From: Pseudomonas sp. GOM6
GTDB lineage: Bacteria > Pseudomonadota > Gammaproteobacteria > Pseudomonadales > Pseudomonadaceae
Reading direction: 5' to 3'
Length of the DNA stretch: 64,000 bases
Assembly: GCF_029537485.1 (NCBI RefSeq)
Contig: NZ_JARPUS010000007.1
Span: 62,001-126,000, forward strand
Part shown: positions 1 through 64,000 of the stretch, piece by piece
Layout: each line of letters starts with the position of its first letter
How positions within the stretch are numbered: the first letter of the stretch is position 1
Translations under genes and position numbers: made by a program
The notes under the pieces: generated by a model
The model's input: the letters and a program-made list of their open reading frames with translations, nothing else
Told to the model about the DNA's origin: nothing
The model's database searches: none

Positions 1-1632
1 CCGAAATTCCAGGCCGCCGGCGTCTCCATCGCCGGGGTGCCGGCGGTGGTCGCCGGCTTCAACGGCAAGCTCGCCTGGGGCATGACCATGGTCATGGGCG
101 ACAACCAGGACCTGTACCTGGAAAAGGTCAAACAGGAAGGTGGCCGCCTCTATTACCTGGCAGACGGCAAATGGCAGCCGGCGCGCGAGCGCCAGGAGAC
201 TTTCTTTATCCGTGGCCAGCGGCCAATCCGTGAGACTGTCTGGGAAACCCGCCACGGCCCACTGCTCAACTCCGCCCTGGGCGAGCGCAAGATGCCGCTG
301 CAGCCGCTGCCCTTCGCCAGCGGCTACGGCCTGGCCCTGCGCAGCATCCAGAGCGAGGCAGACCGCTCGATCGATGCCTTCTTCGACCTGTCCCGCGCGC
401 AGTCGGTGGAGCAGGCCTTCGAAGCCACCCGCGACGTGCGCGCTATGGCCCTGAACATCGTGTTCGCCGACGCCCAGCACATCGGCTGGCAGGTCACTGG
501 CCGCTACCCCAACCGCAAACAGGGCACGGGGCTGGTGCCCTCGCCCGGCTGGGACGGTGCCTATGACTGGGACGGCTACGCTGACCCCATGCTGCACCCT
601 TATGATCAGGACCCGATGCAGGGCTGGCTGGGCACCGCCAACCACCGCACCGTGCCGCGTGGCTACGGCATGCAGCTGTCCAATTCCTGGTTCTACCCGG
701 AGCGCGCCGAGCGCATCGCGCAACTGGCGGGGACCGGCAGACATGACCAGAAAAGCATGATCGCCATGCAGTACGACCAGACCACGCCTTTCGCCGGCAA
801 GCTGCAGGCAATGCTCGACGCCCCAGGCATGGCCGCGCCACTGAAAAAAGCCATCGCCGCCCTGCCGGCCACCGAGCGCAGCAAGGCCGACGAAGCTTAC
901 AAGCGTCTGATGGCCTTCGACGGTCGCATGGCTGCCACCTCGGCCGATGCCGCGCTGTACAGCGCCTTCCTGCAGGAAAGCGCACGGCAGACTTTCCTCG
1001 ACGAACTGGGCTCGGAAACCTCGCCGGCCTGGCAAGCCCTGGTGGACACCGCCAACAACAGCTACTCGGCCCAGGCCGACCACCTGCTCGGCCGCGACGA
1101 CAGTCCGTTCTGGGACGATGTGAAGACCGCGCAGAAGGAAGACAAGCCGGCGATCATGGCGCGCAGCCTGGCCGCTGCCGTCACCTACCTGGAAGGCAAA
1201 CTCGGCACCAACCGCAGCGCCTGGCAGTGGGGGGCGCTGCACCAGTACAGCTGGACCAGCAACGCGACCAAGATGGCGCCCTACCTGAGCGCCAGCCAGC
1301 GCAGCGCGATCGGCTCGATCAAGGGCTACCTGGACCGCGGCCCCTTCCCGGCCGGCGGCGACCACGGCACCCTCAACGTGGCGGCATACGAGTGGGGCAA
1401 CAACTTTGACGTGTGGCTGATCCCCGCCATGCGCATCATCGTCGACTTCGGGCTGCCCGAGCCGATGATCGGCGTCAACAGCTCCGGCCAGTCCGGCAAC
1501 CCGGCCAGCCCCCACTACGCCGACGGCATCGACGCCTGGCTCAAAGGCGGCTACATGAGTTTCCCCTTCCAGAGCGGTAACCTCGACAAGGTCTACGGCA
1601 GTAAGCGGCTCATGTTGATGCCAGGGCGCTGA
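1..1632 (+). CDS. Penicillin acylase family protein (N-terminally truncated by window edge)
   Basis: The frame is open from base 1, so the gene begins upstream; the ATG at 37 is internal. The visible 543 residues are the C-terminal part of an Ntn-hydrolase precursor of the penicillin/acyl-homoserine-lactone acylase family. Family-typical stretches are ALNIVFAD...HIGWQ, then GRYPNRK with a P.PGWDG/DWDGY stretch, a glycine-rich DHGTLN segment, and near the end [14 protein letters not shown]. The catalytic Ser that becomes the beta-chain N-terminus should lie just before the window and cannot be checked. Such enzymes are exported and cleave amide-linked acyl groups; the substrate (penicillins, AHLs or others) cannot be decided from this portion. 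A hairpin follows 14 bases after the stop. Confidence 0.88.
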
Positions 1633-1646
1633 GCCAACCCGCGAGA

Positions 1647-1679
1647 TTGATCGCAGCAGCGCATCGCCGCTGCGATCAA
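1647..1679 (+). terminator. Hairpin after the penicillin acylase gene
   Basis: An 11-bp perfect stem (TTGATCGCAGC and GCTGCGATCAA) with an 11-base loop lies just after the stop codon. No T-tract follows, so intrinsic termination is uncertain; it may instead protect the mRNA 3' end. Confidence 0.45.
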
Positions 1680-2055
1680 CTGCCAAGTGCCCGCGCCGTA
1701 TCCCGACGGTCAGCCCGGCAACTGGAGGCAGCGCAAAGCCGGCTCCTGTGTGCAGCAAACGTCGGCAACAACACCAAAGCCGGCCCAGTGGCCTTCACCC
1801 ACCTGAAGGTCGAACCCATCAAGTCCCTCATACCCAACAGGCGGCCAGCCCTTATGCAAAAGACGGCTCACTAATCACCAGCCGGTATATAAGCCTCAAC
1901 CAAAAGCCTTAAACAGTTTAAAAACAGCCCTTTACAACCGATTTGTAGCACTACACTTCAAATCGAGCGGCTAACCCCGCTCCCGGTGGGGCCTTTATTA
2001 GAATCAAGAACAGCTGCCAGGCACTGGCCCCACCGGCACCCTAAGCGAGGGGATC
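1680..2055. other. Intergenic region without a supported gene
   Basis: About 375 bases hold no ORF that I can support. The stretch from about 1866 to 1970 is clearly more A/T-rich than its surroundings and includes TTTACA (1931-1936) and TACACT (1952-1957), but their 15-base spacing is short for a sigma-70 promoter. A G/C-rich potential stem lies around 1965-1997. It probably contains the promoter of the gene starting at 2056. Confidence 0.4.
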
Positions 2056-2535
2056 ATGGGAATTGCCGCCAGCGAACTACGCCAACATGTCATCCGCCCT
2101 ACCCTGCTCTATCTAGGGCGCCACTCAGCCAGCGCCGAAGCCCTTCTGCTTGGCAGTGCCGCGAGCCAGTCCGCGCTCGGTCATGCCCTCAGTGACCCGC
2201 ACGGACACGGCCTCTACCACATCAGCGAAACACGCCATCACCGGCTCTGGGACCAACACCTGGCGCACGACCCGGATCTGGCCAGCTTGGTACGTGGTCT
2301 AGCCAGTCAGCACGCCTTTCTCGCCGCCCCCCACTTGGAGCTGGCCGTCAACCTGCGTTACGCCACCGCCATCGCCTGGCTACTGATCGAAACCGAGCAG
2401 GCTCCACTGCCAGCCGCCGATGATCTGCACGGCATGGCCCGGGTCTGGCGCCAGGTCTTCCGCCCGCATGGCCGCTTGCGCGACTTCATTCAGGCCTGGC
2501 AGCACTGCGTTGCCGAACAGTACCGCGCCGCCTGA
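2056..2535 (+). CDS. Uncharacterised 159-residue protein, possibly lysozyme-fold-like
   Basis: No signal peptide or membrane segment is seen. The N-terminal half has an LLLGSAASQSALG stretch followed by a GHGLYHIS stretch. This spacing resembles a phage/Pseudomonas family that I recall, in which A-x-E-S-x-L-G and GLYQI motifs suggest a transglycosylase-like fold; here the Glu position reads Gln, so muramidase activity would be doubtful. The C-terminal half (VRGLASQHAF, NLRYATAIAWLL) is helical. A GAGGGG sequence 4 bases before the ATG can serve as ribosome binding site. It lies 153 bases before the FadL-like gene in the same direction. The fold assignment is from memory and weak. Confidence 0.6.
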   Translation: MGIAASELRQHVIRPTLLYLGRHSASAEALLLGSAASQSALGHALSDPHGHGLYHISETRHHRLWDQHLAHDPDLASLVRGLASQHAFLAAPHLELAVNLRYATAIAWLLIETEQAPLPAADDLHGMARVWRQVFRPHGRLRDFIQAWQHCVAEQYRAA

Positions 2536-2624
2536 ACGACCACTGACTAATCGGTCAACAAAAAGACCAGCAGCACATCCCCAATACGATTACGAATCTT
2601 CACGAAAAAGGCATTCCAGAGCGG

Positions 2625-2651
2625 TTGGCAAGCCCTGGCAAAACCTATAGT
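2625..2651 (+). promoter_or_regulatory. Weak candidate sigma-70 promoter for the FadL-like gene
   Basis: TTGGCA (2625-2630) and TATAGT (2646-2651) precede the ATG at 2689. The 15-base spacer is shorter than the optimum of 17, so this is only a candidate. Confidence 0.25.
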
Positions 2652-2688
2652 TTGCCGCCCCTTGTTCCAGCCGTTCGTGAGCACCCTA

Positions 2689-4011
2689 ATGAAAAACCTC
2701 TGGTTGAAGACCTCTCTCGCCCTGACCGTCAGTGCGATCTCCACTCACAGCCTGGGCAACGGAATTGCCATCAACGAACAAAGCGTTAGCGGCATGGGTA
2801 CCTCCTTCGCCGGCCGCGCCTCCGCCGCCCAGGACGCCACCGTGCTGTTCGGCAACCCAGCGGGCATCAGCAAGCTGGATCGTCCACAAGTGGTTGGCGG
2901 CTTCGCAGTCATCAAGGCCGATATCGATATCGATGACGCCAGCGCCGGTACCAGTGACGGCGACATGGTGCCCACCTCTGCAGTGCCCTTTGCCTACTAC
3001 ACCAGTCCGATCAATGAGCAATGGAGCTGGGGTATCGGCATGTACGTGCCCTATGCCCTGGTCAGCGATTACGAGAAGAGCTTCGGCGGCCGCTACAAGG
3101 GCCTTTACAGCAAGGTGGAAATAGTTACTCTGCAACCGACCCTGAGCTACAAGATCAATGATCGCGTCTCCGTCGGTTTCGGCCCGACCATTAACAAGAT
3201 CAAAGGCAAGCTGACCAGCAACCTAAATGATGGCGCCCTGGCCGCAGTGGGTGGCTCTGGCGACTCAAAAGTCAACATCAAGGGCGACGATACTGCCGTT
3301 GGCTTCAATCTCGGCGTGATGGTCGACGTCACCGACAGCCTAACCTGGGGACTGACCTACCACTCCAAGGTCGACTACACCCTAGAAGGACGCACCAAAG
3401 TCAGCAGTTTCAACGGCACGGTACTCGGCGCCCTGAACGGCGAGTACGACGCCAGCCTGGACTTCACCACGCCTGAGACCGTCGACACTTCCATCAGCTA
3501 CAAGCTGGGCGACAAGTGGACTGTCTATGTGGGTTCGACCTGGACGCGCTGGAGCCGCTTGGAAGCCATCGTCGTCGAGAACGAGAATTCGCCAAACTTG
3601 ACCATTCCAGGCATCGGCACCCTGCCGGCACCGCTGGGTACTGTTAGCGAAGAGCTGAAGTGGCACGACACTTGGTCCTACGCCATCGGCACCTCGTACC
3701 AGTTGACTCCGGAAGTGGTACTGCGCACAGGCTTGGCCTTTGACCCGTCGCCGGCCGAGAATGCCCACCGTACAGTGCGCATTCCAGTGGGTAACCGCAA
3801 AGTGTTCTCTCTGGGTGCGGGCTGGTCGCCAAGTGACGACCTGACTATTGATGTAGCCTATTCCTACCTACGCGAGAGCAAAACCTCGGTCAATCAGCCA
3901 GACCGCACCCTATCTGCGGGCCCAGTGAGCGCCAACATTGCACCCGGCTACAGCGCCGAGTACCGCAACAGCGCCCACGGCCTGGGTGTGCAGGCCACCT
4001 ATCGCTTCTAA
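2689..4011 (+). CDS. FadL/OmpP1-family outer membrane transport protein
   Basis: This 440-residue protein starts at the ATG followed by a typical signal peptide (residues 1-24, MKNLWLKTSLALTVSAISTH...). An upstream in-frame TTG would put a non-signal extension in front and is rejected. The mature N-terminus contains NGIAINEQSVSGMGTSFAGR and AQDATVLFGNPAGIS, the hallmark of FadL/TodX-type beta-barrels. Their N-terminal plug and barrel let long-chain fatty acids or other hydrophobic molecules cross the outer membrane. The protein ends in YRF, a normal beta-barrel C-terminus for BAM recognition. The exact substrate is unknown; FadL, TodX and alkane-associated porins share this architecture. Confidence 0.92.
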   Translation: MKNLWLKTSLALTVSAISTHSLGNGIAINEQSVSGMGTSFAGRASAAQDATVLFGNPAGISKLDRPQVVGGFAVIKADIDIDDASAGTSDGDMVPTSAVPFAYYTSPINEQWSWGIGMYVPYALVSDYEKSFGGRYKGLYSKVEIVTLQPTLSYKINDRVSVGFGPTINKIKGKLTSNLNDGALAAVGGSGDSKVNIKGDDTAVGFNLGVMVDVTDSLTWGLTYHSKVDYTLEGRTKVSSFNGTVLGALNGEYDASLDFTTPETVDTSISYKLGDKWTVYVGSTWTRWSRLEAIVVENENSPNLTIPGIGTLPAPLGTVSEELKWHDTWSYAIGTSYQLTPEVVLRTGLAFDPSPAENAHRTVRIPVGNRKVFSLGAGWSPSDDLTIDVAYSYLRESKTSVNQPDRTLSAGPVSANIAPGYSAEYRNSAHGLGVQATYRF

Positions 4012-4030
4012 GCGCGTTTCACGGCCACAA

Positions 4031-4056
4031 AAAAGCCGGGCAGTAGCCCGGCTTTT
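4031..4056. terminator. Bidirectional intrinsic terminator
   Basis: An 11-bp stem (AAAAGCCGGGC with GCCCGGCTTTT) has a 4-base loop, with T-runs on the + strand and A-runs on the other side. It lies between the convergent FadL-like gene and the glutathione peroxidase gene and can serve both. Confidence 0.9.
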
Positions 4057-4069
4057 TCTTGCCTGGAAA

Positions 4070-4636
4070 CTACTGAGCCGCCTCCGTCTGCGGCTGAGCG
4101 ATGGCCTGTTCCACCGCGGCGATCAGATCCTCGTCGTCCGGCTTGGTCAGGCTGGAAAAGCTGGCGATCACCTTGCCGTCACGCCCCACCACGTACTTGT
4201 AAAAGTTCCAGCGTGGCGCGCTGCTCTGTTCGGCCAGCTCGCGGAACAGCGGCACCGCATCCGCACCGCTGACCGGCTGCGGCTCGCTCATGGCAAAGGT
4301 CACGCCGTAGTTGATGAAGCACACCTTGGCGGTTTCCTCGGTGGTATCGGCCTCCTGGCGGAAGTCATCGGAAGGCACGCCCAATACTTCCAAGCCCTGA
4401 TCCTTGTAGCGCTGGTAGAGCGCTTCGAGCCCTTTGAACTGCGGCGTGAAACCACAGTGGCTGGCGGTATTGACCACCACCAGCGGCTTGCCGGCGAAGC
4501 GCTGGCACAGATCAATCTGCTCCTTGCTGCGCAACTGCTGCAGTGGCGCCTGATCCTTCAGCAAGGGCGGACACTCGGCCGCCCACAGCGGCATGGCAGA
4601 CAGAGATAGAGCAAGCGCGGCGAATCGCGTCATCAT
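4070..4636 (-). CDS. Exported glutathione peroxidase family protein
   Basis: This 188-residue protein has a signal peptide (about residues 1-20, ending LWAA) and a thioredoxin-like peroxidase fold. The peroxidatic Cys is residue 61 in [11 protein letters not shown], and the WNF motif that completes the active site is present ([13 protein letters not shown]). The usual F-P-C-N-x-F-G segment reads [12 protein letters not shown], so the classical resolving Cys is absent there; another Cys lies in AKVCFINYG. It probably reduces peroxides in the periplasm with thioredoxin-like donors rather than glutathione. A second ATG two codons long (4633) is an equally possible start. It lies downstream of the MFS and small-peptide genes on the same strand. 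Confidence 0.9.
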
Positions 4637-4698
4637 CGGGACAACCTCAAAGGCAGCAAGGCCTCCACGCTACTCGTCCAGGCGCTCTCGGGCAATCC

Positions 4699-4821
4699 TC
4701 AGCACAGGCTCATACCCATCTGCAGCAAGGCCAGGCCGCCTTGGCGCCATCCCCACCAGGCCAGCACCAGCAGGGCAGCGAGCAGAAGCAGGCCACCGCC
4801 GGCAAGGGCCTTGCGACTCAC
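4699..4821 (-). CDS. 40-residue single-pass membrane peptide coupled to the MFS gene
   Basis: The start is a GTG that overlaps the TGA stop of the upstream MFS gene as GTGA, the arrangement used for translational coupling; GGAG lies 5 bases upstream, inside the MFS gene. The translation begins VSRKALAGGG, continues with one hydrophobic helix (LLLLAALLVLAWWGW), then RQGGLALLQMGMSLC and a TGA stop. The positively charged N-terminus suggests that it stays cytoplasmic. I recall similar short proteins ending in LQxGxxxC next to this transporter in other Pseudomonas, but cannot verify this here. The function is unknown; it could be an accessory subunit of the transporter. Confidence 0.65.
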   Translation of the reverse strand: MSRKALAGGGLLLLAALLVLAWWGWRQGGLALLQMGMSLC

Positions 4822-6041
4822 ACCAGCTCCCCAGCGCGCAGGCGCGCTACCGGCTGCTCACGCACCGGCCAGTTGAGCGCCGCGGCCAGCAGGCCGAAGA
4901 GGATCGCCAGCTGCCAGACCATGTCGTAACTGCCGGTGTGATCGTACAGATAGCCGCCCAGCCAGCCACCGAGGAAAGAGCCGAGCTGGTGGAACAGGAA
5001 CACGATGCCGCCGAGCATGGACAGGTTGCGTACGCCGAACAGGGTGGCCACCGTGCCATTGGTCAACGGCACCGTGGACAGCCAGAGAAAGCCCATGGCC
5101 ATACCGAAGGCATAGGCGCTCCACTCGGTCAGCGGCGAGTAGACGAAGGCGACGATCACCAGCGTGCGCAGCAGGTACAGGCCGCTGAGCAAACGCGGCT
5201 TGGACATACGCCCACCGAGCCAACCTGCCACGTAGGTGCCGAAGATATTGAACAGCCCCACCAGCGCCAGCACCGTGGTGCCGACCGAGGCCGGCAGATG
5301 CTGATCGACCAGATACGAGGGCAGGTGCACGCCGATGAATACCACCTGGAAACCACAGACGAAAAAGCCCAGGGCAAGCAACCAGAACCCCGAGTGACTG
5401 CAGGCCTCGCGCAATGCCTCGCCGAGGCTCTGTTCGGTGCCGGCCACAGCCGGTAGCGGCTGGTCGCGGATCATCAGCGCCAGCGGCGCGATCAAGGCCA
5501 CCAGCAGCCCCAGCGCCAACAGCGCCGACGACCAGCCCAGCCAGCCGATCAACCCCAGACTGCCCGGCAGCATGGCGAACTGGCCGAAAGAGCCGGCCGC
5601 CGCGGCAACGCCCATGCCCAGGCTGCGTTTCTCCGGTGGTAGGGCACGCCCCACCACGCCAAGCAGCACGGAGAACGAAGTGCCGGACAGGCCGATACCG
5701 ATCAGCAGGCCGGCACTGAGCGACAGCGACCAGGCCGAGTCCGAGCTGGCCATCAGTCCCAGGCCGACGGCATACAGCAGCCCGCCCACTACGATTACTC
5801 GCCGCGCGCCGAAACGGTCGGCGATGGCGCCGGTCACCGGCTGGGCCAGCCCCCAGATCAGGTTCTGCAGAGCGATGGCGAAGGCAAAGGTCTCGCGGCC
5901 CCAGCCGTACTCACTGCTCATCGGTGCCAGGAACAGGCCGAAGCCGTGGCGAATGCCCAGGGACAGGGCCAACACCAGCGATGCGCCGAGGAGCACCCAG
6001 CCCGCCGTGCGCCAGGATGCGCCGTGCGTGGAATCATTCAT
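4818..6041 (-). CDS. MFS transporter
   Basis: This 407-residue protein has about 12 hydrophobic segments and the MFS loop 2-3 motif (GAIADRFGARRV, about residues 70-81), with a long central loop before the second half (LMIRDQPLPAVAG). It belongs to the monocarboxylate/oxalate-antiporter-like branch by overall pattern (GxxLGIRHGFGLFLAPMSSE at the N-terminus). The substrate is not evident. It starts 27 bases after the stop of the marR-type gene and ends in a GTGA overlap with the 40-residue peptide, so regulator, transporter and peptide probably form one unit, with the regulator controlling export or uptake. Confidence 0.9.
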   Translation of the reverse strand: MNDSTHGASWRTAGWVLLGASLVLALSLGIRHGFGLFLAPMSSEYGWGRETFAFAIALQNLIWGLAQPVTGAIADRFGARRVIVVGGLLYAVGLGLMASSDSAWSLSLSAGLLIGIGLSGTSFSVLLGVVGRALPPEKRSLGMGVAAAAGSFGQFAMLPGSLGLIGWLGWSSALLALGLLVALIAPLALMIRDQPLPAVAGTEQSLGEALREACSHSGFWLLALGFFVCGFQVVFIGVHLPSYLVDQHLPASVGTTVLALVGLFNIFGTYVAGWLGGRMSKPRLLSGLYLLRTLVIVAFVYSPLTEWSAYAFGMAMGFLWLSTVPLTNGTVATLFGVRNLSMLGGIVFLFHQLGSFLGGWLGGYLYDHTGSYDMVWQLAILFGLLAAALNWPVREQPVARLRAGELV

Positions 6042-6068
6042 CTGCGTCGTCTCCGCGGGCCGCGCCCG

Positions 6069-6482
6069 TCAATCGATGGTTTCCAGATCATCGAGCAGCA
6101 TCATCAGCTCCGCCCGCTTGTCCGCGCCCAGGCGCTTCGCCAGTGCCTGTTGAGCCTGCTCCCACAGCGGTGCGCCATGCTCCAGCACCCGCAGGCCAGC
6201 CTCACTCAGCGCCACTTGCCGGCTACGCTGGTCGCTGCCCTCGCCCAGCGCCACCAACCCCATGCCCTGCACCACCTTGAGGTTGCGCCCCAGGGTGCTG
6301 CGGTCCAGGCCCATGGCCTCGGCCAGGCAGGTGATGCTCGGCTGCCCGAGGCGCTGCAGGTTGCGCAGCAGGGAAAATTGCGCGGCATTCAGCCCGACCA
6401 GCGCCAGGGCGTCGTCGTAGAGGCGGGTCACACCACGGCTGGCGCGGCGCAATTTGGTACAGAGGCAATGGGTCGGCAACAT
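6069..6482 (-). CDS. MarR-family transcriptional regulator
   Basis: This 137-residue winged-helix protein contains LNAAQFSLLRNLQRLGQPSI, then LAEAMGLDRSTLGRNLKVV (recognition helix) and a DQRSRQVALSEAG wing, the typical MarR order. Upstream in-frame codons exist, but the ATG at 6482 gives the normal family length. No Shine-Dalgarno sequence precedes it. Instead the palindrome GGTATATACC lies 7 bases upstream, so the message could be nearly leaderless and autoregulated. It is the first gene before the MFS transporter, which is its most likely target. Confidence 0.88.
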   Translation of the reverse strand: MLPTHCLCTKLRRASRGVTRLYDDALALVGLNAAQFSLLRNLQRLGQPSITCLAEAMGLDRSTLGRNLKVVQGMGLVALGEGSDQRSRQVALSEAGLRVLEHGAPLWEQAQQALAKRLGADKRAELMMLLDDLETID

Positions 6483-6489
6483 GAATACA

Positions 6490-6499
6490 GGTATATACC
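6490..6499 (-). promoter_or_regulatory. Palindrome before marR-type gene (candidate operator or -10 element)
   Basis: GGTATATACC is a perfect 10-base palindrome that ends 7 bases upstream of the regulator start. Its core TATATA could act as a -10 box, placing transcription start close to the ATG. A good -35 box was not seen. Confidence 0.4.
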
Positions 6500-6577
6500 C
6501 GCATCGACCGAACAGACAGATACAGTTAGCGGGCAAGCCGACAGCACAGATGGCAAACCCGTGTTTGAACCGCGAAC

Positions 6578-7312
6578 TTAGAACAGTGCCAGGACCAGCA
6601 GCACTGCACACTCGACCAGCTCCAGCAGTGCACCGGCCGTATCCCCCGTGGTGCCTCCCAGGCGGGCGAGAAAGGCACGCCGCAGCAGCCAGAACACCAG
6701 GGCCGCCGCCAGCAGCGCAAGCACTGCACTCCAGCTCAGCAGCAGCATGGCCAGCCCGTGCGTCGCCAACACCCAGGGCAGGCGCTCGCGGGGCAGATGT
6801 TCGCTCAGCGCCGCCCCCAGACCGCCGGCACGCACATAGGGCGTGGTCATCAGCAACAGTGGCAGCACTGACCGCCCCAGCCAGGGAGCCAGCAACAAGC
6901 CGGCCCAGGCGCCCTGCTCCAGCAGCACCACCAGCGCGGCGAACTTGAGCAGCAACACCAGCACCAGCAGCACCACGGCAATCGGCCCGCTGCGCGGGTC
7001 CTTCATGATCGCCAGGGTGCGCTCACGGTCGCCATAGCCGCCCACCCAGGCATCCGCCGTGTCGGCCAGACCATCGAGATGCAGGCCACCGGAGAGTCCG
7101 ACCCAGACCGCCAGCAGAATCGCCGCCTGCAGCAAGGGCAGTGTCATGCCGAGCACGACATGCAACCCCAGTAGCAGTGCGCCAATCAGCACCCCGACCG
7201 CCGGATACCAGAGCAGCGAGCGGCCGACCTGCTCGGGCGCAGGCATGCCCGGCAGGCTCACTGGCAGGCGGGTAAGGAACTGCAGGGCAATGAGCGCCGG
7301 CAGCGGCAACAT
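6578..7312 (-). CDS. cobS: Adenosylcobinamide-GDP ribazoletransferase (CobS/CobV)
   Basis: This 244-residue integral membrane enzyme joins adenosylcobinamide-GDP and alpha-ribazole (or its phosphate), the last assembly step of cobalamin. The diagnostic cytoplasmic segment reads GGLHLDGLADTADAW, then RERTLAIMKD and RSGPIAVV (about residues 74-113), which holds the acidic Mg-binding residues. The rest is strongly hydrophobic with at least six helices. Its ATG shares one base with the stop of the preceding phosphatase gene (TGATG). It is the last cob gene of the operon; 95 bases separate it from the MarR-type gene. Confidence 0.95.
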   Translation of the reverse strand: MLPLPALIALQFLTRLPVSLPGMPAPEQVGRSLLWYPAVGVLIGALLLGLHVVLGMTLPLLQAAILLAVWVGLSGGLHLDGLADTADAWVGGYGDRERTLAIMKDPRSGPIAVVLLVLVLLLKFAALVVLLEQGAWAGLLLAPWLGRSVLPLLLMTTPYVRAGGLGAALSEHLPRERLPWVLATHGLAMLLLSWSAVLALLAAALVFWLLRRAFLARLGGTTGDTAGALLELVECAVLLVLALF

Positions 7313-7884
7313 CAGGCTTCGCTCAGGGCCAGATTGGCGCCGACCTGCAGGCCATGCAGCGCGCCGTACCCGACCTCCACCTGCAGCAGCTGGCTCTCCG
7401 GCAGGCCACGGGCGCGCGCCAGCAGCAGGCGCATCACCCCGCCATGGGTCACCAGCAGCACGCGCTGGCCCGCCAGCTCAACCTGCAGACGCTCGACAGC
7501 GCCGAGTACGCGGTTGGCGAAGTCACGCACCGGCTCGGCTTCGGGCGGTGTGAAACCATAGGGATCGTTCCAGAACTGGCCCAGGGCCTCGGGATCTTCC
7601 AGAAGGATTTCCGCCGAGTTGCGCCCTTCCCAGGCGCCGAAATGCAGCTCGCGCAGGTCCGCGTCGATGCGCAGCGGCAGGCTATTGCCTTCGGCATATT
7701 GCGCGGCGAAGACGGCGCAGCGCTGCAGCGGCGAGCTGATCACCAGGTCCCAGCCAGCCTGGCCGGCCAACGCATCGTGCATTTGTTGGTAGCCCTGCTC
7801 GCTCAGGGCATCGTCGCTGCTGCCGCGAAAACCGGGGCCAGCCACGGTGGTGCCGTGACGCAGCATATCCAGGAAAAGAGTCAT
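7312..7884 (-). CDS. cobC: Alpha-ribazole phosphatase / histidine phosphatase (CobC type)
   Basis: This 190-residue protein belongs to the phosphoglycerate-mutase-like histidine phosphatases. The phospho-accepting His lies in LRHGTT (residues 8-13), the acid-base Glu in LHFGAWEGR, and the second His in [14 protein letters not shown]. In this position it most likely removes the phosphate from alpha-ribazole-5'-phosphate or from adenosylcobalamin-5'-phosphate. It overlaps cobT upstream by four bases (ATGA) and cobS downstream by one. The assignment within the large superfamily rests mainly on context. Confidence 0.88.
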
Positions 7885-8936
7885 GAACGGTCCTCGACCA
7901 GTGCTTCGGAAAAGGTTGCCATGCTGCCGTGCAGCGCACAGGCCAGCTTGATCAGCGGCAGTGCCAGGGCCGCGCCACTGCCCTCGCCCAGGCGCAGGCC
8001 AAGGTCGAGCAACGGCTCGGCACCCAGCTCGGCAAGCACGGCGGCATGGCCCGGCTCGGCGCCGGCATGGGCGAACAGCAGCCAGGGTTGCACACCGGGG
8101 TTCAGGCGTAGCGCGCAGAGCGCCGCGGCCGAGCAGATAAAGCCATCGACCACGGCCGCAATGCCGAGCTGGGCGCAGGTCAGGTAGGCACCGGTCAGGG
8201 CCGCCAGCTCGAAGCCACCAACCCGGCGCAAGGCTTCGAACGGCTCACCCAGCTGCGCGCCGTGCAGCGCCAGGGCGCGCTCGATCACGGCCTGCTTGTG
8301 ACGGACGCCGGCGCTATCCAGCCCGGTGCCGGGGCCGGTCAGCTGCACCGGCGTCAGATCACTCAGGGCGCAAGCCAACGCCGTGGCGGCGCTGGTATTG
8401 CCGATGCCCATCTCGCCGGCGAGGAACAGGTCGCAGCCGGCGGCCTGGGCCTCCAGCACGCTATCGCGACCGGCCTGCAGCGCGGCCCTGCATTGCTCGG
8501 CAGTCATCGCCGCGTCGACGGCGAAGTTGGCGGTGCCGGAGCCCAGGCGCAGGTGGCGCACACCGGGCAGCTCCAGCTCGGGATCGATGGTGCCCAGATC
8601 GATCAGGCGCAGCGGCATGCCCTGCTCGCGCGCCAGCACGCTGACGGCCGCACCACCGCTGACAAAGTTGGCCAGCATCTGCGCGGTGACTGCCTGCGGG
8701 TAGGCAGACACACCCTCGGCCACCACCCCGTGGTCGCCGGCGAACAGGGCCAGCTGCGGGTTGCTGATCACCGGCTTCTCCCGCCCCTGCAACGCGGCCA
8801 GGCGCACGGCCAGCGTCTCCAGCGCACCGAGGGCGCCGGTCGGTTTGGTCAGCTGCGCCTGGCGCGCCAGGGCGGCGGCCTCAGCTATGGCATCAGGCTG
8901 GCGGCAAGGTTCTTGCCACCAGATTGCAGCGGTCAT
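7881..8936 (-). CDS. cobT: Nicotinate-nucleotide--dimethylbenzimidazole phosphoribosyltransferase
   Basis: This 351-residue enzyme (cobU in the P. denitrificans naming) activates the lower ligand DMB to alpha-ribazole-5'-phosphate. It carries the family block [18 protein letters not shown] and, near the C-terminus, [13 protein letters not shown], whose Glu is the expected catalytic base. [16 protein letters not shown] in the N-terminal half is also characteristic. The length matches the family. Its start overlaps the cobU stop by four bases and its stop overlaps the phosphatase start by four, consistent with coupled translation. Confidence 0.95.
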
Positions 8937-9454
8937 AACGGCTCTCCTTTGAGCAACATGGGCAGGCCGGCCACGCAGAACTGCACGCGCTCGGCGCGCT
9001 CGGCCACCGCCTGGTGCAGCCAGCCGGCCTCATCGACATAGCGGCGGGTCAGCTCGCCCAGCGGTACCACGCCCAGGCCGGTCTCGTTGCTGACCAGGAC
9101 GATGCGACCCGGCAGCTCGCCCAGGCTCTCCAGAAAGGCATCGCGCTGCATGGCCAGGCGAGTGTCGTCGTCCAGCATCAGCAGATTGGTCAGCCACAGG
9201 GTCAGGCAGTCGACCAGCAGGCAGCGCTCGGGCGCGGCGTGCTCGCGCAGCACCCGGCCCAGCTCGATGGGCTCCTCGACCAGTGCCCACTCGGCCGGAC
9301 GCCGTTCGCGGTGATGGGCGATGCGAGCGCTCATTTCGCCATCCAGCGCCTGGCTGGTGGCGATATAGGTGACGGCCAGGCCGCTTTGAATGGCCAGCTT
9401 CTCGGCCAGGCGGCTCTTGCCGGAGCGTGCGCCACCGAGGATCAGATCAAGCAT
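8933..9454 (-). CDS. cobU: Bifunctional adenosylcobinamide kinase/guanylyltransferase (CobU/CobP)
   Basis: This 173-residue protein phosphorylates adenosylcobinamide and transfers GMP to make adenosylcobinamide-GDP. The P-loop is at the very N-terminus (LGGARSGKS, residues 6-14), followed by [10 protein letters not shown], which should hold the guanylylated His, then [14 protein letters not shown] and ETGLGVVP. The ATG at 9454 is chosen because it places the P-loop at the normal position; open frame upstream of it has no family character. The gene begins 70 bases after the cobQ stop, with a REP palindrome in between. Confidence 0.95.
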
Positions 9455-9494
9455 GAAGAGCCCTCTCGGAAAACAGCGGGGGCGGGTTCTGCCA

Positions 9495-9528
9495 GCATCG
9501 CGGCTGAAGCCGCTCCCACAACAGCTAC
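9495..9528 (-). repeat. REP-type palindrome between cobQ and cobU
   Basis: Read on the minus strand, a GTAG (9528-9525, containing the cobQ stop) is followed after 11 bases by the stem GCGGCTTCAGCCGC (9500-9513) inside GTGGGAGCGGCTTCAGCCGC, the familiar Pseudomonas REP core. It fills the only long gap in the cobB-to-cobS chain. Confidence 0.75.
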
Positions 9529-10979
9529 AGCCCGCATAGCTCGCGGAGCTTGCGGGTGTCCAGATGCGCCTCGACCAGATCGGCCAGGCGCTCGATATCG
9601 CGTTCGCGGCGGGCATGGTAATCCACCTGCCGCGCCTCGCGCAGGCCGGCCCAGCGCAGCAACGCAGCACAGGCCGCCGGTTGTTCGAATACGCCATGCA
9701 GGTAGGTGGCCATGACCTGGCAGTCGGCGCTGATGGCGCCATCACAGCGACCATCGTCCAGTTGCACCGCGGGCGAAGCGAGCGCCGGGCCATGGCTGAC
9801 CCCGGCATGAATCTCGTAGCCGCTGACCGCCAGCCCCTCCAGCGTCAGTTGCCCACGCACATTGCGCAGCTGCTTCTCCGGCTCCAGCACCGTGGTGTAG
9901 TCGAGCAGGCCGAGACCAGTGCTGCTGCCAGCCTCGCCTTCCAGGCCATGGGGATCATCGATGCGCATGCCGAGCATCTGCAGGCCGCCGCAGATACCGA
10001 GAACCTTGCCGCCGTAGCGCAGGTGGCGGGCGATGGCGGCGTCCCAACCCTGCTCGCGCAGGCGCGCCAGGTCGGCACGCACGCTCTTCGAGCCGGGCAG
10101 GATGATCAGGTCGGCCGGCGGGATGGCCTGACCGGGGCCGATGAACTGCAGATCCACCTGCGGGTGCAGGCGCAGCGGGTCGAAGTCGGTGTGGTTGCTG
10201 ATCCGCGGCAGCACCGGCACGGCCACGCGCAGGACTTCCTGTTCCTTGTCCGGCTGCAGCACCTGCACCGCATCCTCAGCTTCCAGATGGAAGTCCATAA
10301 GGTACGGCAGCACGCCGAGCACCGGCTTGCCGGTGCGTTGCTCCAGCCAGTCCAGCCCGGGCTGCAGCAGGGCGATGTCACCGCGAAAGCGGTTGATGAC
10401 GAAGCCCTTGATCCGCGCCTGCTCACTCGGCGCAAGCAGTTCCAGGGTGCCGACCAGGTGGGCGAACACGCCGCCCTTGTCGATATCGGCGATCAGTATC
10501 ACCGGACAATCCACCGCCTCGGCAAAGCCCATATTGGCGATATCGCCTTCGCGCAGATTGATCTCGGCCGGCGAGCCGGCGCCCTCCACCATCACCACCG
10601 GGTACTGTGCGGCCAGGCGCGCATGGGATTCGAGCACCGCCTCGCGAGCGACCCGTTTGTAGTCGTGGTAGGCCACGGCATGCATGTTGCCGATGGCGCG
10701 ACCGTGGATGATCACCTGGGCGCCGGTGTCGGAATTGGGCTTGAGCAACACCGGGTTCATATCGGTGTGTGCTTGCAGCCCTGCGGCCTGGGCCTGCACC
10801 GCCTGAGCACGGCCTATTTCGCCGCCATCGGCGGTCACCGCGCTGTTCAGCGCCATGTTCTGCGGCTTGAACGGCACCACGCTGACGCCCTGGCGCTTGA
10901 GCCAGCGGCACAGGGCGGTCACCAGGGTGCTCTTTCCGGCATCGGAGGTGGTGCCCTGGACCATGAGTGTCGCAGTCAC
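9525..10979 (-). CDS. cobQ: Cobyric acid synthase (CobQ/CbiP)
   Basis: This 484-residue amidotransferase amidates the b, d, e and g side chains of adenosylcobyrinate a,c-diamide. The N-terminal synthetase part has [12 protein letters not shown] and [10 protein letters not shown]; the C-terminal class I glutaminase domain has the nucleophile in [10 protein letters not shown] and the catalytic His in [10 protein letters not shown] start it at the GTG at 10979, which overlaps the previous stop as GTGA, matching the operon pattern; the longer open frame upstream lies inside cobD. The TAG stop belongs to a GTAG that borders a REP palindrome. Confidence 0.95.
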
Positions 10980-11959
10980 GAACGGTACTCCTTGAGTGCC
11001 TGCTCCAGCCGGGCCCAACCCGCCTCGTCGCCCGGCAGACCGAAACGCAGTCCTGGCGGCGCAGTGATCAGCCGCACCAGAATGCCGCGCCGGGCGAGGA
11101 ACGCGTGCAGCTCGGGCGGCCGCTCGTGCAGCACCAACTGGAACAGCGAGGTGCCGCCCGCCGGAGGCAGGCCGAACTGGCTGAGCAGCACCGCCAGGCG
11201 CAGCCCGTCGGCCTGCAGGCGCTGGCGCTGATACGCCTGTTGCGCACCATCCAGCAACGCAGCACGCGCCACCTCGCGGGTCGGCCCGGCCACAGCCCAG
11301 GGGCCAAGCTGTTCATCCAGCCGCGCCAGCAGTGCCGGCTCGGCCAGCACAAAGCCCAGGCGCATACCGGCCAGGCCGAAGAACTTGCCGAACGAGCGCA
11401 GCACGATCAGCCCCGGCAGCTGGCTATGGGCAGCCATGCTCAGCTCGGGCGTACAGTCGATAAAGGCTTCGTCCACCAGCAGCCAGCCACCGCGCGCGGC
11501 CAGCTGCGCCTGCCAGCTCAGCAAGAGTTCCGGCTCGATCCGCCGCCCAGCAGGGTTGCCGGGGTTGACCACGACCAGCACGTCCAGGCGCTCCAGCGCA
11601 CGATGCACGGAGCCTTCGCTGATCTCCTGCAGGCGATGGCCCTCGCGGCGCCAGGCCTGGGCATGTTCGGCATAGGCCGGTGCGACGATGCCGACCCGCG
11701 ACTCGCCACGCAGCCGCGGCAGCACCTGGATGGCCGCCTGCGAGCCGGCGACCGGCAGCAGCGCCTGCACGCCGTAGTAGTCGCGCGCGGCGGCTTCCAG
11801 GCCATCGTCCAGTTCCGGCAGGCGATTCCAGGCGCCCGCCGAAATCGTCGGCAGCGGCCAGGGATAGGGCGCGATGCCGGTGGACAGGTCCAGCCACTGG
11901 TTCAGTTCGATGCCGAATTGCTGCGCCGCCAGGCGCAAACGACCGCCATGCTCAAGCAA
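10976..11959 (-). CDS. cobD: Threonine-phosphate decarboxylase (CobD; CobC in P. denitrificans naming)
   Basis: This 327-residue PLP-dependent, aminotransferase-fold enzyme makes (R)-1-amino-2-propanol phosphate, the linker of the nucleotide loop. It has [14 protein letters not shown] at the N-terminus, [11 protein letters not shown] in the middle and the PLP-lysine motif [16 protein letters not shown] (about residues 187-202). It overlaps cbiB upstream by eight bases and cobQ downstream by four. The gene name differs between naming systems; the function is clear from the family and context. Confidence 0.93.
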
Positions 11960-12857
11960 GCCAGGCTCCTCCCACGCTCAATACCAGCAGCCACAGGCCC
12001 ACGCCGGCATACACCAGATTCAGTGCCCGGTCGATATCCCGCGCCTGCGCCTCGGTACCCTCGCCCAGCTGCGGGCGCTGTTCCTCGATGCCGTGGTAGA
12101 CCGCCGCGCCCCCCAGGCGCACTCCCAGCGCGCCGGCACCGGCAGCCATCACCGGGCCGGCGTTGGGGCTGTCCCACAGCGGCGCCTGAACGCGCCAGCA
12201 ACGCAGCGCGCGGGCAGTCTGGCCGAGCAGCGCATAGGTCAGTGCCACCAGGCGTGCCGGCACGTAATTGAGCACATCGTCGATCTTCGCCGCCACCCAG
12301 CCGAAGCGTTCGAAACGCTCGTTGCGATAGCCCCACATGGCGTCCAGGGTATTGCTCAGGCGATACAGCACCACGCCCGGCGCACCGAGCAGGCAGAACC
12401 AGAACAGCGCGGCGAAGACGGCATCGGAACCGTTCTCCAGCACCGACTCGGTGCCGGCGCGGGCCACGGCGGTGGCGTCCAGCTCGCGGGTGCGGCGGCT
12501 GACCAGGTAGCCGACGCGCTGGCGCGCCTCGTCCAGCTGTCCCAGGCGCAGGGCCTGGGCCACCGGCAGCGCGTGCTGGGCCAGGCTTTTAAGACCCACG
12601 GCGAAATACAGGGCAAGGACCTCGACCAGCCAGCCCAGGCTGGAAAGACTCAGCAGCCAGACCAGCGCCACCGCCGGCAGCACGGCCAGGCACCAGCCGG
12701 TGACACCGTGGCTGCGCCAGCCACGCCCGCCGGCATTGAGACGCTGCTCGATACGCTGGGCCAGGTTGCCGAAACCCACCAGCGGGTGCCAGCGTCGTAG
12801 CTCGCCGAGCCAGGCATCCAGGCCCAGCCCGGCCAGTACCGCCAGTACCAGGCTCAT
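11952..12857 (-). CDS. cbiB: Adenosylcobinamide-phosphate synthase (CbiB; CobD in P. denitrificans naming)
   Basis: This 301-residue polytopic membrane protein attaches the aminopropanol phosphate made by the next gene's product to adenosylcobyric acid. Family segments include [15 protein letters not shown] near residue 25 (E. coli-type P-x-x-x-x-G pattern), [19 protein letters not shown], and [21 protein letters not shown], followed by [10 protein letters not shown]. At least four hydrophobic helices are visible. Its start overlaps the bluB stop by four bases. Confidence 0.94.
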
Positions 12858-13501
12858 CGCTGTCCCCAGCTGTCGGTGAACAGCAGCTCCGCCAGCGGTC
12901 GCTCCTCGGCCCAGCCCTCCTCCACCAGCATCGGCCGCTCATAGAACTCATGCACCGGCCCCAGGCACAGCACCGCCACCGGCTGGCTGCCGGCCGGCAT
13001 GCCGAGCAGCTCGCCCAGGGCCTCGGGCTCGAACAGCGACACCCAGCCCATGCCCAGACCCTCGGCACGCGCCGCCAGCCAGAGGTTCTGGATGGCGCAG
13101 CTGAGCGAGGCCAGGTCCATCTGCGGCAAGGTCCGGCGGCCGAACACATGGGCCTCGCGGCCGTCCATCAGCGCCGCCACCAGCAGTTCGGCGCAATCGC
13201 GGATGCCCTCGACCTTGAGCCGCATGAATTCGTCGCTGCGCTCGCCCAGGGCCTCGGCGGTGCGTACACGCTCGGCCTCGGCCAGGCCATGAATGGCCTC
13301 GCGCAGCGGCGGTCGGGTAATGCGAATAAAGCGCCAGGGCTGCATCAGGCCGACGCTGGGCGCCTGGTGCGCCGCCGCCAGCAGGCGCTGCAGCAGCTCC
13401 GGCGCCACCTTGCCACCGGCGAAGTGGCGCATGTCGCGGCGCTCGGCAATGGCGCGGTAGATGGCGGCGCGCTCCTCGGGGCGGTAGGCGTGATCGGTCA
13501 T
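12854..13501 (-). CDS. bluB: 5,6-dimethylbenzimidazole synthase (BluB)
   Basis: This 215-residue nitroreductase-fold flavoenzyme cuts FMNH2 with oxygen to make DMB, the lower ligand of B12. It begins [20 protein letters not shown], then [32 protein letters not shown], which is diagnostic of BluB, and ends [21 protein letters not shown]. Its presence shows that the host can make its own DMB aerobically for the CobT encoded four genes downstream. It overlaps cobB upstream and cbiB downstream by four bases each. Confidence 0.95.
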
Positions 13502-14790
13502 GGCAGCAATAGCTCGGCCGCCGCCCGCGGGTTGGACGGCAGGTAGAAGTGGATGTAGGACGCGGTGAGGCGCCCTATCTGGTAGACCGCTTCGGCTGTG
13601 CGTCGCTGATTGGGGCAGGCGCCCCTGGCGCTGGGCTGCAACCGGCAGTCCAGCGTCGAATGGTGGTAAGTATGCCCGCGCAGGCGGCCCTGCGGCAGCT
13701 CGACTTGCTGCAACGCCAGCGCGGCCAGGCGCGGCTGCATCCTCGCCGCGCCCGGTAGCAGCCCGACCAGTTCGGCACGTTCGCCCTGTTTGTCAGTCAG
13801 TGCCTGCAGCAGATAGAGCATGCCGCCGCACTCGGCGAGGATGGGTTTGCCCGCCCTGTGATGCTCACGAATCGCCGCCAGCATCGGCTGGTTACCGGCC
13901 AGCTGTTGCAGGTGCAGTTCCGGGTAGCCGCCGGGCAGGTACAGGCTATCCACCGCCGGCAGGGTAGCGTCCGTCAGCGGCGAGAAGCACACCAGTTCGG
14001 CGCCGAGCGCCTGCAGCAGGTCGAGGTTGGCCTGGTAGAGGAAGGCGAAACTGCTGTCGCGCGCCACGCCGATGCGCACACCGCGCAGCCAGGGTTCAAG
14101 CGGTGCGGCGGATGGCGCGGCAAAGTTCACCGGCGCCGGCAGCACGGCCCCGGCGCTGGCCAGCAGGGCGTCGGCGGCGGCATCCAGACGCGCATCCAGA
14201 TCAGGCAGCTCCTCGGCCTGCACCAGGCCCAGGTGGCGGCTCGGCAGTTCCATCTCGCCGCTGCGCGGCAAGGCGCCATACCAGGACAGCGCCTCTGGCA
14301 GACAGGCACGCAGCAGCTCGGCATGCGTGGCGCTGCCGGTGCGATTGGCCAGCACGCCGGCAAAGGGCAGGTCCGGCTGGAAACTGGCCAGACCATGGGC
14401 CACGGCGGCGAAAGTCTGCGCCATGGCGCTGGCGTCGATCACGCCGAGTACCGGCACGCCGAAACGCCGCGCCAGGTCGGCTGCCGAGGGCTGGCCGTCG
14501 AACAGCCCCATCACGCCTTCGATCAGGATCAGGTCGGCCTCCCCCGCCGCCTGCCAGAGCAGACGCCGCGACTCGGCCTCGCCGACCATCCACAGGTCGA
14601 GCTGGTACACCGGCGCGCCGCTGGCGCGCTGCAGGATCATCGGGTCGAGAAAATCCGGGCCGCACTTGAACACCCGCACCCGCCGCCCGGCCCGCACATG
14701 CAGACGCGCCAGTGCGGCGGTGACGGTGGTCTTGCCCTGACCGGATGCCGGGGCGGCAATCAGCAGGGCCGGGCACGCGCGCACCGCCAT
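13498..14790 (-). CDS. cobB: Cobyrinate a,c-diamide synthase (CobB/CbiA)
   Basis: This 430-residue glutamine-dependent amidotransferase amidates the a and c carboxylates of (hydrogeno)cobyrinate. The N-terminal domain has ALLIAAPASGQGKTTVTAAL and FKCGPDFLDPMILQRASG; the C-terminal glutaminase has the nucleophile Cys in ILAECGGMLYLLQALTD, preceded by YLPGGYPELHLQQL, and the His in SYIHFYLPSNP. The ATG at 14790 is chosen because it sits directly before the P-loop and shares one base with the preceding stop (TGATG). The open frame further upstream runs through the btuM gene and is not part of it. Confidence 0.95.
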   Translation of the reverse strand: MAVRACPALLIAAPASGQGKTTVTAALARLHVRAGRRVRVFKCGPDFLDPMILQRASGAPVYQLDLWMVGEAESRRLLWQAAGEADLILIEGVMGLFDGQPSAADLARRFGVPVLGVIDASAMAQTFAAVAHGLASFQPDLPFAGVLANRTGSATHAELLRACLPEALSWYGALPRSGEMELPSRHLGLVQAEELPDLDARLDAAADALLASAGAVLPAPVNFAAPSAAPLEPWLRGVRIGVARDSSFAFLYQANLDLLQALGAELVCFSPLTDATLPAVDSLYLPGGYPELHLQQLAGNQPMLAAIREHHRAGKPILAECGGMLYLLQALTDKQGERAELVGLLPGAARMQPRLAALALQQVELPQGRLRGHTYHHSTLDCRLQPSARGACPNQRRTAEAVYQIGRLTASYIHFYLPSNPRAAAELLLP

Positions 14791-15359
14791 CAGCCGACGA
14801 CTCGTGGCTTCACGCCGCCAGCCGCGCGCCAGCCGACATACAGCAGGCTCGCCATGCCGACATACAGCGCCATGTTGCCGAGAAAGCGCGGGTAGTAATG
14901 GCCGATGCGCGGCAGGAAGCCGGCCAGGCTCGGCTCCGGGTAACGCCCGGAGACGAAGTAGAAACCGCCGCTGGACAGCAGGTGGCAGATGAAGGCGGCC
15001 ACCAGCACGGTCACCGCCAATACCACCAGGCTGGCGGCCTGCTCGCGATGCCAGCCGGCATACAGCCGGCCGCCCAGCCATAACGCGGCGTAGGCCGGCA
15101 CCAGCATCCAGTAGGCGGACGAGGTGCACCAGTCACTGACGCTGCCGCTGGCGACCATGCCGAAGTCCAGCAGCGTCGCCAGGGCGAACAGCGCCGGGAA
15201 CACCCAGCGCGGGCGCAGCAGGACGCCGGCAAGGAAGAACACCGCCCAGCTGGCGCTGGGCAGGTTCAGCGTGGCGAAGTGCTGGCCGCGGGTCACAGCC
15301 ATCAGCAGGGCCAGCAGCAGGCCAATCAGCAGCTGGTTGCGAGTGGAAAGTACCGGCAT
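14790..15359 (-). CDS. btuM: BtuM-like cobalamin transporter (solitary S-component-type membrane protein)
   Basis: This 189-residue protein has about six hydrophobic helices. The N-terminal half has TLNLPSASWAVFFLAG followed by LATLLDFGMVASGS and SDWCTSSAYW, with Cys at residue 78. This pattern and Cys position match what I remember of the BtuM family, whose characterised member from Thiobacillus denitrificans resembles an ECF S-component, lacks a dedicated ECF module, and uses a Cys near residue 80 to bind and decyanate cobalamin. It lies between btuB and cobB. An AGGAGAT ribosome site precedes the ATG, 15 bases after the btuB stop. Family assignment is by recall; the context supports it strongly. 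Confidence 0.8.
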   Translation of the reverse strand: MPVLSTRNQLLIGLLLALLMAVTRGQHFATLNLPSASWAVFFLAGVLLRPRWVFPALFALATLLDFGMVASGSVSDWCTSSAYWMLVPAYAALWLGGRLYAGWHREQAASLVVLAVTVLVAAFICHLLSSGGFYFVSGRYPEPSLAGFLPRIGHYYPRFLGNMALYVGMASLLYVGWRAAGGVKPRVVG

Positions 15360-15374
15360 GACGGATCTCCTAAC

Positions 15375-17240
15375 TTAGAGCGCTTGGTAGCGCAGGGTGA
15401 CATAGAAGACACGACCGGGCTGTTCGTAGGTCTGCGCGGTTTCGTAGTCGCGGTCGAACAGGTTGCTGATCTTGGCCTGCATGCGCCATTCGGCATCGAT
15501 GTGGTATTCGCCACGCAGGTCCACCAGGGCATAGCCCGGCAGGCGCGATTCCTCGTCGTTGCTGGCGGAGTCGAAGCGCTGGCTGGCGGCGAACAGGGTC
15601 GCGCCGACGCCGAAGTCACCCAAACGGCGATCCGCATCCAGGTTGAAGGTGCGCTTGGCCCGCCGCGCCAACTGGTGGCCGTGGTTCTGCGCGCTGCGGT
15701 CCTGCGGGTCGAGCAGGGTCAGGGTGGCGGCCAAGTCCCAGTCCGCCAGTTGTGTGCGGGCCATGGACTCCAGCCCGCGAATGCGCGCGGACTCGACGTT
15801 CTCTGGGCGCATCGGGCTGCTGCCGGCCCAGACGATCAGGTCGTCGATCTGGTTCTCGAAGGCGTTCAGGCTCCACTCGCCCCACCCTGCGGTACCTCGC
15901 AGGCCGATCTCATAGTTTTCCGACTCCTCCGGTTTGAGCTCCGGGTTGCCGGCGGTATAGCTGCTGGCCGGGTAATAGAGGTCGTTGAAGGTCGGTGCAC
16001 GGAAGGCCGTGCCATAGGCGGCGCTGAGGGTCAGGCTGTCGCTGAGGTCGTAGCTCCAGCCGAGGTTGCCGGTATCGTGGTCGCCGTACTGCTGGTTGTC
16101 GTCGCGACGCAGGCCGAGAGTCAGGCCATGGCGACCAAAACGGCCCTGATACTGGGTGTAATAACCGCGATTGAAGCGCGAATCTTCGGCATAGACGTCC
16201 GAGGTGTCGATGCGGTCCTGCTGGTAGTCGAAGCCCAGGGTCAGCAGCTGATCGTCGCTCAGGCCGAAATCGTTCTGCCAGCCCAGCGAGTCGCGCTCGC
16301 TATCGAAGCGCGAGTAGAAACGGCCATCCTGGTAGTTGTCGCTGCGCTCTTCGCTATGCCCGGCCTGCAAGGTGACCTTCCAGGCGTCAAGGGGGTTGAA
16401 GCGGGCACGCCCGCCGAGCACCTGTTGCTCGCCATCTGAGTATGCGTCGCGACCGCTGGTGCCGCGCGAACTGCGACTGTCGAAGTCGCTGTGGGTATCG
16501 CCCTGCAACCAGTTGCCGTCCAGCTCCAGGCCGTTATCGAAGCGCAAGCCGCCACGCAGTGAGGCAGAAAGCTGGCGGTAGCCATCGTTGTCCGCCTCGT
16601 AGGCGTTAGGCGCTGTGGATCGATAGGCACGGGCGTTGATGCCAGCGGTATCCTCGCTACTGACCCCCAGGTCGAACCAGCCACGGCCATTCCCCCCGGC
16701 CACGCCGGCAGTACCGCTGTAACTGGAGCGGCTGCCCGCACCCAGCGAAAGGTAGGGTTTGAAACCCTCGCCCTGACCACGCCGGGTGAAAAGCTGGATC
16801 ACCCCACCCAGCGCCTCTGAACCATAGAGTGCCGAGCGCGGGCCGCGCACCACTTCGATACGCTCGATCAGTCCCAGGGGAATGTCCTGCAATGCAGCAC
16901 TGCCGGAAGTAGCAGAGCCGATCCTGACGCCATCGACCAGCACCAGCAGTTGTTTGTCGCTGGCGCCACGCAGGTATAGCGAGGTGCTCTTGCCGCGCCC
17001 GCCATTGCTGGCGATCTGCACACCAGCCAGGCCACGCAGCACTTCGGGCACCGAGGTGGCCTGGCTGCGCTCGATGTCGTCACGGGTGATCACGCTGCTG
17101 GAAGCAATTGCCACCAGCGGGGTCGCGGTACGGGTAGCAGTGACCACCTGCCGATCGAGATTGAGAGGGTTCGCCTGCACGGCAAAGGGGGCAAGGCTGA
17201 ACAGCGCGCACGCCGCCAGCCGCAAATCGGACTTGCTCAA
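15375..17240 (-). CDS. btuB: TonB-dependent vitamin B12 receptor (BtuB)
   Basis: This 621-residue outer membrane receptor starts at a TTG, 9 bases after GGAG. The signal peptide (residues 1-23) ends in FAVQA. The mature N-terminus carries a TonB box-like DRQVVTATRTATP, then the plug (VLRGLAGVQIASNGGRGKST, LYLRGASDKQLLVLVDGVRI, GLIERIEVVRGPRSALYGSEALGG) and a barrel ending in YVTLRYQAL. The plug and size match BtuB, and the cobalamin riboswitch upstream defines the ligand. The TTG is preferred over the longer open frame, which runs through the riboswitch. It leads the cob operon. Confidence 0.95.
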   Translation of the reverse strand: MSKSDLRLAACALFSLAPFAVQANPLNLDRQVVTATRTATPLVAIASSSVITRDDIERSQATSVPEVLRGLAGVQIASNGGRGKSTSLYLRGASDKQLLVLVDGVRIGSATSGSAALQDIPLGLIERIEVVRGPRSALYGSEALGGVIQLFTRRGQGEGFKPYLSLGAGSRSSYSGTAGVAGGNGRGWFDLGVSSEDTAGINARAYRSTAPNAYEADNDGYRQLSASLRGGLRFDNGLELDGNWLQGDTHSDFDSRSSRGTSGRDAYSDGEQQVLGGRARFNPLDAWKVTLQAGHSEERSDNYQDGRFYSRFDSERDSLGWQNDFGLSDDQLLTLGFDYQQDRIDTSDVYAEDSRFNRGYYTQYQGRFGRHGLTLGLRRDDNQQYGDHDTGNLGWSYDLSDSLTLSAAYGTAFRAPTFNDLYYPASSYTAGNPELKPEESENYEIGLRGTAGWGEWSLNAFENQIDDLIVWAGSSPMRPENVESARIRGLESMARTQLADWDLAATLTLLDPQDRSAQNHGHQLARRAKRTFNLDADRRLGDFGVGATLFAASQRFDSASNDEESRLPGYALVDLRGEYHIDAEWRMQAKISNLFDRDYETAQTYEQPGRVFYVTLRYQAL

Positions 17241-17249
17241 GTTGTCGTT

Positions 17250-17272
17250 CTCCGTCGCGCCACCCGCGCGAC
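17250..17272 (-). promoter_or_regulatory. Hairpin next to the btuB ribosome binding site (expression platform)
   Basis: GTCGCGC and GCGCGAC form a 7-bp stem with a 5-base loop (17254-17272). Its base touches the GGAG Shine-Dalgarno (17253-17250) of btuB. It may govern access of ribosomes after the riboswitch folds. Confidence 0.5.
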
Positions 17273-17351
17273 ACTGCGGGATAAGGCGTTGGGAGAACGA
17301 ACGGAAACGCGGCAGCCGCGCCCGGCGCCGCCCTCCGCAATGCCGTGGATT

Positions 17352-17552
17352 GCGACAGGCCGGTCTCCGGGCTCGTGAGCCAAGCCATGCGGCTTGCGGG
17401 CCGCGCCTTCCCATGCCGGAGCACAGTGGCGGGATGCGACCTTTGACTCACCTACCGTTGCGGGGGCAGCGCCGGAATGGTGTTGCGATTACGCAGCACG
17501 CACCGGCTTCCCTGTTTCACCCCTCGACCGCATGCGGCGGGGGCACCTGAAG
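17352..17552 (-). promoter_or_regulatory. Cobalamin riboswitch (adenosylcobalamin aptamer)
   Basis: On the minus strand the conserved blocks follow in order: TTCAGGTGCCCCC, CAGGGAAGCCGGTG, TTCCGGCGCTGCCCCCGCAA, GCCACTGTG, ATGGGAAGGC and the B12 box GAGCCCGGAGACCGGCCTGT. The aptamer lies in the leader of btuB. The region between it and the TTG start (17241-17351) contains two G/C-rich hairpins and no T-tract, so control is probably translational. It should lower btuB expression, and perhaps that of the whole cob operon, when adenosylcobalamin is plentiful. Confidence 0.97.
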
Positions 17553-17561
17553 CAGGCGCGC

Positions 17562-17590
17562 AGCTTAGTGGCCGAGCCTGACGCGGTCAA
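17562..17590 (-). promoter_or_regulatory. Sigma-70-type promoter of the btuB-cob operon
   Basis: TTGACC (17590-17585) and TAAGCT (17567-17562) are separated by 17 bases on the minus strand. Transcription would begin a few bases before the riboswitch. Confidence 0.65.
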
Positions 17591-17613
17591 TGCGCCAGCT
17601 CTAGAACGGGCGC

Positions 17614-17925
17614 TCAGGGTCGCGGGGTAAAACCGGCAGGTTTGCTGGCCAGCCAGTCGACGAAGGTGCGCAGGCGCTCATCGCCCAGCAGTGCCTCACG
17701 GCTGTTGTAGGTCAGCGCCAGCTCCTTCTCGGAAAACAACCGGTGGATCTGGTTATGGCAGGCACGGCAGACCCAGAGGGTGGCAGTAATACGCTCGCTC
17801 TTGGCATAACGTTTCTGCACATAAGGTTTGTCGTGCAGCGCCTTGGGGATCAGATGGTGGCGGGTCAGCGGCAGCGCCCTCTGGCACAGCTCACAGACAT
17901 CCGGTTGCGGAGGTAGGCGTATCAC
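17614..17925 (-). CDS. HNH endonuclease family protein
   Basis: This 103-residue protein has CELC near residue 14, then RHHLIPKAL, and CRACHNQIHRLFSE, which together make an HNH nuclease fold with two CxxC zinc pairs. The start is taken as the GTG at 17925, two bases after the methyltransferase stop, giving VIRLPPQPDVCELC. I recall a similar small protein beginning MIRLPPQP in other Pseudomonas. Whether it cuts DNA is not known. It ends the minus-strand group NlpC-NlpC-methyltransferase-HNH, 24 bases before the btuB promoter. Confidence 0.82.
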   Translation of the reverse strand: MIRLPPQPDVCELCQRALPLTRHHLIPKALHDKPYVQKRYAKSERITATLWVCRACHNQIHRLFSEKELALTYNSREALLGDERLRTFVDWLASKPAGFTPRP

Positions 17926-17927
17926 TA

Positions 17928-18590
17928 TCAGCGCTTGCGGCACAGTGTCAGGCCGTCGCCCAATGGCAGCAGGCTGAAATCGATGCGGCTGTCGCGCTTG
18001 AGTGCCCGATTGAGCGACTGGATGGCTCGGGTGTCCTGGCTGTCCGGACTCTGCTCCAGCACCCGCCCGCTCCACAGGGTGTTGTCGAACAGAATCAGGC
18101 CGCCCTGACGCGCCAGCACCAGGGCGTGCTCCAGGTACACCGGATAATTGGCCTTGTCGGCGTCGATGAAGATCAGGTCGAAGCTCTCGCCCTGCCCACC
18201 GCGCTCCAGCGCGTTGAGGGTTTCCAGGGCCGGCGCCAGGCGCAGCTCGATGCGCTCGCTGACCCCGGCCTCGTACCAGTAACGCTCAGCGATGACGTTG
18301 TACGCGCCAGGCAGATCGCAGCAGATCAAGCGGCCATCGGCGGGCATGGCCTGGGCCATGCACAGCGCGCTGTAGCCGGTGAAGGTGCCGATTTCGAGAA
18401 TCCTGCGCGCACCACTGATCTGCACCAGCAGGGCCATGAACTGCCCCTGCTCCGGAGCGATCTGCCAGTGCGCCGTGGCCAGCTGGGCGGTTTCCTCGCG
18501 CAAGCGCTTGAGCAGCGGCGACTCGCGCAGCGAAACGTCCAGCAGGTACTGGTACAGCGCGTCGTCGAGAGTGAGCGTGCGATTGGTCAT
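17928..18590 (-). CDS. Class I SAM-dependent O-methyltransferase
   Basis: This 220-residue protein is of the caffeoyl-CoA/catechol O-methyltransferase type. The SAM-binding motif reads RRILEIGTFTGYSALCMAQA, the acidic motif DLIFIDADKANYPVYLEHAL holds the metal-binding Asp residues, and LILFDNTLWSGRV follows. The substrate is unknown. It overlaps the NlpC/P60 gene upstream by four bases (ATGA), so the two are probably co-translated. Confidence 0.92.
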   Translation of the reverse strand: MTNRTLTLDDALYQYLLDVSLRESPLLKRLREETAQLATAHWQIAPEQGQFMALLVQISGARRILEIGTFTGYSALCMAQAMPADGRLICCDLPGAYNVIAERYWYEAGVSERIELRLAPALETLNALERGGQGESFDLIFIDADKANYPVYLEHALVLARQGGLILFDNTLWSGRVLEQSPDSQDTRAIQSLNRALKRDSRIDFSLLPLGDGLTLCRKR

Positions 18591-19102
18591 GGCTGCTGGG
18601 CCAGATGGCTCGGCGCCAGGACCCGCTTGGCTCCCAGGTAGCTCTTCTGCCAATAGGTCTGGCTCAGATAATCCAGACGTACCGTACCGCCACTGGAAGG
18701 GGCATGCACGAAGCGCCCTTCGCCGACATAAATGCCGGCATGACTGACCTGGCCGCCACCACTGGTGGCGAAGAACACCAGGTCGCCGCTTTGCAGCTGA
18801 TCGCGCCCCACGTTGGGCGCACGCAGCTGGATCATCTCGCGGGTCGAGCGCGGCAGGCTGATGCCCGCCGAATTGCGATAGACGTAGCCGATCAGACCGC
18901 TGCAGTCGAAACCGCTGTCCGGCGTGTTGCCGCCATAGCGATAGGGGGTTCCCACCAGCCCGATGGCACTGATCAGCACATCGTTGGCGCTGGCGTCGAC
19001 GATAGGTGGGGGGCTGTAGTCTGGGGCGGAGGGGGGGCTGCTGGCGCAGGCGGTCAACAGCGCGACGAAGGCAAGCAGGGTGAGGCGAGCCGTAGAGTGC
19101 AT
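18587..19102 (-). CDS. NlpC/P60 lipoprotein, peptidoglycan endopeptidase (first of tandem pair)
   Basis: This 171-residue protein has a lipobox LLTAC with the lipidated Cys at 19, a Pro/Ser-rich linker, and an NlpC/P60 domain from about residue 42. The catalytic Cys is residue 67 (SGFDCSGLIGYVY); the two His are in VSHAGIYVG and FVHAPSSGG. Such enzymes cut cross-links or stem peptides in the periplasm. It is about half identical by eye to the gene upstream at 19174, so the pair arose by duplication. Confidence 0.93.
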   Translation of the reverse strand: MHSTARLTLLAFVALLTACASSPPSAPDYSPPPIVDASANDVLISAIGLVGTPYRYGGNTPDSGFDCSGLIGYVYRNSAGISLPRSTREMIQLRAPNVGRDQLQSGDLVFFATSGGGQVSHAGIYVGEGRFVHAPSSGGTVRLDYLSQTYWQKSYLGAKRVLAPSHLAQQP

Positions 19103-19149
19103 GGGCGGGCGTCCTGGCCGGAATGCGCCCTACTCTGCCGGCTCACTGC

Positions 19150-19167
19150 CGCGGGCGCAAGCCCGCG
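19150..19167. repeat. Small palindrome between the two NlpC/P60 genes
   Basis: CGCGGGC and GCCCGCG form a 7-bp stem with a GCAA tetraloop on the + strand. It resembles a short REP core and may reduce read-through from the upstream to the downstream paralog. Confidence 0.55.
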
Positions 19168-19173
19168 ACAAGT

Positions 19174-19773
19174 TCAGCGGGACTGAGTGGTGGCTACGCT
19201 CTGCTCGGGCGCCAGGGCCAGTACGCGTTTGGCTTCCATGTAGCTGCGCTTCCAGTAGCTGTCTTCCAGGCTGTCCACCCGTACACCGCCGCTGCGGCTG
19301 CTGCTGGAGTGAATGAACTGGTCGTCGCCCAGGTAAATGCCGGCGTGGCTGACGCGGCCACGGCCACGGTTGTTGAAGAAGATCACATCGCCCGGCTCAA
19401 GCTCGTCACGCGCCACCAGCGGCGCATCGAGATTGATCATCTCGCGGGTCGAGCGTGGCAGCTGCATGCCCGCCTCTTCCTTGAACAGGTAACCGATGAA
19501 GCCGCTGCAGTCGAAGCCGGTCTTGATCGAGGTGCCGCCGAAACGGTAGCGGGTGCCGACCAGGGACAGGCCTTCGCTGAGGATGCTGTCCGCCAGCTGC
19601 GGCAGCTCGTAAGGCTGGTCGTCGGTCACATCGCTGAAGTCTTCTTCAGGCAGGTACTCGACCGGGGATTGCGGCTCCACCACGCTGACTTGTGGCTGCG
19701 GAGCCTGGCTGGCGCAGGCCGCCAGCAGGACTGTGAGTGCAATGGGCACGAGGGGTGCGAAGCGCTTGAGCAT
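19174..19773 (-). CDS. NlpC/P60 lipoprotein, peptidoglycan endopeptidase (second of tandem pair)
   Basis: This 199-residue protein has the lipobox VLLAAC, then a longer acidic/proline linker than its neighbour (VEPQSPVEYLPEEDFSDV). The NlpC/P60 domain has the catalytic Cys in TGFDCSGFIGYLF and His in RVSHAGIYLG and FIHSSSSRSG. The start is the ATG before LKRFAPLV; a GTG two codons upstream (19779) is also possible, and no strong ribosome site distinguishes them. It lies 71 bases before its paralog with a palindrome between. Confidence 0.92.
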   Translation of the reverse strand: MLKRFAPLVPIALTVLLAACASQAPQPQVSVVEPQSPVEYLPEEDFSDVTDDQPYELPQLADSILSEGLSLVGTRYRFGGTSIKTGFDCSGFIGYLFKEEAGMQLPRSTREMINLDAPLVARDELEPGDVIFFNNRGRGRVSHAGIYLGDDQFIHSSSSRSGGVRVDSLEDSYWKRSYMEAKRVLALAPEQSVATTQSR

Positions 19774-19842
19774 GGGCACGACCGTGTCTAATAGTTATCT
19801 GATGGCGGGGGAATATGCCGTCTGCTTCGATGAATTGCAAAT

Positions 19843-20610
19843 TCAATGCCCAGAAATGTGACCCAATAGTTCCGGCAAAACGTCTGAGGCCCTCGCCAAT
19901 AGTCGGGCGTCAACCCAACGACTTACATCGGTGTGCTGCGGGTTCACTTCGACCGTGAATCCGCCGTTCCTACGGGCTTCGGCCAGGGGCTCTACGATGT
20001 AGGGGAAGCTCGCCGTAGTCCCTACGGCCATGACCACCTCGAAGCCCTGACGCACCTGATCATAAAGCCGACCAATGGCATCTTCCGGCAGCATTTCCTC
20101 GAACAGCACCACCGGTGGGCGCAGCACGCCCCCACATCGAGCACAACGGGGAGGCAGCGGCCTGCTCAGATGCTCCGCCAGTTGCGCATCCGCCGCACCA
20201 CAGGACTGGCAGAACAGCGGCGCCAGCTCGCCATGGATCTCGATCAGCCGCTGCGCCGGGGAGCCGGCCTGGCGGTGATAGCCGTCGATGTTCTGGGTCA
20301 GCACCCAGCACTCAGGCTTGAGGCGTTGCAGCTCGGCGATGGCGAAGTGCCCAGCATTAGGCTGCGCGCCCAGGCAGGCCTCGCCGAGTTGGGCCAGGTA
20401 TTTCCAGCACAGCGCCGGATTGCGCTGCAGCATGGGCCCGGACAGCGCCGCCTCGATCGGTAGTCCCTCGGCAGTCAGGCCGTTGTACAGTCCGCCAAGG
20501 CCGCGGTAGGTCGGCAACCCAGAATCCGCCGACAGCCCGGCGCCGGTGATGATCAGGATGCGTTCGGCACGCTGGATGGCCTGGGCGACGCGGAGAATAT
20601 CGCTCACCAT
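19843..20610 (-). CDS. NAD-dependent protein deacylase of the Sir2 family
   Basis: This 255-residue protein has the sirtuin blocks ITGAGLSADSGLPTYRG, LTQNIDGYHRQAGS, EIHGEL with the catalytic His, and two CxxC pairs (CQSCG and CARCGG) that should bind the structural zinc. AVGTTASFPYIV is the NAD-binding GTS-type segment with Thr in place of Ser. It removes acyl groups from lysines using NAD. It is not the cobalamin enzyme CobB despite the shared gene name in E. coli. It lies just after the Tag-like gene on the same strand. Confidence 0.93.
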   Translation of the reverse strand: MVSDILRVAQAIQRAERILIITGAGLSADSGLPTYRGLGGLYNGLTAEGLPIEAALSGPMLQRNPALCWKYLAQLGEACLGAQPNAGHFAIAELQRLKPECWVLTQNIDGYHRQAGSPAQRLIEIHGELAPLFCQSCGAADAQLAEHLSRPLPPRCARCGGVLRPPVVLFEEMLPEDAIGRLYDQVRQGFEVVMAVGTTASFPYIVEPLAEARRNGGFTVEVNPQHTDVSRWVDARLLARASDVLPELLGHISGH

Positions 20611-20629
20611 GGCGTAGCCTCCTGCTGGC

Positions 20630-21301
20630 TCAATGGTTGACGGTGTAGGCCAGCATCATCGACAGCTGGCAGAGAGGTCGCCCGCTCTGTTCGTGCCAGT
20701 AGTTGAAGGCAGCCTGCACGGCGGCCAGCTCTTTCAGGCTGGTCGGCGCCTTGTCGAGGATCTGCTGGGCCTTGAGCGCGGCGACCATGTCCTCGGTGGC
20801 GATGAAGGTGTCCTTGCCGGCCATGCGCAGCAGGCGCGGCGCCGATTGCCCGCCGAGCTGGCTGCCGTGCTTGGCCAGGTACTTCCACAGCCCGACGATA
20901 TCGCTCACCGGCCAGTCGGCGATCAGCGCGCCAAAGCTGCCCCTCTCCTTCTGCACATCGAGCACGAACTGGGCATTGCGCGGCACGCTTTTGAGCTTGC
21001 CCAGGTGACGGATCAGTCGCGCGTCCTGCATCAGCCGCTCCAGGTGCTCGGCGCCCATCAGCACCACCTTTTCCGGATCAAAACCGAAGAAGGCCTGTTC
21101 GAACGCCGGCCACTTGGCATCGACCAGGCTGTGCTTGAGGCCGGCACGAAAGATGCGCAGCGAGATCAGCGACAGGTAACGGTCATCGCTCAGGTCGAGC
21201 AGCTCCTGCGCGCTCCTCGGCTGCGGCAGGCGCGCTTCCAGGGCTTCGACCGAGCCGAAACGGTTCAGGCAGTATTCGTAAATCCACTGGTAGTCGCGCA
21301 T
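20630..21301 (-). CDS. HhH-GPD family DNA glycosylase, Tag-like
   Basis: This 223-residue protein aligns by eye with the central part of DNA-3-methyladenine glycosylase I: AKWPAFEQAFFGFDPEKV, then DARLIRHLGKLKSVPRNAQF and KERGSFGALIADWP. It lacks the N-terminal zinc-Cys of classical Tag (the protein begins MRDYQWIYEYC), so zinc binding and base specificity may differ. It starts 22 bases after ttcA, making a likely ttcA-tag-like-sir2 transcript. Confidence 0.82.
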   Translation of the reverse strand: MRDYQWIYEYCLNRFGSVEALEARLPQPRSAQELLDLSDDRYLSLISLRIFRAGLKHSLVDAKWPAFEQAFFGFDPEKVVLMGAEHLERLMQDARLIRHLGKLKSVPRNAQFVLDVQKERGSFGALIADWPVSDIVGLWKYLAKHGSQLGGQSAPRLLRMAGKDTFIATEDMVAALKAQQILDKAPTSLKELAAVQAAFNYWHEQSGRPLCQLSMMLAYTVNH

Positions 21302-21323
21302 GTCTCGTCCTTGAAAAGGCGGG

Positions 21324-22151
21324 TCAGAGGCTCATCACGTCAAGGAAACGCGGTGTGGCGCTGTCGTCAATCTTCAGGCTCTGGAAGTCGAACAGGTTGC
21401 GGTCGGCCAGTTGCGACGGCACCACATTCTGCAGTGCGCGGAACATGATCTCGGTGCGGCCCGGGCTCTTGCGCTCCCAGTCGTTGAGCATCTCCTTGAC
21501 CACCTGGCGCTGCAGGTTCTCCTGCGAGCCGCACAGGTTGCACGGGATGATCGGGAACTCCTTCATCACCGAGTAGGCCTCGATGTCCTTCTCCTGGCAG
21601 TAGGCCAGCGGGCGGATCACCACGTTGCGACCATCGTCGGACAGCAGCTTGGGCGGCATGGCCTTCAGCGTGCCGCCGTAGAACATGTTGAGGAAGAAGG
21701 TTTCCAGGATGTCGTCGCGGTGGTGACCGAGGGCCATCTTGGTCGCGCCGATCTCGTCGGCGTAGGTGTACAGGGTGCCGCGACGCAGGCGCGAGCACAG
21801 CGAACAGGTGGTCTTGCCCTCCGGGATCTTCTCCTTCACCACCGAGTAGGTGTCCTTCTCGATGATGTGGTACGGCACGCCGATGGACTCCAGATAGGCG
21901 GGAAGCACGTGCTCGGGGAAACCGGGCTGCTTCTGGTCCATGTTGACCGCGACGATCTCGAACTGGATAGGCGCGACCTTCTGCAGGTACAGCAGGATGT
22001 CCAGCAGGGTGTAGCTGTCCTTGCCGCCGGACAGGCAGACCATCACCTTGTCGCCGTCCTCGATCATGTTGAAGTCGGCAATGGCCTCGCCGACCTGGCG
22101 ACGCAGGCGCTTCTGCAGTTTGTTCTGGTTGACCGAGAGGGTGCTGGGCAT
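21324..22151 (-). CDS. ttcA: tRNA 2-thiocytidine(32) synthetase TtcA
   Basis: This 275-residue enzyme has the ATP-binding PP-loop [15 protein letters not shown], the paired Cys of [13 protein letters not shown] and the later CNLCGSQ, which supply the iron-sulfur cluster used in thiolation of cytidine 32 in tRNA. The ATG at 22151 is chosen over the upstream frame because family members begin M-x-x-L-S-x-x-Q-x-K-L-Q-K-R-L-R. It is divergent from the DnaJ-related gene; the 88 bases between hold both promoters. Confidence 0.95.
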
Positions 22152-22239
22152 GATGCGGGAAAATCCGGGAGGTGAAGGCGAAAAGCTGGCTATTTTACGC
22201 ACAAAGGCCGGCCACGACAGCCCGTGTTAGGCTCAGCCG

Positions 22240-22833
22240 ATGAACAACGACCTAGACCCTGCACTCGACCTGGCCGAGCAACTTCACCAACTGCTGCGAG
22301 CAGAACCCGCCGGCATCAGCGAATTCCAGCTGATCCAGCAGCTCAAGGCCCGCCATTGCACGCACATTCCCAGCCTGGGCCTGGACGACAAGCTGGTGCT
22401 GTTTCGCACCCATTTCCTGTTGTTCAACGCCCTGTACCGGCTACGCGATCACCTGTGGCATAGCCAGGTCGCGCACCTGGATATCAACCCGCTCTGCGTA
22501 CGCTTGCAACCCTGGCAGCCCGGATGCCAGGGCCTGGCCGAGCATGACCCGCTGCGAGACTACTACCTCGATCTGCAGCAGTTGCGCGACACCAGCGCAG
22601 ACGACGTGGAAAAGCTGCTGGCCAGCTTCTGGACGCGCATGCAGGGCGGTGACGAGAAGCGCGCGGCGCTGGAGTTGTTCGAATTGAACGACGGGCAACC
22701 GCTCAAGCTGGCCACCATCAAGCAACGCTATCGCCAACTGGTGAGCCAGCATCATCCGGATCGGGGCGGCAGTACCAGCCGCCTGCAATCGATCAACCTG
22801 GCGATGGAAATACTTGAGCGTTATTACGGCTGA
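22240..22833 (+). CDS. DnaJ-related protein with C-terminal J-domain
   Basis: This 197-residue protein has a DNAJ-related N-terminal domain (about residues 10-125; DKLVLFRTHFLLFNALYRLR and the LDINPLCVRL stretch) and a short C-terminal J-domain (about 140-197) with the HPD motif in SQHHPDRGGS. The HPD lets it stimulate a DnaK-type ATPase. Client proteins are unknown. The J-domain position at the end, rather than the start, is typical of this family. Confidence 0.9.
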   Translation: MNNDLDPALDLAEQLHQLLRAEPAGISEFQLIQQLKARHCTHIPSLGLDDKLVLFRTHFLLFNALYRLRDHLWHSQVAHLDINPLCVRLQPWQPGCQGLAEHDPLRDYYLDLQQLRDTSADDVEKLLASFWTRMQGGDEKRAALELFELNDGQPLKLATIKQRYRQLVSQHHPDRGGSTSRLQSINLAMEILERYYG

Positions 22834-22998
22834 GCTGTAGAGAGCGATTCACTCTAAAGCCACGACTCACGCGGGCTGCAGCCTTCTCCTATACTGCGGC
22901 ATACGGTCGCACTTAACTCGGCCCGCACCCGGCGACGCTGCTCACGCACACCGGGCGCCACCGCGGGGCGATCGACAATAAAAAGAGGAGGTGTCTGC

Positions 22999-23598
22999 AT
23001 GATCCACCATGTTTGGGGGCTCTTCACCCATCCCGACCAAGAGTGGCAGGAAATCCGTGGCGAGGAAGAAACCATCAGCCACATGTACCTGACCCACGTC
23101 CTGATTCTCGCAGCCATACCGGCCATCTGCGCCTACTTCGGCACTACCGAAGTGGGGTGGCGCATCGGCGACGGCGAGGCGGTCAAACTCACCGCAACCA
23201 GCGCACTACAGATGACGGTCATGTCCTACCTGGCAATGCTTGCCGGCGTAGCCGTGATGGGGGCGTTCATCCACTGGATGGCGCGCACCTATGACTCCAA
23301 CCCGAGCCTGACCCAGTGCGTGGTATTCGCCGCGTACTGCGCCACCCCCCTGTTCGTCGGCGGTGTCGCGGCGCTGTATCCCAGCCTGTGGCTGGGCATG
23401 TTCGTCGGTACGGCAGCAATCTGCTACACGGTCTACCTGCTCTATGCGGGCATTCCGACCTTCATGAACATCCCTTCCGATGAGGGCTTCATGTTCTCCA
23501 GCTCGGTACTGGCCGTTGGCCTGGTCGTGCTGGTGGCAATGATTGCCTGCTCGGTCATCCTCTGGGGCTTCGGTGTAGGGCCTGTCTACACCAACTGA
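22999..23598 (+). CDS. Yip1-family inner membrane protein
   Basis: This 199-residue protein begins MIHHVWGLFTHPDQEWQEIR, the common start of bacterial Yip1-domain proteins, followed by about five hydrophobic helices. A strong AAGAGGAGG ribosome site precedes the ATG, and a TATACT that may serve as -10 lies at 22890-22895. The function of the family in bacteria is not established. Confidence 0.85.
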   Translation: MIHHVWGLFTHPDQEWQEIRGEEETISHMYLTHVLILAAIPAICAYFGTTEVGWRIGDGEAVKLTATSALQMTVMSYLAMLAGVAVMGAFIHWMARTYDSNPSLTQCVVFAAYCATPLFVGGVAALYPSLWLGMFVGTAAICYTVYLLYAGIPTFMNIPSDEGFMFSSSVLAVGLVVLVAMIACSVILWGFGVGPVYTN

Positions 23599-23682
23599 GT
23601 GTTCTCCGGCCTGCCGCCACAGGGAGCCGCCTTCGGGCGGCTTCGTGTTTTATCGGGCGCAGCGGCCCGGCATAATCCGCAC

Positions 23683-24177
23683 ATGCCCGAATTGCTCCAT
23701 GCCCGCGTCGAAGCCTGCTACCAGCTGGCCGAGGACTTTTTCAAACGTACCTTCCCGCGCCCAGAGGTCAGCTTCAAGCTGCGTGGGCAGAAGGCTGGTG
23801 TCGCGCATCTGCAGGAAAACCTGCTGCGCTTCAATCCCAAGCTGTATGCGGAGAACCGCGAGCACTTCCTCAAGCAGACCGTGGCCCACGAAGTCGCCCA
23901 CCTGGTCGCGCACCAGCTGTTCGGCCCACGCATCCAGCCGCATGGCGAGGAGTGGCAGCTGATCATGCGCGGGGTCTACGAGCTGCCACCGGATCGTTGC
24001 CACAGCTACGACGTTGGCGGGCGCAAGGTCACCCGCTACCTTTATCTATGCCAGTGTCCGGACGGTGAGTTCCCCTTCTCCGCCCAACGCCACGGCTTGG
24101 TAAGCAAGGGCCGGCGCTACTTCTGCCGGCGTTGCCGCGCGACGCTGGTGTTTAGCGGCGAGCAGCGGGTGGAATAG
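23683..24177 (+). CDS. sprT: SprT-like zinc metalloprotease
   Basis: This 164-residue protein has the zinc-peptidase motif AHEVAHLVAHQLFG (HExxH), and a C-terminal zinc-ribbon-like region with CQCPDGEF and CRRCRATL. It resembles the SprT/Spartan family, whose eukaryotic members cut DNA-protein cross-links; the bacterial role is not well defined. No Shine-Dalgarno precedes the ATG, and CATAAT lies 6 bases upstream of it, so a leaderless message is possible. It ends just before a REP. Confidence 0.9.
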   Translation: MPELLHARVEACYQLAEDFFKRTFPRPEVSFKLRGQKAGVAHLQENLLRFNPKLYAENREHFLKQTVAHEVAHLVAHQLFGPRIQPHGEEWQLIMRGVYELPPDRCHSYDVGGRKVTRYLYLCQCPDGEFPFSAQRHGLVSKGRRYFCRRCRATLVFSGEQRVE

Positions 24178-24209
24178 GTACCTGCTCCCCCCTATCAGGG
24201 AAACAGGCC

Positions 24210-24268
24210 GTAGCCCGGATGTAATCCGGAAAACCCGCAGCCCCGCTCCCGGATTGCATCCGGGCTAC
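24210..24268. repeat. GTAG-type REP pair between sprT and the CoA transferase gene
   Basis: Arms GTAGCCCGGATGTAATCCGG (24210-24229) and CCGGATTGCATCCGGGCTAC (24249-24268) are complementary in 19 of 20 positions and surround a 19-base spacer. The right arm contains the TAG stop of the minus-strand CoA transferase gene. It can also act as a hairpin between two convergent genes. Confidence 0.85.
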
Positions 24269-25440
24269 CCCAGCGCCTTGCTGGCCTTGAGCACGGCGAT
24301 TTCGTCATCGCCATAACCCAGCTCACGCAGCACCTCATCATTGTGCTCGCCAACCGCAGCCCCGATATGCTGGGGCGACGCCAATCCCTCGGAGAAGCGG
24401 ATCGGGCAGGCCAGCTGGCGTTGCGCTGCCCTGCCCTCGCGCGGCACCTCGGTGACCACGCCACGGGCCTTGAGCTGCGGGTGCTCGACCGCCTCGGACA
24501 GCTTGAGCACCGGTTCGACGCAGGCATCCAGGGCGGCGAAACGCTGCTGCCAGTCGGCCAGGTCGTGCTTCTCGATCTCGATCTCGATCTCGCGCTTGAG
24601 CGCCTTCTGATCCTTGGGCGACAGGCCCAGGGCGGCCAGTTCCGGGCGGCCGATGGCGGCACAGAACTGCTGCATGAACTGCGGCTCCAGGCTGCCCACC
24701 GACAACCAGCGGCCGTCGCGGGTACGGTAGTAGTCATAGAAACTGCCGCCGTTGAGCGCCTGGTTCTCCATGTCCGGCTCCTGGCCGGCGGCGAGGAAGC
24801 CGGCACCGGCCATGGCGTGCAGGCTGAAGGCGCAGTCGGTCATGCTGATGTCGACGTGCTGCCCCAGCCCCGTGCTGTGCCGGGCGATGACCGCGGCAAG
24901 CAGGCCGATCACCCCATGCAGCGAGCCACCGGCGATATCCGCCACCTGCACACCCAGCGGCAGTGGCCCCGTCTCGCGGCGCCCGGTGTAACTGGCCAGG
25001 CCGCTCAGCGCCAGGTAATTGAGGTCGTGTCCGGCGCGGTCCTTGTACGGTCCGGTCTGGCCATAGCCAGTGATGGACACATAGATCAGCCGCGGATTGA
25101 TGGCCTTCAGTGCCTCGTAACCGAGACCGAGCCTGTCCATCACCCCCGGACGGAACTGCTCCAGCACGATGTCGTACTCGGCCACCAGGCGCCGCACCAC
25201 CTCCAGCGCCTCGGGCAGCTTCAGGTCCAGCGCCAGCGAGCGCTTGTTGCGGTTTAGGTAGGCATGACTGGCGGACACGCCGTCGACATGCGGCGGCAGC
25301 ACGCGCACCAGGTCCATGCGCGTCGGCGATTCGATGCGCAGCACCTCGGCACCCATATCGGCCAGCAACAACGAGGCGAACGGCCCCGGCAGCAGGGTGG
25401 AGAAATCCAGGACTTTGAGCGAAGACAGCGGGCCTTTCAT
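24265..25440 (-). CDS. CaiB/BaiF (class III) CoA transferase
   Basis: This 391-residue protein begins PLSSLKVLDFSTLLPGPFA, followed by MGAEVLRIESP and NRNKRSLALDLK, and has the catalytic Asp in RAGHDLNYLALSG. These are features of the family that includes formyl-CoA transferase and alpha-methylacyl-CoA racemase; the overall pattern is nearer the racemase. It probably acts in branched-chain or bile-acid-like fatty acid metabolism, which I cannot confirm. Its last codons run into a REP that supplies the TAG stop. Confidence 0.9.
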   Translation of the reverse strand: MKGPLSSLKVLDFSTLLPGPFASLLLADMGAEVLRIESPTRMDLVRVLPPHVDGVSASHAYLNRNKRSLALDLKLPEALEVVRRLVAEYDIVLEQFRPGVMDRLGLGYEALKAINPRLIYVSITGYGQTGPYKDRAGHDLNYLALSGLASYTGRRETGPLPLGVQVADIAGGSLHGVIGLLAAVIARHSTGLGQHVDISMTDCAFSLHAMAGAGFLAAGQEPDMENQALNGGSFYDYYRTRDGRWLSVGSLEPQFMQQFCAAIGRPELAALGLSPKDQKALKREIEIEIEKHDLADWQQRFAALDACVEPVLKLSEAVEHPQLKARGVVTEVPREGRAAQRQLACPIRFSEGLASPQHIGAAVGEHNDEVLRELGYGDDEIAVLKASKALG

Positions 25441-25634
25441 CGTCAGCTTCCAGTGCAGTGAGTCTCTGGCAGGTTATCCTCGCGCTTCGCACGCACTCAA
25501 TGACCCCTGCGCTCGGCGCCATTGACCCAATCGACCATCAGGCACATGCAACTGTATGGTCCATTTGAAAACCATCTGAGGATTGCGCCGCTCGACCGGC
25601 GGCGTAATCTTGCGGCTCCTGCCTGGAGCCGTCC

Positions 25635-26537
25635 ATGAGACCCGCTGACCTGCTTCGCCTACTGCTGCTCGCCGCCATCTGGGGCGCCAGCTTCCTGTTC
25701 ATGCGCATCGCCGTGCCGGAACTGGGCAGCCTGCCCACCGCCTTCCTGCGCGCCTCACTTGGCGCCCTCGGCCTGCTGGTGTTTCTCCTGGTGCTGCGCC
25801 CGGTCTGGCAATTCCACGGCAAGTTCAGGGCCTGCCTGCTGCTGGGCGTGATCAACGCCGGTCTGCCGTCGGTGATGTACTGCCTGGCCGCTCTTGTGCT
25901 GCCGGCCGGCTACTCGTCGATCTTCAACGCCACCACGCCACTGATGGGCGTACTGATCGGCGCGCTGTTCTTCAGCGAAAAAATGACCACCAGCAAAGCC
26001 GCCGGCGTGGCCATCGGCCTGTTCGGCGTGGCCGTGCTGACCCGCACCGGCCCGGTCGCCTTCGACCTGCCCCTGCTGCTTGGCGCGGCCGCCTGTCTGG
26101 TAGCCACCACCTGCTACGGCTTCGCGGGCTTCCTCACCCGCAACTGGATCGGCCCACTGGGCCTGGACAACCGCTTGGTGGCCTTTGCCAGCCTGCTCGG
26201 TGCCAGCCTGTTCCAGCTGCCATTGTTCGCCGGCAGCCTGGCCTGGCAGCCGCCGGCCAATTGGGGCGGGCCGGCACTCTGGTTATCGCTGGCCGGCCTC
26301 GGCCTGGTCTGCACTGCCTTCGCCTACGTCCTGTACTTCCGCTTGCTGGCCGACATTGGTCCGATCAAGGCCAGCACCACCACCTTCCTGATACCGCCGT
26401 TCGGCGTACTCTGGGGCGCCCTGCTGCTCGGCGAACCGCTGTCCTGGGACTATCTGCCGGGCTGCGCACTGATCGGCGTGGCGCTGTGGCTGGTGGTGCG
26501 ACAGCCGCGAACGCTCGTCAGCCGGCATACCGCCTGA
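25635..26537 (+). CDS. EamA/DMT-family exporter
   Basis: This 300-residue protein has ten hydrophobic helices arranged as two EamA repeats (about residues 5-140 and 150-290). WGASFLFMRIAVPELGS at the N-terminus and STTTFLIPPFGVLWGALLLGE near the C-terminus are typical. Substrates of such carriers include amino acids and metabolites; nothing here identifies it. It is divergent from the CoA transferase gene, with 194 bases in between. Confidence 0.92.
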   Translation: MRPADLLRLLLLAAIWGASFLFMRIAVPELGSLPTAFLRASLGALGLLVFLLVLRPVWQFHGKFRACLLLGVINAGLPSVMYCLAALVLPAGYSSIFNATTPLMGVLIGALFFSEKMTTSKAAGVAIGLFGVAVLTRTGPVAFDLPLLLGAAACLVATTCYGFAGFLTRNWIGPLGLDNRLVAFASLLGASLFQLPLFAGSLAWQPPANWGGPALWLSLAGLGLVCTAFAYVLYFRLLADIGPIKASTTTFLIPPFGVLWGALLLGEPLSWDYLPGCALIGVALWLVVRQPRTLVSRHTA

Positions 26538-26717
26538 GGTGCAATCCAAACCCTTTAAATGCAATATTTTTGATTGAAAGAGGCAAAATTATTAGTTTGT
26601 CTTGATCAAGAGCGATCTTCACACTTCGCCAGCCCGTTAAATGCCCCAATAAGAGGCATTTTACAGGCCGGATGCGCGCTTTTCGTGCAGCAGCCGAACC
26701 CGCGCAATGTTTGGTCG
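26538..26717 (+). promoter_or_regulatory. A/T-rich leader with a hairpin before the HPP-CBS gene
   Basis: This 180-base region is much more A/T-rich than its neighbours, with runs such as ATTTTTGATTG and AAAATTATTAG. It contains a perfect palindrome CTTGATCAAG (26601-26610) and a hairpin of AAATGCC and GGCATTT (26639-26645, 26655-26661) followed by TAC. It probably carries the promoter and regulatory sites of the next gene. Confidence 0.45.
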
Positions 26718-27842
26718 ATGATGAATCCCTCTGCCTCCCTGCTCAACCGGCTTGCGAGCCTTGCCCCAGGCGCGTCGCCGACTCGCCCTCGCGAGTGGCT
26801 GCGCATTTCCTTCGGCGTCGCCCTGGGGCTTTCGCTAAGTCTGCTGCTCAGCCTGCAACTGTTCCCGGAGCAGACGCTTATCCACCTGCTCGGCCCGCTG
26901 GCAGCCACCGCCGTGCTGCTGTTCGCGGTGCCCTCTGGTGCCCTGGCGCAACCCTGGTCGGTGCTGGTCAGTTACCTCAGCGTGTCGGCCCTGGCGATTG
27001 TCGTGCAGCAGCAGTTGGGCTATTCCCTGCTGGCATGCGCCCTGACCCTGGGCTTGAGCGCCCTGACCATGAACATGCTGCGCTGTCTGCATCCGCCGGC
27101 AGGCGCCCTTTCGCTGTGCGTGCTGCTCAGCGATGAACTGATCCGCCAGCAGGGCTTCCTGTTGCTGCTGCCGATTTTCGGTACGGTCACCTGTCTGCTG
27201 GTGTGTGCGCTGATCTACAACAACCTCACCGGCGTGCGCTACCCGAAACGCGCCGAGCGCACTGAACTGCACCACACTCGCGATGCACTGCCAGATTATC
27301 GGGTCGGTATCTCCGACGCCGACCTGGATCAGGCCCTGGAAGATTTCGGCGAATTCGTCGACATCACCCGCGATGATCTGGCCCAGTTGATCCACGCCAC
27401 TGAACGCCACGCCCTCAAACGCGGCATGGGCACCCTGCTGGCCGGGCAGATCATGTCCCGCGACCTGCGCTGGGTGCCCCCCGAGGCCACGCGTGAACAG
27501 GCGCTGGAGATGCTGCGCCACCACCGTCTGCGCAGCCTGCCGGTGCTCGACGCGCAGCAGCAACTGGTCGGTATCCTCAGCCTGGTGGATCTGGTCGAAA
27601 CAGCACCACGCGCCCGCCTGTTGCGATGGCGACCAGGGCGCAGCGCCAGGGTGGCGGAGCTGATGAGCAGCCCGGTGCACCATGTCGACAGCCAGGCCCA
27701 TGTGGCCGAGCTGATTCCCCTGCTATCCAGCCAAGGCCTGCATTGCCTGCCAGTGCTGGAGAATGGCGTGCTGGTCGGCATCATCACCCAGACCGACCTG
27801 ATCGCCGCCCTGCAGCGCGATGTACTGGAGCGCCTGGGCTGA
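26718..27842 (+). CDS. HPP-domain membrane protein with C-terminal CBS pair
   Basis: This 374-residue protein has an N-terminal membrane part of about five helices with the HPP signature (LRCLHPPAGALSLCV, around residue 130) and two CBS motifs at about residues 240-295 and 315-370 (MSRDLRWVPPEATREQALEM, MSSPVHHVDSQAHVAEL). CBS pairs bind adenine nucleotides or S-adenosylmethionine, so the membrane domain is probably gated. HPP proteins of cyanobacteria and plants move nitrite; no such role is shown for bacteria like this one. The start could be the ATG at 26718 or at 26721. Its stop directly abuts that of the convergent LysR gene. Confidence 0.9.
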   Translation: MMNPSASLLNRLASLAPGASPTRPREWLRISFGVALGLSLSLLLSLQLFPEQTLIHLLGPLAATAVLLFAVPSGALAQPWSVLVSYLSVSALAIVVQQQLGYSLLACALTLGLSALTMNMLRCLHPPAGALSLCVLLSDELIRQQGFLLLLPIFGTVTCLLVCALIYNNLTGVRYPKRAERTELHHTRDALPDYRVGISDADLDQALEDFGEFVDITRDDLAQLIHATERHALKRGMGTLLAGQIMSRDLRWVPPEATREQALEMLRHHRLRSLPVLDAQQQLVGILSLVDLVETAPRARLLRWRPGRSARVAELMSSPVHHVDSQAHVAELIPLLSSQGLHCLPVLENGVLVGIITQTDLIAALQRDVLERLG

Positions 27843-28706
27843 CTAAATCATCGGGTTCCAGCGCTGCGACCAGTCGCTGTCGGAGATGGCCACCCGGCGC
27901 AGGCACTCGAACGCCTGCTGCAACGCAGGTGAAACCCGCTCGCGGGCATAGACCAGATACACCGGATACATGAACTCCGGTGCCTGTTCCACCAGCTCCA
28001 GCAGGCCGTGATCCAGGTAGCTCTGCACCACGCGACGACGGAAGTAGCCGCTGCCGCCGACCTCCAGAATGTACTGCAGCGCCAGCGGGCCAAGGTTGAA
28101 GCTGACTGACGCCCGCGCATGGCCCGGCAGCGCCGCGTTGTGGCGCTGCCGAAACTCCTCGCCCCAATCGACATAGACATAGGGCGCGGGCTGACGCGGA
28201 TTGCGCACCTGCACCAGGCGCTCCTCCATCAGCAACTCAACCTGCAGACCCGGCCAATACTGCGCCTGGTAGACCAGAATGGCGTCCAGCCCGCCCTGCT
28301 CCAGACGCTGCAAGAGGTTGCCTCCATCGCCGATATGGCTGTGTACGGCATGCTTGGTCAGAGTCTGACGCAGTTCACACACCCATTTGAGCATCAGCGG
28401 GTTGCACAGGCTCGGCTCGGCACCGATGTGCAGAATCTCCGCGCAGTCCTCCGGCAGCGGCAGCTCCTGCTGCGCCGCTTCCCAGGCCTGCACCATGCGG
28501 TTGGCGAAATCGACGAAAGCCTCGCCATTGGACGTCAACTTGGCACCGGAGCGGTTGCGCACGAACAGGCTGCAGTTGAGTTGGCTTTCCAGGCTCTGAA
28601 TGCGCGCGGTGACAGCAGTCTGGGTCAGATGCAGGCGCTCCGCCGCGCCAACGAAGCTGCCGCAGCGGACGATTTCAAGAAAGGTACGGGCCAGGTCGAC
28701 GGACAT
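27843..28706 (-). CDS. LysR-family transcriptional regulator
   Basis: This 287-residue protein has the N-terminal winged helix (LARTFLEIVRCGSFVGAAERL, then LTQTAVTARIQSLESQL) and a C-terminal effector domain. Its neighbours are cysK upstream on the same strand (70 bases) and the HPP-CBS gene in the opposite direction. The target genes cannot be told from the sequence. Confidence 0.93.
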   Translation of the reverse strand: MSVDLARTFLEIVRCGSFVGAAERLHLTQTAVTARIQSLESQLNCSLFVRNRSGAKLTSNGEAFVDFANRMVQAWEAAQQELPLPEDCAEILHIGAEPSLCNPLMLKWVCELRQTLTKHAVHSHIGDGGNLLQRLEQGGLDAILVYQAQYWPGLQVELLMEERLVQVRNPRQPAPYVYVDWGEEFRQRHNAALPGHARASVSFNLGPLALQYILEVGGSGYFRRRVVQSYLDHGLLELVEQAPEFMYPVYLVYARERVSPALQQAFECLRRVAISDSDWSQRWNPMI

Positions 28707-28776
28707 CGCAATTACCGAGCTGCACAGAGGGCGCGAGTATAGCGCCCGTGCTCCCCTGCCCTGCCCCGTCGTGACC

Positions 28777-29751
28777 TTATTGCTGCAGCTCCTGCTCGGT
28801 GAACAGATCGCTGAACAGCATGCTCGACAGGTAGCGCTCGCCCGAGTCCGGCAGCACCACGACGATGGTCTTGCCCTGCATCTCCGGCTTCTCGGCCAGA
28901 CGCACGGCGACGGCCATGGCCGCGCCGCAGGAAATGCCGCAGAGAATGCCCTCTTCCTGCATCAGACGCAGGGCCATGGCCTTGGCCTCGTCGTCGGTCA
29001 CCTGTTCAACCTTGTCGACCAGGGACAGGTCGAGGTTCTTCGGCACGAAGCCGGCGCCGATGCCCTGAATCTTGTGCGGGCTCGGCTTGACCTCGTCGCC
29101 GGCCAGGGTCTGGCTGATGACCGGCGACGACACCGGCTCCACCGCTACCGAGAGAATCGGCTTGTGCCGGGTGTTCTTGATGTAGCGCGAAACGCCGGTG
29201 ATGGTGCCGCCGGTGCCAACACCCGCCACCAGCACATCGATGGCGCCGTCGGTGTCGTTCCAGATTTCCGGGCCGGTGGTCTTCTCGTGAATGGCCGGGT
29301 TGGCCGGGTTGTCGAACTGCGCCGGCATGAAGTGGGTCGTGGGGTTGGCCGCCACCAGGGCCTCAGCCTCCACGATGGCGCCCTTCATGCCCTTGGCCGG
29401 CTCGGTCAGGACCAGCTCGGCCCCCAGGGCCTTGAGCACCTTGCGCCGCTCCAGGCTCATGGAAGCCGGCATGGTCAGCACCAGCTTGTAGCCACGCGCT
29501 GCGGCGACGAAGGCCAGGCCAATGCCGGTATTGCCCGAGGTCGGCTCGACCAGGGTCATGCCCGGTTTGAGTACACCGCGCGACTCGGCGTCCCAGATCA
29601 TGTTGGCGCCAATCCGGCATTTGACCGAATAGCCCGGGTTGCGCCCCTCGATCTTGGCCAGGATGGTCACGCCCTTGGGACCCAGACGGTTGATCTGCAC
29701 CAGCGGCGTGTTACCGATGGACTGGGCGTTGTCGGAAAAGATGCGACTCAT
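28777..29751 (-). CDS. cysK: Cysteine synthase A (O-acetylserine sulfhydrylase)
   Basis: This 324-residue PLP enzyme makes cysteine from O-acetylserine and sulfide. The PLP-binding Lys lies in [15 protein letters not shown]; the asparagine loop [13 protein letters not shown] and the phosphate loop [10 protein letters not shown] follow, and [10 protein letters not shown] near the C-terminus is characteristic of CysK rather than CysM. The ATG at 29751 gives the normal family length; an extended frame reads into the intergenic region. Confidence 0.95.
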
Positions 29752-29856
29752 GACAGGATCCTTGTGCAGGGCAGAAGCGAGACCGCCAAGCCTATGCCCG
29801 GCCCATGTCGGCGTCCAGCCTGGCATGCCGCATGAGCAATTGACTCGTGACCCGCC

Positions 29857-29871
29857 ATTCAGTGACTGAAT
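29857..29871. promoter_or_regulatory. Palindrome in the cysK/moxR divergent region
   Basis: ATTCAGTGACTGAAT is a perfect inverted repeat with 7-base arms and one central base. It lies 106 bases upstream of cysK and 13 bases before the -35 element of the moxR-type promoter. A dimeric repressor or activator could bind here, but no match to a known site was recognised. Confidence 0.35.
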
Positions 29872-29883
29872 AGCGCGTATTCG

Positions 29884-29913
29884 TTCACAGTCCGCCGGGG
29901 TGCGGGGTATAGT
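29884..29913 (+). promoter_or_regulatory. Candidate sigma-70 promoter of the moxR-type gene
   Basis: TTCACA (29884-29889) and TATAGT (29908-29913) are 18 bases apart, followed by a leader of about 55 bases before the ATG at 29975. Confidence 0.5.
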
Positions 29914-29974
29914 CGGGCTTTCCGTTTTCGCCGTGACGGGCACTGCCCGCGCGTTACCGTTCGAGGAACACAAG

Positions 29975-30820
29975 ATGAAGTTCGAAGGCACTCAGTCCTA
30001 CGTCGCCACCGACGATCTCAAGCTCGCGGTCAACGCCGCCATCACCCTGCAGCGCCCGTTGCTGGTCAAGGGCGAGCCTGGCACCGGCAAGACCATGCTC
30101 GCCGAGCAGCTGTCGGAAGCCTTCGGCGCCAAGCTGATCACCTGGCACATCAAGTCCACTACCAAGGCCCACCAGGGCCTGTACGAGTACGACGCGGTCA
30201 GCCGCCTGCGCGACTCGCAGCTGAACTCGGAGAAGGTTCACGACGTTCGCAACTACATCAAGAAAGGCAAACTCTGGGAGGCCTTCGAGGCCGAAGAGCG
30301 GGTGATCCTGCTGATCGACGAGATCGACAAGGCCGACATCGAGTTCCCCAACGACCTGCTGCAAGAACTCGACAAGATGGAGTTCTACGTTTACGAGACC
30401 GACGAGACGATCAAGGCCAAGCAGCGCCCGATCATCATCATCACCTCGAACAACGAGAAGGAACTGCCGGACGCCTTCCTGCGTCGCTGCTTCTTCCACT
30501 ACATCGCCTTCCCCGACCGCGACACCCTGAAGAAGATCGTCGACGTGCACTACCCGAACATCAGCGGTGAGCTGGTGGCCGAGGCGCTCGACGTGTTCTT
30601 CGACGTGCGCAAGGTGCCGGGCCTGAAGAAGAAGCCGTCCACCAGCGAGCTGGTCGACTGGCTCAAGCTGCTGATGGCCGACAACATCGGCGAAGCCGTG
30701 CTGCGCGAGCGCGATCCGACCAAGGCCATCCCGCCGCTGGCCGGTGCCCTGGTGAAGAACGAGCAGGACGTGCAGCTGCTCGAGCGCCTGGCCTTTATGG
30801 CGCGCCGCGCCGGGCGCTAA
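29975..30820 (+). CDS. MoxR-family AAA+ ATPase
   Basis: This 281-residue protein has Walker A ([18 protein letters not shown], around residues 31-43), Walker B ([20 protein letters not shown]), and sensor/arginine-finger regions around [16 protein letters not shown]. MoxR ATPases act as chaperones that ready their partner VWA protein or its client enzyme. The VWA gene follows in the same direction after a REP-like block of 142 bases, so the two most likely work together. Confidence 0.94.
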
Positions 30821-30829
30821 GGCTTATCT

Positions 30830-30929
30830 CCCCTCTCCTGCCGGGAGAGGGGCCGGGGGTGAGGGATCAGCGGGCCGCTGCGAGTTGTCTGTTAGCCCCT
30901 CACCCTAACCCTCTCCCAGTGGGAGAGGG
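30830..30929. repeat. REP-like palindromes between moxR and VWA genes
   Basis: A first hairpin (CCCCTCTCC with GGAGAGGGG, 30830-30852) and a second (CCCTCTCCC with GGGAGAGGG, 30909-30929) are themselves in inverted orientation, with a partly complementary GGGTGAGGG/CCCCTCACCC between. It is a familiar mosaic repeat of Pseudomonas-type genomes. Confidence 0.75.
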
Positions 30930-30961
30930 AATTGTCCGTACATCCCGAGAGGTCCGCAGCC

Positions 30962-32140
30962 ATGCTGCTCAACCTGTTCAATGAAATGCGCGCGGCCAAG
31001 GTGCCGGTGTCGGTGCGCGAACTGCTCGACCTGATCAACGCGCTCAAGCACAACGTCGTGTTCGCCGACATGGACGAGTTCTACTTCCTGGCGCGCGCCA
31101 TTCTGGTCAAGGACGAGCGTCACTTCGACAAGTTCGACCGGGCCTTCGGTGCCTACTTCAAGGGCCTGGAGAACCTCAACGAACACATCGAGGCGCTGAT
31201 ACCCGAAGACTGGCTGCGCAAGGAGTTCGAGCGCCTGCTGACCGACGAGGAGCGCGCACAGATCCAGTCCCTCGGCGGACTGGACAAGCTGATCGAGGAA
31301 TTCAAGAAGCGCCTCGAGGAGCAGAAGGAACGCCACGCAGGTGGCAACAAGTGGATCGGCACCGGCGGCACCAGCCCGTTCGGCTCCGGCGGTTACAACC
31401 CCGAGGGCATCCGTGTCGGCGATGCCGGCAAGCGCCAGGGCAAGGCCGTGAAGGTGTGGGACCAGCGCGAGTACAAGAACCTCGACGACCAGGTCGAGCT
31501 GGGTACGCGCAACATCAAGGTGGCCCTGCGCCGCCTGCGCAAGTTCGCCCGCGAAGGTGCGGCGGAAGAATTCGATCTGGGCGGCACCATCGACCACACG
31601 GCCAAAGATGGTGGCCTGCTCAATATCCAGATGCGTCCGGAACGCCGGAATACGGTAAAGCTGCTGATCCTGTTCGACATCGGCGGCTCAATGGATGCGC
31701 ATGTGAAGGTGTGCGAAGAGCTGTTCTCGGCGTGCAAGACCGAGTTCAAGCACCTGGAGTACTTCTACTTCCACAACTTCATCTACGAGAGCGTGTGGAA
31801 GAACAACCTGCGCCGCACCAGCGAACGCTTCTCCACCAACGACCTGCTGCACAAGTACGGCCCGGACTGGAAAGTGGTGTTCGTCGGCGATGCGGCCATG
31901 GCGCCCTACGAAATCACCCAGCCCGGCGGCAGCGTCGAGCACTGGAACGAGGAAGCCGGCTACGTCTGGATGAAGCGCTTCATGGACAAGTACAAAAAGC
32001 TCATCTGGATCAACCCCTACCCCAAGGACGCCTGGAACTACACGGCCTCCACCAACATCGTCCGCGAGCTGATCAACGATCAGATGCACCCGCTGACGCT
32101 GCGCGGGCTGGAAGAAGGCATGCGCTTCCTCTCCAAGTAA
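30962..32140 (+). CDS. CoxE-like VWA-domain protein
   Basis: This 392-residue protein follows the MoxR ATPase and has the DUF/CoxE layout: an N-terminal helical part (MLLNLFNEMRAAKVPVSVRELL), a Gly-rich middle (GTGGTSPFGSGGYNPEG) and a VWA domain from about residue 225. The MIDAS segment reads LLILFDIGGSMDAH, so the usual D-x-S-x-S is D-x-G-x-S. MoxR/VWA pairs help assemble or activate metalloenzymes such as methanol or carbon monoxide dehydrogenases; the client here is unknown. The ATG at 30962 avoids a short unrelated extension. Confidence 0.9.
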   Translation: MLLNLFNEMRAAKVPVSVRELLDLINALKHNVVFADMDEFYFLARAILVKDERHFDKFDRAFGAYFKGLENLNEHIEALIPEDWLRKEFERLLTDEERAQIQSLGGLDKLIEEFKKRLEEQKERHAGGNKWIGTGGTSPFGSGGYNPEGIRVGDAGKRQGKAVKVWDQREYKNLDDQVELGTRNIKVALRRLRKFAREGAAEEFDLGGTIDHTAKDGGLLNIQMRPERRNTVKLLILFDIGGSMDAHVKVCEELFSACKTEFKHLEYFYFHNFIYESVWKNNLRRTSERFSTNDLLHKYGPDWKVVFVGDAAMAPYEITQPGGSVEHWNEEAGYVWMKRFMDKYKKLIWINPYPKDAWNYTASTNIVRELINDQMHPLTLRGLEEGMRFLSK

Positions 32141-32142
32141 CC

Positions 32143-32172
32143 ACACAACGGGCCCGACTGGGCCCGTTGTGT
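32143..32172. terminator. Hairpin between VWA and DUF2950 genes
   Basis: ACACAACGGGCCC and GGGCCCGTTGTGT form a perfect 13-bp stem with a 4-base loop, between two convergent genes. No T-tract follows on either strand; the last base overlaps the DUF2950 stop codon. Confidence 0.75.
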
Positions 32173-33077
32173 CATTCGGTGCCGGCCGTGGACGGCTCGC
32201 TCTCGCCGACCTCCTGCCAGCTGCTGTCCGGGTCGAAACGCTGCATGGCGGTGGCGATCTGGCCGCCGTCCGGGCCCAGGTCTTTCTCGAACACCTGGCC
32301 GTCATGGCTGATCATGAAGCTCATCACCCCGCTGTCGGCATACTCCGCCGGCCAGGCCACCAGGGCGAAACCCCGGCTCATGTTGTCGCCAAGCCGATAA
32401 TCGTAAGAGCCGCCCGGCGCCGAGGGCCCCTGTGCAGCAAGGATACGGTAGTGATAGCCATGCCACTGGCCGTCGGGCAGCTCGTCACCGAACAACGGGC
32501 CCAGCGGGCTCTGCTCGGTATCGGGGGCGTCCGGCCAGTAGAGGCCATCATGCAGACCATCGCTGCTGACGAACTGTTGCGCATATTCGAGCACCCCGTC
32601 GTCATCGCGGTCGACTTCGGCGTAATCCATCTGTGCGTCGTGATAGGCACGTACCGCCTGGATGGCTGACGCTTCGTTGCGACCGATACGGCGTACGCGA
32701 ATTTCCTCGGCAGCGGCCTGAGTATCGAAGTGCCAGCCACCCGCTTCCTTCTGCAAGGGTAACGGCAACACCCAGCCCACCTCCCCCACCAACAGGTGGG
32801 CCTGGCCCTGTCCGTCCTCCTGGATGTGGTGCGCCTCGCGATAGAGGGCGAGGAAGGCCTCGACATCCTTGCGTTCGATGGCATCGGTGGGGATGTATTG
32901 CTGCCAGTCGGCGCCCAACAGTTGCTCCAGCTTGGTCGCATCGGCCTTGTCGGTTCCCAACGCGTCGATCAGCGCTTCGGCAGCGCTTTGCGGGCTGGAA
33001 AAGAGTTGCTGCGCCTGAGCGCCAGAAAGCACAGAGGTCAACAGCAACGCCAGCAGGGTACGGGGCAGGAACGTCAT
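32172..33077 (-). CDS. DUF2950 family exported protein
   Basis: This 301-residue protein has a signal peptide (residues 1-22, ending SGAQA). The mature part begins QQLFSSPQSAAEALIDALGT and has segments such as EVDRDDDGVLEYAQQFVSSDG, GDELPDGQWHGYHYRILAAQG and a C-terminal DSGVMSFMISHDGQVFEKDLG, typical of DUF2950. The function is unknown. It starts 13 bases after the DUF3300 stop on the same strand, and the two are commonly paired in proteobacteria by my recollection. Confidence 0.88.
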   Translation of the reverse strand: MTFLPRTLLALLLTSVLSGAQAQQLFSSPQSAAEALIDALGTDKADATKLEQLLGADWQQYIPTDAIERKDVEAFLALYREAHHIQEDGQGQAHLLVGEVGWVLPLPLQKEAGGWHFDTQAAAEEIRVRRIGRNEASAIQAVRAYHDAQMDYAEVDRDDDGVLEYAQQFVSSDGLHDGLYWPDAPDTEQSPLGPLFGDELPDGQWHGYHYRILAAQGPSAPGGSYDYRLGDNMSRGFALVAWPAEYADSGVMSFMISHDGQVFEKDLGPDGGQIATAMQRFDPDSSWQEVGESEPSTAGTE

Positions 33078-33090
33078 GAGGATTCTCCTG

Positions 33091-34545
33091 TCAGCGCCGA
33101 CGCATGCCGCCGCCGGCATGTGCCCGAGGCGCACGCTGCACCTGCTGGCCGGTAGCGCGCGCAGTTTGTGGCCGGCTGGCTGCTGCACGACTGAGCTGAC
33201 CACGGTTGATTTGTTGTTTGGCCTGAACGGGACTGCGCGCACCGGCAAAGGCGTTGTCGCGGGTACGCGGAACCGACGCCTGTGCCTGACGCACCTGCTG
33301 GCGAACCTGCGGATTGTTCTGCAGTTTCTGTCGTGCCTGGGGATTGTTGTTCAGTTCGCGGCGGGCGTTATCCAGCCCATTGGCTGGGCGCTGCTCCAGG
33401 CGCTGCCGGGCCTGGTCACGGTCGATCGCCTGAACCCGTTCGCGGGCTTCTCGATTGTTGCTGGCGGGCGCTGCGATACCCCGTTTGTTGAGCGCCTGGC
33501 GCGCCCGCTCGCGCTCGGCGAGGCGATCTGGCTCATGCCCGCGCAAAGCATCGCGCTGCTGCGCGCCATCCAGGCGCCGGGAGAACTGCTCGCGGCTTGC
33601 CCGGTCGCGGTAGGGCACACCATTGCGATTGAGCGAATTGTGCTGCCACTTGTTCTGATTGATCTCCAGCTTGCGGTTGATATTGAGATCGTTATAGCGA
33701 TGGACGTCGATATCGATATCGTGGTCGTTCCAGTCGCAGTCGCCCCACAACGAATTGACGATCGCCACCCCGGCGCCGAAGGCCAATCCGGCGGCCAATG
33801 CATGACCAACGTAATAGCCCGGCGGCGGCGGGTAATAGACTGGAGGGTACGAGGGGTAAGACCAGGTGCCGTAGACCACGCTGGGGTTGTAGCTGGGCAC
33901 ATAGACCACCTGCGGATCGGCCGGCTCGATGATGATGGTCTGTGCCGGTGCCTGCTGCATATCGGCCGCCGAAGCGGTGCTGCCGGCTGGAGCGGTCTGC
34001 ACGCTGACCTTCTGCTGCTCGTTGGACTCCAGATTGCCGGCTGCCTTGGCCTTGCTGCGCAGGCGCTGCACCGAATCCATGACCGCATCCGGTTGGGCCA
34101 GGAAGGCATCGCCCACCCGCTGTACCCAGGCCGGGTCCTGCCCCAGGGTAGCCAGGACGGCCGGGAAGGCCACCAGCGATTGCACACTGGGATCCCAGGG
34201 CTGATCCGCCACCTGGCGTACGGCGTCATCGCCGCTGGCATCCGGGTGCTCCATCGACCAGGACGCCGCATCGGCGACATTGCCCGGGTAGGTGGTCGCC
34301 ATCAGTACCTGGGCCAGCAGGCTGTCCGGATACAAGGCCAGCGGCGCCAGCATCTGGTCGAGCTCCTCCGTGCTGAACACGGCCTCGCCGGCCTGCGTGG
34401 GGGCCGGCGCAGCAGGGGCCGTATCGCTGGGTGCGGTAGCCTGGTTGGCCGGGCTGCTGGCAGGCGGCGCATTGTCCTCTTCGGAGCAGCCGGCAAGAAT
34501 CAGCAGGGCAAGAAACCAGGAGCCGAATCGATGAAGAGCAGGCAT
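33091..34545 (-). CDS. DUF3300 lipoprotein with low-complexity C-terminus
   Basis: This 484-residue protein has a lipobox ILAGC (residues 16-20), an Ala/Pro-rich linker, and the DUF3300 domain (about residues 58-280): LDQMLAPLALYPDSLLAQVL and VVYVPSYNPSVVYGTW are typical. The remaining 200 residues are rich in Asn, Gln and Arg (repeated QARQKLQNNPQ-like pieces) with no fold that I recognise. It is the first gene of the DUF3300-DUF2950 pair. A periplasmic or outer-membrane role is inferred from the lipoprotein signal. Confidence 0.87.
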   Translation of the reverse strand: MPALHRFGSWFLALLILAGCSEEDNAPPASSPANQATAPSDTAPAAPAPTQAGEAVFSTEELDQMLAPLALYPDSLLAQVLMATTYPGNVADAASWSMEHPDASGDDAVRQVADQPWDPSVQSLVAFPAVLATLGQDPAWVQRVGDAFLAQPDAVMDSVQRLRSKAKAAGNLESNEQQKVSVQTAPAGSTASAADMQQAPAQTIIIEPADPQVVYVPSYNPSVVYGTWSYPSYPPVYYPPPPGYYVGHALAAGLAFGAGVAIVNSLWGDCDWNDHDIDIDVHRYNDLNINRKLEINQNKWQHNSLNRNGVPYRDRASREQFSRRLDGAQQRDALRGHEPDRLAERERARQALNKRGIAAPASNNREARERVQAIDRDQARQRLEQRPANGLDNARRELNNNPQARQKLQNNPQVRQQVRQAQASVPRTRDNAFAGARSPVQAKQQINRGQLSRAAASRPQTARATGQQVQRAPRAHAGGGMRRR

Positions 34546-34677
34546 GACGCTTCTCCCTGCAGGGCAGGTCAGAACGGGTCAACTTAGCCTAGCCAAACCA
34601 CCGGACTTTGCCGTGTGCATTATCAGACGGGAGGTAAAGCGTTAGGCTGGCCAGGTTATTTCCGGAGTTCCCTGATC

Positions 34678-35172
34678 ATGCACAACCTTTCCCTGCAGGA
34701 CGCCGCCGCACCGGACGGCGTCTGCTACGGCTGTGGCAGCCGCAACCCGCATGGCCTGCACGTCAAGAGCCGCTGGCACGAGGACGGCATTCACGTCGTC
34801 GCCGAACATCTGCCAGACCCCATGCACTGCGGCTGGCCGGAACTGGTCTACGGCGGTCTGATCGCCATGCTGGTGGACTGTCATTCGAACTGGACGGCCA
34901 TGGCCTACCACTACCGCGCCGAAGGCCGCGAGCCGGGCAGCCTGCCACGCATCGACTGCGTTACCGGCAACCTTGGCATCAAGTTCATCAAGCCCACGCC
35001 CATGGGCGTGCCGCTGCAGCTGCGCGCCCGTATCGAGGGTGATGTGGGGCGCAAGACCCAGGTCATCTGCGAGGTCTACGCCGGCGACCAGCTGACGGCG
35101 ATCGGCGACTCCACCTTTGTCAGGGTCGATACCAGCCAGCTGGCGGCTGCCGCCCATGGCCGCGGGGACTGA
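34678..35172 (+). CDS. PaaI-family (hotdog) acyl-CoA thioesterase
   Basis: This 164-residue hotdog-fold protein has GVCYGCGSRNPHGLHVK at the N-terminus and LVYGGLIAMLVDCHSNWTAMAY in the hot-dog helix, with the catalytic Asp in the LVDCHS segment. The CxxC-like N-terminus is common in this subgroup. The substrate is unknown. Its TGA stop abuts the stop of the SDR gene on the other strand (TGATCA). Confidence 0.88.
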   Translation: MHNLSLQDAAAPDGVCYGCGSRNPHGLHVKSRWHEDGIHVVAEHLPDPMHCGWPELVYGGLIAMLVDCHSNWTAMAYHYRAEGREPGSLPRIDCVTGNLGIKFIKPTPMGVPLQLRARIEGDVGRKTQVICEVYAGDQLTAIGDSTFVRVDTSQLAAAAHGRGD

Positions 35173-36033
35173 TCAGCTCTCCAGCCGCTGCACTGCGCCC
35201 GGGTCGATATCGGCACTGCCCTGCTCGGCCCGCTCGCGCGCCAGTCGCGCCCCTTCGGCGGCGGTCAGGGCGAACAGCCGCTCCGGATCGGCAGCGCGCA
35301 GTTGCAGAGCCATTTTCTCGGTGCCTTCGGCCACGTCGATGGTGCGCTGGCCCGCCGCCAGACCGGCAATGATGCGCTACGCGGCTTCTTCGGCGGGCAT
35401 ACCGTTGTCGATATTCACATCGCTGCGGCCACGCCTCTGGCCAGCGCCACCGAGCGCATTGGTCGCCACCCCGGTGCGCACCGAGCCCGGCAGAATCACG
35501 CTGACGCTGATGCCGTGGGCCTGCTCGACCTCGGCACGCAGCGCCTCGAAATAGCCGATCACCGCATGCTTGGCGCCGCAGTAGCCGGTACGCAGTGGCG
35601 CACCGACCTTGCCAGCTACCGAGCTGACCACCGCCAGCTGGCCGCTGCCACGGGCCGTCATGCGCGGCAGCAGTGCCTGAGTCAGCGCCACCGGCGCCAG
35701 GTAGTCGACCTCCATGAGCTGGCGATAGACCTCAAAGCGGGTGTCCAGCGCCAGGCTGCGCTGGCTGATGCCGGCATTGTTGACCAGGCAGTCGATGTGC
35801 CCCTGCCAGGCCCAGGCCTGCTCGACCAGGCCGGCAAGCGCGGCGTAATCGGTCGTTTCGAAGGGCAACACCAGGCAACGCTGCGGCGCCAGGGCGGCCA
35901 ACGCCTGCAGCGCTTCGGCACGTCGGCCAGACAGGATCACCAAGGCCCCCTGCTGCAACAACCCACGCGCCAGCGCCTCGCCGATTCCCGACGAGGCGCC
36001 GGTGATCCACACCACACGATTGTCAAACGTCAT
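35173..36033 (-). pseudogene. Short-chain dehydrogenase (SDR) with in-frame amber codon
   Basis: The upstream part (36033 to 35380) encodes a complete SDR core: WITGASSGIGEALARGLLQQ, VNNAGIS, and Ser/Tyr/Lys triad in VVSSVAGKVGAPLRTGYCGAKHAV. A TAG at 35377-35379 stops it after NGMPAEEAA. The same frame then continues for 67 more codons (RIIAGLAAGQRTIDVAEGTE, ending VQRLES) to a TGA at 35173. The tail looks like a normal SDR C-terminus, so this is one gene with a nonsense mutation or a sequencing error, rather than two genes. A C-to-T change in a CAG codon would explain it. The truncated 218-residue product may still fold. Confidence 0.82.
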
Positions 36034-36137
36034 GCGCACACCCTCTTGTTGTTTCGCCTCAGGCTAGCCGCTCAGCACGAGGACGCCCATGACCGAGCGC
36101 GCCAAGCGGCTGGCTTCACTGCGAAACAAACAAGGGG

Positions 36138-36671
36138 TCAACGCCAGTGGCGTTTCTCGTAGGCAATTGGCTTGTGCCGACGGCCGACGCCAAAGGTCCA
36201 GCCAATGCCCAGAGCCAGCAGCTCGGCCAGCCAGGCCAGCATCAGACCAGCCCCCAGGGCCCAGGCGATGGCCTGCGGCGCCAGCAGCACCTGGTAGCTG
36301 TAGGCATCCAGGGTTTCCTGCAGCAATTGCGAGTCGGCATCCGTGGTCAGGTGCAGCACCTGGGCATACCAAGGGCCCTGCATAGCCAGCCACTCGGCTT
36401 CCAGCAACTGCGAGCGACTCACCAGGTGATTGAGGCTCTCGGCATCGCTGCGCATCACCTCGTCCGTGCTGGCCCGGTAATGCGCAACCAGAGCATTGAG
36501 ATCGCCATTGAAGAATTTCGCGGCCGTCTCGCGAAAGCCCTGCAGGCTCTGCTCGGACTCGGCCAGGTGGGCGCTCACCCGCTTGGCGTAGTCGTCGATG
36601 AAGCCCGGTACCTGCACGCCGACCAGCAGGCCGAAGGCGAACACCAGCAGACGCAAGTAACCTCGAAACAT
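36138..36671 (-). CDS. DUF2937 family membrane protein
   Basis: This 177-residue protein has an N-terminal hydrophobic helix (LRLLVFAFGLLVGVQVPGF), a helical periplasmic or cytoplasmic middle, and two C-terminal helices (APQAIAWALGAGLMLAWLAE and LLALGIGWTFGVG). It matches the DUF2937 layout I recall from Pseudomonas. It starts two bases after the stop of the amidotransferase gene and is probably co-transcribed with it. The function is unknown. Confidence 0.8.
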   Translation of the reverse strand: MFRGYLRLLVFAFGLLVGVQVPGFIDDYAKRVSAHLAESEQSLQGFRETAAKFFNGDLNALVAHYRASTDEVMRSDAESLNHLVSRSQLLEAEWLAMQGPWYAQVLHLTTDADSQLLQETLDAYSYQVLLAPQAIAWALGAGLMLAWLAELLALGIGWTFGVGRRHKPIAYEKRHWR

Positions 36672-36673
36672 CC

Positions 36674-37453
36674 TTACCCCTCCATCTGCCCATGGGCGAT
36701 ACGCTCGCCGCGCCGCCACAGGCTCCATTGCCCCGGCTGGAACAGGTTCCAGCGCTCATTCTCGGTCAAAGGCTCGGTGGCAATCACCGTCACCACATCA
36801 TTCGGCGTGGTTTCCGCCTGGAAGTCCACCGTCAGGTCCGCATCCTTGAGCCGCGCCGGGCCGAAGGGTGCACGCCGGGTGATCTGCGCCAGCTTGGTCG
36901 AGCAGAAGCAGAACAGCCAGTCGCCGTCGCTGAGCAGGCAATTGAACACGCCCTTGCCACGGTATTCCTGCGCGGCCTGCACCAGCACCGGTAGCAGCAC
37001 TTCGACCGGCACCGGCTCGGGGAAGGCACCACGCACGCGATTGAGCAGGTCGCAGAAGGCCGCCTCGCTGTCGGTGCCCCCCACCGGCCGATAGAAGCTG
37101 AACGCCGGTGCGAAGCCAGCCAACTGGCCGTTGTGGGCGAAACACCAGTTGCGCCCCCACAGCTCGCGCACGAAGGGATGAGTGTTGGCCAGGCAGACCT
37201 TGCCGACGTTGGCCTGACGGATATGGCCGATTACCGTCTCGCTCTTGATCGGATAGCGCTGCACCAGCCGCGCCACCTCGGAGTCGACGCTGGCCAGCGG
37301 GTCCTGGAACAGACGCAGCCCGCGCCCTTCATAGAAGGCAATGCCCCAGCCATCGCGGTGCGGGCCGCTGCCACCACCGCGCTGCATCAGCCCGGTGAAG
37401 CTGAAAACGATATCGGTCGGCACATTGGCACTCATGCCAAGCAGCTCGCACAT
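36674..37453 (-). CDS. Class II glutamine amidotransferase (YafJ-type)
   Basis: This 259-residue protein begins [19 protein letters not shown], with Cys2 as the Ntn nucleophile after removal of Met. [33 protein letters not shown] and [12 protein letters not shown] are the other blocks of the glutaminase domain. It has no synthase domain, so it resembles the stand-alone YafJ family, whose substrate is not firmly known. Gaps of three bases to the HIT gene upstream and two to DUF2937 downstream suggest one transcript. Confidence 0.93.
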
Positions 37454-37456
37454 ACT

Positions 37457-37900
37457 TCAGACCTCCTGCAACGCCGCGCGCAGACAATCGGCCTCACGCG
37501 CCAGGCGGGCCTCCAGGCGCTTGCGCCCCAGCGGCAGAAAACGCGTGAGGATACGCCAGCACAGCGCCGGCAAGTCGCCATGGCGGCGCGGGATCAGGTG
37601 CAGATGCAGGTGTGGCACATGCTGGTTGGCAACCGGCCCATCATTGAGCAGCAGGTTGATACCCAGCACACCGGGGTCACTGCGGTACAGGGCCCTGGCC
37701 ACTCGGTCGGCCAGATCCAGCAGGGCCTGCCTGGGTGGCACAGGCAAATCCGCGAGAAAGGGAGCGTGACCTTGGGCGACTATCAGCACATGGCTGGGGC
37801 GTAACGGAAAAATATCCAGCAGCACCAGAAAGTGCTGATCCTGATGCAGGATATGCGCTGGCTGCCGGCCGTCGGCGATAGCGCAGAACACACAGGTCAT
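37457..37900 (-). CDS. HIT-family protein
   Basis: This 147-residue protein begins MTCVFCAIADGRQPAHIL and ends its catalytic core with the His triad NQHVPHLHLHLIPRRHGD (HxHxHxx). HIT proteins hydrolyse nucleotide phosphoramidates or dinucleotides. The ATG at 37900 is preferred over one seven codons upstream because the CxxC of the family follows it. It is tightly linked to the amidotransferase gene. Confidence 0.9.
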   Translation of the reverse strand: MTCVFCAIADGRQPAHILHQDQHFLVLLDIFPLRPSHVLIVAQGHAPFLADLPVPPRQALLDLADRVARALYRSDPGVLGINLLLNDGPVANQHVPHLHLHLIPRRHGDLPALCWRILTRFLPLGRKRLEARLAREADCLRAALQEV

Positions 37901-37953
37901 GAGCTCTCCTTGGCATTTCACCGCCGGCTGAACATCCGCCCCAGCAGCCGGGA

Positions 37954-38442
37954 CTAAAGGCGCGGCTCGATGCGCAGACGCCGCTCGCCCTGGGCATCCA
38001 TGCGCGTACCGACTTCGTCGTAGCGCTCATCACGACTCATCAGCTCACGCAGGGTCGGCTCGTCTTCCTCGGCCACCTGCGGCGCCGTGGCTGCGGTGCG
38101 CCGCCCTTGCCACCAGCGCTCGAGCGGCCAGCGCAGTGCACAGAAGGCCAGCCACACAGCGAAGGCGATGGCACCGTAGATCGCCAGGTCGGCCACTGCA
38201 CGCCAGGCGTTGTTGCCGACCTTGAACAGCATGTCCAGGGCCGTAATGGCGATGGCCGGGGCGAACAGCTCCTTGGCGGGGTCGACAATGGTCGGGGTCA
38301 GCAGCAGCACGGCCACCAGCACGCGCAGCGGCTCGCGCAGCCAGCGCCACATCCAGCGGGTCATGCGGCACCACACCAGCAGGCAGCCAAGCGCGGCAAC
38401 GGCGTAGGCGCCCCAGGCGAGCAGATAGTCTTGTTCGGTCAT
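37954..38442 (-). CDS. Uncharacterised inner membrane protein
   Basis: This 162-residue protein has about four hydrophobic helices (residues 6-24, 36-55, 62-75 and 85-105) and a charged C-terminal tail (RDERYDEVGTRMDAQGERR). I recognise no family. It is the first gene of the minus-strand group that continues with HIT, amidotransferase and DUF2937, and is divergent from the oligopeptidase gene. Confidence 0.75.
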   Translation of the reverse strand: MTEQDYLLAWGAYAVAALGCLLVWCRMTRWMWRWLREPLRVLVAVLLLTPTIVDPAKELFAPAIAITALDMLFKVGNNAWRAVADLAIYGAIAFAVWLAFCALRWPLERWWQGRRTAATAPQVAEEDEPTLRELMSRDERYDEVGTRMDAQGERRLRIEPRL

Positions 38443-38537
38443 GGTGTGTCGTGGCCTGGCCGGCAAAGGGGCGCTTATGATAACGGCTTTTGCGCGACCT
38501 GCGCCTCCCCGTGGTCGCCCTGCAGCCGAGAACCCGC

Positions 38538-40568
38538 ATGACCGACGCCCCGATTGCCCGCCGCGAGACCGGCACCGACCCCTACCGCTGGCTGGAACAG
38601 CGCGATGCCGCTGAGGTACTCGACCACCTCAAGGCCGAGAACGCCTACCTCGAAGCCCAGCTGGCCGAGCAGGCCGCACTGCGCGAAAGCCTGTTCCAGG
38701 AAATCAAGGGGCGCATCCGCGAGACCGACCTGTCCCTGCCCGTGCCCTGGGGCCCCTGGCTGTACTACCAGCGCACCACCGCGGGGGATGAATACCCGCG
38801 CCACTACCGCTGCCCGCGCCCGGCCGACGGCTCGCTGAGTGTGGACGAACACGCCGAACAGCTGCTGCTCGACCCCAACGCCCTGGCCGGTGACGGCTAC
38901 CTGGCCCTCGGCGCCTTCACCGTCAGTCCGGATCACCGCCTGCTCGGCTACAGCCTGGACACCGCCGGCGACGAAATCTACCGCCTGTTCGTCAAGGATC
39001 TCGGCACTGGTGAGGTCAACGAACTGCCGTTCGACGACTGTGACGGCCAGATGACCTGGGCCAACGACAACCAGACCCTGTTCTTCGTCACCCTCGACGA
39101 CACCCACCGGCCGCACCGCCTGTACCGCCACTGCCTTGGCAGCGAAAGCGCCGAACCGGTGTTCGAAGAGGCCGACGGCCGCTTCTTCCTCAGCTGCTAC
39201 CGCTCCAGCTCCGAGCGCCAACTGATCCTCAGCCTCGGCAGCAAGACCACCAGCGAGGCCTGGGTACTCGACGCTGACACGCCGGCCGGCGAGTTCCGCT
39301 GCCTGGCACCGCGCCAGGAAGACCACGAGTACGACGTCGATCACGGCCTGCTGGACGGCCAATGGACCTGGTTCATCCGCAGCAACCAGGCTGGCATCAA
39401 CTTCGCCCTGTATGTCGCCGACGAAGCCCAGCCCGGCCGCGCCCACTGGCGCGAGCTGATCGGCCACGACCCGCAGCGCATGCTCGAAGGTCTCAGCCTC
39501 AACCAGCAGGCTTTCGTCCTCAGCCTGCGCGAGGGCGGCCTGCCGATCATCGAAGTCCACCCGCAAGGCGCCGCGCCCTACCCCGTGCAGCTGCCGGATG
39601 CCGCCTACAGTCTCTATGTGCAGGACAGCCTGGAATTTCACAGCCCGACCATCCGCCTGCGCTACGAAGCGCTCAACCGCCCGGCCCAGGTGCGCCAGCT
39701 GGAGCTGGCCACGGGTGAGCAACAGGTGCTCAAGCAGACGCCGGTAGAAGGCCCGTTCGATGCCGACGCCTACGAAAGCCGTCGCCTCTGGGCCACCGCC
39801 GCCGATGGCACCCAGGTGCCGGTCAGCCTGGTGGCACGCCGCGAGGTGTTCGCCGCAGGCAAGCCCGCCCCGCTCTACCTCTATGGCTACGGCGCCTATG
39901 GTGAGAGCCTCGACCCCTGGTTCAGCCACGCACGCCTGAGTCTGCTGGAGCGCGGCTTCGTCTTCGCCATCGCCCACGTACGCGGCGGCGGCGAGCTGGG
40001 CGAGGCCTGGTACCGCGCCGGCAAGCTGGAGCACAAGCAGAACACCTTCGGCGACTTCATCGCCTGTGCCGAGCAGCTGATCGCCGACGGTCTGACCACG
40101 CCGGCGCAGCTGGCCATCAGCGGCGGCAGCGCCGGCGGCCTGCTGATCGGTGCCGTGCTCAACCAGCGTCCGGAGCTGTTCGCCGCCGCCATCGCCGAAG
40201 TGCCCTTCGTCGACGTGCTCAACACCATGCAGAACCCCGACCTGCCGCTGACCGTGACCGAATACGACGAGTGGGGCGACCCCAGCCAGCCCGAGGTGTA
40301 CGCGCGGATCAAGGCCTACGCCCCCTACGAAAACGTGCGGGCGCAAGGCTACCCGGCGATCCTCGCAGTGGCCGGCTACAACGACAGTCGCGTGCAGTAC
40401 TGGGAAGCGGCGAAATGGGTGGCGCGCCTGCGTGAACTGAAAACCGACGCCAACCTGTTGTTGCTCAAGACCGACCTCGGCGCTGGTCACGGCGGCATGA
40501 GCGGCCGTTATCAGGCCCTGAAGGATGTGGCGCTGGAGTACGCCTTCCTGCTCAAGGTGCTGCAGTAA
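38538..40568 (+). CDS. ptrB: Oligopeptidase B (S9A serine peptidase)
   Basis: This 676-residue enzyme has an N-terminal beta-propeller (about residues 70-400) and a C-terminal alpha/beta hydrolase domain with the nucleophile in AISGGSAGGLLIGA (Ser about residue 531), Asp in GYNDSRVQYWE (about 613), and His in LGAGHGGMSGRY (about 650). The S9A family cuts short peptides after basic residues; the acidic pocket residues lie in IAEVPFVDVLNTM. The ATG at 38538 fits the family N-terminus (ARRETGTDPYRWLE). A cytoplasmic location is expected since no signal is present. Confidence 0.94.
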   Translation: MTDAPIARRETGTDPYRWLEQRDAAEVLDHLKAENAYLEAQLAEQAALRESLFQEIKGRIRETDLSLPVPWGPWLYYQRTTAGDEYPRHYRCPRPADGSLSVDEHAEQLLLDPNALAGDGYLALGAFTVSPDHRLLGYSLDTAGDEIYRLFVKDLGTGEVNELPFDDCDGQMTWANDNQTLFFVTLDDTHRPHRLYRHCLGSESAEPVFEEADGRFFLSCYRSSSERQLILSLGSKTTSEAWVLDADTPAGEFRCLAPRQEDHEYDVDHGLLDGQWTWFIRSNQAGINFALYVADEAQPGRAHWRELIGHDPQRMLEGLSLNQQAFVLSLREGGLPIIEVHPQGAAPYPVQLPDAAYSLYVQDSLEFHSPTIRLRYEALNRPAQVRQLELATGEQQVLKQTPVEGPFDADAYESRRLWATAADGTQVPVSLVARREVFAAGKPAPLYLYGYGAYGESLDPWFSHARLSLLERGFVFAIAHVRGGGELGEAWYRAGKLEHKQNTFGDFIACAEQLIADGLTTPAQLAISGGSAGGLLIGAVLNQRPELFAAAIAEVPFVDVLNTMQNPDLPLTVTEYDEWGDPSQPEVYARIKAYAPYENVRAQGYPAILAVAGYNDSRVQYWEAAKWVARLRELKTDANLLLLKTDLGAGHGGMSGRYQALKDVALEYAFLLKVLQ

Positions 40569-40649
40569 CTCAGCTTGGCAGCGCACGCCCCACTGTTTAT
40601 GGTGCGTGCTCTACAGCAGTGCCCCCACGTGTTGAAAAGGACTTCCACA

Positions 40650-41180
40650 ATGCCCAGCTACAAATTGCTTCCCGCACTCCTCCTGGGTCTGAGCCTGCCG
40701 CTGCAGGCTCAGGTCTACACCTGGGTGGACGAGAACGGCCAGAAGCATTTCGGCAGCCAGCCGCCAACGCCGGAACAACAGGTCGAAACGGTCAATATCC
40801 GCCAGGGCTACAGCAGCGACGGGCAACAGCCCGCCGTCGTGGAAGCCGCGCCCGACTTCGCCTCGGAGCCCGAAGCAGAAAAAAAACCGGCCAAAAGGTC
40901 TGCCTCCAATAAAGAGATGTGCAGTGAAGCGATGCGCTGGACAGCCATCGACATCCCCAACCTCAAGGAAATCGCCGGCGAGCGCAAGAAAGACGGCAAG
41001 ATCACCGCAGATCAACACAGACAAGCCCTCAAAGGCCTGGACGAGGTCAAGAAACACATTACCCTGCAGAACTGCCTCGCCAGCAAGGGCGAGGACCGCG
41101 AACGCTTCGAATGCCTCTCCAAGGGTTTGGGCATCGCCGTCTGCTCCGGGGCGCTGGAAGCCGCCCTGAAGAACCTCTAG
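40650..41180 (+). CDS. Exported DUF4124-domain protein
   Basis: This 176-residue protein has a signal peptide (residues 1-20, ending LPLQA) and begins its mature part QVYTWVDENGQKHFGSQPP, the DUF4124 motif. The rest is charged, with a C-terminal region containing three Cys (LQNCLASK, FECLSKG, AVCSGAL) that may form disulfides. The function is unknown. The next gene starts five bases after its stop. Confidence 0.85.
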   Translation: MPSYKLLPALLLGLSLPLQAQVYTWVDENGQKHFGSQPPTPEQQVETVNIRQGYSSDGQQPAVVEAAPDFASEPEAEKKPAKRSASNKEMCSEAMRWTAIDIPNLKEIAGERKKDGKITADQHRQALKGLDEVKKHITLQNCLASKGEDRERFECLSKGLGIAVCSGALEAALKNL

Positions 41181-41185
41181 CCACC

Positions 41186-41611
41186 ATGCAAACGCTGCTC
41201 TATCGCTGGCTGCTTGCCATAGCCCTGGGCCATGTGGCACTGGGCATCGTACTGGCCTTCGCCGTGCATACCTCGCTGACCCAGAGCTACTTTGACTATC
41301 TCTACGCCAGCGTCGCCCACAGCCCTCCCCCGGCCGAGTTCCAGGGCCTGCTGCGAACCATGGTTGGCCTGCTCGGCCCGACGGTGGCCAGCTGGGGCCT
41401 GCTGTTCTGCGCTCTGCTGATGCTTTACCGCCAACACGGACATCGCCTGATCAAACCGGCGCTGTTCGCTGCGCTCTTGGTCTGGTGTGCGTTGGACAGC
41501 GGTATTTCCGCCTACTTCGGACTGTCCTGGCACGTCTACCTGAACCTGAGCGCCGCCCTGAGCCTTGCCCTGCCCTTACTGCTGCTGAAACCCATCAGGG
41601 CTTGTCGATAG
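41186..41611 (+). CDS. Small polytopic membrane protein
   Basis: This 141-residue protein has four predicted hydrophobic helices (about residues 7-27, 58-78, 90-107 and 114-134). No family is recognised. It follows the DUF4124 gene by five bases, and its last 17 bases overlap the end of the convergent proline-rich gene. Confidence 0.75.
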   Translation: MQTLLYRWLLAIALGHVALGIVLAFAVHTSLTQSYFDYLYASVAHSPPPAEFQGLLRTMVGLLGPTVASWGLLFCALLMLYRQHGHRLIKPALFAALLVWCALDSGISAYFGLSWHVYLNLSAALSLALPLLLLKPIRACR

Positions 41612-41885
41612 ACTCCGCAGGGTGGCTTTGCTGGCTGCGCCGCTGAGTCTCCAGTGCCGGTAACGGCTGGTCCTTGGGCAAGGGTCGGGGAGCGGCCGTG
41701 GGCACCCGCACGGAGGGCTGGCCAGGGTTGACCAGCAAGGGCGGGCTGCCCTGCGGCGTCATCGGCAGGCTGCGAATTGGCGGCTGGGCGTAGGGCTGCG
41801 GCGTCGGCGTGCCAGGCATGCCGGGCTGCTGAGCCTGGGCGACCTGGCTCAGGCAAAGGAAAGGAATCATCCATAGGGCACGCAT
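41595..41885 (-). CDS. Small exported proline-rich protein
   Basis: This 96-residue protein has a signal peptide (about residues 1-18, ending AQA) followed by a mature part that is about a quarter proline (QQPGMPGTPTPQPYAQPP, RPLPKDQPLP). It has no recognised domain. Its reading frame shows normal third-position bias, which supports coding. It overlaps the convergent membrane protein gene by 17 bases. Confidence 0.65.
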   Translation of the reverse strand: MRALWMIPFLCLSQVAQAQQPGMPGTPTPQPYAQPPIRSLPMTPQGSPPLLVNPGQPSVRVPTAAPRPLPKDQPLPALETQRRSQQSHPAESIDKP

Positions 41886-41967
41886 CGCAAGCTCCATTGG
41901 CGGCGGTTTGCCTTTATTCTGGCAGGGCCGCCAACCCGCAGCGGCTCAGCCGACCACAGGTAAGACC

Positions 41968-42327
41968 ATGACCAGCAAGCTCGACCAGATCCTCGCCGAG
42001 GCCCAGCGCCGCCGCGAGACCAGCTACCGCGAAAAAGCCCTGCGCATGTACCCGCACATCTGCGGGCGCTGCGGCCGCGAATTCAGCGGCAAGCGCCTGA
42101 GCGAGCTGACCGTGCACCACCGCGACCACAACCACGACAACAACCCGGAAGACGGCTCCAACTGGGAGCTACTGTGTCTGTATTGCCATGACAACGAGCA
42201 CCAGCGCCAGGTCGACCTGCACTACCAGAAGGAAGAAGCGGCGACCGGCGGCAATGGCAGCAAGGTGACACACAAGGGCCTGGCCGGGCTGGCCGCGCTG
42301 CTCAACAAGGCCAGTCCCGAGAGCTGA
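41968..42327 (+). CDS. yajD: HNH nuclease family protein YajD
   Basis: This 119-residue protein has CGRCGREF, then the HNH core VHHRDHNHDNNPEDGSNWEL and LCLYCHDNEHQ, which forms a zinc-bound beta-beta-alpha nuclease fold. Length and order match YajD of enteric bacteria. The biological substrate is unknown. A terminator follows 6 bases after the stop. Confidence 0.92.
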   Translation: MTSKLDQILAEAQRRRETSYREKALRMYPHICGRCGREFSGKRLSELTVHHRDHNHDNNPEDGSNWELLCLYCHDNEHQRQVDLHYQKEEAATGGNGSKVTHKGLAGLAALLNKASPES

Positions 42328-42332
42328 CACAA

Positions 42333-42358
42333 AAACGCCCGCAGCAACGCGGGCGTTT
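42333..42358. terminator. Intrinsic terminator between yajD and the peptidase gene
   Basis: AAACGCCCGC and GCGGGCGTTT form a 10-bp stem with a 6-base loop between convergent genes. The terminal T-run on the + strand is short, but the A-run on the left arm gives a T-run on the opposite strand. Confidence 0.8.
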
Positions 42359-42373
42359 CGGACCATCAGGGCA

Positions 42374-43594
42374 TCAGCGCAGCAGCTTGCTGTCGAGCAC
42401 CTCGGAGCCCCGACCCATGACGTTCTCGCTGATCTCGATGAAGTCCTGGGTACTGGCCTTGTCCAGGCGCATCAGCCCCCGGGTCACGTCGTCCAGCGAG
42501 CGCTGATTGTCGGTGGCCTTGCGGATTTCCCGATCCAGCTCCTGCAACAGCAGCACCGCACGGGCGGTGACCGGGCCGGTGGAACGCTCGGTTCGCAGGC
42601 TGCCGACTTTCTTGCTCCACTTCATCAGCTTCTTGCGGATGATCTGGTAGCGATCCTCGCTCATGCCGCCGGCACGGCGTACCAACTCGATGGCGTAGTA
42701 CTCGGCCAGGCCCTCGCTGATCCAGTCGCTTTTATCCTTGTCGCTGATGCGACTGAACACATGAACCAGCTCATGCACCAGTGAGCTGGTACCGTTCTCG
42801 CTGACCAGTGGACGCTCGGCCTGGAAGTAGTAGGAGTTGGGGGCCGACAGGCCGCCCCGCCACATGGGGTCACCAGCACCGACGATCAGCAGCTTGGCCG
42901 GATCACGCGGAAAAACCGCTTGCGCTTCGGGCCAGACGAAGGTCAACAGGGTGAGGATATCCATACGACGCATGCCCTCACCGACCGGCGCGGCTACCGT
43001 CACGTCGGTTTCGCCCAGCTGAGCGCGGCGGCTACCGATCTTGCCGGCCAGAATCCAGCCGGTCGGGCGGTCGAACTTGCGACTGGGGTTGTCGATACGG
43101 AATTTGTTGTCGCCGATCTTCGGCCAGCCAGTCTCGACGCCGTTCCAGCCCTTGGGCAGCTCGAACTGCAGGCGCGCCACCAGCTCGAACTTGTCGTCGC
43201 TGTTCATGCGCGCGCTGGGCACCAGATCGTCGCCGCGCAGTAGAGCCCAGTCCGGGGTCATGCGTGCGTCGAAGGTCCCGTTGTCGCGTTCGTGGCTGAC
43301 ACGCACTTTGTAGCTGAGGCTGGCCTTGCCTTTGGCCGGCTTCCAGATGGCGCTTTCAGGGCCGGCCTGCTGCCACTCACCGTCGGCCTTGAAATCACTG
43401 TAATACCCCTTGCTGCCCAGGTTGAACGCGAAGCTGTGCACCGCTTCACCCTTCTCCAGGGTCAGGCGCACCTCGGCCTGATCGCTCTCTGGCAAAAAAC
43501 GCACGTGATAGTCCAGATCGACATGCTTGGCCGCCCATGACGGCGAACTCAAGCCCAGCAGAAAAGCAGCGGTCAACAGCTTGCGGGCAGGCAT
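42374..43594 (-). CDS. Exported M61-like zinc metallopeptidase
   Basis: This 406-residue protein has a signal peptide (about residues 1-21, ending SWAA) and a large beta-rich N-terminal domain. The zinc site reads VHELVHVFSR (HExxH, about residues 273-277) with the third ligand Glu in SEGLAEYYA (about 295), as in gluzincins related to M61/glycyl aminopeptidases. Other family members have the same order of a beta domain followed by the helical catalytic domain. The periplasmic substrate is unknown. Confidence 0.85.
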   Translation of the reverse strand: MPARKLLTAAFLLGLSSPSWAAKHVDLDYHVRFLPESDQAEVRLTLEKGEAVHSFAFNLGSKGYYSDFKADGEWQQAGPESAIWKPAKGKASLSYKVRVSHERDNGTFDARMTPDWALLRGDDLVPSARMNSDDKFELVARLQFELPKGWNGVETGWPKIGDNKFRIDNPSRKFDRPTGWILAGKIGSRRAQLGETDVTVAAPVGEGMRRMDILTLLTFVWPEAQAVFPRDPAKLLIVGAGDPMWRGGLSAPNSYYFQAERPLVSENGTSSLVHELVHVFSRISDKDKSDWISEGLAEYYAIELVRRAGGMSEDRYQIIRKKLMKWSKKVGSLRTERSTGPVTARAVLLLQELDREIRKATDNQRSLDDVTRGLMRLDKASTQDFIEISENVMGRGSEVLDSKLLR

Positions 43595-43652
43595 CGTAAA
43601 GCTCCATGCAGATGACAATGAATCGGTTTGGACACTGGGCGAGGGTAAAGAC

Positions 43653-44102
43653 TCAACCGGCGCGAAAAATCAGATGATCCTCCCAGTCTTCTTCGGCCAC
43701 GCTGCCTTCGGCGAGCATGCGACCGGACTGGGAAATGCGTTCATGGTGCACGGCATCGGGATCGCCGCTGACCAGGTGGTGCCACAAGGGTAGATCCTTA
43801 CCCTCGCTGACCAGGCGGTAGGCACAGGTCGGTGGCAGCCACTTAAATTGGTCGGCCTGGGCCGGAGTGAGCTGCACGCAGTCAGGCACATGCTGGCGGC
43901 GATTGGGGTAATCGCTGCAGCGACAGGTTTTCAGGTCAAGCAATTTACAGGCGATGCGCGTGTAGTAGACGCTGCCGTCGTCCTCGTCTTCGAGCTTCTG
44001 CAGGCAGCACAGGCCGCAGCCGTCGCACAGGGATTCCCACTCGTCCTGATTGAGCTGGGCGAGTGTCTTGCGTTTCCAGAAGGGTTGAACGATAGCGGCC
44101 AT
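43653..44102 (-). CDS. YcgN family cysteine cluster protein (UPF0260)
   Basis: This 149-residue protein has a metal-site-like Cys cluster, [15 protein letters not shown] followed by [18 protein letters not shown] and VPDCVQL, typical of the YcgN/YkgJ zinc- or iron-chelating family. The start may be two codons further upstream (44108). It lies on the same strand as the dehydrogenase, ycgL and rnd genes, a known grouping in Pseudomonas. Confidence 0.92.
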
Positions 44103-44171
44103 GATCATGAGTACAGCGGGTAAAGGCGCGGCAGTCTAGCCCCAGGCCGTGGCCGGGCCAAGAGCAGCCGG

Positions 44172-45074
44172 TCAGTAGCCGCGGCTGAAGTCGACGGCAC
44201 CGCGCAGCGCCTGGTGGGTACGGTAGCGCTGCAGGTTGTCGAGGAACAACCTGGCCATGGCGGCCGGCTCGGTCGGCGCCGAGCTGTGCCCGGTCAGCAG
44301 CAGGCGCGGCGCCTCCCAGAACGGGTGCCCCGCCGGCAACGGCTCCTCGCGACAGACATCGATCACCGCGCCCGCCAACTGGCCCGCTATCAGGGCCTGC
44401 ACCAGGTCGCCTTCGACCACGGCTGAGCCACGTCCGCTGTTGATGAACAGCGCCTCGGAACGCATGCGGGCGAACAGCGCAGCATCGTAGAGATCGCGGC
44501 TGGCCGGCGTATCCGGCAGCAGGTTGACCAGGCAATCGGCCCAGGCGGCCTGCTCGGGCAAATCCTGTAGGCCGTGCACCTCAGCGAAGGGGTCGATCTT
44601 GCGCGGCTCTCGGGCAATGCCGCGCAGCTCCACGCCAAAGGGCACCAATAGGCGCGCCACCTCGCTACCGATATCGCCAGCACCGACGATCAACACTCGG
44701 CAACCCCGCAGGCTGGGCGGCGCCTGGTTGTCCCATTGCTGCGCCACCTGGCTGGCCAGGCGTGGCAACAGGCGCCGACGATGCGCCAGCAGGTAGGTCA
44801 GCACGTATTCGGCCATGACCTGACCGAAGATGCCCACCGCCCGGCTTAGCCGGTAATCGCGCGGCAGATCACGAGCCAGCAGCGGCGTGATGCCGGCCCA
44901 GGTGGATTGCAGCCACTCGGGGCGCAGGCCCTGACGCAGCAGCGGCACGGCCAGGTCCGGTTCGGCCAGCCACACCGGGCAGCTGGCGGCCTCGGCCACG
45001 TCCGTACACAGTTCCAGCTCGGGTAGCCGCTCGGCGTAGTGGGCGTGGTCGCGCGCCAGCAGCAGGATGCGCAT
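44172..45074 (-). CDS. D-2-hydroxyacid dehydrogenase, GhrA-like
   Basis: This 300-residue protein has the NAD(P)-binding GxGxxG motif VLIVGAGDIGSEVARLL, the substrate-binding Arg in INSGRGSAVVEGDLVQAL, and the catalytic Glu/His in CREEPLP and LTGHSSAPT. The pattern is nearest to glyoxylate/hydroxypyruvate reductase A. The start ATG at 45074 shares one base with the ycgL stop (TGATG). The longer open frame upstream lies inside ycgL and has no family character. Confidence 0.9.
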   Translation of the reverse strand: MRILLLARDHAHYAERLPELELCTDVAEAASCPVWLAEPDLAVPLLRQGLRPEWLQSTWAGITPLLARDLPRDYRLSRAVGIFGQVMAEYVLTYLLAHRRRLLPRLASQVAQQWDNQAPPSLRGCRVLIVGAGDIGSEVARLLVPFGVELRGIAREPRKIDPFAEVHGLQDLPEQAAWADCLVNLLPDTPASRDLYDAALFARMRSEALFINSGRGSAVVEGDLVQALIAGQLAGAVIDVCREEPLPAGHPFWEAPRLLLTGHSSAPTEPAAMARLFLDNLQRYRTHQALRGAVDFSRGY

Positions 45075-45367
45075 CAGACCGGGTCGTTGCGGCGCAGCAG
45101 TTCTTCCGGCAGGTGCTCGATGTAGTCGTCTTCGGGCGGCGGCATCTGCAGGTGATAGCCCTGCTTGTCGAGGTTTTCCAGCACCTGGGTAATGTCCTCG
45201 CGGGCCAGCTGCTTCTCCGGCGTGAGGATCATTTCGAAGCACAGCTGCGGGGCACCGAAGGCGGCTAGCAGGCCCTCCGGTACGCGCTTAAGGGCATCGG
45301 CCTTGAGCACGTAGAGGTACATCTCGTTCTTGCGCGGGCTCTTGTAGATGGAGCAGATCTTCTTCAT
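45074..45367 (-). CDS. YcgL domain-containing protein
   Basis: This 97-residue protein begins [20 protein letters not shown] and contains [13 protein letters not shown] and [12 protein letters not shown], which identify the YcgL family. The function is unknown. It overlaps rnd by four bases upstream and the dehydrogenase by one downstream, so all three are likely translated from one mRNA. Confidence 0.94.
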
Positions 45368-46479
45368 TGCAGTACGTCCAGCAGGGCTTGGCCCATCAGT
45401 TCGCGGCGCCAGCCGCGCAGGTTGTCCGGCAGCGTCCATGGGCCGTTGGGGAAGCCGCTCTTGAGCAGAGCTTCCAGGGATTTCTTGCGCAGCATCAGCT
45501 CGGGGGCAATCTGCAGGCGCTCGGCCTCGCGCTGGCCGACAGCACGCAGCTTCTTCAGCAGAGCGCCGGCCTCGATTGGCAGCGGCATGGGCAATGGCTC
45601 GGGCCATTGCTCGGGCGGCAGCGCGGCAGCTTCGCGGATCAGCTTGAGAATGGTCTCTCCATCCTGGCGCACGGTGCGCGGGTGCATGTCCTCGATGCGC
45701 GCCAGGGCCACCGTGTTGTCCGGCTGGAAGCGGGCCAGCGGCCACAGCGAATGCTCGCGCAGGATGCGATTGCGCGGCTGGTTGCGCGCTCGCGCCTGGC
45801 GTTCGCGCCAGGCACACAGGGCGCGCAGCACGGCCAGTTGCTGGGGCGAGAGTTTCCAGGCCAGCTTGGCATCCAGATAAGCCTCGTCCGGGTCGATCTC
45901 GCGACGCAGGTTGCTCACCAGCTCGGCACCGTCCTCCAGCAGCCAGGCCAGCTTGTCGGCAGGCAGCTGCGGCTGCAGCGCCTGGTACAGCTCGGCCAGG
46001 TGCACGGCATCCTCGGCGGCGTAGCTGACCTGGGTTTCGGAGAGCGGGCGCTGCAGCCAGTCGGAACGCGTCTCGCCCTTGGGCAGCTCGATGTTCAGCA
46101 CCTCCTGCACCAGGCGCGAATAGCCCATGGAGAAGCCGATACCTAGGTAACCGGCCGCCAACTGGGTGTCGAACAGCGGCGCCGGCAGGGCTCCGGTCAG
46201 GCGCAGAAAGACTTCCAGGTCCTCGCTGCAGGAGTGCAGCACCTTGGTCACCGCCGGGTCTTCCAGCAGCTCGGCGAACGGCGTCCAATCCTTCACTTCG
46301 AGCGGGTCGATCAGGTAGGCGCGTTGGCCATCACCGACCTGCAACAGGCCGGCAATCGGATAGAAGGTATCGACCCGCATGAATTCGGTATCGAGGGCGA
46401 CGTAGGGCAGTTGTCGCCACTCGGCGCAGTGACGCGCCAGGCTGGCGTCGTCGAGGATCCATTGAATATCGATAGCCAC
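45364..46479 (-). CDS. rnd: Ribonuclease D
   Basis: This 371-residue 3'-5' exonuclease has the DEDD residues in [34 protein letters not shown] and [16 protein letters not shown], and then an HRDC domain (around residues 205-290; [19 protein letters not shown]). It trims tRNA and other RNA 3' ends. The start is the GTG at 46479, because AAGGAG lies six bases upstream and the N-terminus then reads [14 protein letters not shown]. Longer starts give no family sequence. Confidence 0.95.
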
Positions 46480-46597
46480 GCGGCTCTCCTTCGGCAATGC
46501 CGCGCAGTATATATGCCCGGCGCTGATGCGGGGCATTCACGCCCCGCATGGCCGGCACGTGTACACTGCCGCCACCTCACCACAAGGAAGAACAACA

Positions 46598-47656
46598 ATG
46601 AAGAAGCTCCTGGGTTTGCTGGCGCTGATCCTTGTCGCGACCGCAGCCTATCTCGCAGTCACCCCCAGTCCCATCGAGCCGCTGGCCTGGCAGCCCGACC
46701 CTGCCCCGAAAATGACCGGCGTGCTGGAACCCAACGACACCCTGATGAAAGCCGAGCTGCTCGGCAAAGGGCAGATCCACGGCCCGGAAGACACCGCAGT
46801 AGACGCCCAGGGGCGGGTCTATGGCGGCCTGCATGACGGCCGGATCATCCGCATCACCGACGGCCAGGTGGAAACCTTCGTCAGCACCGGCGGTCGCCCG
46901 CTAGGCATGGACTTCGACGCCCAGGGCAACCTGATCGTCGCCGATGCCTACAAGGGCCTGCTGAGCATCGACCCGGCCGGCAAGATCAGCGTGCTGGCCA
47001 CCGAAGCCGAGGGTGTGCCCTTCGCCTTCACCGACGACCTCGACATCGCCAGTGACGGGCGCATCTACTTCACCGACGCCTCCAGCAAGTTCCAGCAGCC
47101 GGACTACCTGCTAGACCTGCTCGAAGGTCGCCCCTATGGGCGCCTGATGGTGTTCGACCCGGCCAGCGGCAAGACCGAAGTGCTGCTCAAGGACCTGTAC
47201 TTCGCCAACGGCGTGGCACTGTCGCAGCACGAGGACTTCGTACTGGTCAACGAGACCTACCGCTACCGCATCCAGCGCTACTGGCTGAAGGGCGACAAGG
47301 CCGGCAGCCACGAGGTCTTCGCCGACAACCTGCCAGGCATGCCGGACAACCTGCAAGGCGACCGTGCCGGCACCTTCTGGGTGGCCCTGCCGACCCCACG
47401 CAAGGGCGACGCCGACTTCCTGCAGAACCAGCCCTGGATCAAGGCCCAGCTGGCCAAGCTGCCACGCGCTCTGTGGCCCAAACCGGCCTCCTACGGCCTG
47501 GCCATCGCCCTCAACGAGAAAGGTGAGATCGTGCAGAGCCTGCATGACACCAGCGGCACCCACCTGCGCATGGTCACTTCGGTCAAGCCGGTGGGCGATT
47601 ACCTGTACCTGGGCAGCCTGGACAACGACAGGATCGGCAAGCTGAAGATTCGCTGA
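46598..47656 (+). CDS. SMP-30/strictosidine synthase-like beta-propeller protein
   Basis: This 352-residue protein starts with a hydrophobic signal or anchor (residues 3-22) and continues with a six-bladed propeller: GPEDTAVDAQGRVYGGLHDG, MDFDAQGNLIVADAYKGLL, and FTDDLDIASDGRIYFTDASS are typical. FANGVALSQHEDFVLVNET and PGMPDNLQGDRAGTFWVAL follow. Family members include lactonases and strictosidine synthase; the metal-binding Glu and Asn/Asp residues seem conserved. The substrate is unknown. Confidence 0.88.
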   Translation: MKKLLGLLALILVATAAYLAVTPSPIEPLAWQPDPAPKMTGVLEPNDTLMKAELLGKGQIHGPEDTAVDAQGRVYGGLHDGRIIRITDGQVETFVSTGGRPLGMDFDAQGNLIVADAYKGLLSIDPAGKISVLATEAEGVPFAFTDDLDIASDGRIYFTDASSKFQQPDYLLDLLEGRPYGRLMVFDPASGKTEVLLKDLYFANGVALSQHEDFVLVNETYRYRIQRYWLKGDKAGSHEVFADNLPGMPDNLQGDRAGTFWVALPTPRKGDADFLQNQPWIKAQLAKLPRALWPKPASYGLAIALNEKGEIVQSLHDTSGTHLRMVTSVKPVGDYLYLGSLDNDRIGKLKIR

Positions 47657-47668
47657 TTGCCCGCAACT

Positions 47669-47698
47669 GAAGACGCCCGCCTTTCGGCGGGCGTCTTC
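47669..47698 (+). terminator. Intrinsic terminator of the SMP-30-like gene
   Basis: GAAGACGCCCGCC and GGCGGGCGTCTTC form a perfect 13-bp stem with a TTTC loop right after the stop. The following sequence has only a short T-run. Confidence 0.85.
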
Positions 47699-47765
47699 GT
47701 TATCGGTGCGGCATATCGTTCAACCCGTTCCAGCCCCGGCAAGACACGAGGCTAATCCCGTAGGC

Positions 47766-47779
47766 GTAGCCCGGATTGC
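47766..47779 (+). repeat. Single-arm remnant of the GTAG-type REP
   Basis: GTAGCCCGGATTGC repeats the first 11 bases of the arm at 24210-24229, but no complementary second arm is nearby. It lies between two terminators. Confidence 0.55.
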
Positions 47780-47788
47780 CAGAAACGG

Positions 47789-47814
47789 AAAAGCCCGACA
47801 AATGGCGGGCTTTT
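47789..47814 (-). terminator. Intrinsic terminator of the acyltransferase gene
   Basis: AAAAGCCCG and CGGGCTTTT form a 9-bp stem with an 8-base loop. On the minus strand the stem ends in a T-run, as expected for the end of the acyltransferase gene 12 bases upstream. Confidence 0.8.
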
Positions 47815-47825
47815 TATTGCGCGAG

Positions 47826-48617
47826 TCAGGCTGGCTGCTGAGTGAACGAAGGGCTGGGCGCCTGCTGGATCGTATCGCCCAACAGCTCCTGCATGCTCTG
47901 GCGGGTCTGCGCCATCAGCTCGGGCAACTGCTCCGGGCTGTAGCGGCTGGTATCGATGGGCTTGCCGATATGCAGCTGCACCGGCTTGCCCAGGTTGAAG
48001 CGCCAGGTGCGCGCCGGCAGCACGTCATGGATGCCACGGAAGGCGATGGGCAGGATGATCGCGTTGGTATCCAGAGCCAGGTGGAAGCAGCCTTTCTTGA
48101 ACGGCAGCAGCTGACCGTCCCTGGAGCGCGTGCCTTCCGGCGCTGCCCACAGGACGATACCGCTCTCCATCATGCGTCGGGCCTTGTCCAGGTCCTGCAG
48201 CGCCTGGTGGCGATTGTGTCGATCTACCGAGGGGAACTCGGCCGCGCGAATCGCCGCGCCGAACACCGGAATGCCGAACAGTTCCTTCTTCGCCAGCATG
48301 CGGATCGAACCCGGCATCGCGGCAAAGGTGGCGGGAATGTCGTAGTGACTTGCATGCGTGCTGAGCAGGATATAGCGACGGCCGTCGCGAAAATCCGGGA
48401 CCTGGCCATGCACGCTCAGGTTCATGCGCACCAGGCGCAGCAACAGCCCCGACCAGCGCCGGGTATAACGATCGACATCGGCGCGCTTCAACCGCCCGCA
48501 GAGGGCGCGCAACAGCACTTTGCTGCAGAAGTACAGAGTGACCAGCGCCGAGCCCAGGATCACGCCGATACGGCGCGCCAGGTTGGCACTTTCAATGACA
48601 GGGTGCAGGCCGGACAT
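47826..48617 (-). CDS. Lysophospholipid (1-acylglycerol-3-phosphate) acyltransferase family protein
   Basis: This 263-residue membrane protein has the PlsC-type motifs: THASHYDIPA (H-x4-D), LGRK-like KKELFGIPVFG, APEGTRSRDG, and an ALPIAF-like IILPIAFRG. One or two hydrophobic helices precede them (about residues 18-35). It transfers an acyl chain to a lysophospholipid, most likely lysophosphatidic acid. It is divergent from sseA. Confidence 0.92.
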   Translation of the reverse strand: MSGLHPVIESANLARRIGVILGSALVTLYFCSKVLLRALCGRLKRADVDRYTRRWSGLLLRLVRMNLSVHGQVPDFRDGRRYILLSTHASHYDIPATFAAMPGSIRMLAKKELFGIPVFGAAIRAAEFPSVDRHNRHQALQDLDKARRMMESGIVLWAAPEGTRSRDGQLLPFKKGCFHLALDTNAIILPIAFRGIHDVLPARTWRFNLGKPVQLHIGKPIDTSRYSPEQLPELMAQTRQSMQELLGDTIQQAPSPSFTQQPA

Positions 48618-48672
48618 GGATACTTCCTCGTCTGGCGCTCGCCGAGACGGCTGGGAGCGCTTCTCTTCATAG

Positions 48673-48688
48673 GCACGACAGGTCGTGC
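48673..48688. promoter_or_regulatory. Palindrome in the acyltransferase/sseA divergent region
   Basis: GCACGAC and GTCGTGC flank two central bases as a perfect inverted repeat. It lies 49 bases before the sseA start and 56 before the acyltransferase start. Such a position suits an operator, but no binding protein is suggested. Confidence 0.35.
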
Positions 48689-48736
48689 GCGTGTTCTTAT
48701 GATGCCCATAGTCCCGAATTCGACACAGGAGTTCCC

Positions 48737-49591
48737 ATGCCGCTCGCCCAATTGATCAGTGCCGATCAGCTGCAGGCCCGCCTGGATGACCCGACGCTGG
48801 TGATCCTCGACTGCCGTTTCGCCCTGGACGCCCCGGATTACGGCGCCCGCAGCTATGCCGAGGGGCATATCCCCGGCGCCCACTTCGCCGACCTGGAAAA
48901 AGACCTGTCCGGCCCGGTAAGCAGGGGCGTGACCGGCCGCCACCCGCTGCCGGACGCCCACGAGCTGGTGGAAAAACTGCGCGCCTGGGGCATCTGCAAC
49001 GACTCGCCGGTGGTGCTCTACGACGACGCGCCCGGCGCCTTCGCTGCCCGCGCCTGGTGGCTGCTGGCCTGGCTGGGCAAGCGCGAGGGTGTTTACCTGC
49101 TCGATGGTGGCCTCAAGGCCTGGAAAGAAGCCGGCTTGCCGGTTGATACGCAACAACCTGCCGTAGCGCCTGGCAATTTCAGCGGCAAAGCCGACAGTCG
49201 CTTACTGCTCAACGCCAGCGAGCTGCAGCAGCGCCTGGACAGCGCGGAGCTGACCTTGCTGGACGCCCGCGCCCTGCCCCGTTTCAAGGGCGAAGTGGAA
49301 CCGCTCGACCCGGTGGCCGGGCATATTCCCGGCGCCCAGTGCGCGGTGTTCAGCGACAACCTGGGCGCCGACGGCCGCTTCCTGCCCGCCGAGCAGTTGC
49401 GTGCGCGCTTCGACGCACTGCGCGGCCATCGACCAGTTGAAGCAGTGGTGGCTTACTGCGGCTCCGGCGTCACCGCCTGCCACAACCTGTTCGCCATGAG
49501 CCTGGCCGGCTACCCGCTGGCACCGCTGTACGCCGGCTCGTGGAGCGAGTGGATCACCGACCCGACAAGGCCGGTGGCAACTGGCGATTGA
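48737..49591 (+). CDS. sseA: Sulfurtransferase with two rhodanese domains
   Basis: This 284-residue protein has two rhodanese domains (about residues 8-130 and 155-280). The catalytic Cys lies in VAYCGSGVTACHN of the second domain. The CGSGVT loop is typical of mercaptopyruvate sulfurtransferase (SseA) rather than of thiosulfate:cyanide sulfurtransferase. A GGAG ribosome site precedes the ATG. Confidence 0.92.
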   Translation: MPLAQLISADQLQARLDDPTLVILDCRFALDAPDYGARSYAEGHIPGAHFADLEKDLSGPVSRGVTGRHPLPDAHELVEKLRAWGICNDSPVVLYDDAPGAFAARAWWLLAWLGKREGVYLLDGGLKAWKEAGLPVDTQQPAVAPGNFSGKADSRLLLNASELQQRLDSAELTLLDARALPRFKGEVEPLDPVAGHIPGAQCAVFSDNLGADGRFLPAEQLRARFDALRGHRPVEAVVAYCGSGVTACHNLFAMSLAGYPLAPLYAGSWSEWITDPTRPVATGD

Positions 49592-49652
49592 GACAGGCGG
49601 GAGGGAGCTTGGCCGCGACGACTCGATCACACGCCCCGGAGAGTCGCGGTCA

Positions 49653-49680
49653 GGGCGGAGTTCCGCCCAGCCCCTCCTAC
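49653..49680 (-). repeat. GTAG-type REP at the end of the araC-type gene
   Basis: On the minus strand GTAG (49680-49677), which includes the stop of the AraC-type gene, is followed after 8 bases by a hairpin of GGGCGGA and TCCGCCC (49668-49653). The start GTAGGAGGGGC matches the usual Pseudomonas REP head. Confidence 0.7.
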
Positions 49681-50426
49681 AAACCGCGCAACCGTTTGGG
49701 CGTCAGCCCCATATAGCGGCGCATGGCGGTGGTCAGCGCGCTCTGGCTGGAAAAGCCGCACTCTTCAGCGATCCGCACTAGCGCCAGCGGGCTCTCGCGC
49801 AGCAGGCGCGCGGCGTGGTCGAGGCGAGTCTTGAGCAGATACTGATGCGGGGTCAGGCCGACACTGTCCTTGAACTGGGCGTGGAAATGGCTGGGACTCA
49901 GGCAGGCCACCTGGGCCAGTTCGACCACCGTGATACGCCGCGCCATGTGTTCGGCGATATAGGCATCCAGCCGGGCCACATCCAGGCTGGCCACGGGTTG
50001 CTTGCGGCCCTGGCCGAACAGACGCAAGTGCAGGGCCCGCAACAACACGCCACCCAGCGCACGGGCCAGATGCACATCGCTGCCATAGCGAGCCAGCTCG
50101 GCACCTGCATAGCTCAGCAAGTGCTGGAAGTCGGCATCCAGGGTGGGGTAACGCGGGCTTTCGAAGAGTTCGGCCAGCAGGCTGAGGTCTTCGGCCGGCG
50201 TGCCACGCCCGTCCAGGTCAAGGATCAGCATGCGGTTGTCGCCCACGCCGGCGAATTCATGGGCCGCATCCCCCGGCACCAGGCAGGCACGCATGCGGCA
50301 TACCTCGCCGCCGCGCCCGTCTACCTCGAATTCGGCGCGCCCGGCCAACGACAGCACCAGCTGATGGTGATCGTGAGCATGGACGTGGGCCTGGTCATCC
50401 AGGCGCATCAGGCGCGCTGCAAGCAT
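49677..50426 (-). CDS. AraC-family transcriptional regulator
   Basis: This 249-residue protein has an N-terminal cupin-type sensor (HVHAHDHHQLVLSLAGRAEF) and two C-terminal HTH motifs (VVELAQVACLSPSHFHAQFK, VRIAEECGFSSQSALTTAMR, ending YMGLTPKRLRG). Its targets are unknown; the 420 bases upstream hold no gene. Its TAG stop belongs to the GTAG of a REP. Confidence 0.93.
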   Translation of the reverse strand: MLAARLMRLDDQAHVHAHDHHQLVLSLAGRAEFEVDGRGGEVCRMRACLVPGDAAHEFAGVGDNRMLILDLDGRGTPAEDLSLLAELFESPRYPTLDADFQHLLSYAGAELARYGSDVHLARALGGVLLRALHLRLFGQGRKQPVASLDVARLDAYIAEHMARRITVVELAQVACLSPSHFHAQFKDSVGLTPHQYLLKTRLDHAARLLRESPLALVRIAEECGFSSQSALTTAMRRYMGLTPKRLRGL

Positions 50427-50846
50427 CTCGGCATACCGGCAAAGGACAAGCGCGCACTTTACCGGGTTGCACCCTTAAACAACATGGGTTGCGACGAGTG
50501 ACACCAAGCCCTTGCTTCGCCTCGGTCACCCAATACCGCCTGTCTGCAGCGCCGCCCACGCCTTGCAGCCCCCGTACACCGGCGGCCTTCACGAGCAAGC
50601 CCTGCAGGCTTTCGCGCAGACGCACCAAATAAGTGAGCCCTAACGCCTGGGCGCACAAAGCCTGGGCAACGATATGCGCAGCCTCGACCACCGCTGATGC
50701 TGCCTGTCAGTCGGCTCAAGCTAGCGCGACTGACGAGCAAGCCACGCAGCCGAGCCAGGCACTGAACGCCGCGCGCTGGCGAACAGCCCGAAGAAGCTGG
50801 CAAAGGACTTGCTTGATCCAGTCACCACCCCGATGAGCCAAACCGC
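50427..50846. other. 420-base region without a supported gene
   Basis: Open frames exist on both strands because of the G/C content, but none has a ribosome site, normal codon bias or recognisable family sequence. Two copies of GGGTTGC about 20 bases apart (near 50464 and 50487) lie upstream of the AraC-type gene and could be regulator half-sites. A decayed gene is possible but not shown. Confidence 0.45.
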
Positions 50847-51551
50847 ATGAGCCCCGAACTGTTTTTCGCCGTTGGCCTGGGCATCGCCCTGCTGGTACTG
50901 GGCCAGCTGCTGACCCGCCGGGCCAGCCAGCTTCACCGCGCCACCCTCAATGAATTGCAGGGCCAGTGCCTGCAGCGCAGCCTGGAACTGTTGCGCGCCC
51001 TGCAAAAGCACCGCGGCCTCGGCGCCCAGTACGACGTCGCCAGCGTCAGCCAACGCAATGCCCTGGCCCGCCAGCTCGACCAGCTGTGGCTGAACTGGCC
51101 CGGAGAAAGCCTGGAACTGGCGCCGCTGCACCAAGAGTGGCCGCGCCTGCGCATGAAACCCGCCGATTTCGACGCCCACAGCCAGGTGATCGCCGAGCTG
51201 CTGCAGGTCATCGAGCAGCTGGAGGCTCGCCTGCAGCACAATGGCATTCAGGGCCTGGCCCTGGCCTGTCGCAACCTCGAAGACCTGGCTCGCCTGCGCG
51301 GCCTGGCCGTGCGGGCGGCCAACTACGACAAGTGCCCGCCCGTGCTGCAGGAACAGATGCGCAAGCTCTGCCTGCAGATCGCCGCCAGCGACGCCGACCA
51401 GCAACTGCAGGCCTTGCTGCAGCGCCTGAGCGCCGAGCTGATCGAGGCGCAGACCACCCGCCTCGGCCCGGCCGACTGTTTTGCCCTGCTCACTCCGGTG
51501 ATCGAACAACGCCTGCAGAGCCTGCCCGCGCACCAGCAGATCCTCGGTTGA
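50847..51551 (+). CDS. Membrane-anchored helical protein, possibly NIT-like
   Basis: This 234-residue protein has an N-terminal hydrophobic anchor (LFFAVGLGIALLVLGQLL), followed by a long helical part. The segment SLELLRALQKHRGLGAQYD recalls the L-Q-x-E-R-G-x-S start of nitrate/nitrite-sensing (NIT) domains, though the Glu is absent. The family is uncertain. No clear ribosome site is seen. The TGA stop lies inside the -35 element of the promoter for the next gene. Confidence 0.7.
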   Translation: MSPELFFAVGLGIALLVLGQLLTRRASQLHRATLNELQGQCLQRSLELLRALQKHRGLGAQYDVASVSQRNALARQLDQLWLNWPGESLELAPLHQEWPRLRMKPADFDAHSQVIAELLQVIEQLEARLQHNGIQGLALACRNLEDLARLRGLAVRAANYDKCPPVLQEQMRKLCLQIAASDADQQLQALLQRLSAELIEAQTTRLGPADCFALLTPVIEQRLQSLPAHQQILG

Positions 51552-51575
51552 AAACCCCGGAGCACCGCCCCATCT
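51548..51575 (+). promoter_or_regulatory. Sigma-32 (RpoH)-type promoter of the Lon-like gene
   Basis: TTGAAA (51548-51553) and CCCCATCT (51568-51575) are separated by 14 bases. Both match the heat-shock consensus (CTTGAAA and CCCCATNT, 11-16 bases apart). The start of transcription would be around 51582, 24 bases before the ATG. Confidence 0.75.
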
Positions 51576-51605
51576 AGCACTGAACAGTGCAAACCAAGGT
51601 GCTCC

Positions 51606-53978
51606 ATGAACGATCAGGACTCGCAAGAACACGCCACCGGCCTGGTACTGCCCGCCGAACGCCTGCCGGACAAACTGTACATCCTGCCCATCCACAACCG
51701 CCCGTTCTTCCCGGCCCAGGTGCTGCCGGTGATCGTCAACGAGGAGCACTGGGCAGAAACTCTGGAGCTGGTGGCCAACACCGAGCACAAGAGCCTGGCA
51801 CTGTTCTACGTCGACCAGCCGGTGACCGACCCGCGCCACTTCGACACCGCCAGCCTGCCCGAGCACGGCACCCTGGTGCGCCTGCACCACATCAGCCGTG
51901 AAGACGGCAAGCTGCAGTTCGTCGCCCAGGGGCTGACCCGGGTGCGTGTACGCGGCTGGCTCAAGCGCCATCGCCCGCCCTACCTGGCCGAAGTGGAATA
52001 CCCGCGCAGCGCCGATGACCCGCGCGACGAGGTCAAGGCCTATGCCATGGCGCTGATCAACGCGATCAAGGAGCTGCTGCCGCTCAACCCGCTCTACAGC
52101 GAGGAGCTGAAGAACTACCTCAACCGCTTCAGCCCGAATGATCCGTCGCCGCTGACCGACTTCGCCGCTGCCCTGACCACCGCGCCGGCGGCCGAGTTGC
52201 AGGAGGTGCTGGACTGTGTGCCGATCCTGCGGCGCATGGAGAAGGTCCTGCCGCTACTGCGCAAGGAAGTGGAAGTGGCGCGCCTGCAGAACGAGCTGTC
52301 CGCCGAGGTCAACCGCAAGATCGGCGAGCACCAACGGCAGTTTTTCCTCAAGGAACAGCTCAAGGTCATCCAGCAGGAGCTGGGCCTGAGCAAGGACGAC
52401 CGCAGCGCCGACCTCGACGAGTTCCGTGCCCGTCTGCACGGCAAGACCCTCTCCGAGCAGGCGCGCAAACGCATCGACGAAGAACTGAACAAGCTGGCCA
52501 TCCTCGAAACCGGCTCGCCGGAATATGCGGTCACCCGCAATTACCTGGACTGGGCCACCAGCCTGCCCTGGGGCGTGCTCGGCCAGGACAAGCTCGACCT
52601 CGGCCATGCGCGCAAGGTGCTGGACAAGCACCACGCCGGCATGGACGACATCAAGGCGCGCATCACCGAATTCCTCGCCGTCGGCGCCTTCAAGGGCGAG
52701 ATCGCCGGCAGCATCGTGTTGCTGGTCGGCCCGCCTGGGGTGGGCAAGACCAGCATCGGCAAGTCCATCGCCGAATCCCTCGGCCGGCCGTTCTACCGCT
52801 TCAGCGTCGGCGGCATGCGCGACGAGGCGGAGATCAAGGGCCACCGCCGCACCTATATCGGCGCCCTGCCCGGCAAGCTGGTGCAGGCGCTCAAGGAAGT
52901 CGAGGTGATGAACCCGGTGATCATGCTCGACGAGATCGACAAGATGGGCGCCAGCTACCAGGGCGACCCGGCCTCGGCTCTGCTGGAGACCCTCGACCCG
53001 GAGCAGAACGTCGAATTCCTCGACCACTACCTGGACCTGCGCCTGGACCTGTCCAAGGTGCTGTTCGTCTGCACCGCCAACACCCTCGACTCCATCCCCG
53101 GCCCGCTGCTGGACCGCATGGAGGTAATCCGCCTGTCCGGCTACATCACCGAGGAAAAACTGGCTATTGCCAAGAAGCACCTGTGGCCGCGCCAGCTGGA
53201 AAAGGCCGGGGTGAAGAAGCGTCAGCTGAGCATCAGCGACGCCGCGCTCAAGGCGGTAATCGAGGGCTATGCCCGCGAGGCCGGCGTGCGCCAGCTGGAG
53301 AAACAGCTCGGCAAGCTGGTACGCAAGGCCGTGGTCAAGCTGCTCGACGCACCGGACAGCAAGGTGAAGATCGGCCCCAAGGATCTGGAGGCCTACCTGG
53401 GCATGCCGCATTTCCGCAGCGAACAGGTACTCAGCGGCATCGGCGTGATCACCGGCCTGGCCTGGACCAGCATGGGCGGCGCCACCCTACCCATCGAAGC
53501 CACGCACATCCACAGCCTAAACCGCGGTTTCAAACTCACCGGCCAGCTGGGTGACGTGATGAAGGAGTCGGCGGAGATCGCCTACAGCTACATCGCCGCC
53601 AACCTGCCACAGTACGGCGGCAGCCCCGGCTACTTCGACCAGGCCTTCGTCCACCTGCATGTGCCGGAAGGCGCCACCCCCAAGGACGGCCCCAGCGCCG
53701 GCATCAGCATGGCCAGCACCCTGCTGTCCCTGGCGCGCCAGCAGGCGCCTAAGCAAGGTGTGGCCATGACCGGCGAACTGACCCTGACCGGCCAGGTGCT
53801 GGCCATCGGCGGCGTGCGCGAGAAGGTGATCGCCGCGCGCCGGCAGAAGATCCACGAACTGATCCTGCCGGAGGCCAACCGTGGCGACTTCGCCGAGCTG
53901 CCGGACTATCTAAAGGCAGGTATTACCGTGCACTTCGCCAAGCGCTACAGCGATGTCGCCAAGGTGCTGTTCGACTGA
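51606..53978 (+). CDS. Lon-type ATP-dependent protease (AsrA-like)
   Basis: This 790-residue protein has the N-terminal LON substrate domain (LYILPIHNRPFFPAQVLPV), a AAA+ domain with Walker A (LLVGPPGVGKTSIGKS, about residues 372-387) and Walker B (VIMLDEIDKMG), and the C-terminal protease domain with Ser in KDGPSAGISMAS (about residue 697) and Lys in IGGVREKVIAARR (about 740). Position next to the chagasin-like gene matches the second Lon homolog of P. aeruginosa (AsrA), recalled rather than checked. The RpoH-type promoter points to heat-shock control. Confidence 0.94.
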   Translation: MNDQDSQEHATGLVLPAERLPDKLYILPIHNRPFFPAQVLPVIVNEEHWAETLELVANTEHKSLALFYVDQPVTDPRHFDTASLPEHGTLVRLHHISREDGKLQFVAQGLTRVRVRGWLKRHRPPYLAEVEYPRSADDPRDEVKAYAMALINAIKELLPLNPLYSEELKNYLNRFSPNDPSPLTDFAAALTTAPAAELQEVLDCVPILRRMEKVLPLLRKEVEVARLQNELSAEVNRKIGEHQRQFFLKEQLKVIQQELGLSKDDRSADLDEFRARLHGKTLSEQARKRIDEELNKLAILETGSPEYAVTRNYLDWATSLPWGVLGQDKLDLGHARKVLDKHHAGMDDIKARITEFLAVGAFKGEIAGSIVLLVGPPGVGKTSIGKSIAESLGRPFYRFSVGGMRDEAEIKGHRRTYIGALPGKLVQALKEVEVMNPVIMLDEIDKMGASYQGDPASALLETLDPEQNVEFLDHYLDLRLDLSKVLFVCTANTLDSIPGPLLDRMEVIRLSGYITEEKLAIAKKHLWPRQLEKAGVKKRQLSISDAALKAVIEGYAREAGVRQLEKQLGKLVRKAVVKLLDAPDSKVKIGPKDLEAYLGMPHFRSEQVLSGIGVITGLAWTSMGGATLPIEATHIHSLNRGFKLTGQLGDVMKESAEIAYSYIAANLPQYGGSPGYFDQAFVHLHVPEGATPKDGPSAGISMASTLLSLARQQAPKQGVAMTGELTLTGQVLAIGGVREKVIAARRQKIHELILPEANRGDFAELPDYLKAGITVHFAKRYSDVAKVLFD

Positions 53979-54064
53979 TACCTGCGGGCAGGCGCATGCG
54001 CACCTCGCCCACGGGTCGATTCAACCGCTATGCTGTGCGGGTTTGCGCACAACAGGAGCCCGCC

Positions 54065-54463
54065 ATGAACCTCGCTCAACGCCTGCTGCTTCCCGCCAGC
54101 CTTGCCCTGCTGGCGGCCTGTTCCAGCCAGCCTGGTAGCGTGATCCTGCAGGAGAAACAGTTGGGCAACTGCCCGATGGAGCTGCGCAAGGGCCAGACCC
54201 TCAACATCAGCCTGCCGAGCAACCCCACCACCGGCTTTCGCTGGGTCGTGGCCGACGCCGCACCGGGCGTGCTGCGCAGCCTCGGTCCGGAGGTGTACAC
54301 CACACCGGAAGACGCCGGTGTAGTCGGCGGCGCCGGCAAGTCCACCTGGCGCTACGAGGTCTACCAGAAAGGCGACGGTCGCCTGCTGATGGAGTACCGC
54401 CGCCCATGGGAAGTGGAAGTGGCACCAGCCAAGGTCATCGACTGCCCGCTCAGCGCACGCTGA
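54065..54463 (+). CDS. Chagasin-family (I42) cysteine peptidase inhibitor lipoprotein
   Basis: This 132-residue protein has a lipobox LLAAC, then the chagasin loops: LPSNPTTGFRWVV (loop 2/NPTTGY motif), GVVGGAGKSTWRYE (GxG loop) and YRRPWEV (RPW motif). These three loops block the active site of papain-like peptidases. It follows the Lon-like gene by 86 bases. It is likely anchored to a membrane in the periplasm or on the surface. Confidence 0.93.
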   Translation: MNLAQRLLLPASLALLAACSSQPGSVILQEKQLGNCPMELRKGQTLNISLPSNPTTGFRWVVADAAPGVLRSLGPEVYTTPEDAGVVGGAGKSTWRYEVYQKGDGRLLMEYRRPWEVEVAPAKVIDCPLSAR

Positions 54464-54557
54464 TGGCGCCATAGGCTGGGCGTACTGGCATCCCGCGCCA
54501 GGCGGCCAAGCCACGTGCAGGAAATAATCGGCGCATACCACAACCAGAGAAAACCCT

Positions 54558-55211
54558 ATGCGCCCTCTGCTCAGCCTGCTCGCCCTGGCCGGTGTCGGCC
54601 TGTTCCTGCTCGGCCTGCACCTCGAACTCAAGTGGCTGACATTGCTCAGCAAACCCCTGCCGGTAGTCTGCCTGCTGCTGTGGCTGCGCAGTGCACCAGC
54701 CTCCACGTACCGCAACTGGGTTGCCATCGGCCTGGGCTTTTCCCTATTGGGTGACATGCTGCTGGAGTGGCCGGCGGATCTGTTCGTCTTCGGCCTTGGT
54801 GCCTTCCTGCTCGCCCACCTGGCCTATCTGGTGGCCTACCTGGGCGACAGCCGCCGCCTGGCGCCTGGCGCCCTGCTGATCGCCGCTGTGGTGGCTGGCA
54901 GCATGTTCGCCCTGTTGGCCAGTGCCGGGCTGGGCCCTCTGCTGCTGCCCGTGGCGCTGTACAGCCTGGCCATCGGCTGCATGCTATGGCGCGCCCTCGC
55001 CCGCCTGGGTTCGCCCGACATCGCCAGCCGCTCGGCCTGGCTGGCGGCAGTCGGCGCAGCGCTGTTCGTCCTGTCGGACAGCCTGATCGGCCTCAACCGC
55101 TTTGTCGCGCCGTTCGAGGGCGCCCGCTACGCCATCATCCTCACCTACTGGCTGGGGCAATTCGGCATCGCGGCCTCGGTGCTGGCCCTGCGCCCTCAGT
55201 CGCGACTGTAG
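54558..55211 (+). CDS. YhhN-family membrane protein
   Basis: This 217-residue protein has about eight short hydrophobic helices with the YhhN features SKPLP, LGFSLLGDMLLEWP and ALFVLSDSLIGLNRF, whose acidic residues recall lysoplasmalogenases. The bacterial activity is not known here. It ends in a GTAG-type stop near G/C-rich inverted sequence. Confidence 0.9.
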   Translation: MRPLLSLLALAGVGLFLLGLHLELKWLTLLSKPLPVVCLLLWLRSAPASTYRNWVAIGLGFSLLGDMLLEWPADLFVFGLGAFLLAHLAYLVAYLGDSRRLAPGALLIAAVVAGSMFALLASAGLGPLLLPVALYSLAIGCMLWRALARLGSPDIASRSAWLAAVGAALFVLSDSLIGLNRFVAPFEGARYAIILTYWLGQFGIAASVLALRPQSRL

Positions 55212-55322
55212 AACCCGCTGCGCCTGGCGACGGCGGGACGGTCACAGACTTCAAGATACGGACGGCAGCCCGGCGCCAAATCGACTATAGAAAGAAAGCG
55301 GTTCAGACATAAGGAGTCCGTC

Positions 55323-55889
55323 ATGCGCAGTACCCGCTGGATTACGCTGCTCCTCCCATTGCTGCTGGCCGGTTGCGGCAGCCTTCTACCCAGCGAGCGC
55401 GCCGAAGTGCTCTCACCGTTCAACGACTACCTGGATGCGGAAATCCGCTACTCCCAGGCCCAGCCGGGCACCACCACGCGCTCCGAGCTGTTTTCCCTGG
55501 GCTTCGACCCACTGAGCCAGGGCAACGGCAAGATGCTCTCGTTCATCGACCTGCGCGTGATGTTCGTCCAGCCCAACGTGCCTATCGAGTACCTGCCGGA
55601 CGGCCTGCTCAAGTGCCTGGAGGCCAAGGATCGCTGCATCGGCTACGCCTTCGACTTCAACAAGACCGATACACAGCGGGTCGGCAGCTTCTGGGCCGAC
55701 GTGTTCAATTTCCGCAAGAAGCGCGAGTTGCAGGGCTGGGCCTTCCGCGCCGTGTTCGTACTGGTCGATGACACCCTGGTGCACAAGGTCAGCAATGGCG
55801 AACCGAACATCCGCCGCTACGAGGTCAAGCGCAACCCGCTGGGCCCGCTGCAGGGCGCCGGCGAGTTCTTTTCCGACCAGCTGAAGTGA
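55323..55889 (+). CDS. Uncharacterised lipoprotein
   Basis: This 188-residue protein has a lipobox LLLAGC (residues 14-19) and a mature part with TTTRSELFSLGFDP, YLPDGLLKCLEAKDRCIGYAF and a WAFRAVFVLVDDTLVHKV beta segment. The last parts resemble bacterial small lipoproteins that fold like SmpA/BamE, but I cannot assign a family. A TAAGGAG ribosome site precedes the ATG. Confidence 0.8.
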   Translation: MRSTRWITLLLPLLLAGCGSLLPSERAEVLSPFNDYLDAEIRYSQAQPGTTTRSELFSLGFDPLSQGNGKMLSFIDLRVMFVQPNVPIEYLPDGLLKCLEAKDRCIGYAFDFNKTDTQRVGSFWADVFNFRKKRELQGWAFRAVFVLVDDTLVHKVSNGEPNIRRYEVKRNPLGPLQGAGEFFSDQLK

Positions 55890-55954
55890 TGATGGTTGGG
55901 CGTCGCCACGCTCTTGGCTAGAATGCCGGCCTTTGAGCCGCCGACCCCAGCCCC

Positions 55955-56698
55955 GTGAAACAGACTCCCGACCGCATCTTCGCCCAGCCTCTGGAACAGG
56001 TACCCGACTTCGTCTTCAACGAGGACGTGGCCAAGGTCTTTCCGGACATGATCAAGCGCTCGGTGCCGGGCTACCCGACCATTGTCGAGAACCTCGGCGT
56101 GCTGGCCGGGCAATTCGCCCAGCCCCACTCGGTGCTGTACGACCTCGGCTGCTCCCTCGGCGCAGTGACCCAGGCCCTGCGCCGCCATGTGCGCAGTGAC
56201 GGTTGCCGGGTGATCGCGGTGGACAACTCGCATGCCATGGTCGAACGCTGCAGCGAATACCTGCACGCTCAGGACGCCATGTTCCAGGAGCTGCTGCCGG
56301 TGCAGGTGATCGAGGCAGACATCCTCAGCCTGGAGTTCCAGCCCGCCTCGCTGGTGGCGCTGAACTTCACCCTGCAGTTCATCGCCCCCGAGCAGCGCCT
56401 GGCGTTGCTGAGCCGCATTCGCCAAACCCTGCTGCCCGGCGGCGCGCTGATCCTCTCGGAAAAGCTGCGCTTCGAAGACACCGAAGAGCACGCACTGCTG
56501 GGCGAGCTGCACCTGGCCTTCAAACGCGCCAACGGCTACAGCGAGCTGGAAATCGCCCAGAAGCGCAGCGCCATAGAGAACGTGATGAAGCCGGACAGCC
56601 TGGAGCAGCACCGCGAGCGCCTGCTGGCCGCCGGCTTCTCCAAAGTCGTGCCCTGGTTCCAGTGCCTCAACTTCGCCTCGCTGATTGCCCTGCCATGA
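55955..56698 (+). CDS. cmoA: Carboxy-S-adenosyl-L-methionine synthase
   Basis: This 247-residue enzyme starts at a GTG and makes carboxy-SAM from SAM and prephenate. It has [20 protein letters not shown], then [20 protein letters not shown], the SAM motif [14 protein letters not shown] and [20 protein letters not shown] and LSEKLRFED are also CmoA-specific. It overlaps cmoB by four bases (ATGA), so the two steps of wobble-uridine modification are made together. Confidence 0.95.
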
Positions 56699-57666
56699 TT
56701 TTTCGCCGCCTCGACCTCGACACCCTGCAACAAGAACTGGCCAGCACGCCGCTGCAAGACTGGGCCGCCGACCTGCCCGCCCAGCTCGACGCCAAACTGG
56801 CCATCGGCCATGGCGACCTGGAGCGCTGGTATGCCGCCGTTGAGGCGCTGCCGCCGCTCACGGCCGAACACATCGAACTGCGCGACGAACTGCGCCTGCT
56901 CGGTACCTGCGACGACACCTCCCGCGCCGCGCTGAAAACTGCCCTGCAGGGCCTGATTCCCTGGCGCAAGGGTCCCTTCCACCTGTTCGACGTACACATC
57001 GACACCGAATGGCGTTCGGACTGGAAATGGTCGCGCGTCGCCCCGCATCTGGACCTGGCCGGCAAACGCATCCTCGATGTCGGCTGCGGCAACGGCTACT
57101 ACATGTGGCGCATGCTTGGCGCTGGCGCCAGGGCCGTGGTCGGCGTCGACCCCAACTGGCTGTTCCTCAACCAGTTCCTCGCGGTGAAGAACTACCTGCC
57201 GGATGCCGCGGCCTGGCACCTGCCGCTGGCCCTGGAAGAACTGCCGGCCAAGCTGGAAGGCTTCGACACCGTGTTCTCCATGGGCGTGCTCTACCACCGC
57301 CGCTCGCCCATCGACCACCTGCTCGACCTCAAGGACAAGCTGCGGCGCGGTGGCGAACTGGTGCTGGAAACCCTGGTGGTCGAAGGCGACAACCAGCAGG
57401 TGCTGGTACCCGAGGATCGCTATGCGCAGATGCGCAACGTCTGGTTCCTGCCCTCGGTGCCGGCGCTGGAGCTGTGGCTGCGCCGTGCCGGCTTCGTCGA
57501 CGTGCGCTGCGTGGATGTCTCCACCACCAGCGTCGAGGAACAACGCAGCACCGACTGGATGCGCTACCAGTCGCTCCCCGAATTCCTCGACCCGGCCGAC
57601 CACAGCCGCACCATCGAAGGCCTGCCCGCCCCGACCCGCGCCGTGCTGCTGGCGCGCAAGCCCTGA
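56695..57666 (+). CDS. cmoB: tRNA U34 carboxymethyltransferase
   Basis: This 323-residue enzyme moves the carboxymethyl group of carboxy-SAM to hydroxyuridine 34 of tRNA. It has [20 protein letters not shown], the SAM motif [34 protein letters not shown], and [18 protein letters not shown]. The ATG at 56695 is defined by its overlap with the cmoA stop; the longer frame upstream lies inside cmoA. Confidence 0.95.
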
Positions 57667-57706
57667 GCAACACTGCACAGACCTGCCGCCGGGGCCCCCC
57701 GCTAGC

Positions 57707-57795
57707 GTAGGCTGGGTAGAGGCGCCATACGCCTAAACCCAGCGCCCCTCAGCTGCTCGCTGGGTTTCGCCAACTAGTGGCTCTACCCAGCCTAC
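57707..57795. repeat. GTAG-type REP pair after cmoB
   Basis: Outer arms GTAGGCTGGGTAGAG (57707-57721) and CTCTACCCAGCCTAC (57781-57795) are perfectly complementary over 15 bases; inner arms AAACCCAGCG and CGCTGGGTTT (57735-57744, 57758-57767) pair over 10. The right outer arm contains the TAG stop of the minus-strand LysR gene. Confidence 0.85.
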
Positions 57796-58730
57796 AGGAC
57801 CGGAGCAGACCCGGAAGCGCTCCACGGCGCCTGGTGCAGCACCTCGGCACAGCGTGTCTGGAGAAACTCGCGCAGCAGCCGCACCGGCTGGCTGAGCTGG
57901 TCGCGGTGGGCGCAGATCAGGTTGAGCGGGGTCGGCTCACCCAGCCAGTCATGCATCACCACCTGTAGCCGTCCCGCCGTCACATCGCCGGCTACGTCGA
58001 GCCAGGACTTGTACACCAGACCCTGCCCCGCCACAGCCCAGCGCCGCACCACATCGGCGTCGTCGCTGACCCGGTTGCCGCTCACCGTCAGCACCTGAAC
58101 CTGCTTACCCTGGGTGAAACTCCAGCGCTCATGCACCCGCCCGCCGAGCATGTATTGCAGGCAGTTGTGCCGGCGCAGATCGTCCAGCTGCTGTGGCGTG
58201 CCATGCCGCGCCAGGTAGCCGGGCGCCGCGCACAGTACCCGGCGGTTGCCGCTGGCCACGGGCAAGGCCACCAGGCTGGAGTCCTCCGGCGCGCCATAGC
58301 GCAGGGCCAAGTCCACCGGCTGACGTAGCAGGTCGGTGACCCGGTCGCTGAGCAGCAGACGCAGGTCGAGCTGCGGGTGCTCGGCCTGAAACTCGTCGAG
58401 CCAGGGCAGCAAGACATTGCGGCCGAAGTCCGACGGCGCGGCCAGTTGCAGCACGCCATCGAGCCGGTCGCGCCCGCCGGCCAGCTGCTGGCGTCCCGCC
58501 TCCAGGCTGGCCAGCGCCGCCCGCGCATGGTTGAGGTACTGCTCGCCCTCCAGGGTCAGGCGCAGGCTGCGGGTCGAGCGCAATAACAGGCGCGCCTGCA
58601 CCTGTTGCTCCAGGCGCTTGAGCGCCGCGCTGGCCACGGCGGGCGAGCAGTCCAGTTCGCGGGCAGCGGCGGACAGGCTACCCAGCTCGGCCGTGCGCAC
58701 GAACAGCTGCAGATCATCGAGGCGCAGCAT
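57792..58730 (-). CDS. LysR-family transcriptional regulator
   Basis: This 312-residue protein has the N-terminal HTH (LQLFVRTAELGSLSAAAREL, ASAALKRLEQQVQARLLLRS) and a LysR substrate domain. It is divergent from the quinone-oxidoreductase-type gene, with 129 bases between, and probably controls it. Its stop codon is supplied by a REP arm. Confidence 0.93.
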   Translation of the reverse strand: MLRLDDLQLFVRTAELGSLSAAARELDCSPAVASAALKRLEQQVQARLLLRSTRSLRLTLEGEQYLNHARAALASLEAGRQQLAGGRDRLDGVLQLAAPSDFGRNVLLPWLDEFQAEHPQLDLRLLLSDRVTDLLRQPVDLALRYGAPEDSSLVALPVASGNRRVLCAAPGYLARHGTPQQLDDLRRHNCLQYMLGGRVHERWSFTQGKQVQVLTVSGNRVSDDADVVRRWAVAGQGLVYKSWLDVAGDVTAGRLQVVMHDWLGEPTPLNLICAHRDQLSQPVRLLREFLQTRCAEVLHQAPWSASGSAPVL

Positions 58731-58859
58731 GGCCCTTCCTTTTTCAAAAAAATATTGAAAGAGACTCTATTGCAGTCGGCTTTTTCTCGCCAGACAGATA
58801 AAAGACCATGCCAACCACGCAGACTAAGCTGCATGCCACCGACTTCGCGGAGAGCCCGG

Positions 58860-59870
58860 ATGAAAGCCATCGCCTACTATCAGAACCTGCCCATCGACCA
58901 GCCCGAGGCTCTCATCGACGTCGAACTGCCAGCCCCGCAGCCCAGCCCACGCGACTTGCTGGTGGAAGTCAGGGCCATCTCGGTCAACCCGGTGGACACC
59001 AAGATCCGCCGCAACGTGGCGCCGGAGGCCGGCCAGGCCAAGGTGCTGGGCTGGGACGTGGCCGGGGTGGTGCGCGCGGTGGGCAACGAAGTCAAACAGT
59101 TCCGCCCCGGAGACAAGGTGTTCTATGCCGGCGCCATCGACCGTGCCGGCGGCAACAGCGAACTGCACCTGGTGGATGAACGCATCGTCGGGCGCATGCC
59201 CGGCTCGCTCGATTTCGCCCGCGCCGCCGCCCTGCCGCTGACCGCCATTACCGCCTGGGAACTGCTGTTCGAACGTCTACAGGTGCGTGAGGGCCAGGGC
59301 GACGACCAGAACCTGCTGGTGATGGGCGCCGCAGGCGGGGTCGGCTCGATCCTGCTGCAACTGGCACGCAAACTCACCAACCTGACGGTAATCGGCACCG
59401 CCTCGCGTCCGGAAACCCAGGCCTGGGTCACTGAGCTGGGCGCGCACCATGTCATCGACCACAGCCAGCCGCTGCTGCCGCAACTGCAGGCCCTCGGCAT
59501 CGAGCAGGTAGACATGGTGGCCAGCCTGACCCACACCGATCTGCACTTCGACGCCCTGGTCGAAGCCCTGCGCCCGCAGGGCCGCCTGGCGCTGATCGAC
59601 GACCCGGCGCAGCTGGACGTGATCAAGCTCAAACGCAAGAGCCTGTCGCTGCACTGGGAATTCATGTACACCCGCTCGCTGTTCCAGACCGCCGACATGG
59701 TCGAGCAGCACCGCCTGCTCAACCGGGTCGCGCAACTGATCGACGATGGCGTGCTGCGCACCACTCTGGGCGAGCATTTCGGCAGCATCAACGCCGCAAA
59801 CCTGCGCAAGGCCCACAGCCTGCTGGAAAGCGGCCGGGCCAAGGGCAAGATCGTGCTGGAGGGGTTCTGA
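58860..59870 (+). CDS. Zinc-independent MDR alcohol dehydrogenase/quinone oxidoreductase family
   Basis: This 336-residue protein begins MKAIAYYQNLPIDQPEALID and has AISVNPVDTKIR, GWDVAGVVRAVGNEV, and the NADP-binding MGAAGGVGSILLQLARKL. The zinc ligands of classical alcohol dehydrogenases are not seen, so it is of the zinc-binding-named but zinc-free ZADH1/quinone oxidoreductase type. It is divergent from a LysR gene that probably regulates it. The substrate is unknown. Confidence 0.9.
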   Translation: MKAIAYYQNLPIDQPEALIDVELPAPQPSPRDLLVEVRAISVNPVDTKIRRNVAPEAGQAKVLGWDVAGVVRAVGNEVKQFRPGDKVFYAGAIDRAGGNSELHLVDERIVGRMPGSLDFARAAALPLTAITAWELLFERLQVREGQGDDQNLLVMGAAGGVGSILLQLARKLTNLTVIGTASRPETQAWVTELGAHHVIDHSQPLLPQLQALGIEQVDMVASLTHTDLHFDALVEALRPQGRLALIDDPAQLDVIKLKRKSLSLHWEFMYTRSLFQTADMVEQHRLLNRVAQLIDDGVLRTTLGEHFGSINAANLRKAHSLLESGRAKGKIVLEGF

Positions 59871-60008
59871 ATTCCCGTCCATACGAGCTGGCACCACGAC
59901 CGTCCATGACAAAGTGCCAGCAGGCACGACGGTAGCGACTAGACTGAAACCAGCCCGGCCAACAGGAGTTCCGGGTCGGTTTCAGTGTGTGTTTGTCGAG
60001 GGTTCAGG

Positions 60009-63000
60009 ATGCAACCCAACCTCTCCCGCCCGCTGCGTGTCGCCGGGGCCTATTTGGCCTTCAGCATCGCCTGGATCTTGCTCAGCGACCTGCTGCTGCA
60101 GGCGCTGCCGTTCGACGATGCCACCCTGCACAGGCTGCAAACCGTCAAAGGGCTGGCCTTCGTCGCCCTCAGCAGCCTGCTGATTCTGTTGCTGTGCCGT
60201 TATGAACTGCGCACCCAGCAACATCTGGAGCAGCGAATGCGCCAGCGTTTGCTGCTGTTGCAACAGACCCAGCGCGATGTCGGCCTGGGCAGCTGGGAAT
60301 ACGATGGTCAGCAGTTCGCCTGGTCTGCCGAGGCACTCCACCTGTTCGAACGCCCGGATAGAGACAATCGCAGCACACTCGACGAACTGCTGAGCTGGCT
60401 CCATCCGGCCGACCGCAATGCCGTGCAACGGGCCCTGGAGGCCACCCTGAAAGATGGGGCGCCATTGCTGGTCAATGCCCGCCTCAACCGCCCAAGTAGC
60501 GAAACGTCGGTATGGTTGATGCTACGCGGTAGCGCGGATGCCGGCGGTACGGCGCATGGCAGCGTGCAGAATATCAGCAGCCAGAAACGCGACGAACAGG
60601 CCCTGCGCGAAAGCGAACAGCGCTTCCGCCAGTTGTTCGAACAGACCCCGCACATCGCCGTGCAGGGCTACGACCGGGAACGTCGGGTGATTTTCTGGAA
60701 CCAGGCCAGCACCCAGCTCTACGGCTACAGCGTGGCCGAGGCCATGGGCCGGCGTCTTGAAGAGCTGATCATCCCGCCGGCGCACCAGGCCCAAGTGATC
60801 AGCAATATCAACGCCTGGATGATCGGCGGTCCGGCCATACCGGCCAGCGAGATCACTCTGCGCCACCGCGACGGCAGCGCAGTTCACGTCTACTCCAGCC
60901 ACCTGATCATCCACAACGCACGCAATCAGCTGGAGATGTACTGCGTCGATATCGACCTGAGGCAACAGAAGCGCGCGCATCAGTCCCTGGAGGCCAGCGA
61001 AGCGCGCTATCGCGAACTGGTCGAACAGCTGCACGAAGCCATCTTCCTCACCGACACCAGCGGGCGCCTGACCTTCCTCAACCCGGCGTGGGAGTCCATC
61101 ACCGGCTACAGCATCCAGGAAAGCCTGGGCACCCCACTGCTCGACTTCATCGAGGATAACCACCGGGAACGGCTCGCCGAGCAGATGTCCGCCATCTTCT
61201 CGCACCAGAGCAGCACCTGGCTCGGCGAGTTGCGCCTGCGCAACGCCAGCGGCCGTCAGCTTTGGGTCGCCCTGCGTCTGGCCACGGAGGTCAGTCCGGA
61301 ACTGGGCCTGCGCGGCAGCCTCAGCGACATCGACGAGCACCGCCATAGCCTGGCCCTGCAGCAAGCTCGTAATGCTGTACTCGACCGCATGCTGGCGCAG
61401 CGCCCGCTGCATGAAACGCTAGGCGACATGGCCCAGCGCCTGGAGCAGATCAGCCCACAGATGATGATCTCCGTCCTCAGCCTGGAGTACGGCAAGCTGC
61501 GCGTAATGGCCGCCCCCAGCCTGCCGACCGACTACATCGCGCTCATTGATGGTCTCCCTGCCCAGCTCGGTTTGGGCAGCTGCAGCCATGCCGCCGCCAG
61601 CGGCGAGCTGACCGTGACCGACGACATTCTCAAGGACCCTTACTGGGCGGAATATCGTGATGCGGCCCTGCAAGCGGGGCTGCGCGCCTGCTGGTCCCTG
61701 CCGTTCAAGAACGACCAGGGCCAGGTGCTCGGCGTATTCGGCATCTACTCCCGCCACCCAACCCGCCCGGCGCAGGAGGACGTGGCCCTGGTCACCGAAT
61801 TCACCCGCCTGGCCGGGCTCGCGGTACGCCAGCATCAGCGCGACAGCGAACGTCTGCAGAGCGAACTGCGCTTTCGCGCCACCTTCGAGCAGGCCGCCGT
61901 CGGCATCGCCCATCTGGCGCCGGATGGGCAGTGGCTGCGCGTCAACCAGCGGCTGTGCCAGATGCTCGGTTACCAGCGTGAGCAGTTGCTGCAACTGACC
62001 TTCCAGGACATCACCCACCCAGACGATCTGCTCAAGGATCTGGAGCAAACCCAGCGCCTGCTGAACAACGACATCAACCGCCTGACCCTGGAGAAGCGCT
62101 ACCTGCGCCACGACGGCAGCATCCTGTGGGCCAAGCTCAATGCCACCCTGGTACGGCATACCAACGGCGAGCCGCACTACTTCATTTCAGTGCTCGAGGA
62201 TATTGGCCTGCATAAGCAGCATGAGCTGGCTCTGCGCCAGGCGGCCGCGGTGTTCGAAAGCACTCAGGAGGCAGTGGTGATACTCGATGCCAGACGGCGC
62301 ATCATTACCTGCAACCCGGCCTTCAGCCTGATCACCGGCCTGGGTCCGCAACAGGCCATCGGCGGGCGCCTGCCCCTCAAACCCGGCACCAGCGTGGAGC
62401 GCATGCGTTACCGCGATCTGTGGCGCCGGGTACAACGCAGTGGCAGCTGGCAAGGTGAACTCAGTGGACGCAAGGCGGACGGCTCGTCCTTTCCCTTCTG
62501 GCTGACGGTCAGCCGGATACGTGACTGCGACCCCAGCCAGCCGCAATACGTCATGACCTTCACCGATCTCAGCCAGTACCGCGAAAGCCAGGAACGGCTG
62601 GCCCACCTGGCCCACTTCGACCCCCTCACCGACCTGCCCAACCGGCTCTACGCCCTGGAACGCTTGAACCACGCGCTGGAACATGCCCAACGCCACGGGG
62701 AACGGGTAGCGTTGCTGTATTTCGACCTGGACAACTTCAAGACCATCAACGAGAGCCTCAGTCACAAGGTCGGCGACGAGTTGCTGATCGCCGTGGCCCG
62801 GCGCCTGCAAAAACGGTTGCGCAACGAAGACACCCTGGCCCGCCTGAGCAGCGACGAGTTTCTGGTGGTGCTGGAGAACCTGCAGCGCCCGGAGGAAGCC
62901 GCCGGCATTGCCCGCACCCTGATCGAACTGCTGGAGCGCCCCCTGCCATTGGGCAGCGGTCACGAGGCCTATCTGAGTGCCAGTATCGGCATCAGCCTGT

Positions 63001-63905
63001 ACCCGGACGACGGTACGAGCAGTGACGATCTGCTGCGCAATGCCGACAGCGCCCTGCACCAGGCCAAGCAGGAAGGACGCAACACCTTCCGCTTCTATAC
63101 CCAGGGGCTGACTCATCAAGCGCACACCCGTCTGAGCCTCGAAGGCCGACTGCGCCAGGCGCTTAAACGCAATGAATTCACCCTGCACTACCAGCCGCTG
63201 GTCAGCGCCAGCGACGGCAGTGCCATCGGCGTGGAAGCGCTGCTGCGCTGGAACAGCCACGAGGGCATGGTTTCCCCCGCCCAATTCATCCCCCTGGCCG
63301 AAGACACCGGACTGATAGTCCCCATCGGCACCTGGGTACTGCGCGAGGCCTGCCGGCAGATGCAGTTCTGGCGCCAGCAAGGCCTGAGCCTGCAAACCCT
63401 GGCCGTCAACCTGTCGCCGCGCCAGTTCCGCCAGGCCGACCTAGTGCAACAGGTGCGCGACGCCCTGCACGACAGCGGCCTGCCGGCCGAATACCTGGAG
63501 CTGGAAATAACCGAAGGGGCGCTGATGGAGAACCTAGAACAGGCCCAGGCAACACTGGCCGCGCTGAAGGCGCTGGGCATCAAACTGGCCATCGATGACT
63601 TTGGCACCGGCTACTCATCCCTTGCCTACCTGCGACGCTTCCCCCTGGACAAGCTGAAGATCGACCAGAGCTTCATGCAGGGCGTGCCCCAGGATCAGGC
63701 CAATCTGGAGATCACTGCTACCATCATCGGCCTGGCCCGTAGCCTCAAGCTGAACGTGCTGGCCGAGGGTGTGGAAACCCGCGAGCAGCTGCAGGCCCTG
63801 CGTCAGCTGGGATGCGAACAATGTCAGGGCTATCTGTTCAGCCGTCCGCTGAGTGCACTGCAGCTGGCCCACTGGCTACGTAGCAGCGAGCAATCGGCGA
63901 GTTGA
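60009..63905 (+). CDS. PAS/GAF sensor with degenerate GGDEF and intact EAL domain
   Basis: This 1298-residue protein begins with two membrane helices (about residues 10-32 and 42-62). Five sensor modules follow: PAS-like regions around 85-190, 200-320, 330-445, a GAF domain around 456-610, and PAS regions at 618-735 and 734-860. The GGDEF domain (about 866-1030) reads ARLSSDEFLVV at its active site, so it should not make c-di-GMP. The EAL domain (about 1040-1290) keeps VEALLRW, NLSPRQF, LEITEGALME, IDDFGTGYSSLAYL and LAEGVETREQ, so c-di-GMP breakdown is likely. It probably links several signals to c-di-GMP loss. Confidence 0.94.
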   Translation: MQPNLSRPLRVAGAYLAFSIAWILLSDLLLQALPFDDATLHRLQTVKGLAFVALSSLLILLLCRYELRTQQHLEQRMRQRLLLLQQTQRDVGLGSWEYDGQQFAWSAEALHLFERPDRDNRSTLDELLSWLHPADRNAVQRALEATLKDGAPLLVNARLNRPSSETSVWLMLRGSADAGGTAHGSVQNISSQKRDEQALRESEQRFRQLFEQTPHIAVQGYDRERRVIFWNQASTQLYGYSVAEAMGRRLEELIIPPAHQAQVISNINAWMIGGPAIPASEITLRHRDGSAVHVYSSHLIIHNARNQLEMYCVDIDLRQQKRAHQSLEASEARYRELVEQLHEAIFLTDTSGRLTFLNPAWESITGYSIQESLGTPLLDFIEDNHRERLAEQMSAIFSHQSSTWLGELRLRNASGRQLWVALRLATEVSPELGLRGSLSDIDEHRHSLALQQARNAVLDRMLAQRPLHETLGDMAQRLEQISPQMMISVLSLEYGKLRVMAAPSLPTDYIALIDGLPAQLGLGSCSHAAASGELTVTDDILKDPYWAEYRDAALQAGLRACWSLPFKNDQGQVLGVFGIYSRHPTRPAQEDVALVTEFTRLAGLAVRQHQRDSERLQSELRFRATFEQAAVGIAHLAPDGQWLRVNQRLCQMLGYQREQLLQLTFQDITHPDDLLKDLEQTQRLLNNDINRLTLEKRYLRHDGSILWAKLNATLVRHTNGEPHYFISVLEDIGLHKQHELALRQAAAVFESTQEAVVILDARRRIITCNPAFSLITGLGPQQAIGGRLPLKPGTSVERMRYRDLWRRVQRSGSWQGELSGRKADGSSFPFWLTVSRIRDCDPSQPQYVMTFTDLSQYRESQERLAHLAHFDPLTDLPNRLYALERLNHALEHAQRHGERVALLYFDLDNFKTINESLSHKVGDELLIAVARRLQKRLRNEDTLARLSSDEFLVVLENLQRPEEAAGIARTLIELLERPLPLGSGHEAYLSASIGISLYPDDGTSSDDLLRNADSALHQAKQEGRNTFRFYTQGLTHQAHTRLSLEGRLRQALKRNEFTLHYQPLVSASDGSAIGVEALLRWNSHEGMVSPAQFIPLAEDTGLIVPIGTWVLREACRQMQFWRQQGLSLQTLAVNLSPRQFRQADLVQQVRDALHDSGLPAEYLELEITEGALMENLEQAQATLAALKALGIKLAIDDFGTGYSSLAYLRRFPLDKLKIDQSFMQGVPQDQANLEITATIIGLARSLKLNVLAEGVETREQLQALRQLGCEQCQGYLFSRPLSALQLAHWLRSSEQSAS

Positions 63906-63972
63906 TCCAGATCATGGCGAGCAGCCGATTCGCGCCTAGACTGCAATCTCCGGTTCAATCTGGAGAGCAGCG

Positions 63973-64000
63973 ATGAACATCCTCATCCGCCCCATGCAAA
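63973..64000 (+). CDS. Start of a gene cut off by the window edge
   Basis: An ATG at 63973, preceded by GGAGAG at a suitable distance, opens a frame that runs to the end (MNILIRPMQ). Only nine codons are visible, so no function can be given. Confidence 0.5.

Follow-up and report, generated by a model that had tools for sequence, protein, structure and literature searches.

Known BtuM Systems

The closest described counterpart of the transporter analyzed here is BtuM of Thiobacillus denitrificans (TdBtuM; Rempel et al. 2018). The available part of the report on this protein (PMC6072759) shows that TdBtuM sustains the B12-dependent growth of a host lacking an ECF module, that the C80S substitution abolishes this growth, and that hydroxocobalamin uptake is mediated by TdBtuM in the growth assay. 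Cobinamide is bound with sub-micromolar affinity and is also decyanated. According to the same partial source, BtuM hosts lack an ECF module with one exception, btuR adjoins btuM in T. denitrificans and in most hosts, and trapping by the adenosyltransferase encoded beside btuM has been proposed (PMC6072759). The mechanism of solitary S-component B12 transport without an energy module is called unclear in the available text of PMC11109136.

A second described system is found in Azotobacter chroococcum (PMC4465626; locus L103 of our comparison), in which a riboswitch, btuB, btuM, an adenosyltransferase gene and late cob genes form one chromosomal cluster. As far as the available text of that source goes, A. 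chroococcum and the genome studied here each have a second btuB elsewhere. In A. chroococcum, however, cobO follows btuM and the corrin-ring genes are on a plasmid, whereas cobO lies elsewhere in our genome and CobN, CobK and CobH are missing. Because BtuM and btuM-bearing salvage clusters have already been published, the novelty of the present locus is modest.

Organization of the Operon

We analyzed a stretch of 64,000 nucleotides from a Pseudomonas (the window), in which the following features were annotated:

17341..17565, minus strand: cobalamin riboswitch aptamer RF00174, operon leader (90.6 bits, full-length match 1-189)
15375..17240, minus strand: btuB, TonB-dependent outer-membrane B12 receptor, 621 aa (TIGR01779, 686 bits)
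14790..15359, minus strand: btuM, S-component-like cobalamin transporter, 189 aa (homology to solved BtuM)
13498..14790, minus strand: cobB, cobyrinic acid a,c-diamide synthase (NCBIfam)
12854..13501, minus strand: bluB, 5,6-dimethylbenzimidazole synthase (profile match)
11952..12857, minus strand: cobD/cbiB, adenosylcobinamide-phosphate synthase (profile match)
10976..11959, minus strand: cobC, threonine-phosphate decarboxylase type (profile match)
9525..11018, minus strand: cobQ, cobyric acid synthase (ORF taken from the first possible start)
8933..9454, minus strand: cobP/cobU, adenosylcobinamide kinase/guanylyltransferase
7881..8936, minus strand: cobT, DMB phosphoribosyltransferase
7312..7884, minus strand: alpha-ribazole phosphatase-like gene (147 bits, under the 162.9 cut-off)
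6578..7312, minus strand: cobS, adenosylcobinamide-GDP ribazoletransferase

The riboswitch match (E = 4e-21) exceeds the gathering score, which is 31.5, and the element (17565-17341, minus strand) is the sole match at the gathering threshold within the window. The btuB product exceeded the B12-receptor cut-off of TIGR01779 (599.7 bits); its TTG start at 17240 was picked by eye. The spacing between btuB and btuM is 15 bp, and the cobB start overlaps the btuM stop in the sequence TGATG. The cobB product scored 452 bits against an NCBIfam cut-off of 254. The riboswitch-led order of btuB, a 189-residue protein and cobB, which the initial annotation had described, is thus borne out by the RF00174 match and the gene calls.

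Identity of the BtuM Protein

Pfam and NCBIfam profiles returned no family for the 189-residue protein, so the profile check that the initial annotation had suggested was uninformative. The protein was instead identified through a library of solved structures. It matched the solved BtuM (8c7p/8ovv) with E = 3e-47 in phmmer and E = 5.8e-62 in a profile search, and the alignment covered residues 4-179 of 189. Going by the Cys80 numbering, 8c7p and 8ovv would be T. denitrificans BtuM. Modeling against a solved BtuM had also been suggested, and the AlphaFold model (pLDDT 89.4) gave a TMq of 0.85 and 47% identity against 8c7p, compared with a TMq of 0.48 against FolT (4z7f). The model has six helices of 11-37 residues each and a short one at 76-79. 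The earlier reading as a six-helix BtuM is therefore upheld by both homology and structure; judged by sequence and predicted fold, the protein is a genuine BtuM.

Cys78 and the two motifs quoted in that reading are present as given. In the sequence alignment, C78 corresponds to the ligand cysteine C80 of TdBtuM, in agreement with the proposed position of Cys78 at the cobalt site. The residues H27, D65, C78, Y83 and R151 are equivalent to H28, D67, C80, Y85 and R153 of TdBtuM, with the numbering offset read off the alignment to the solved BtuM, and each was unchanged in 103/103 alignment rows, a set in which 13 tandem copies are counted and six genomes occur twice. Compared with what the available material on T. 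denitrificans BtuM describes (PMC6072759, 8c7p, 8ovv), the two proteins share family, fold, the cysteine and the pocket residues, and both are linked to btuB and occur without ECF-T.

Absence of Corrin-Ring Genes

CobN, CobK and CobH were each not found in the window genome, whose assembly of 48 contigs is rated 100% complete. Because these three are absent, the operon reads as salvage; on sequence grounds it looks like a riboswitch-led corrinoid salvage operon rather than the end of de novo synthesis, and the tie to late biosynthesis drawn by the initial annotation has to be recast in this sense. It might be supposed that the organism is a de novo B12 maker whose early genes were lost only from the assembly, since the late genes are intact, cobB included, and CobH was found in 186/199 genomes of the genus. 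However, all three genes are missing from an assembly of such rated completeness, and the close relative G148 likewise lacks CobK and CobH, though it keeps CobN, which makes this explanation very improbable. MetE is present in the window genome, so methionine synthesis does not have to depend on B12.

We investigated the association between BtuM and CobH among the genomes of the genus and found that CobH was lacking in 9/10 BtuM-positive versus 4/189 BtuM-negative genomes (Fisher's test, p = 6e-12). The CobB tree (46 rows) showed about four changes of each trait, with only two independent pairs on supported branches (four when every branch is counted; sign test, p = 0.5-1). With so few independent pairs, BtuM was rejected as a statistical marker of salvage, and its presence together with the absence of CobH is a pattern, not proof. 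In the same tree, a cluster with 95 support unites the window genome and G148 with four genomes that are BtuM-negative and CobH-positive, apart from the other BtuM-positive genomes. The CobB and CobO trees disagree on the placement of G027.

Location and Origin of cobO

The initial annotation regarded btuM as standing in the place of cobO. Our comparison speaks against this, since cobO lies directly behind btuM in 76/80 named loci; the order btuB-btuM-cobO-cobB is widespread, and replacement of cobO by btuM is disfavoured. In a sample of BtuM-negative loci from outside P. aeruginosa itself, cobO preceded cobB in 35/35, but only 1/35 had a btuB match in the roughly 1.4 kb upstream, so that btuB-cobO-cobB, the order ascribed to P. 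aeruginosa, was unusual among these loci. The operon is without cobO in the window genome, G148 and G027, and the gene is likewise not part of the operon in P. insulae and Stutzerimonas kirkiae.

In the window, the btuM-cobB interval holds no cobO, and the single PF02572 match of the genome (3.6e-60) is on another contig, C47. The product of this gene scored 263 bits on NF004637 (cut-off 185) and has the P-loop GNGKGKS, and the gene has its own RF00174 cobalamin riboswitch. A pduO is present as well, so an adenosyltransferase exists elsewhere in the genome, as had been anticipated. This differs from T. denitrificans, where btuR is beside btuM in the available description; here the only cobO is remote and belongs to a distant CobO clade.

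The C47 CobO is 52-58% identical to operon-type CobO, whereas operon-type CobO proteins of BtuM-positive relatives in the genus are 84-96% identical to that of G185. In the CobO tree, whose bootstrap had not settled, it is placed in a separate clade (support 100/100). On this identity and the separate clade, a relocated operon gene was rejected. Neighbour identity alone could not settle the origin, because the identities of the remaining operon proteins to those of the seven relatives whose operon includes cobO run from about 52% for BtuB and 55% for the phosphatase-like protein up to 84%. A plasmid source of the foreign-type cobO was sought in 159 records, all of which were below 60%. G123 carries a foreign-type cobO without btuFCD-like genes.

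Candidate Inner-Membrane Transport Routes

BtuFCD does the same inner-membrane job as BtuM but, unlike BtuM, is an ABC transporter with a binding protein and an ATPase. BtuF and BtuC were sought genome-wide, with profile scores for the candidates at C3 and C12, and BtuD in selected stretches of sequence; neither BtuF nor BtuC was found above the B12 cut-offs in the window genome. PF02361 (CbiQ/EcfT) was matched in 0/11 genomes, with controls matched in 10/14. The reading of BtuM as working without a dedicated module is supported by the absence of ECF-T and of above-cut-off BtuF and BtuC, and it is weakened by BtuC-like and BtuF-like genes below cut-off. An orphan BtuF-like gene at C3 (138 bits, cut-off 234) lies close to the second riboswitch-led btuB. 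At C12, a BtuF-like gene (39 versus 234 bits) accompanies a BtuC-like permease, which among the NCBIfam models scores best on those for BtuC (273.7 of 461 bits, and 272.5 of 334 on NF003001). The permease operon contains a TonB receptor above the heme cut-off (473 versus 316.9 bits), as well as a frame that resembles HutX weakly (23.6 versus 110). A long frame at C2 has two BtuC-like permease halves and is taken for FhuB-like from length alone.

The btuFCD-like genes of relatives, named by context and sub-cut-off profiles, lie directly behind the second cobO in G148, the nearest relative; the window genome is without them there, and tblastn gave no btuFCD remnant beside the C47 cobO. Both G148 and G027 have BtuM plus btuFCD-like genes linked to a cobO of the C47 type, and G069 has BtuM plus another such set. 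In G082 and G180 (BtuM-negative and CobH-negative), a distance of about 6 kb separates btuFCD-like genes and the late operon. From these searches, the window genome may have BtuM as its sole dedicated inner-membrane B12 route, with the permease of the heme-type operon as a live contender.

Proposed Salvage Pathway

We consider, with a probability of about 85%, that the locus is a riboswitch-led corrinoid salvage operon with import by BtuM, adenosylation in trans and loop rebuilding. Transport, decyanation, trapping and regulation are steps that we infer from the gene content. Passage of cobalamin or cobinamide through the outer membrane would be the task of BtuB. BtuM would bind the corrinoid base-off with the Cys78 thiolate on cobalt, would probably strip cyanide, and would move the corrinoid through the inner membrane with no ECF module. 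Adenosylation by CobO (from the other contig, under its own riboswitch) and/or PduO would then lead to trapping. BluB and CobC/D/P/T/S could rebuild the nucleotide loop, incomplete corrinoids could be finished by CobB and CobQ, and AdoCbl presumably closes both riboswitches.

A more specific version is put forward only tentatively, at somewhat below even odds: the lone BtuM would be the only dedicated importer remaining once a btuFCD-like cassette had been lost, and the trap would be a cassette-linked, foreign-type CobO acting in trans and kept in step by the second riboswitch. Alternatively, BtuM could be redundant, with most B12 uptake done by an ABC system made of the C12 permease, the FhuB-like frame at C2, or the orphan BtuF-like protein working with the permease of another system. 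The nature of the best models for the C12 permease, the C2 frame and the orphan gene near the second btuB agree with this, as does the coexistence of BtuM and btuFCD-like genes in G148, G027 and G069. It gains weight, at the expense of the lone-importer version, because the C12 permease outscores the G148 btuC-like gene (233.2 bits, likewise under the cut-off of 334) on NF003001, and because of the gene content of G123. However, the C12 genes adjoin the heme-type receptor and the HutX-like frame, no BtuC or BtuF cut-off was passed, and the btuFCD-like genes of the G148 type are missing at that place in the window genome. We regard a redundant BtuM as a live alternative that is less likely than not. 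It is unlikely that BtuM is mainly a cobinamide or corrinoid binder and decyanase feeding salvage, with transport secondary. The cobinamide binding and decyanation reported for TdBtuM and the cobinamide-to-cobalamin branch in the operon would fit such a role; however, TdBtuM also takes up hydroxocobalamin in the growth assay (both from the available part of PMC6072759), and if BtuM were a decyanase facing the periplasm with no uptake activity, an importer would still be needed.

If the lone-importer version is true, the locus would provide a natural experiment on the dependence of solitary S-component transport on its linked adenosyltransferase. The window genome, G148, P. insulae, Stutzerimonas kirkiae and relatives are ready comparisons for the trapping idea, and the same species can be compared for the origin of corrinoid salvagers in a genus of B12 makers. 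Among the relatives, some have BtuM but no btuFCD-like genes, some the reverse, and some both.

Structure of the operon and identity of BtuM

The window carries the riboswitch-led arrangement of btuB, a 189-aa membrane protein and cobB that was described in the initial annotation, with a gap of 15 bp between btuB and btuM.

Features of the window operon
17565-17341, minus strand: cobalamin riboswitch, heading the operon
17240 (TTG) to 15375, minus strand: btuB, 621 aa
15359-14790, minus strand: btuM, 189 aa
from 14790, minus strand: cobB, its ATG overlapped by the btuM TGA
downstream of cobB, minus strand, in order: bluB, cobD, cobC, cobQ, cobP, cobT, a ribazole-phosphatase-like gene, cobS

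Judging from spacing and strand, the genes from btuB to cobS probably form a single transcript.

The profile search that had been proposed for the 189-aa protein returned no family from Pfam or NCBIfam, but comparison with solved structures did identify it as BtuM. Its sole convincing match was BtuM (8c7p, 8ovv; E 3e-47, next hit E 0.68), and a profile built from 36 sequences matched solved BtuM with E 5.8e-62. The AlphaFold model (36 sequences; pLDDT 89.4, pTM 0.88) has the same fold (TMq 0.85 and 0.83, 47% identity), the next-best structural match being the S-component FolT (0.48). Cys78 was aligned to chain position 80 of solved BtuM. The residues C78, H27, D65, Y83 and R151 were invariant in 103 of 103 aligned BtuM rows (the window, 9 genus loci, 80 named loci of relatives and 13 tandem copies; six genomes occur twice), and correspond to C80, H28, D67, Y85 and R153 of T. 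denitrificans BtuM (PMC6072759). That paper reports that the T. denitrificans protein rescues growth of an E. coli host without an ECF module, that its activity depends on the cysteine, and that it decyanates its substrate; by analogy, the window protein may share all three properties.

Tandem btuM genes were found in 13 of the 80 named loci, all from Lysobacteraceae or Rhodanobacteraceae (L084, L099, L107, L109, L110, L118, L121, L123-L126, L128, L129). Both copies keep the cysteine; identity to the window protein is 37-43% for the upstream one.

Position of cobO in btuM operons

It had been supposed that btuM occupies the position expected for cobO. Instead, cobO starts within 150 bp past btuM in 76 of the 80 named loci (the best 80 of 267 relatives from the genome scan), the four exceptions being Pseudomonas sp. 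BMS12 (G148), P. insulae (G027), Stutzerimonas kirkiae and Azomonas agilis; the fetched flank of the last gave no cob gene match. Among the 199 genomes drawn from the genus, 10 were BtuM-positive; seven of these have the order btuB-btuM-cobO-cobB, and the GOM6, BMS12 and P. insulae genomes have btuB-btuM-cobB. BtuM-negative loci have cobO upstream of cobB in 35 of 35 cases, and only one of the 35 had a btuB match in the roughly 1.4 kb upstream. In a simple history, btuB-btuM would have been added at the front of a cobO-cobB operon, with loss of cobO following in the window's lineage, although the trees leave the direction of the operon-head change unsettled. Stutzerimonas kirkiae (L101:4883-6895), with no cobO between btuM and cobB, possibly represents a separate loss.

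According to PMC6072759, btuM has btuR as its neighbour in most hosts; a btuB-btuM cluster for salvage has been described from Azotobacter (PMC4465626), and BtuM from a Stutzerimonas isolate (PMC10378866). With the terms used, we found no open-access publication that deals with btuM operons lacking cobO or with the foreign-type cobO described below. BtuM itself is already known, and it is the gene arrangement that is instructive. In Azotobacter vinelandii CA (L072), a btuM match (67% identity) lies between btuB and cobO, although PMC4465626 describes strain DJ as without btuM and with a btuB fusion.

Of the 80 btuM operons, 30 (L055, L065, L068 and 27 more) have a BtuF-like gene inserted between bluB and cobD, as noted also for L016-L018 and L020; the window operon has none. 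The one tested matched PF01497, and the loci mostly had no btuC or btuD match. Where the N-terminus was placed (11 of the 30), the protein starts directly with the mature domain and shows no obvious signal peptide, so a role as a corrinoid binder in the cytoplasm is possible.

Probable corrinoid salvage and the separate cobO

The operon had also been tied to late biosynthesis. CobN, CobK and CobH were each absent from searches of the GOM6 genome, and the operon would therefore serve salvage rather than synthesis. CobH was missing in 13 of the 199 genus genomes, including 9 of the 10 BtuM-positive ones; G075 has both proteins, and G014, G076, G082 and G180 have neither. This association is strong in raw counts. 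However, the tree gives about four changes per trait and only two independent pairs on supported branches, so that much of it may be due to common descent. GOM6 encodes MetE, and methionine synthesis thus need not depend on B12.

An adenosyltransferase was predicted elsewhere in the genome, and two were found: a PduO-type gene, present in 20 of 20 genomes tested, and a single cobO (contig C47:14936-15580) with its own cobalamin riboswitch. This CobO is 93%, 81% and 79% identical to the genes of BMS12, P. insulae and G123, and 52-58% identical to the operon-type CobO of the remaining 15 genomes; 19 of the 20 genomes gave a match, the exception being G014. The four related genes group as one clade (branch 1.39, support 100/100, the bootstrap not being fully settled) in a 124-row tree, separate from every operon-type CobO in the sample, which covered Pseudomonadaceae, Lysobacteraceae, Rhodanobacteraceae, Methylophilaceae and others. 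By its sequence the C47 CobO is foreign-type or anciently separate; the identity of 52-58% and the separate clade rule out a relocated operon gene.

Most likely, corrinoid would be imported by BtuB and BtuM, adenosylated and so trapped by CobO or PduO, and completed by the late enzymes, with AdoCbl feeding back on riboswitches at separate sites. The genes and search misses behind this scheme are observed; uptake, decyanation, trapping and regulation are extrapolated from the T. denitrificans work and from what is generally known about cobalamin riboswitches.

Other transport candidates

No sign of an ECF module was seen, ECF-T being found in 0 of 11 genomes. As for btuCDF, the BtuF-like matches in GOM6 (contigs C3 and C12) scored below the cut-off, and one of three BtuC-like matches is a candidate B12 permease. 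Two of the BtuC-like matches lie in a long C2 frame that looks FhuB-like from its length. The third, on C12 (45% identical to the BMS12 gene), is possibly a B12 permease, since its top models are BtuC models and its score (272.5 bits, cut-off 334) is above that of the BMS12 gene; its neighbours are a receptor that passes the heme cut-off and a frame whose HutX-like match is weak.

In BMS12, btuF-, btuC- and btuD-like genes directly follow the foreign-type cobO. They are so named because a riboswitch and cobO adjoin, and none passes its B12 cut-off (25/234, 233/334 and 149/281 bits). P. insulae has the same genes behind cobO, followed by a DUF1636 gene, a CobW-like gene (named by eye) and cobN. 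GOM6 and BMS12 align collinearly, with a nucleotide identity of about 91%, up to 20 bp past the cobO stop, and diverge beyond; the stretch examined beside the GOM6 cobO gave no btuFCD-like remnant. The 12-kb contig with the G123 cobO gave no convincing btuFCD-like match, nor its genome a BtuC-like one. Since the gene order is common to P. insulae and BMS12, loss in GOM6 is the more economical reading, although of the four foreign-type genomes two have the cassette and two do not.

The BtuM- and CobH-negative genomes G082 and G180 carry btuB-cobO-cobB with btuFCD-like genes about 6 kb away, whose proteins are 87-96% identical to those of G069, which also has BtuM. Genomes without CobH may therefore have BtuM, btuFCD-like genes or both.

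A second btuB-like receptor lies behind another cobalamin riboswitch on C3 of GOM6 (L175:6758-9824; 468 bits, short of the 599.7 required by TIGR01779), and an orphan BtuF-like gene stands in convergent orientation to it. Back-to-back, opposite-strand cobalamin riboswitch pairs adjoin the foreign-type cobO in G123 (L173:3229-3763) and P. insulae (L172:10230-10736). Alphaproteobacterial megaplasmids (H16-H18; Novosphingobium, Croceicoccus) encode BtuM homologues (40-45%) directly adjoining cobO, annotated as hypothetical or unannotated.
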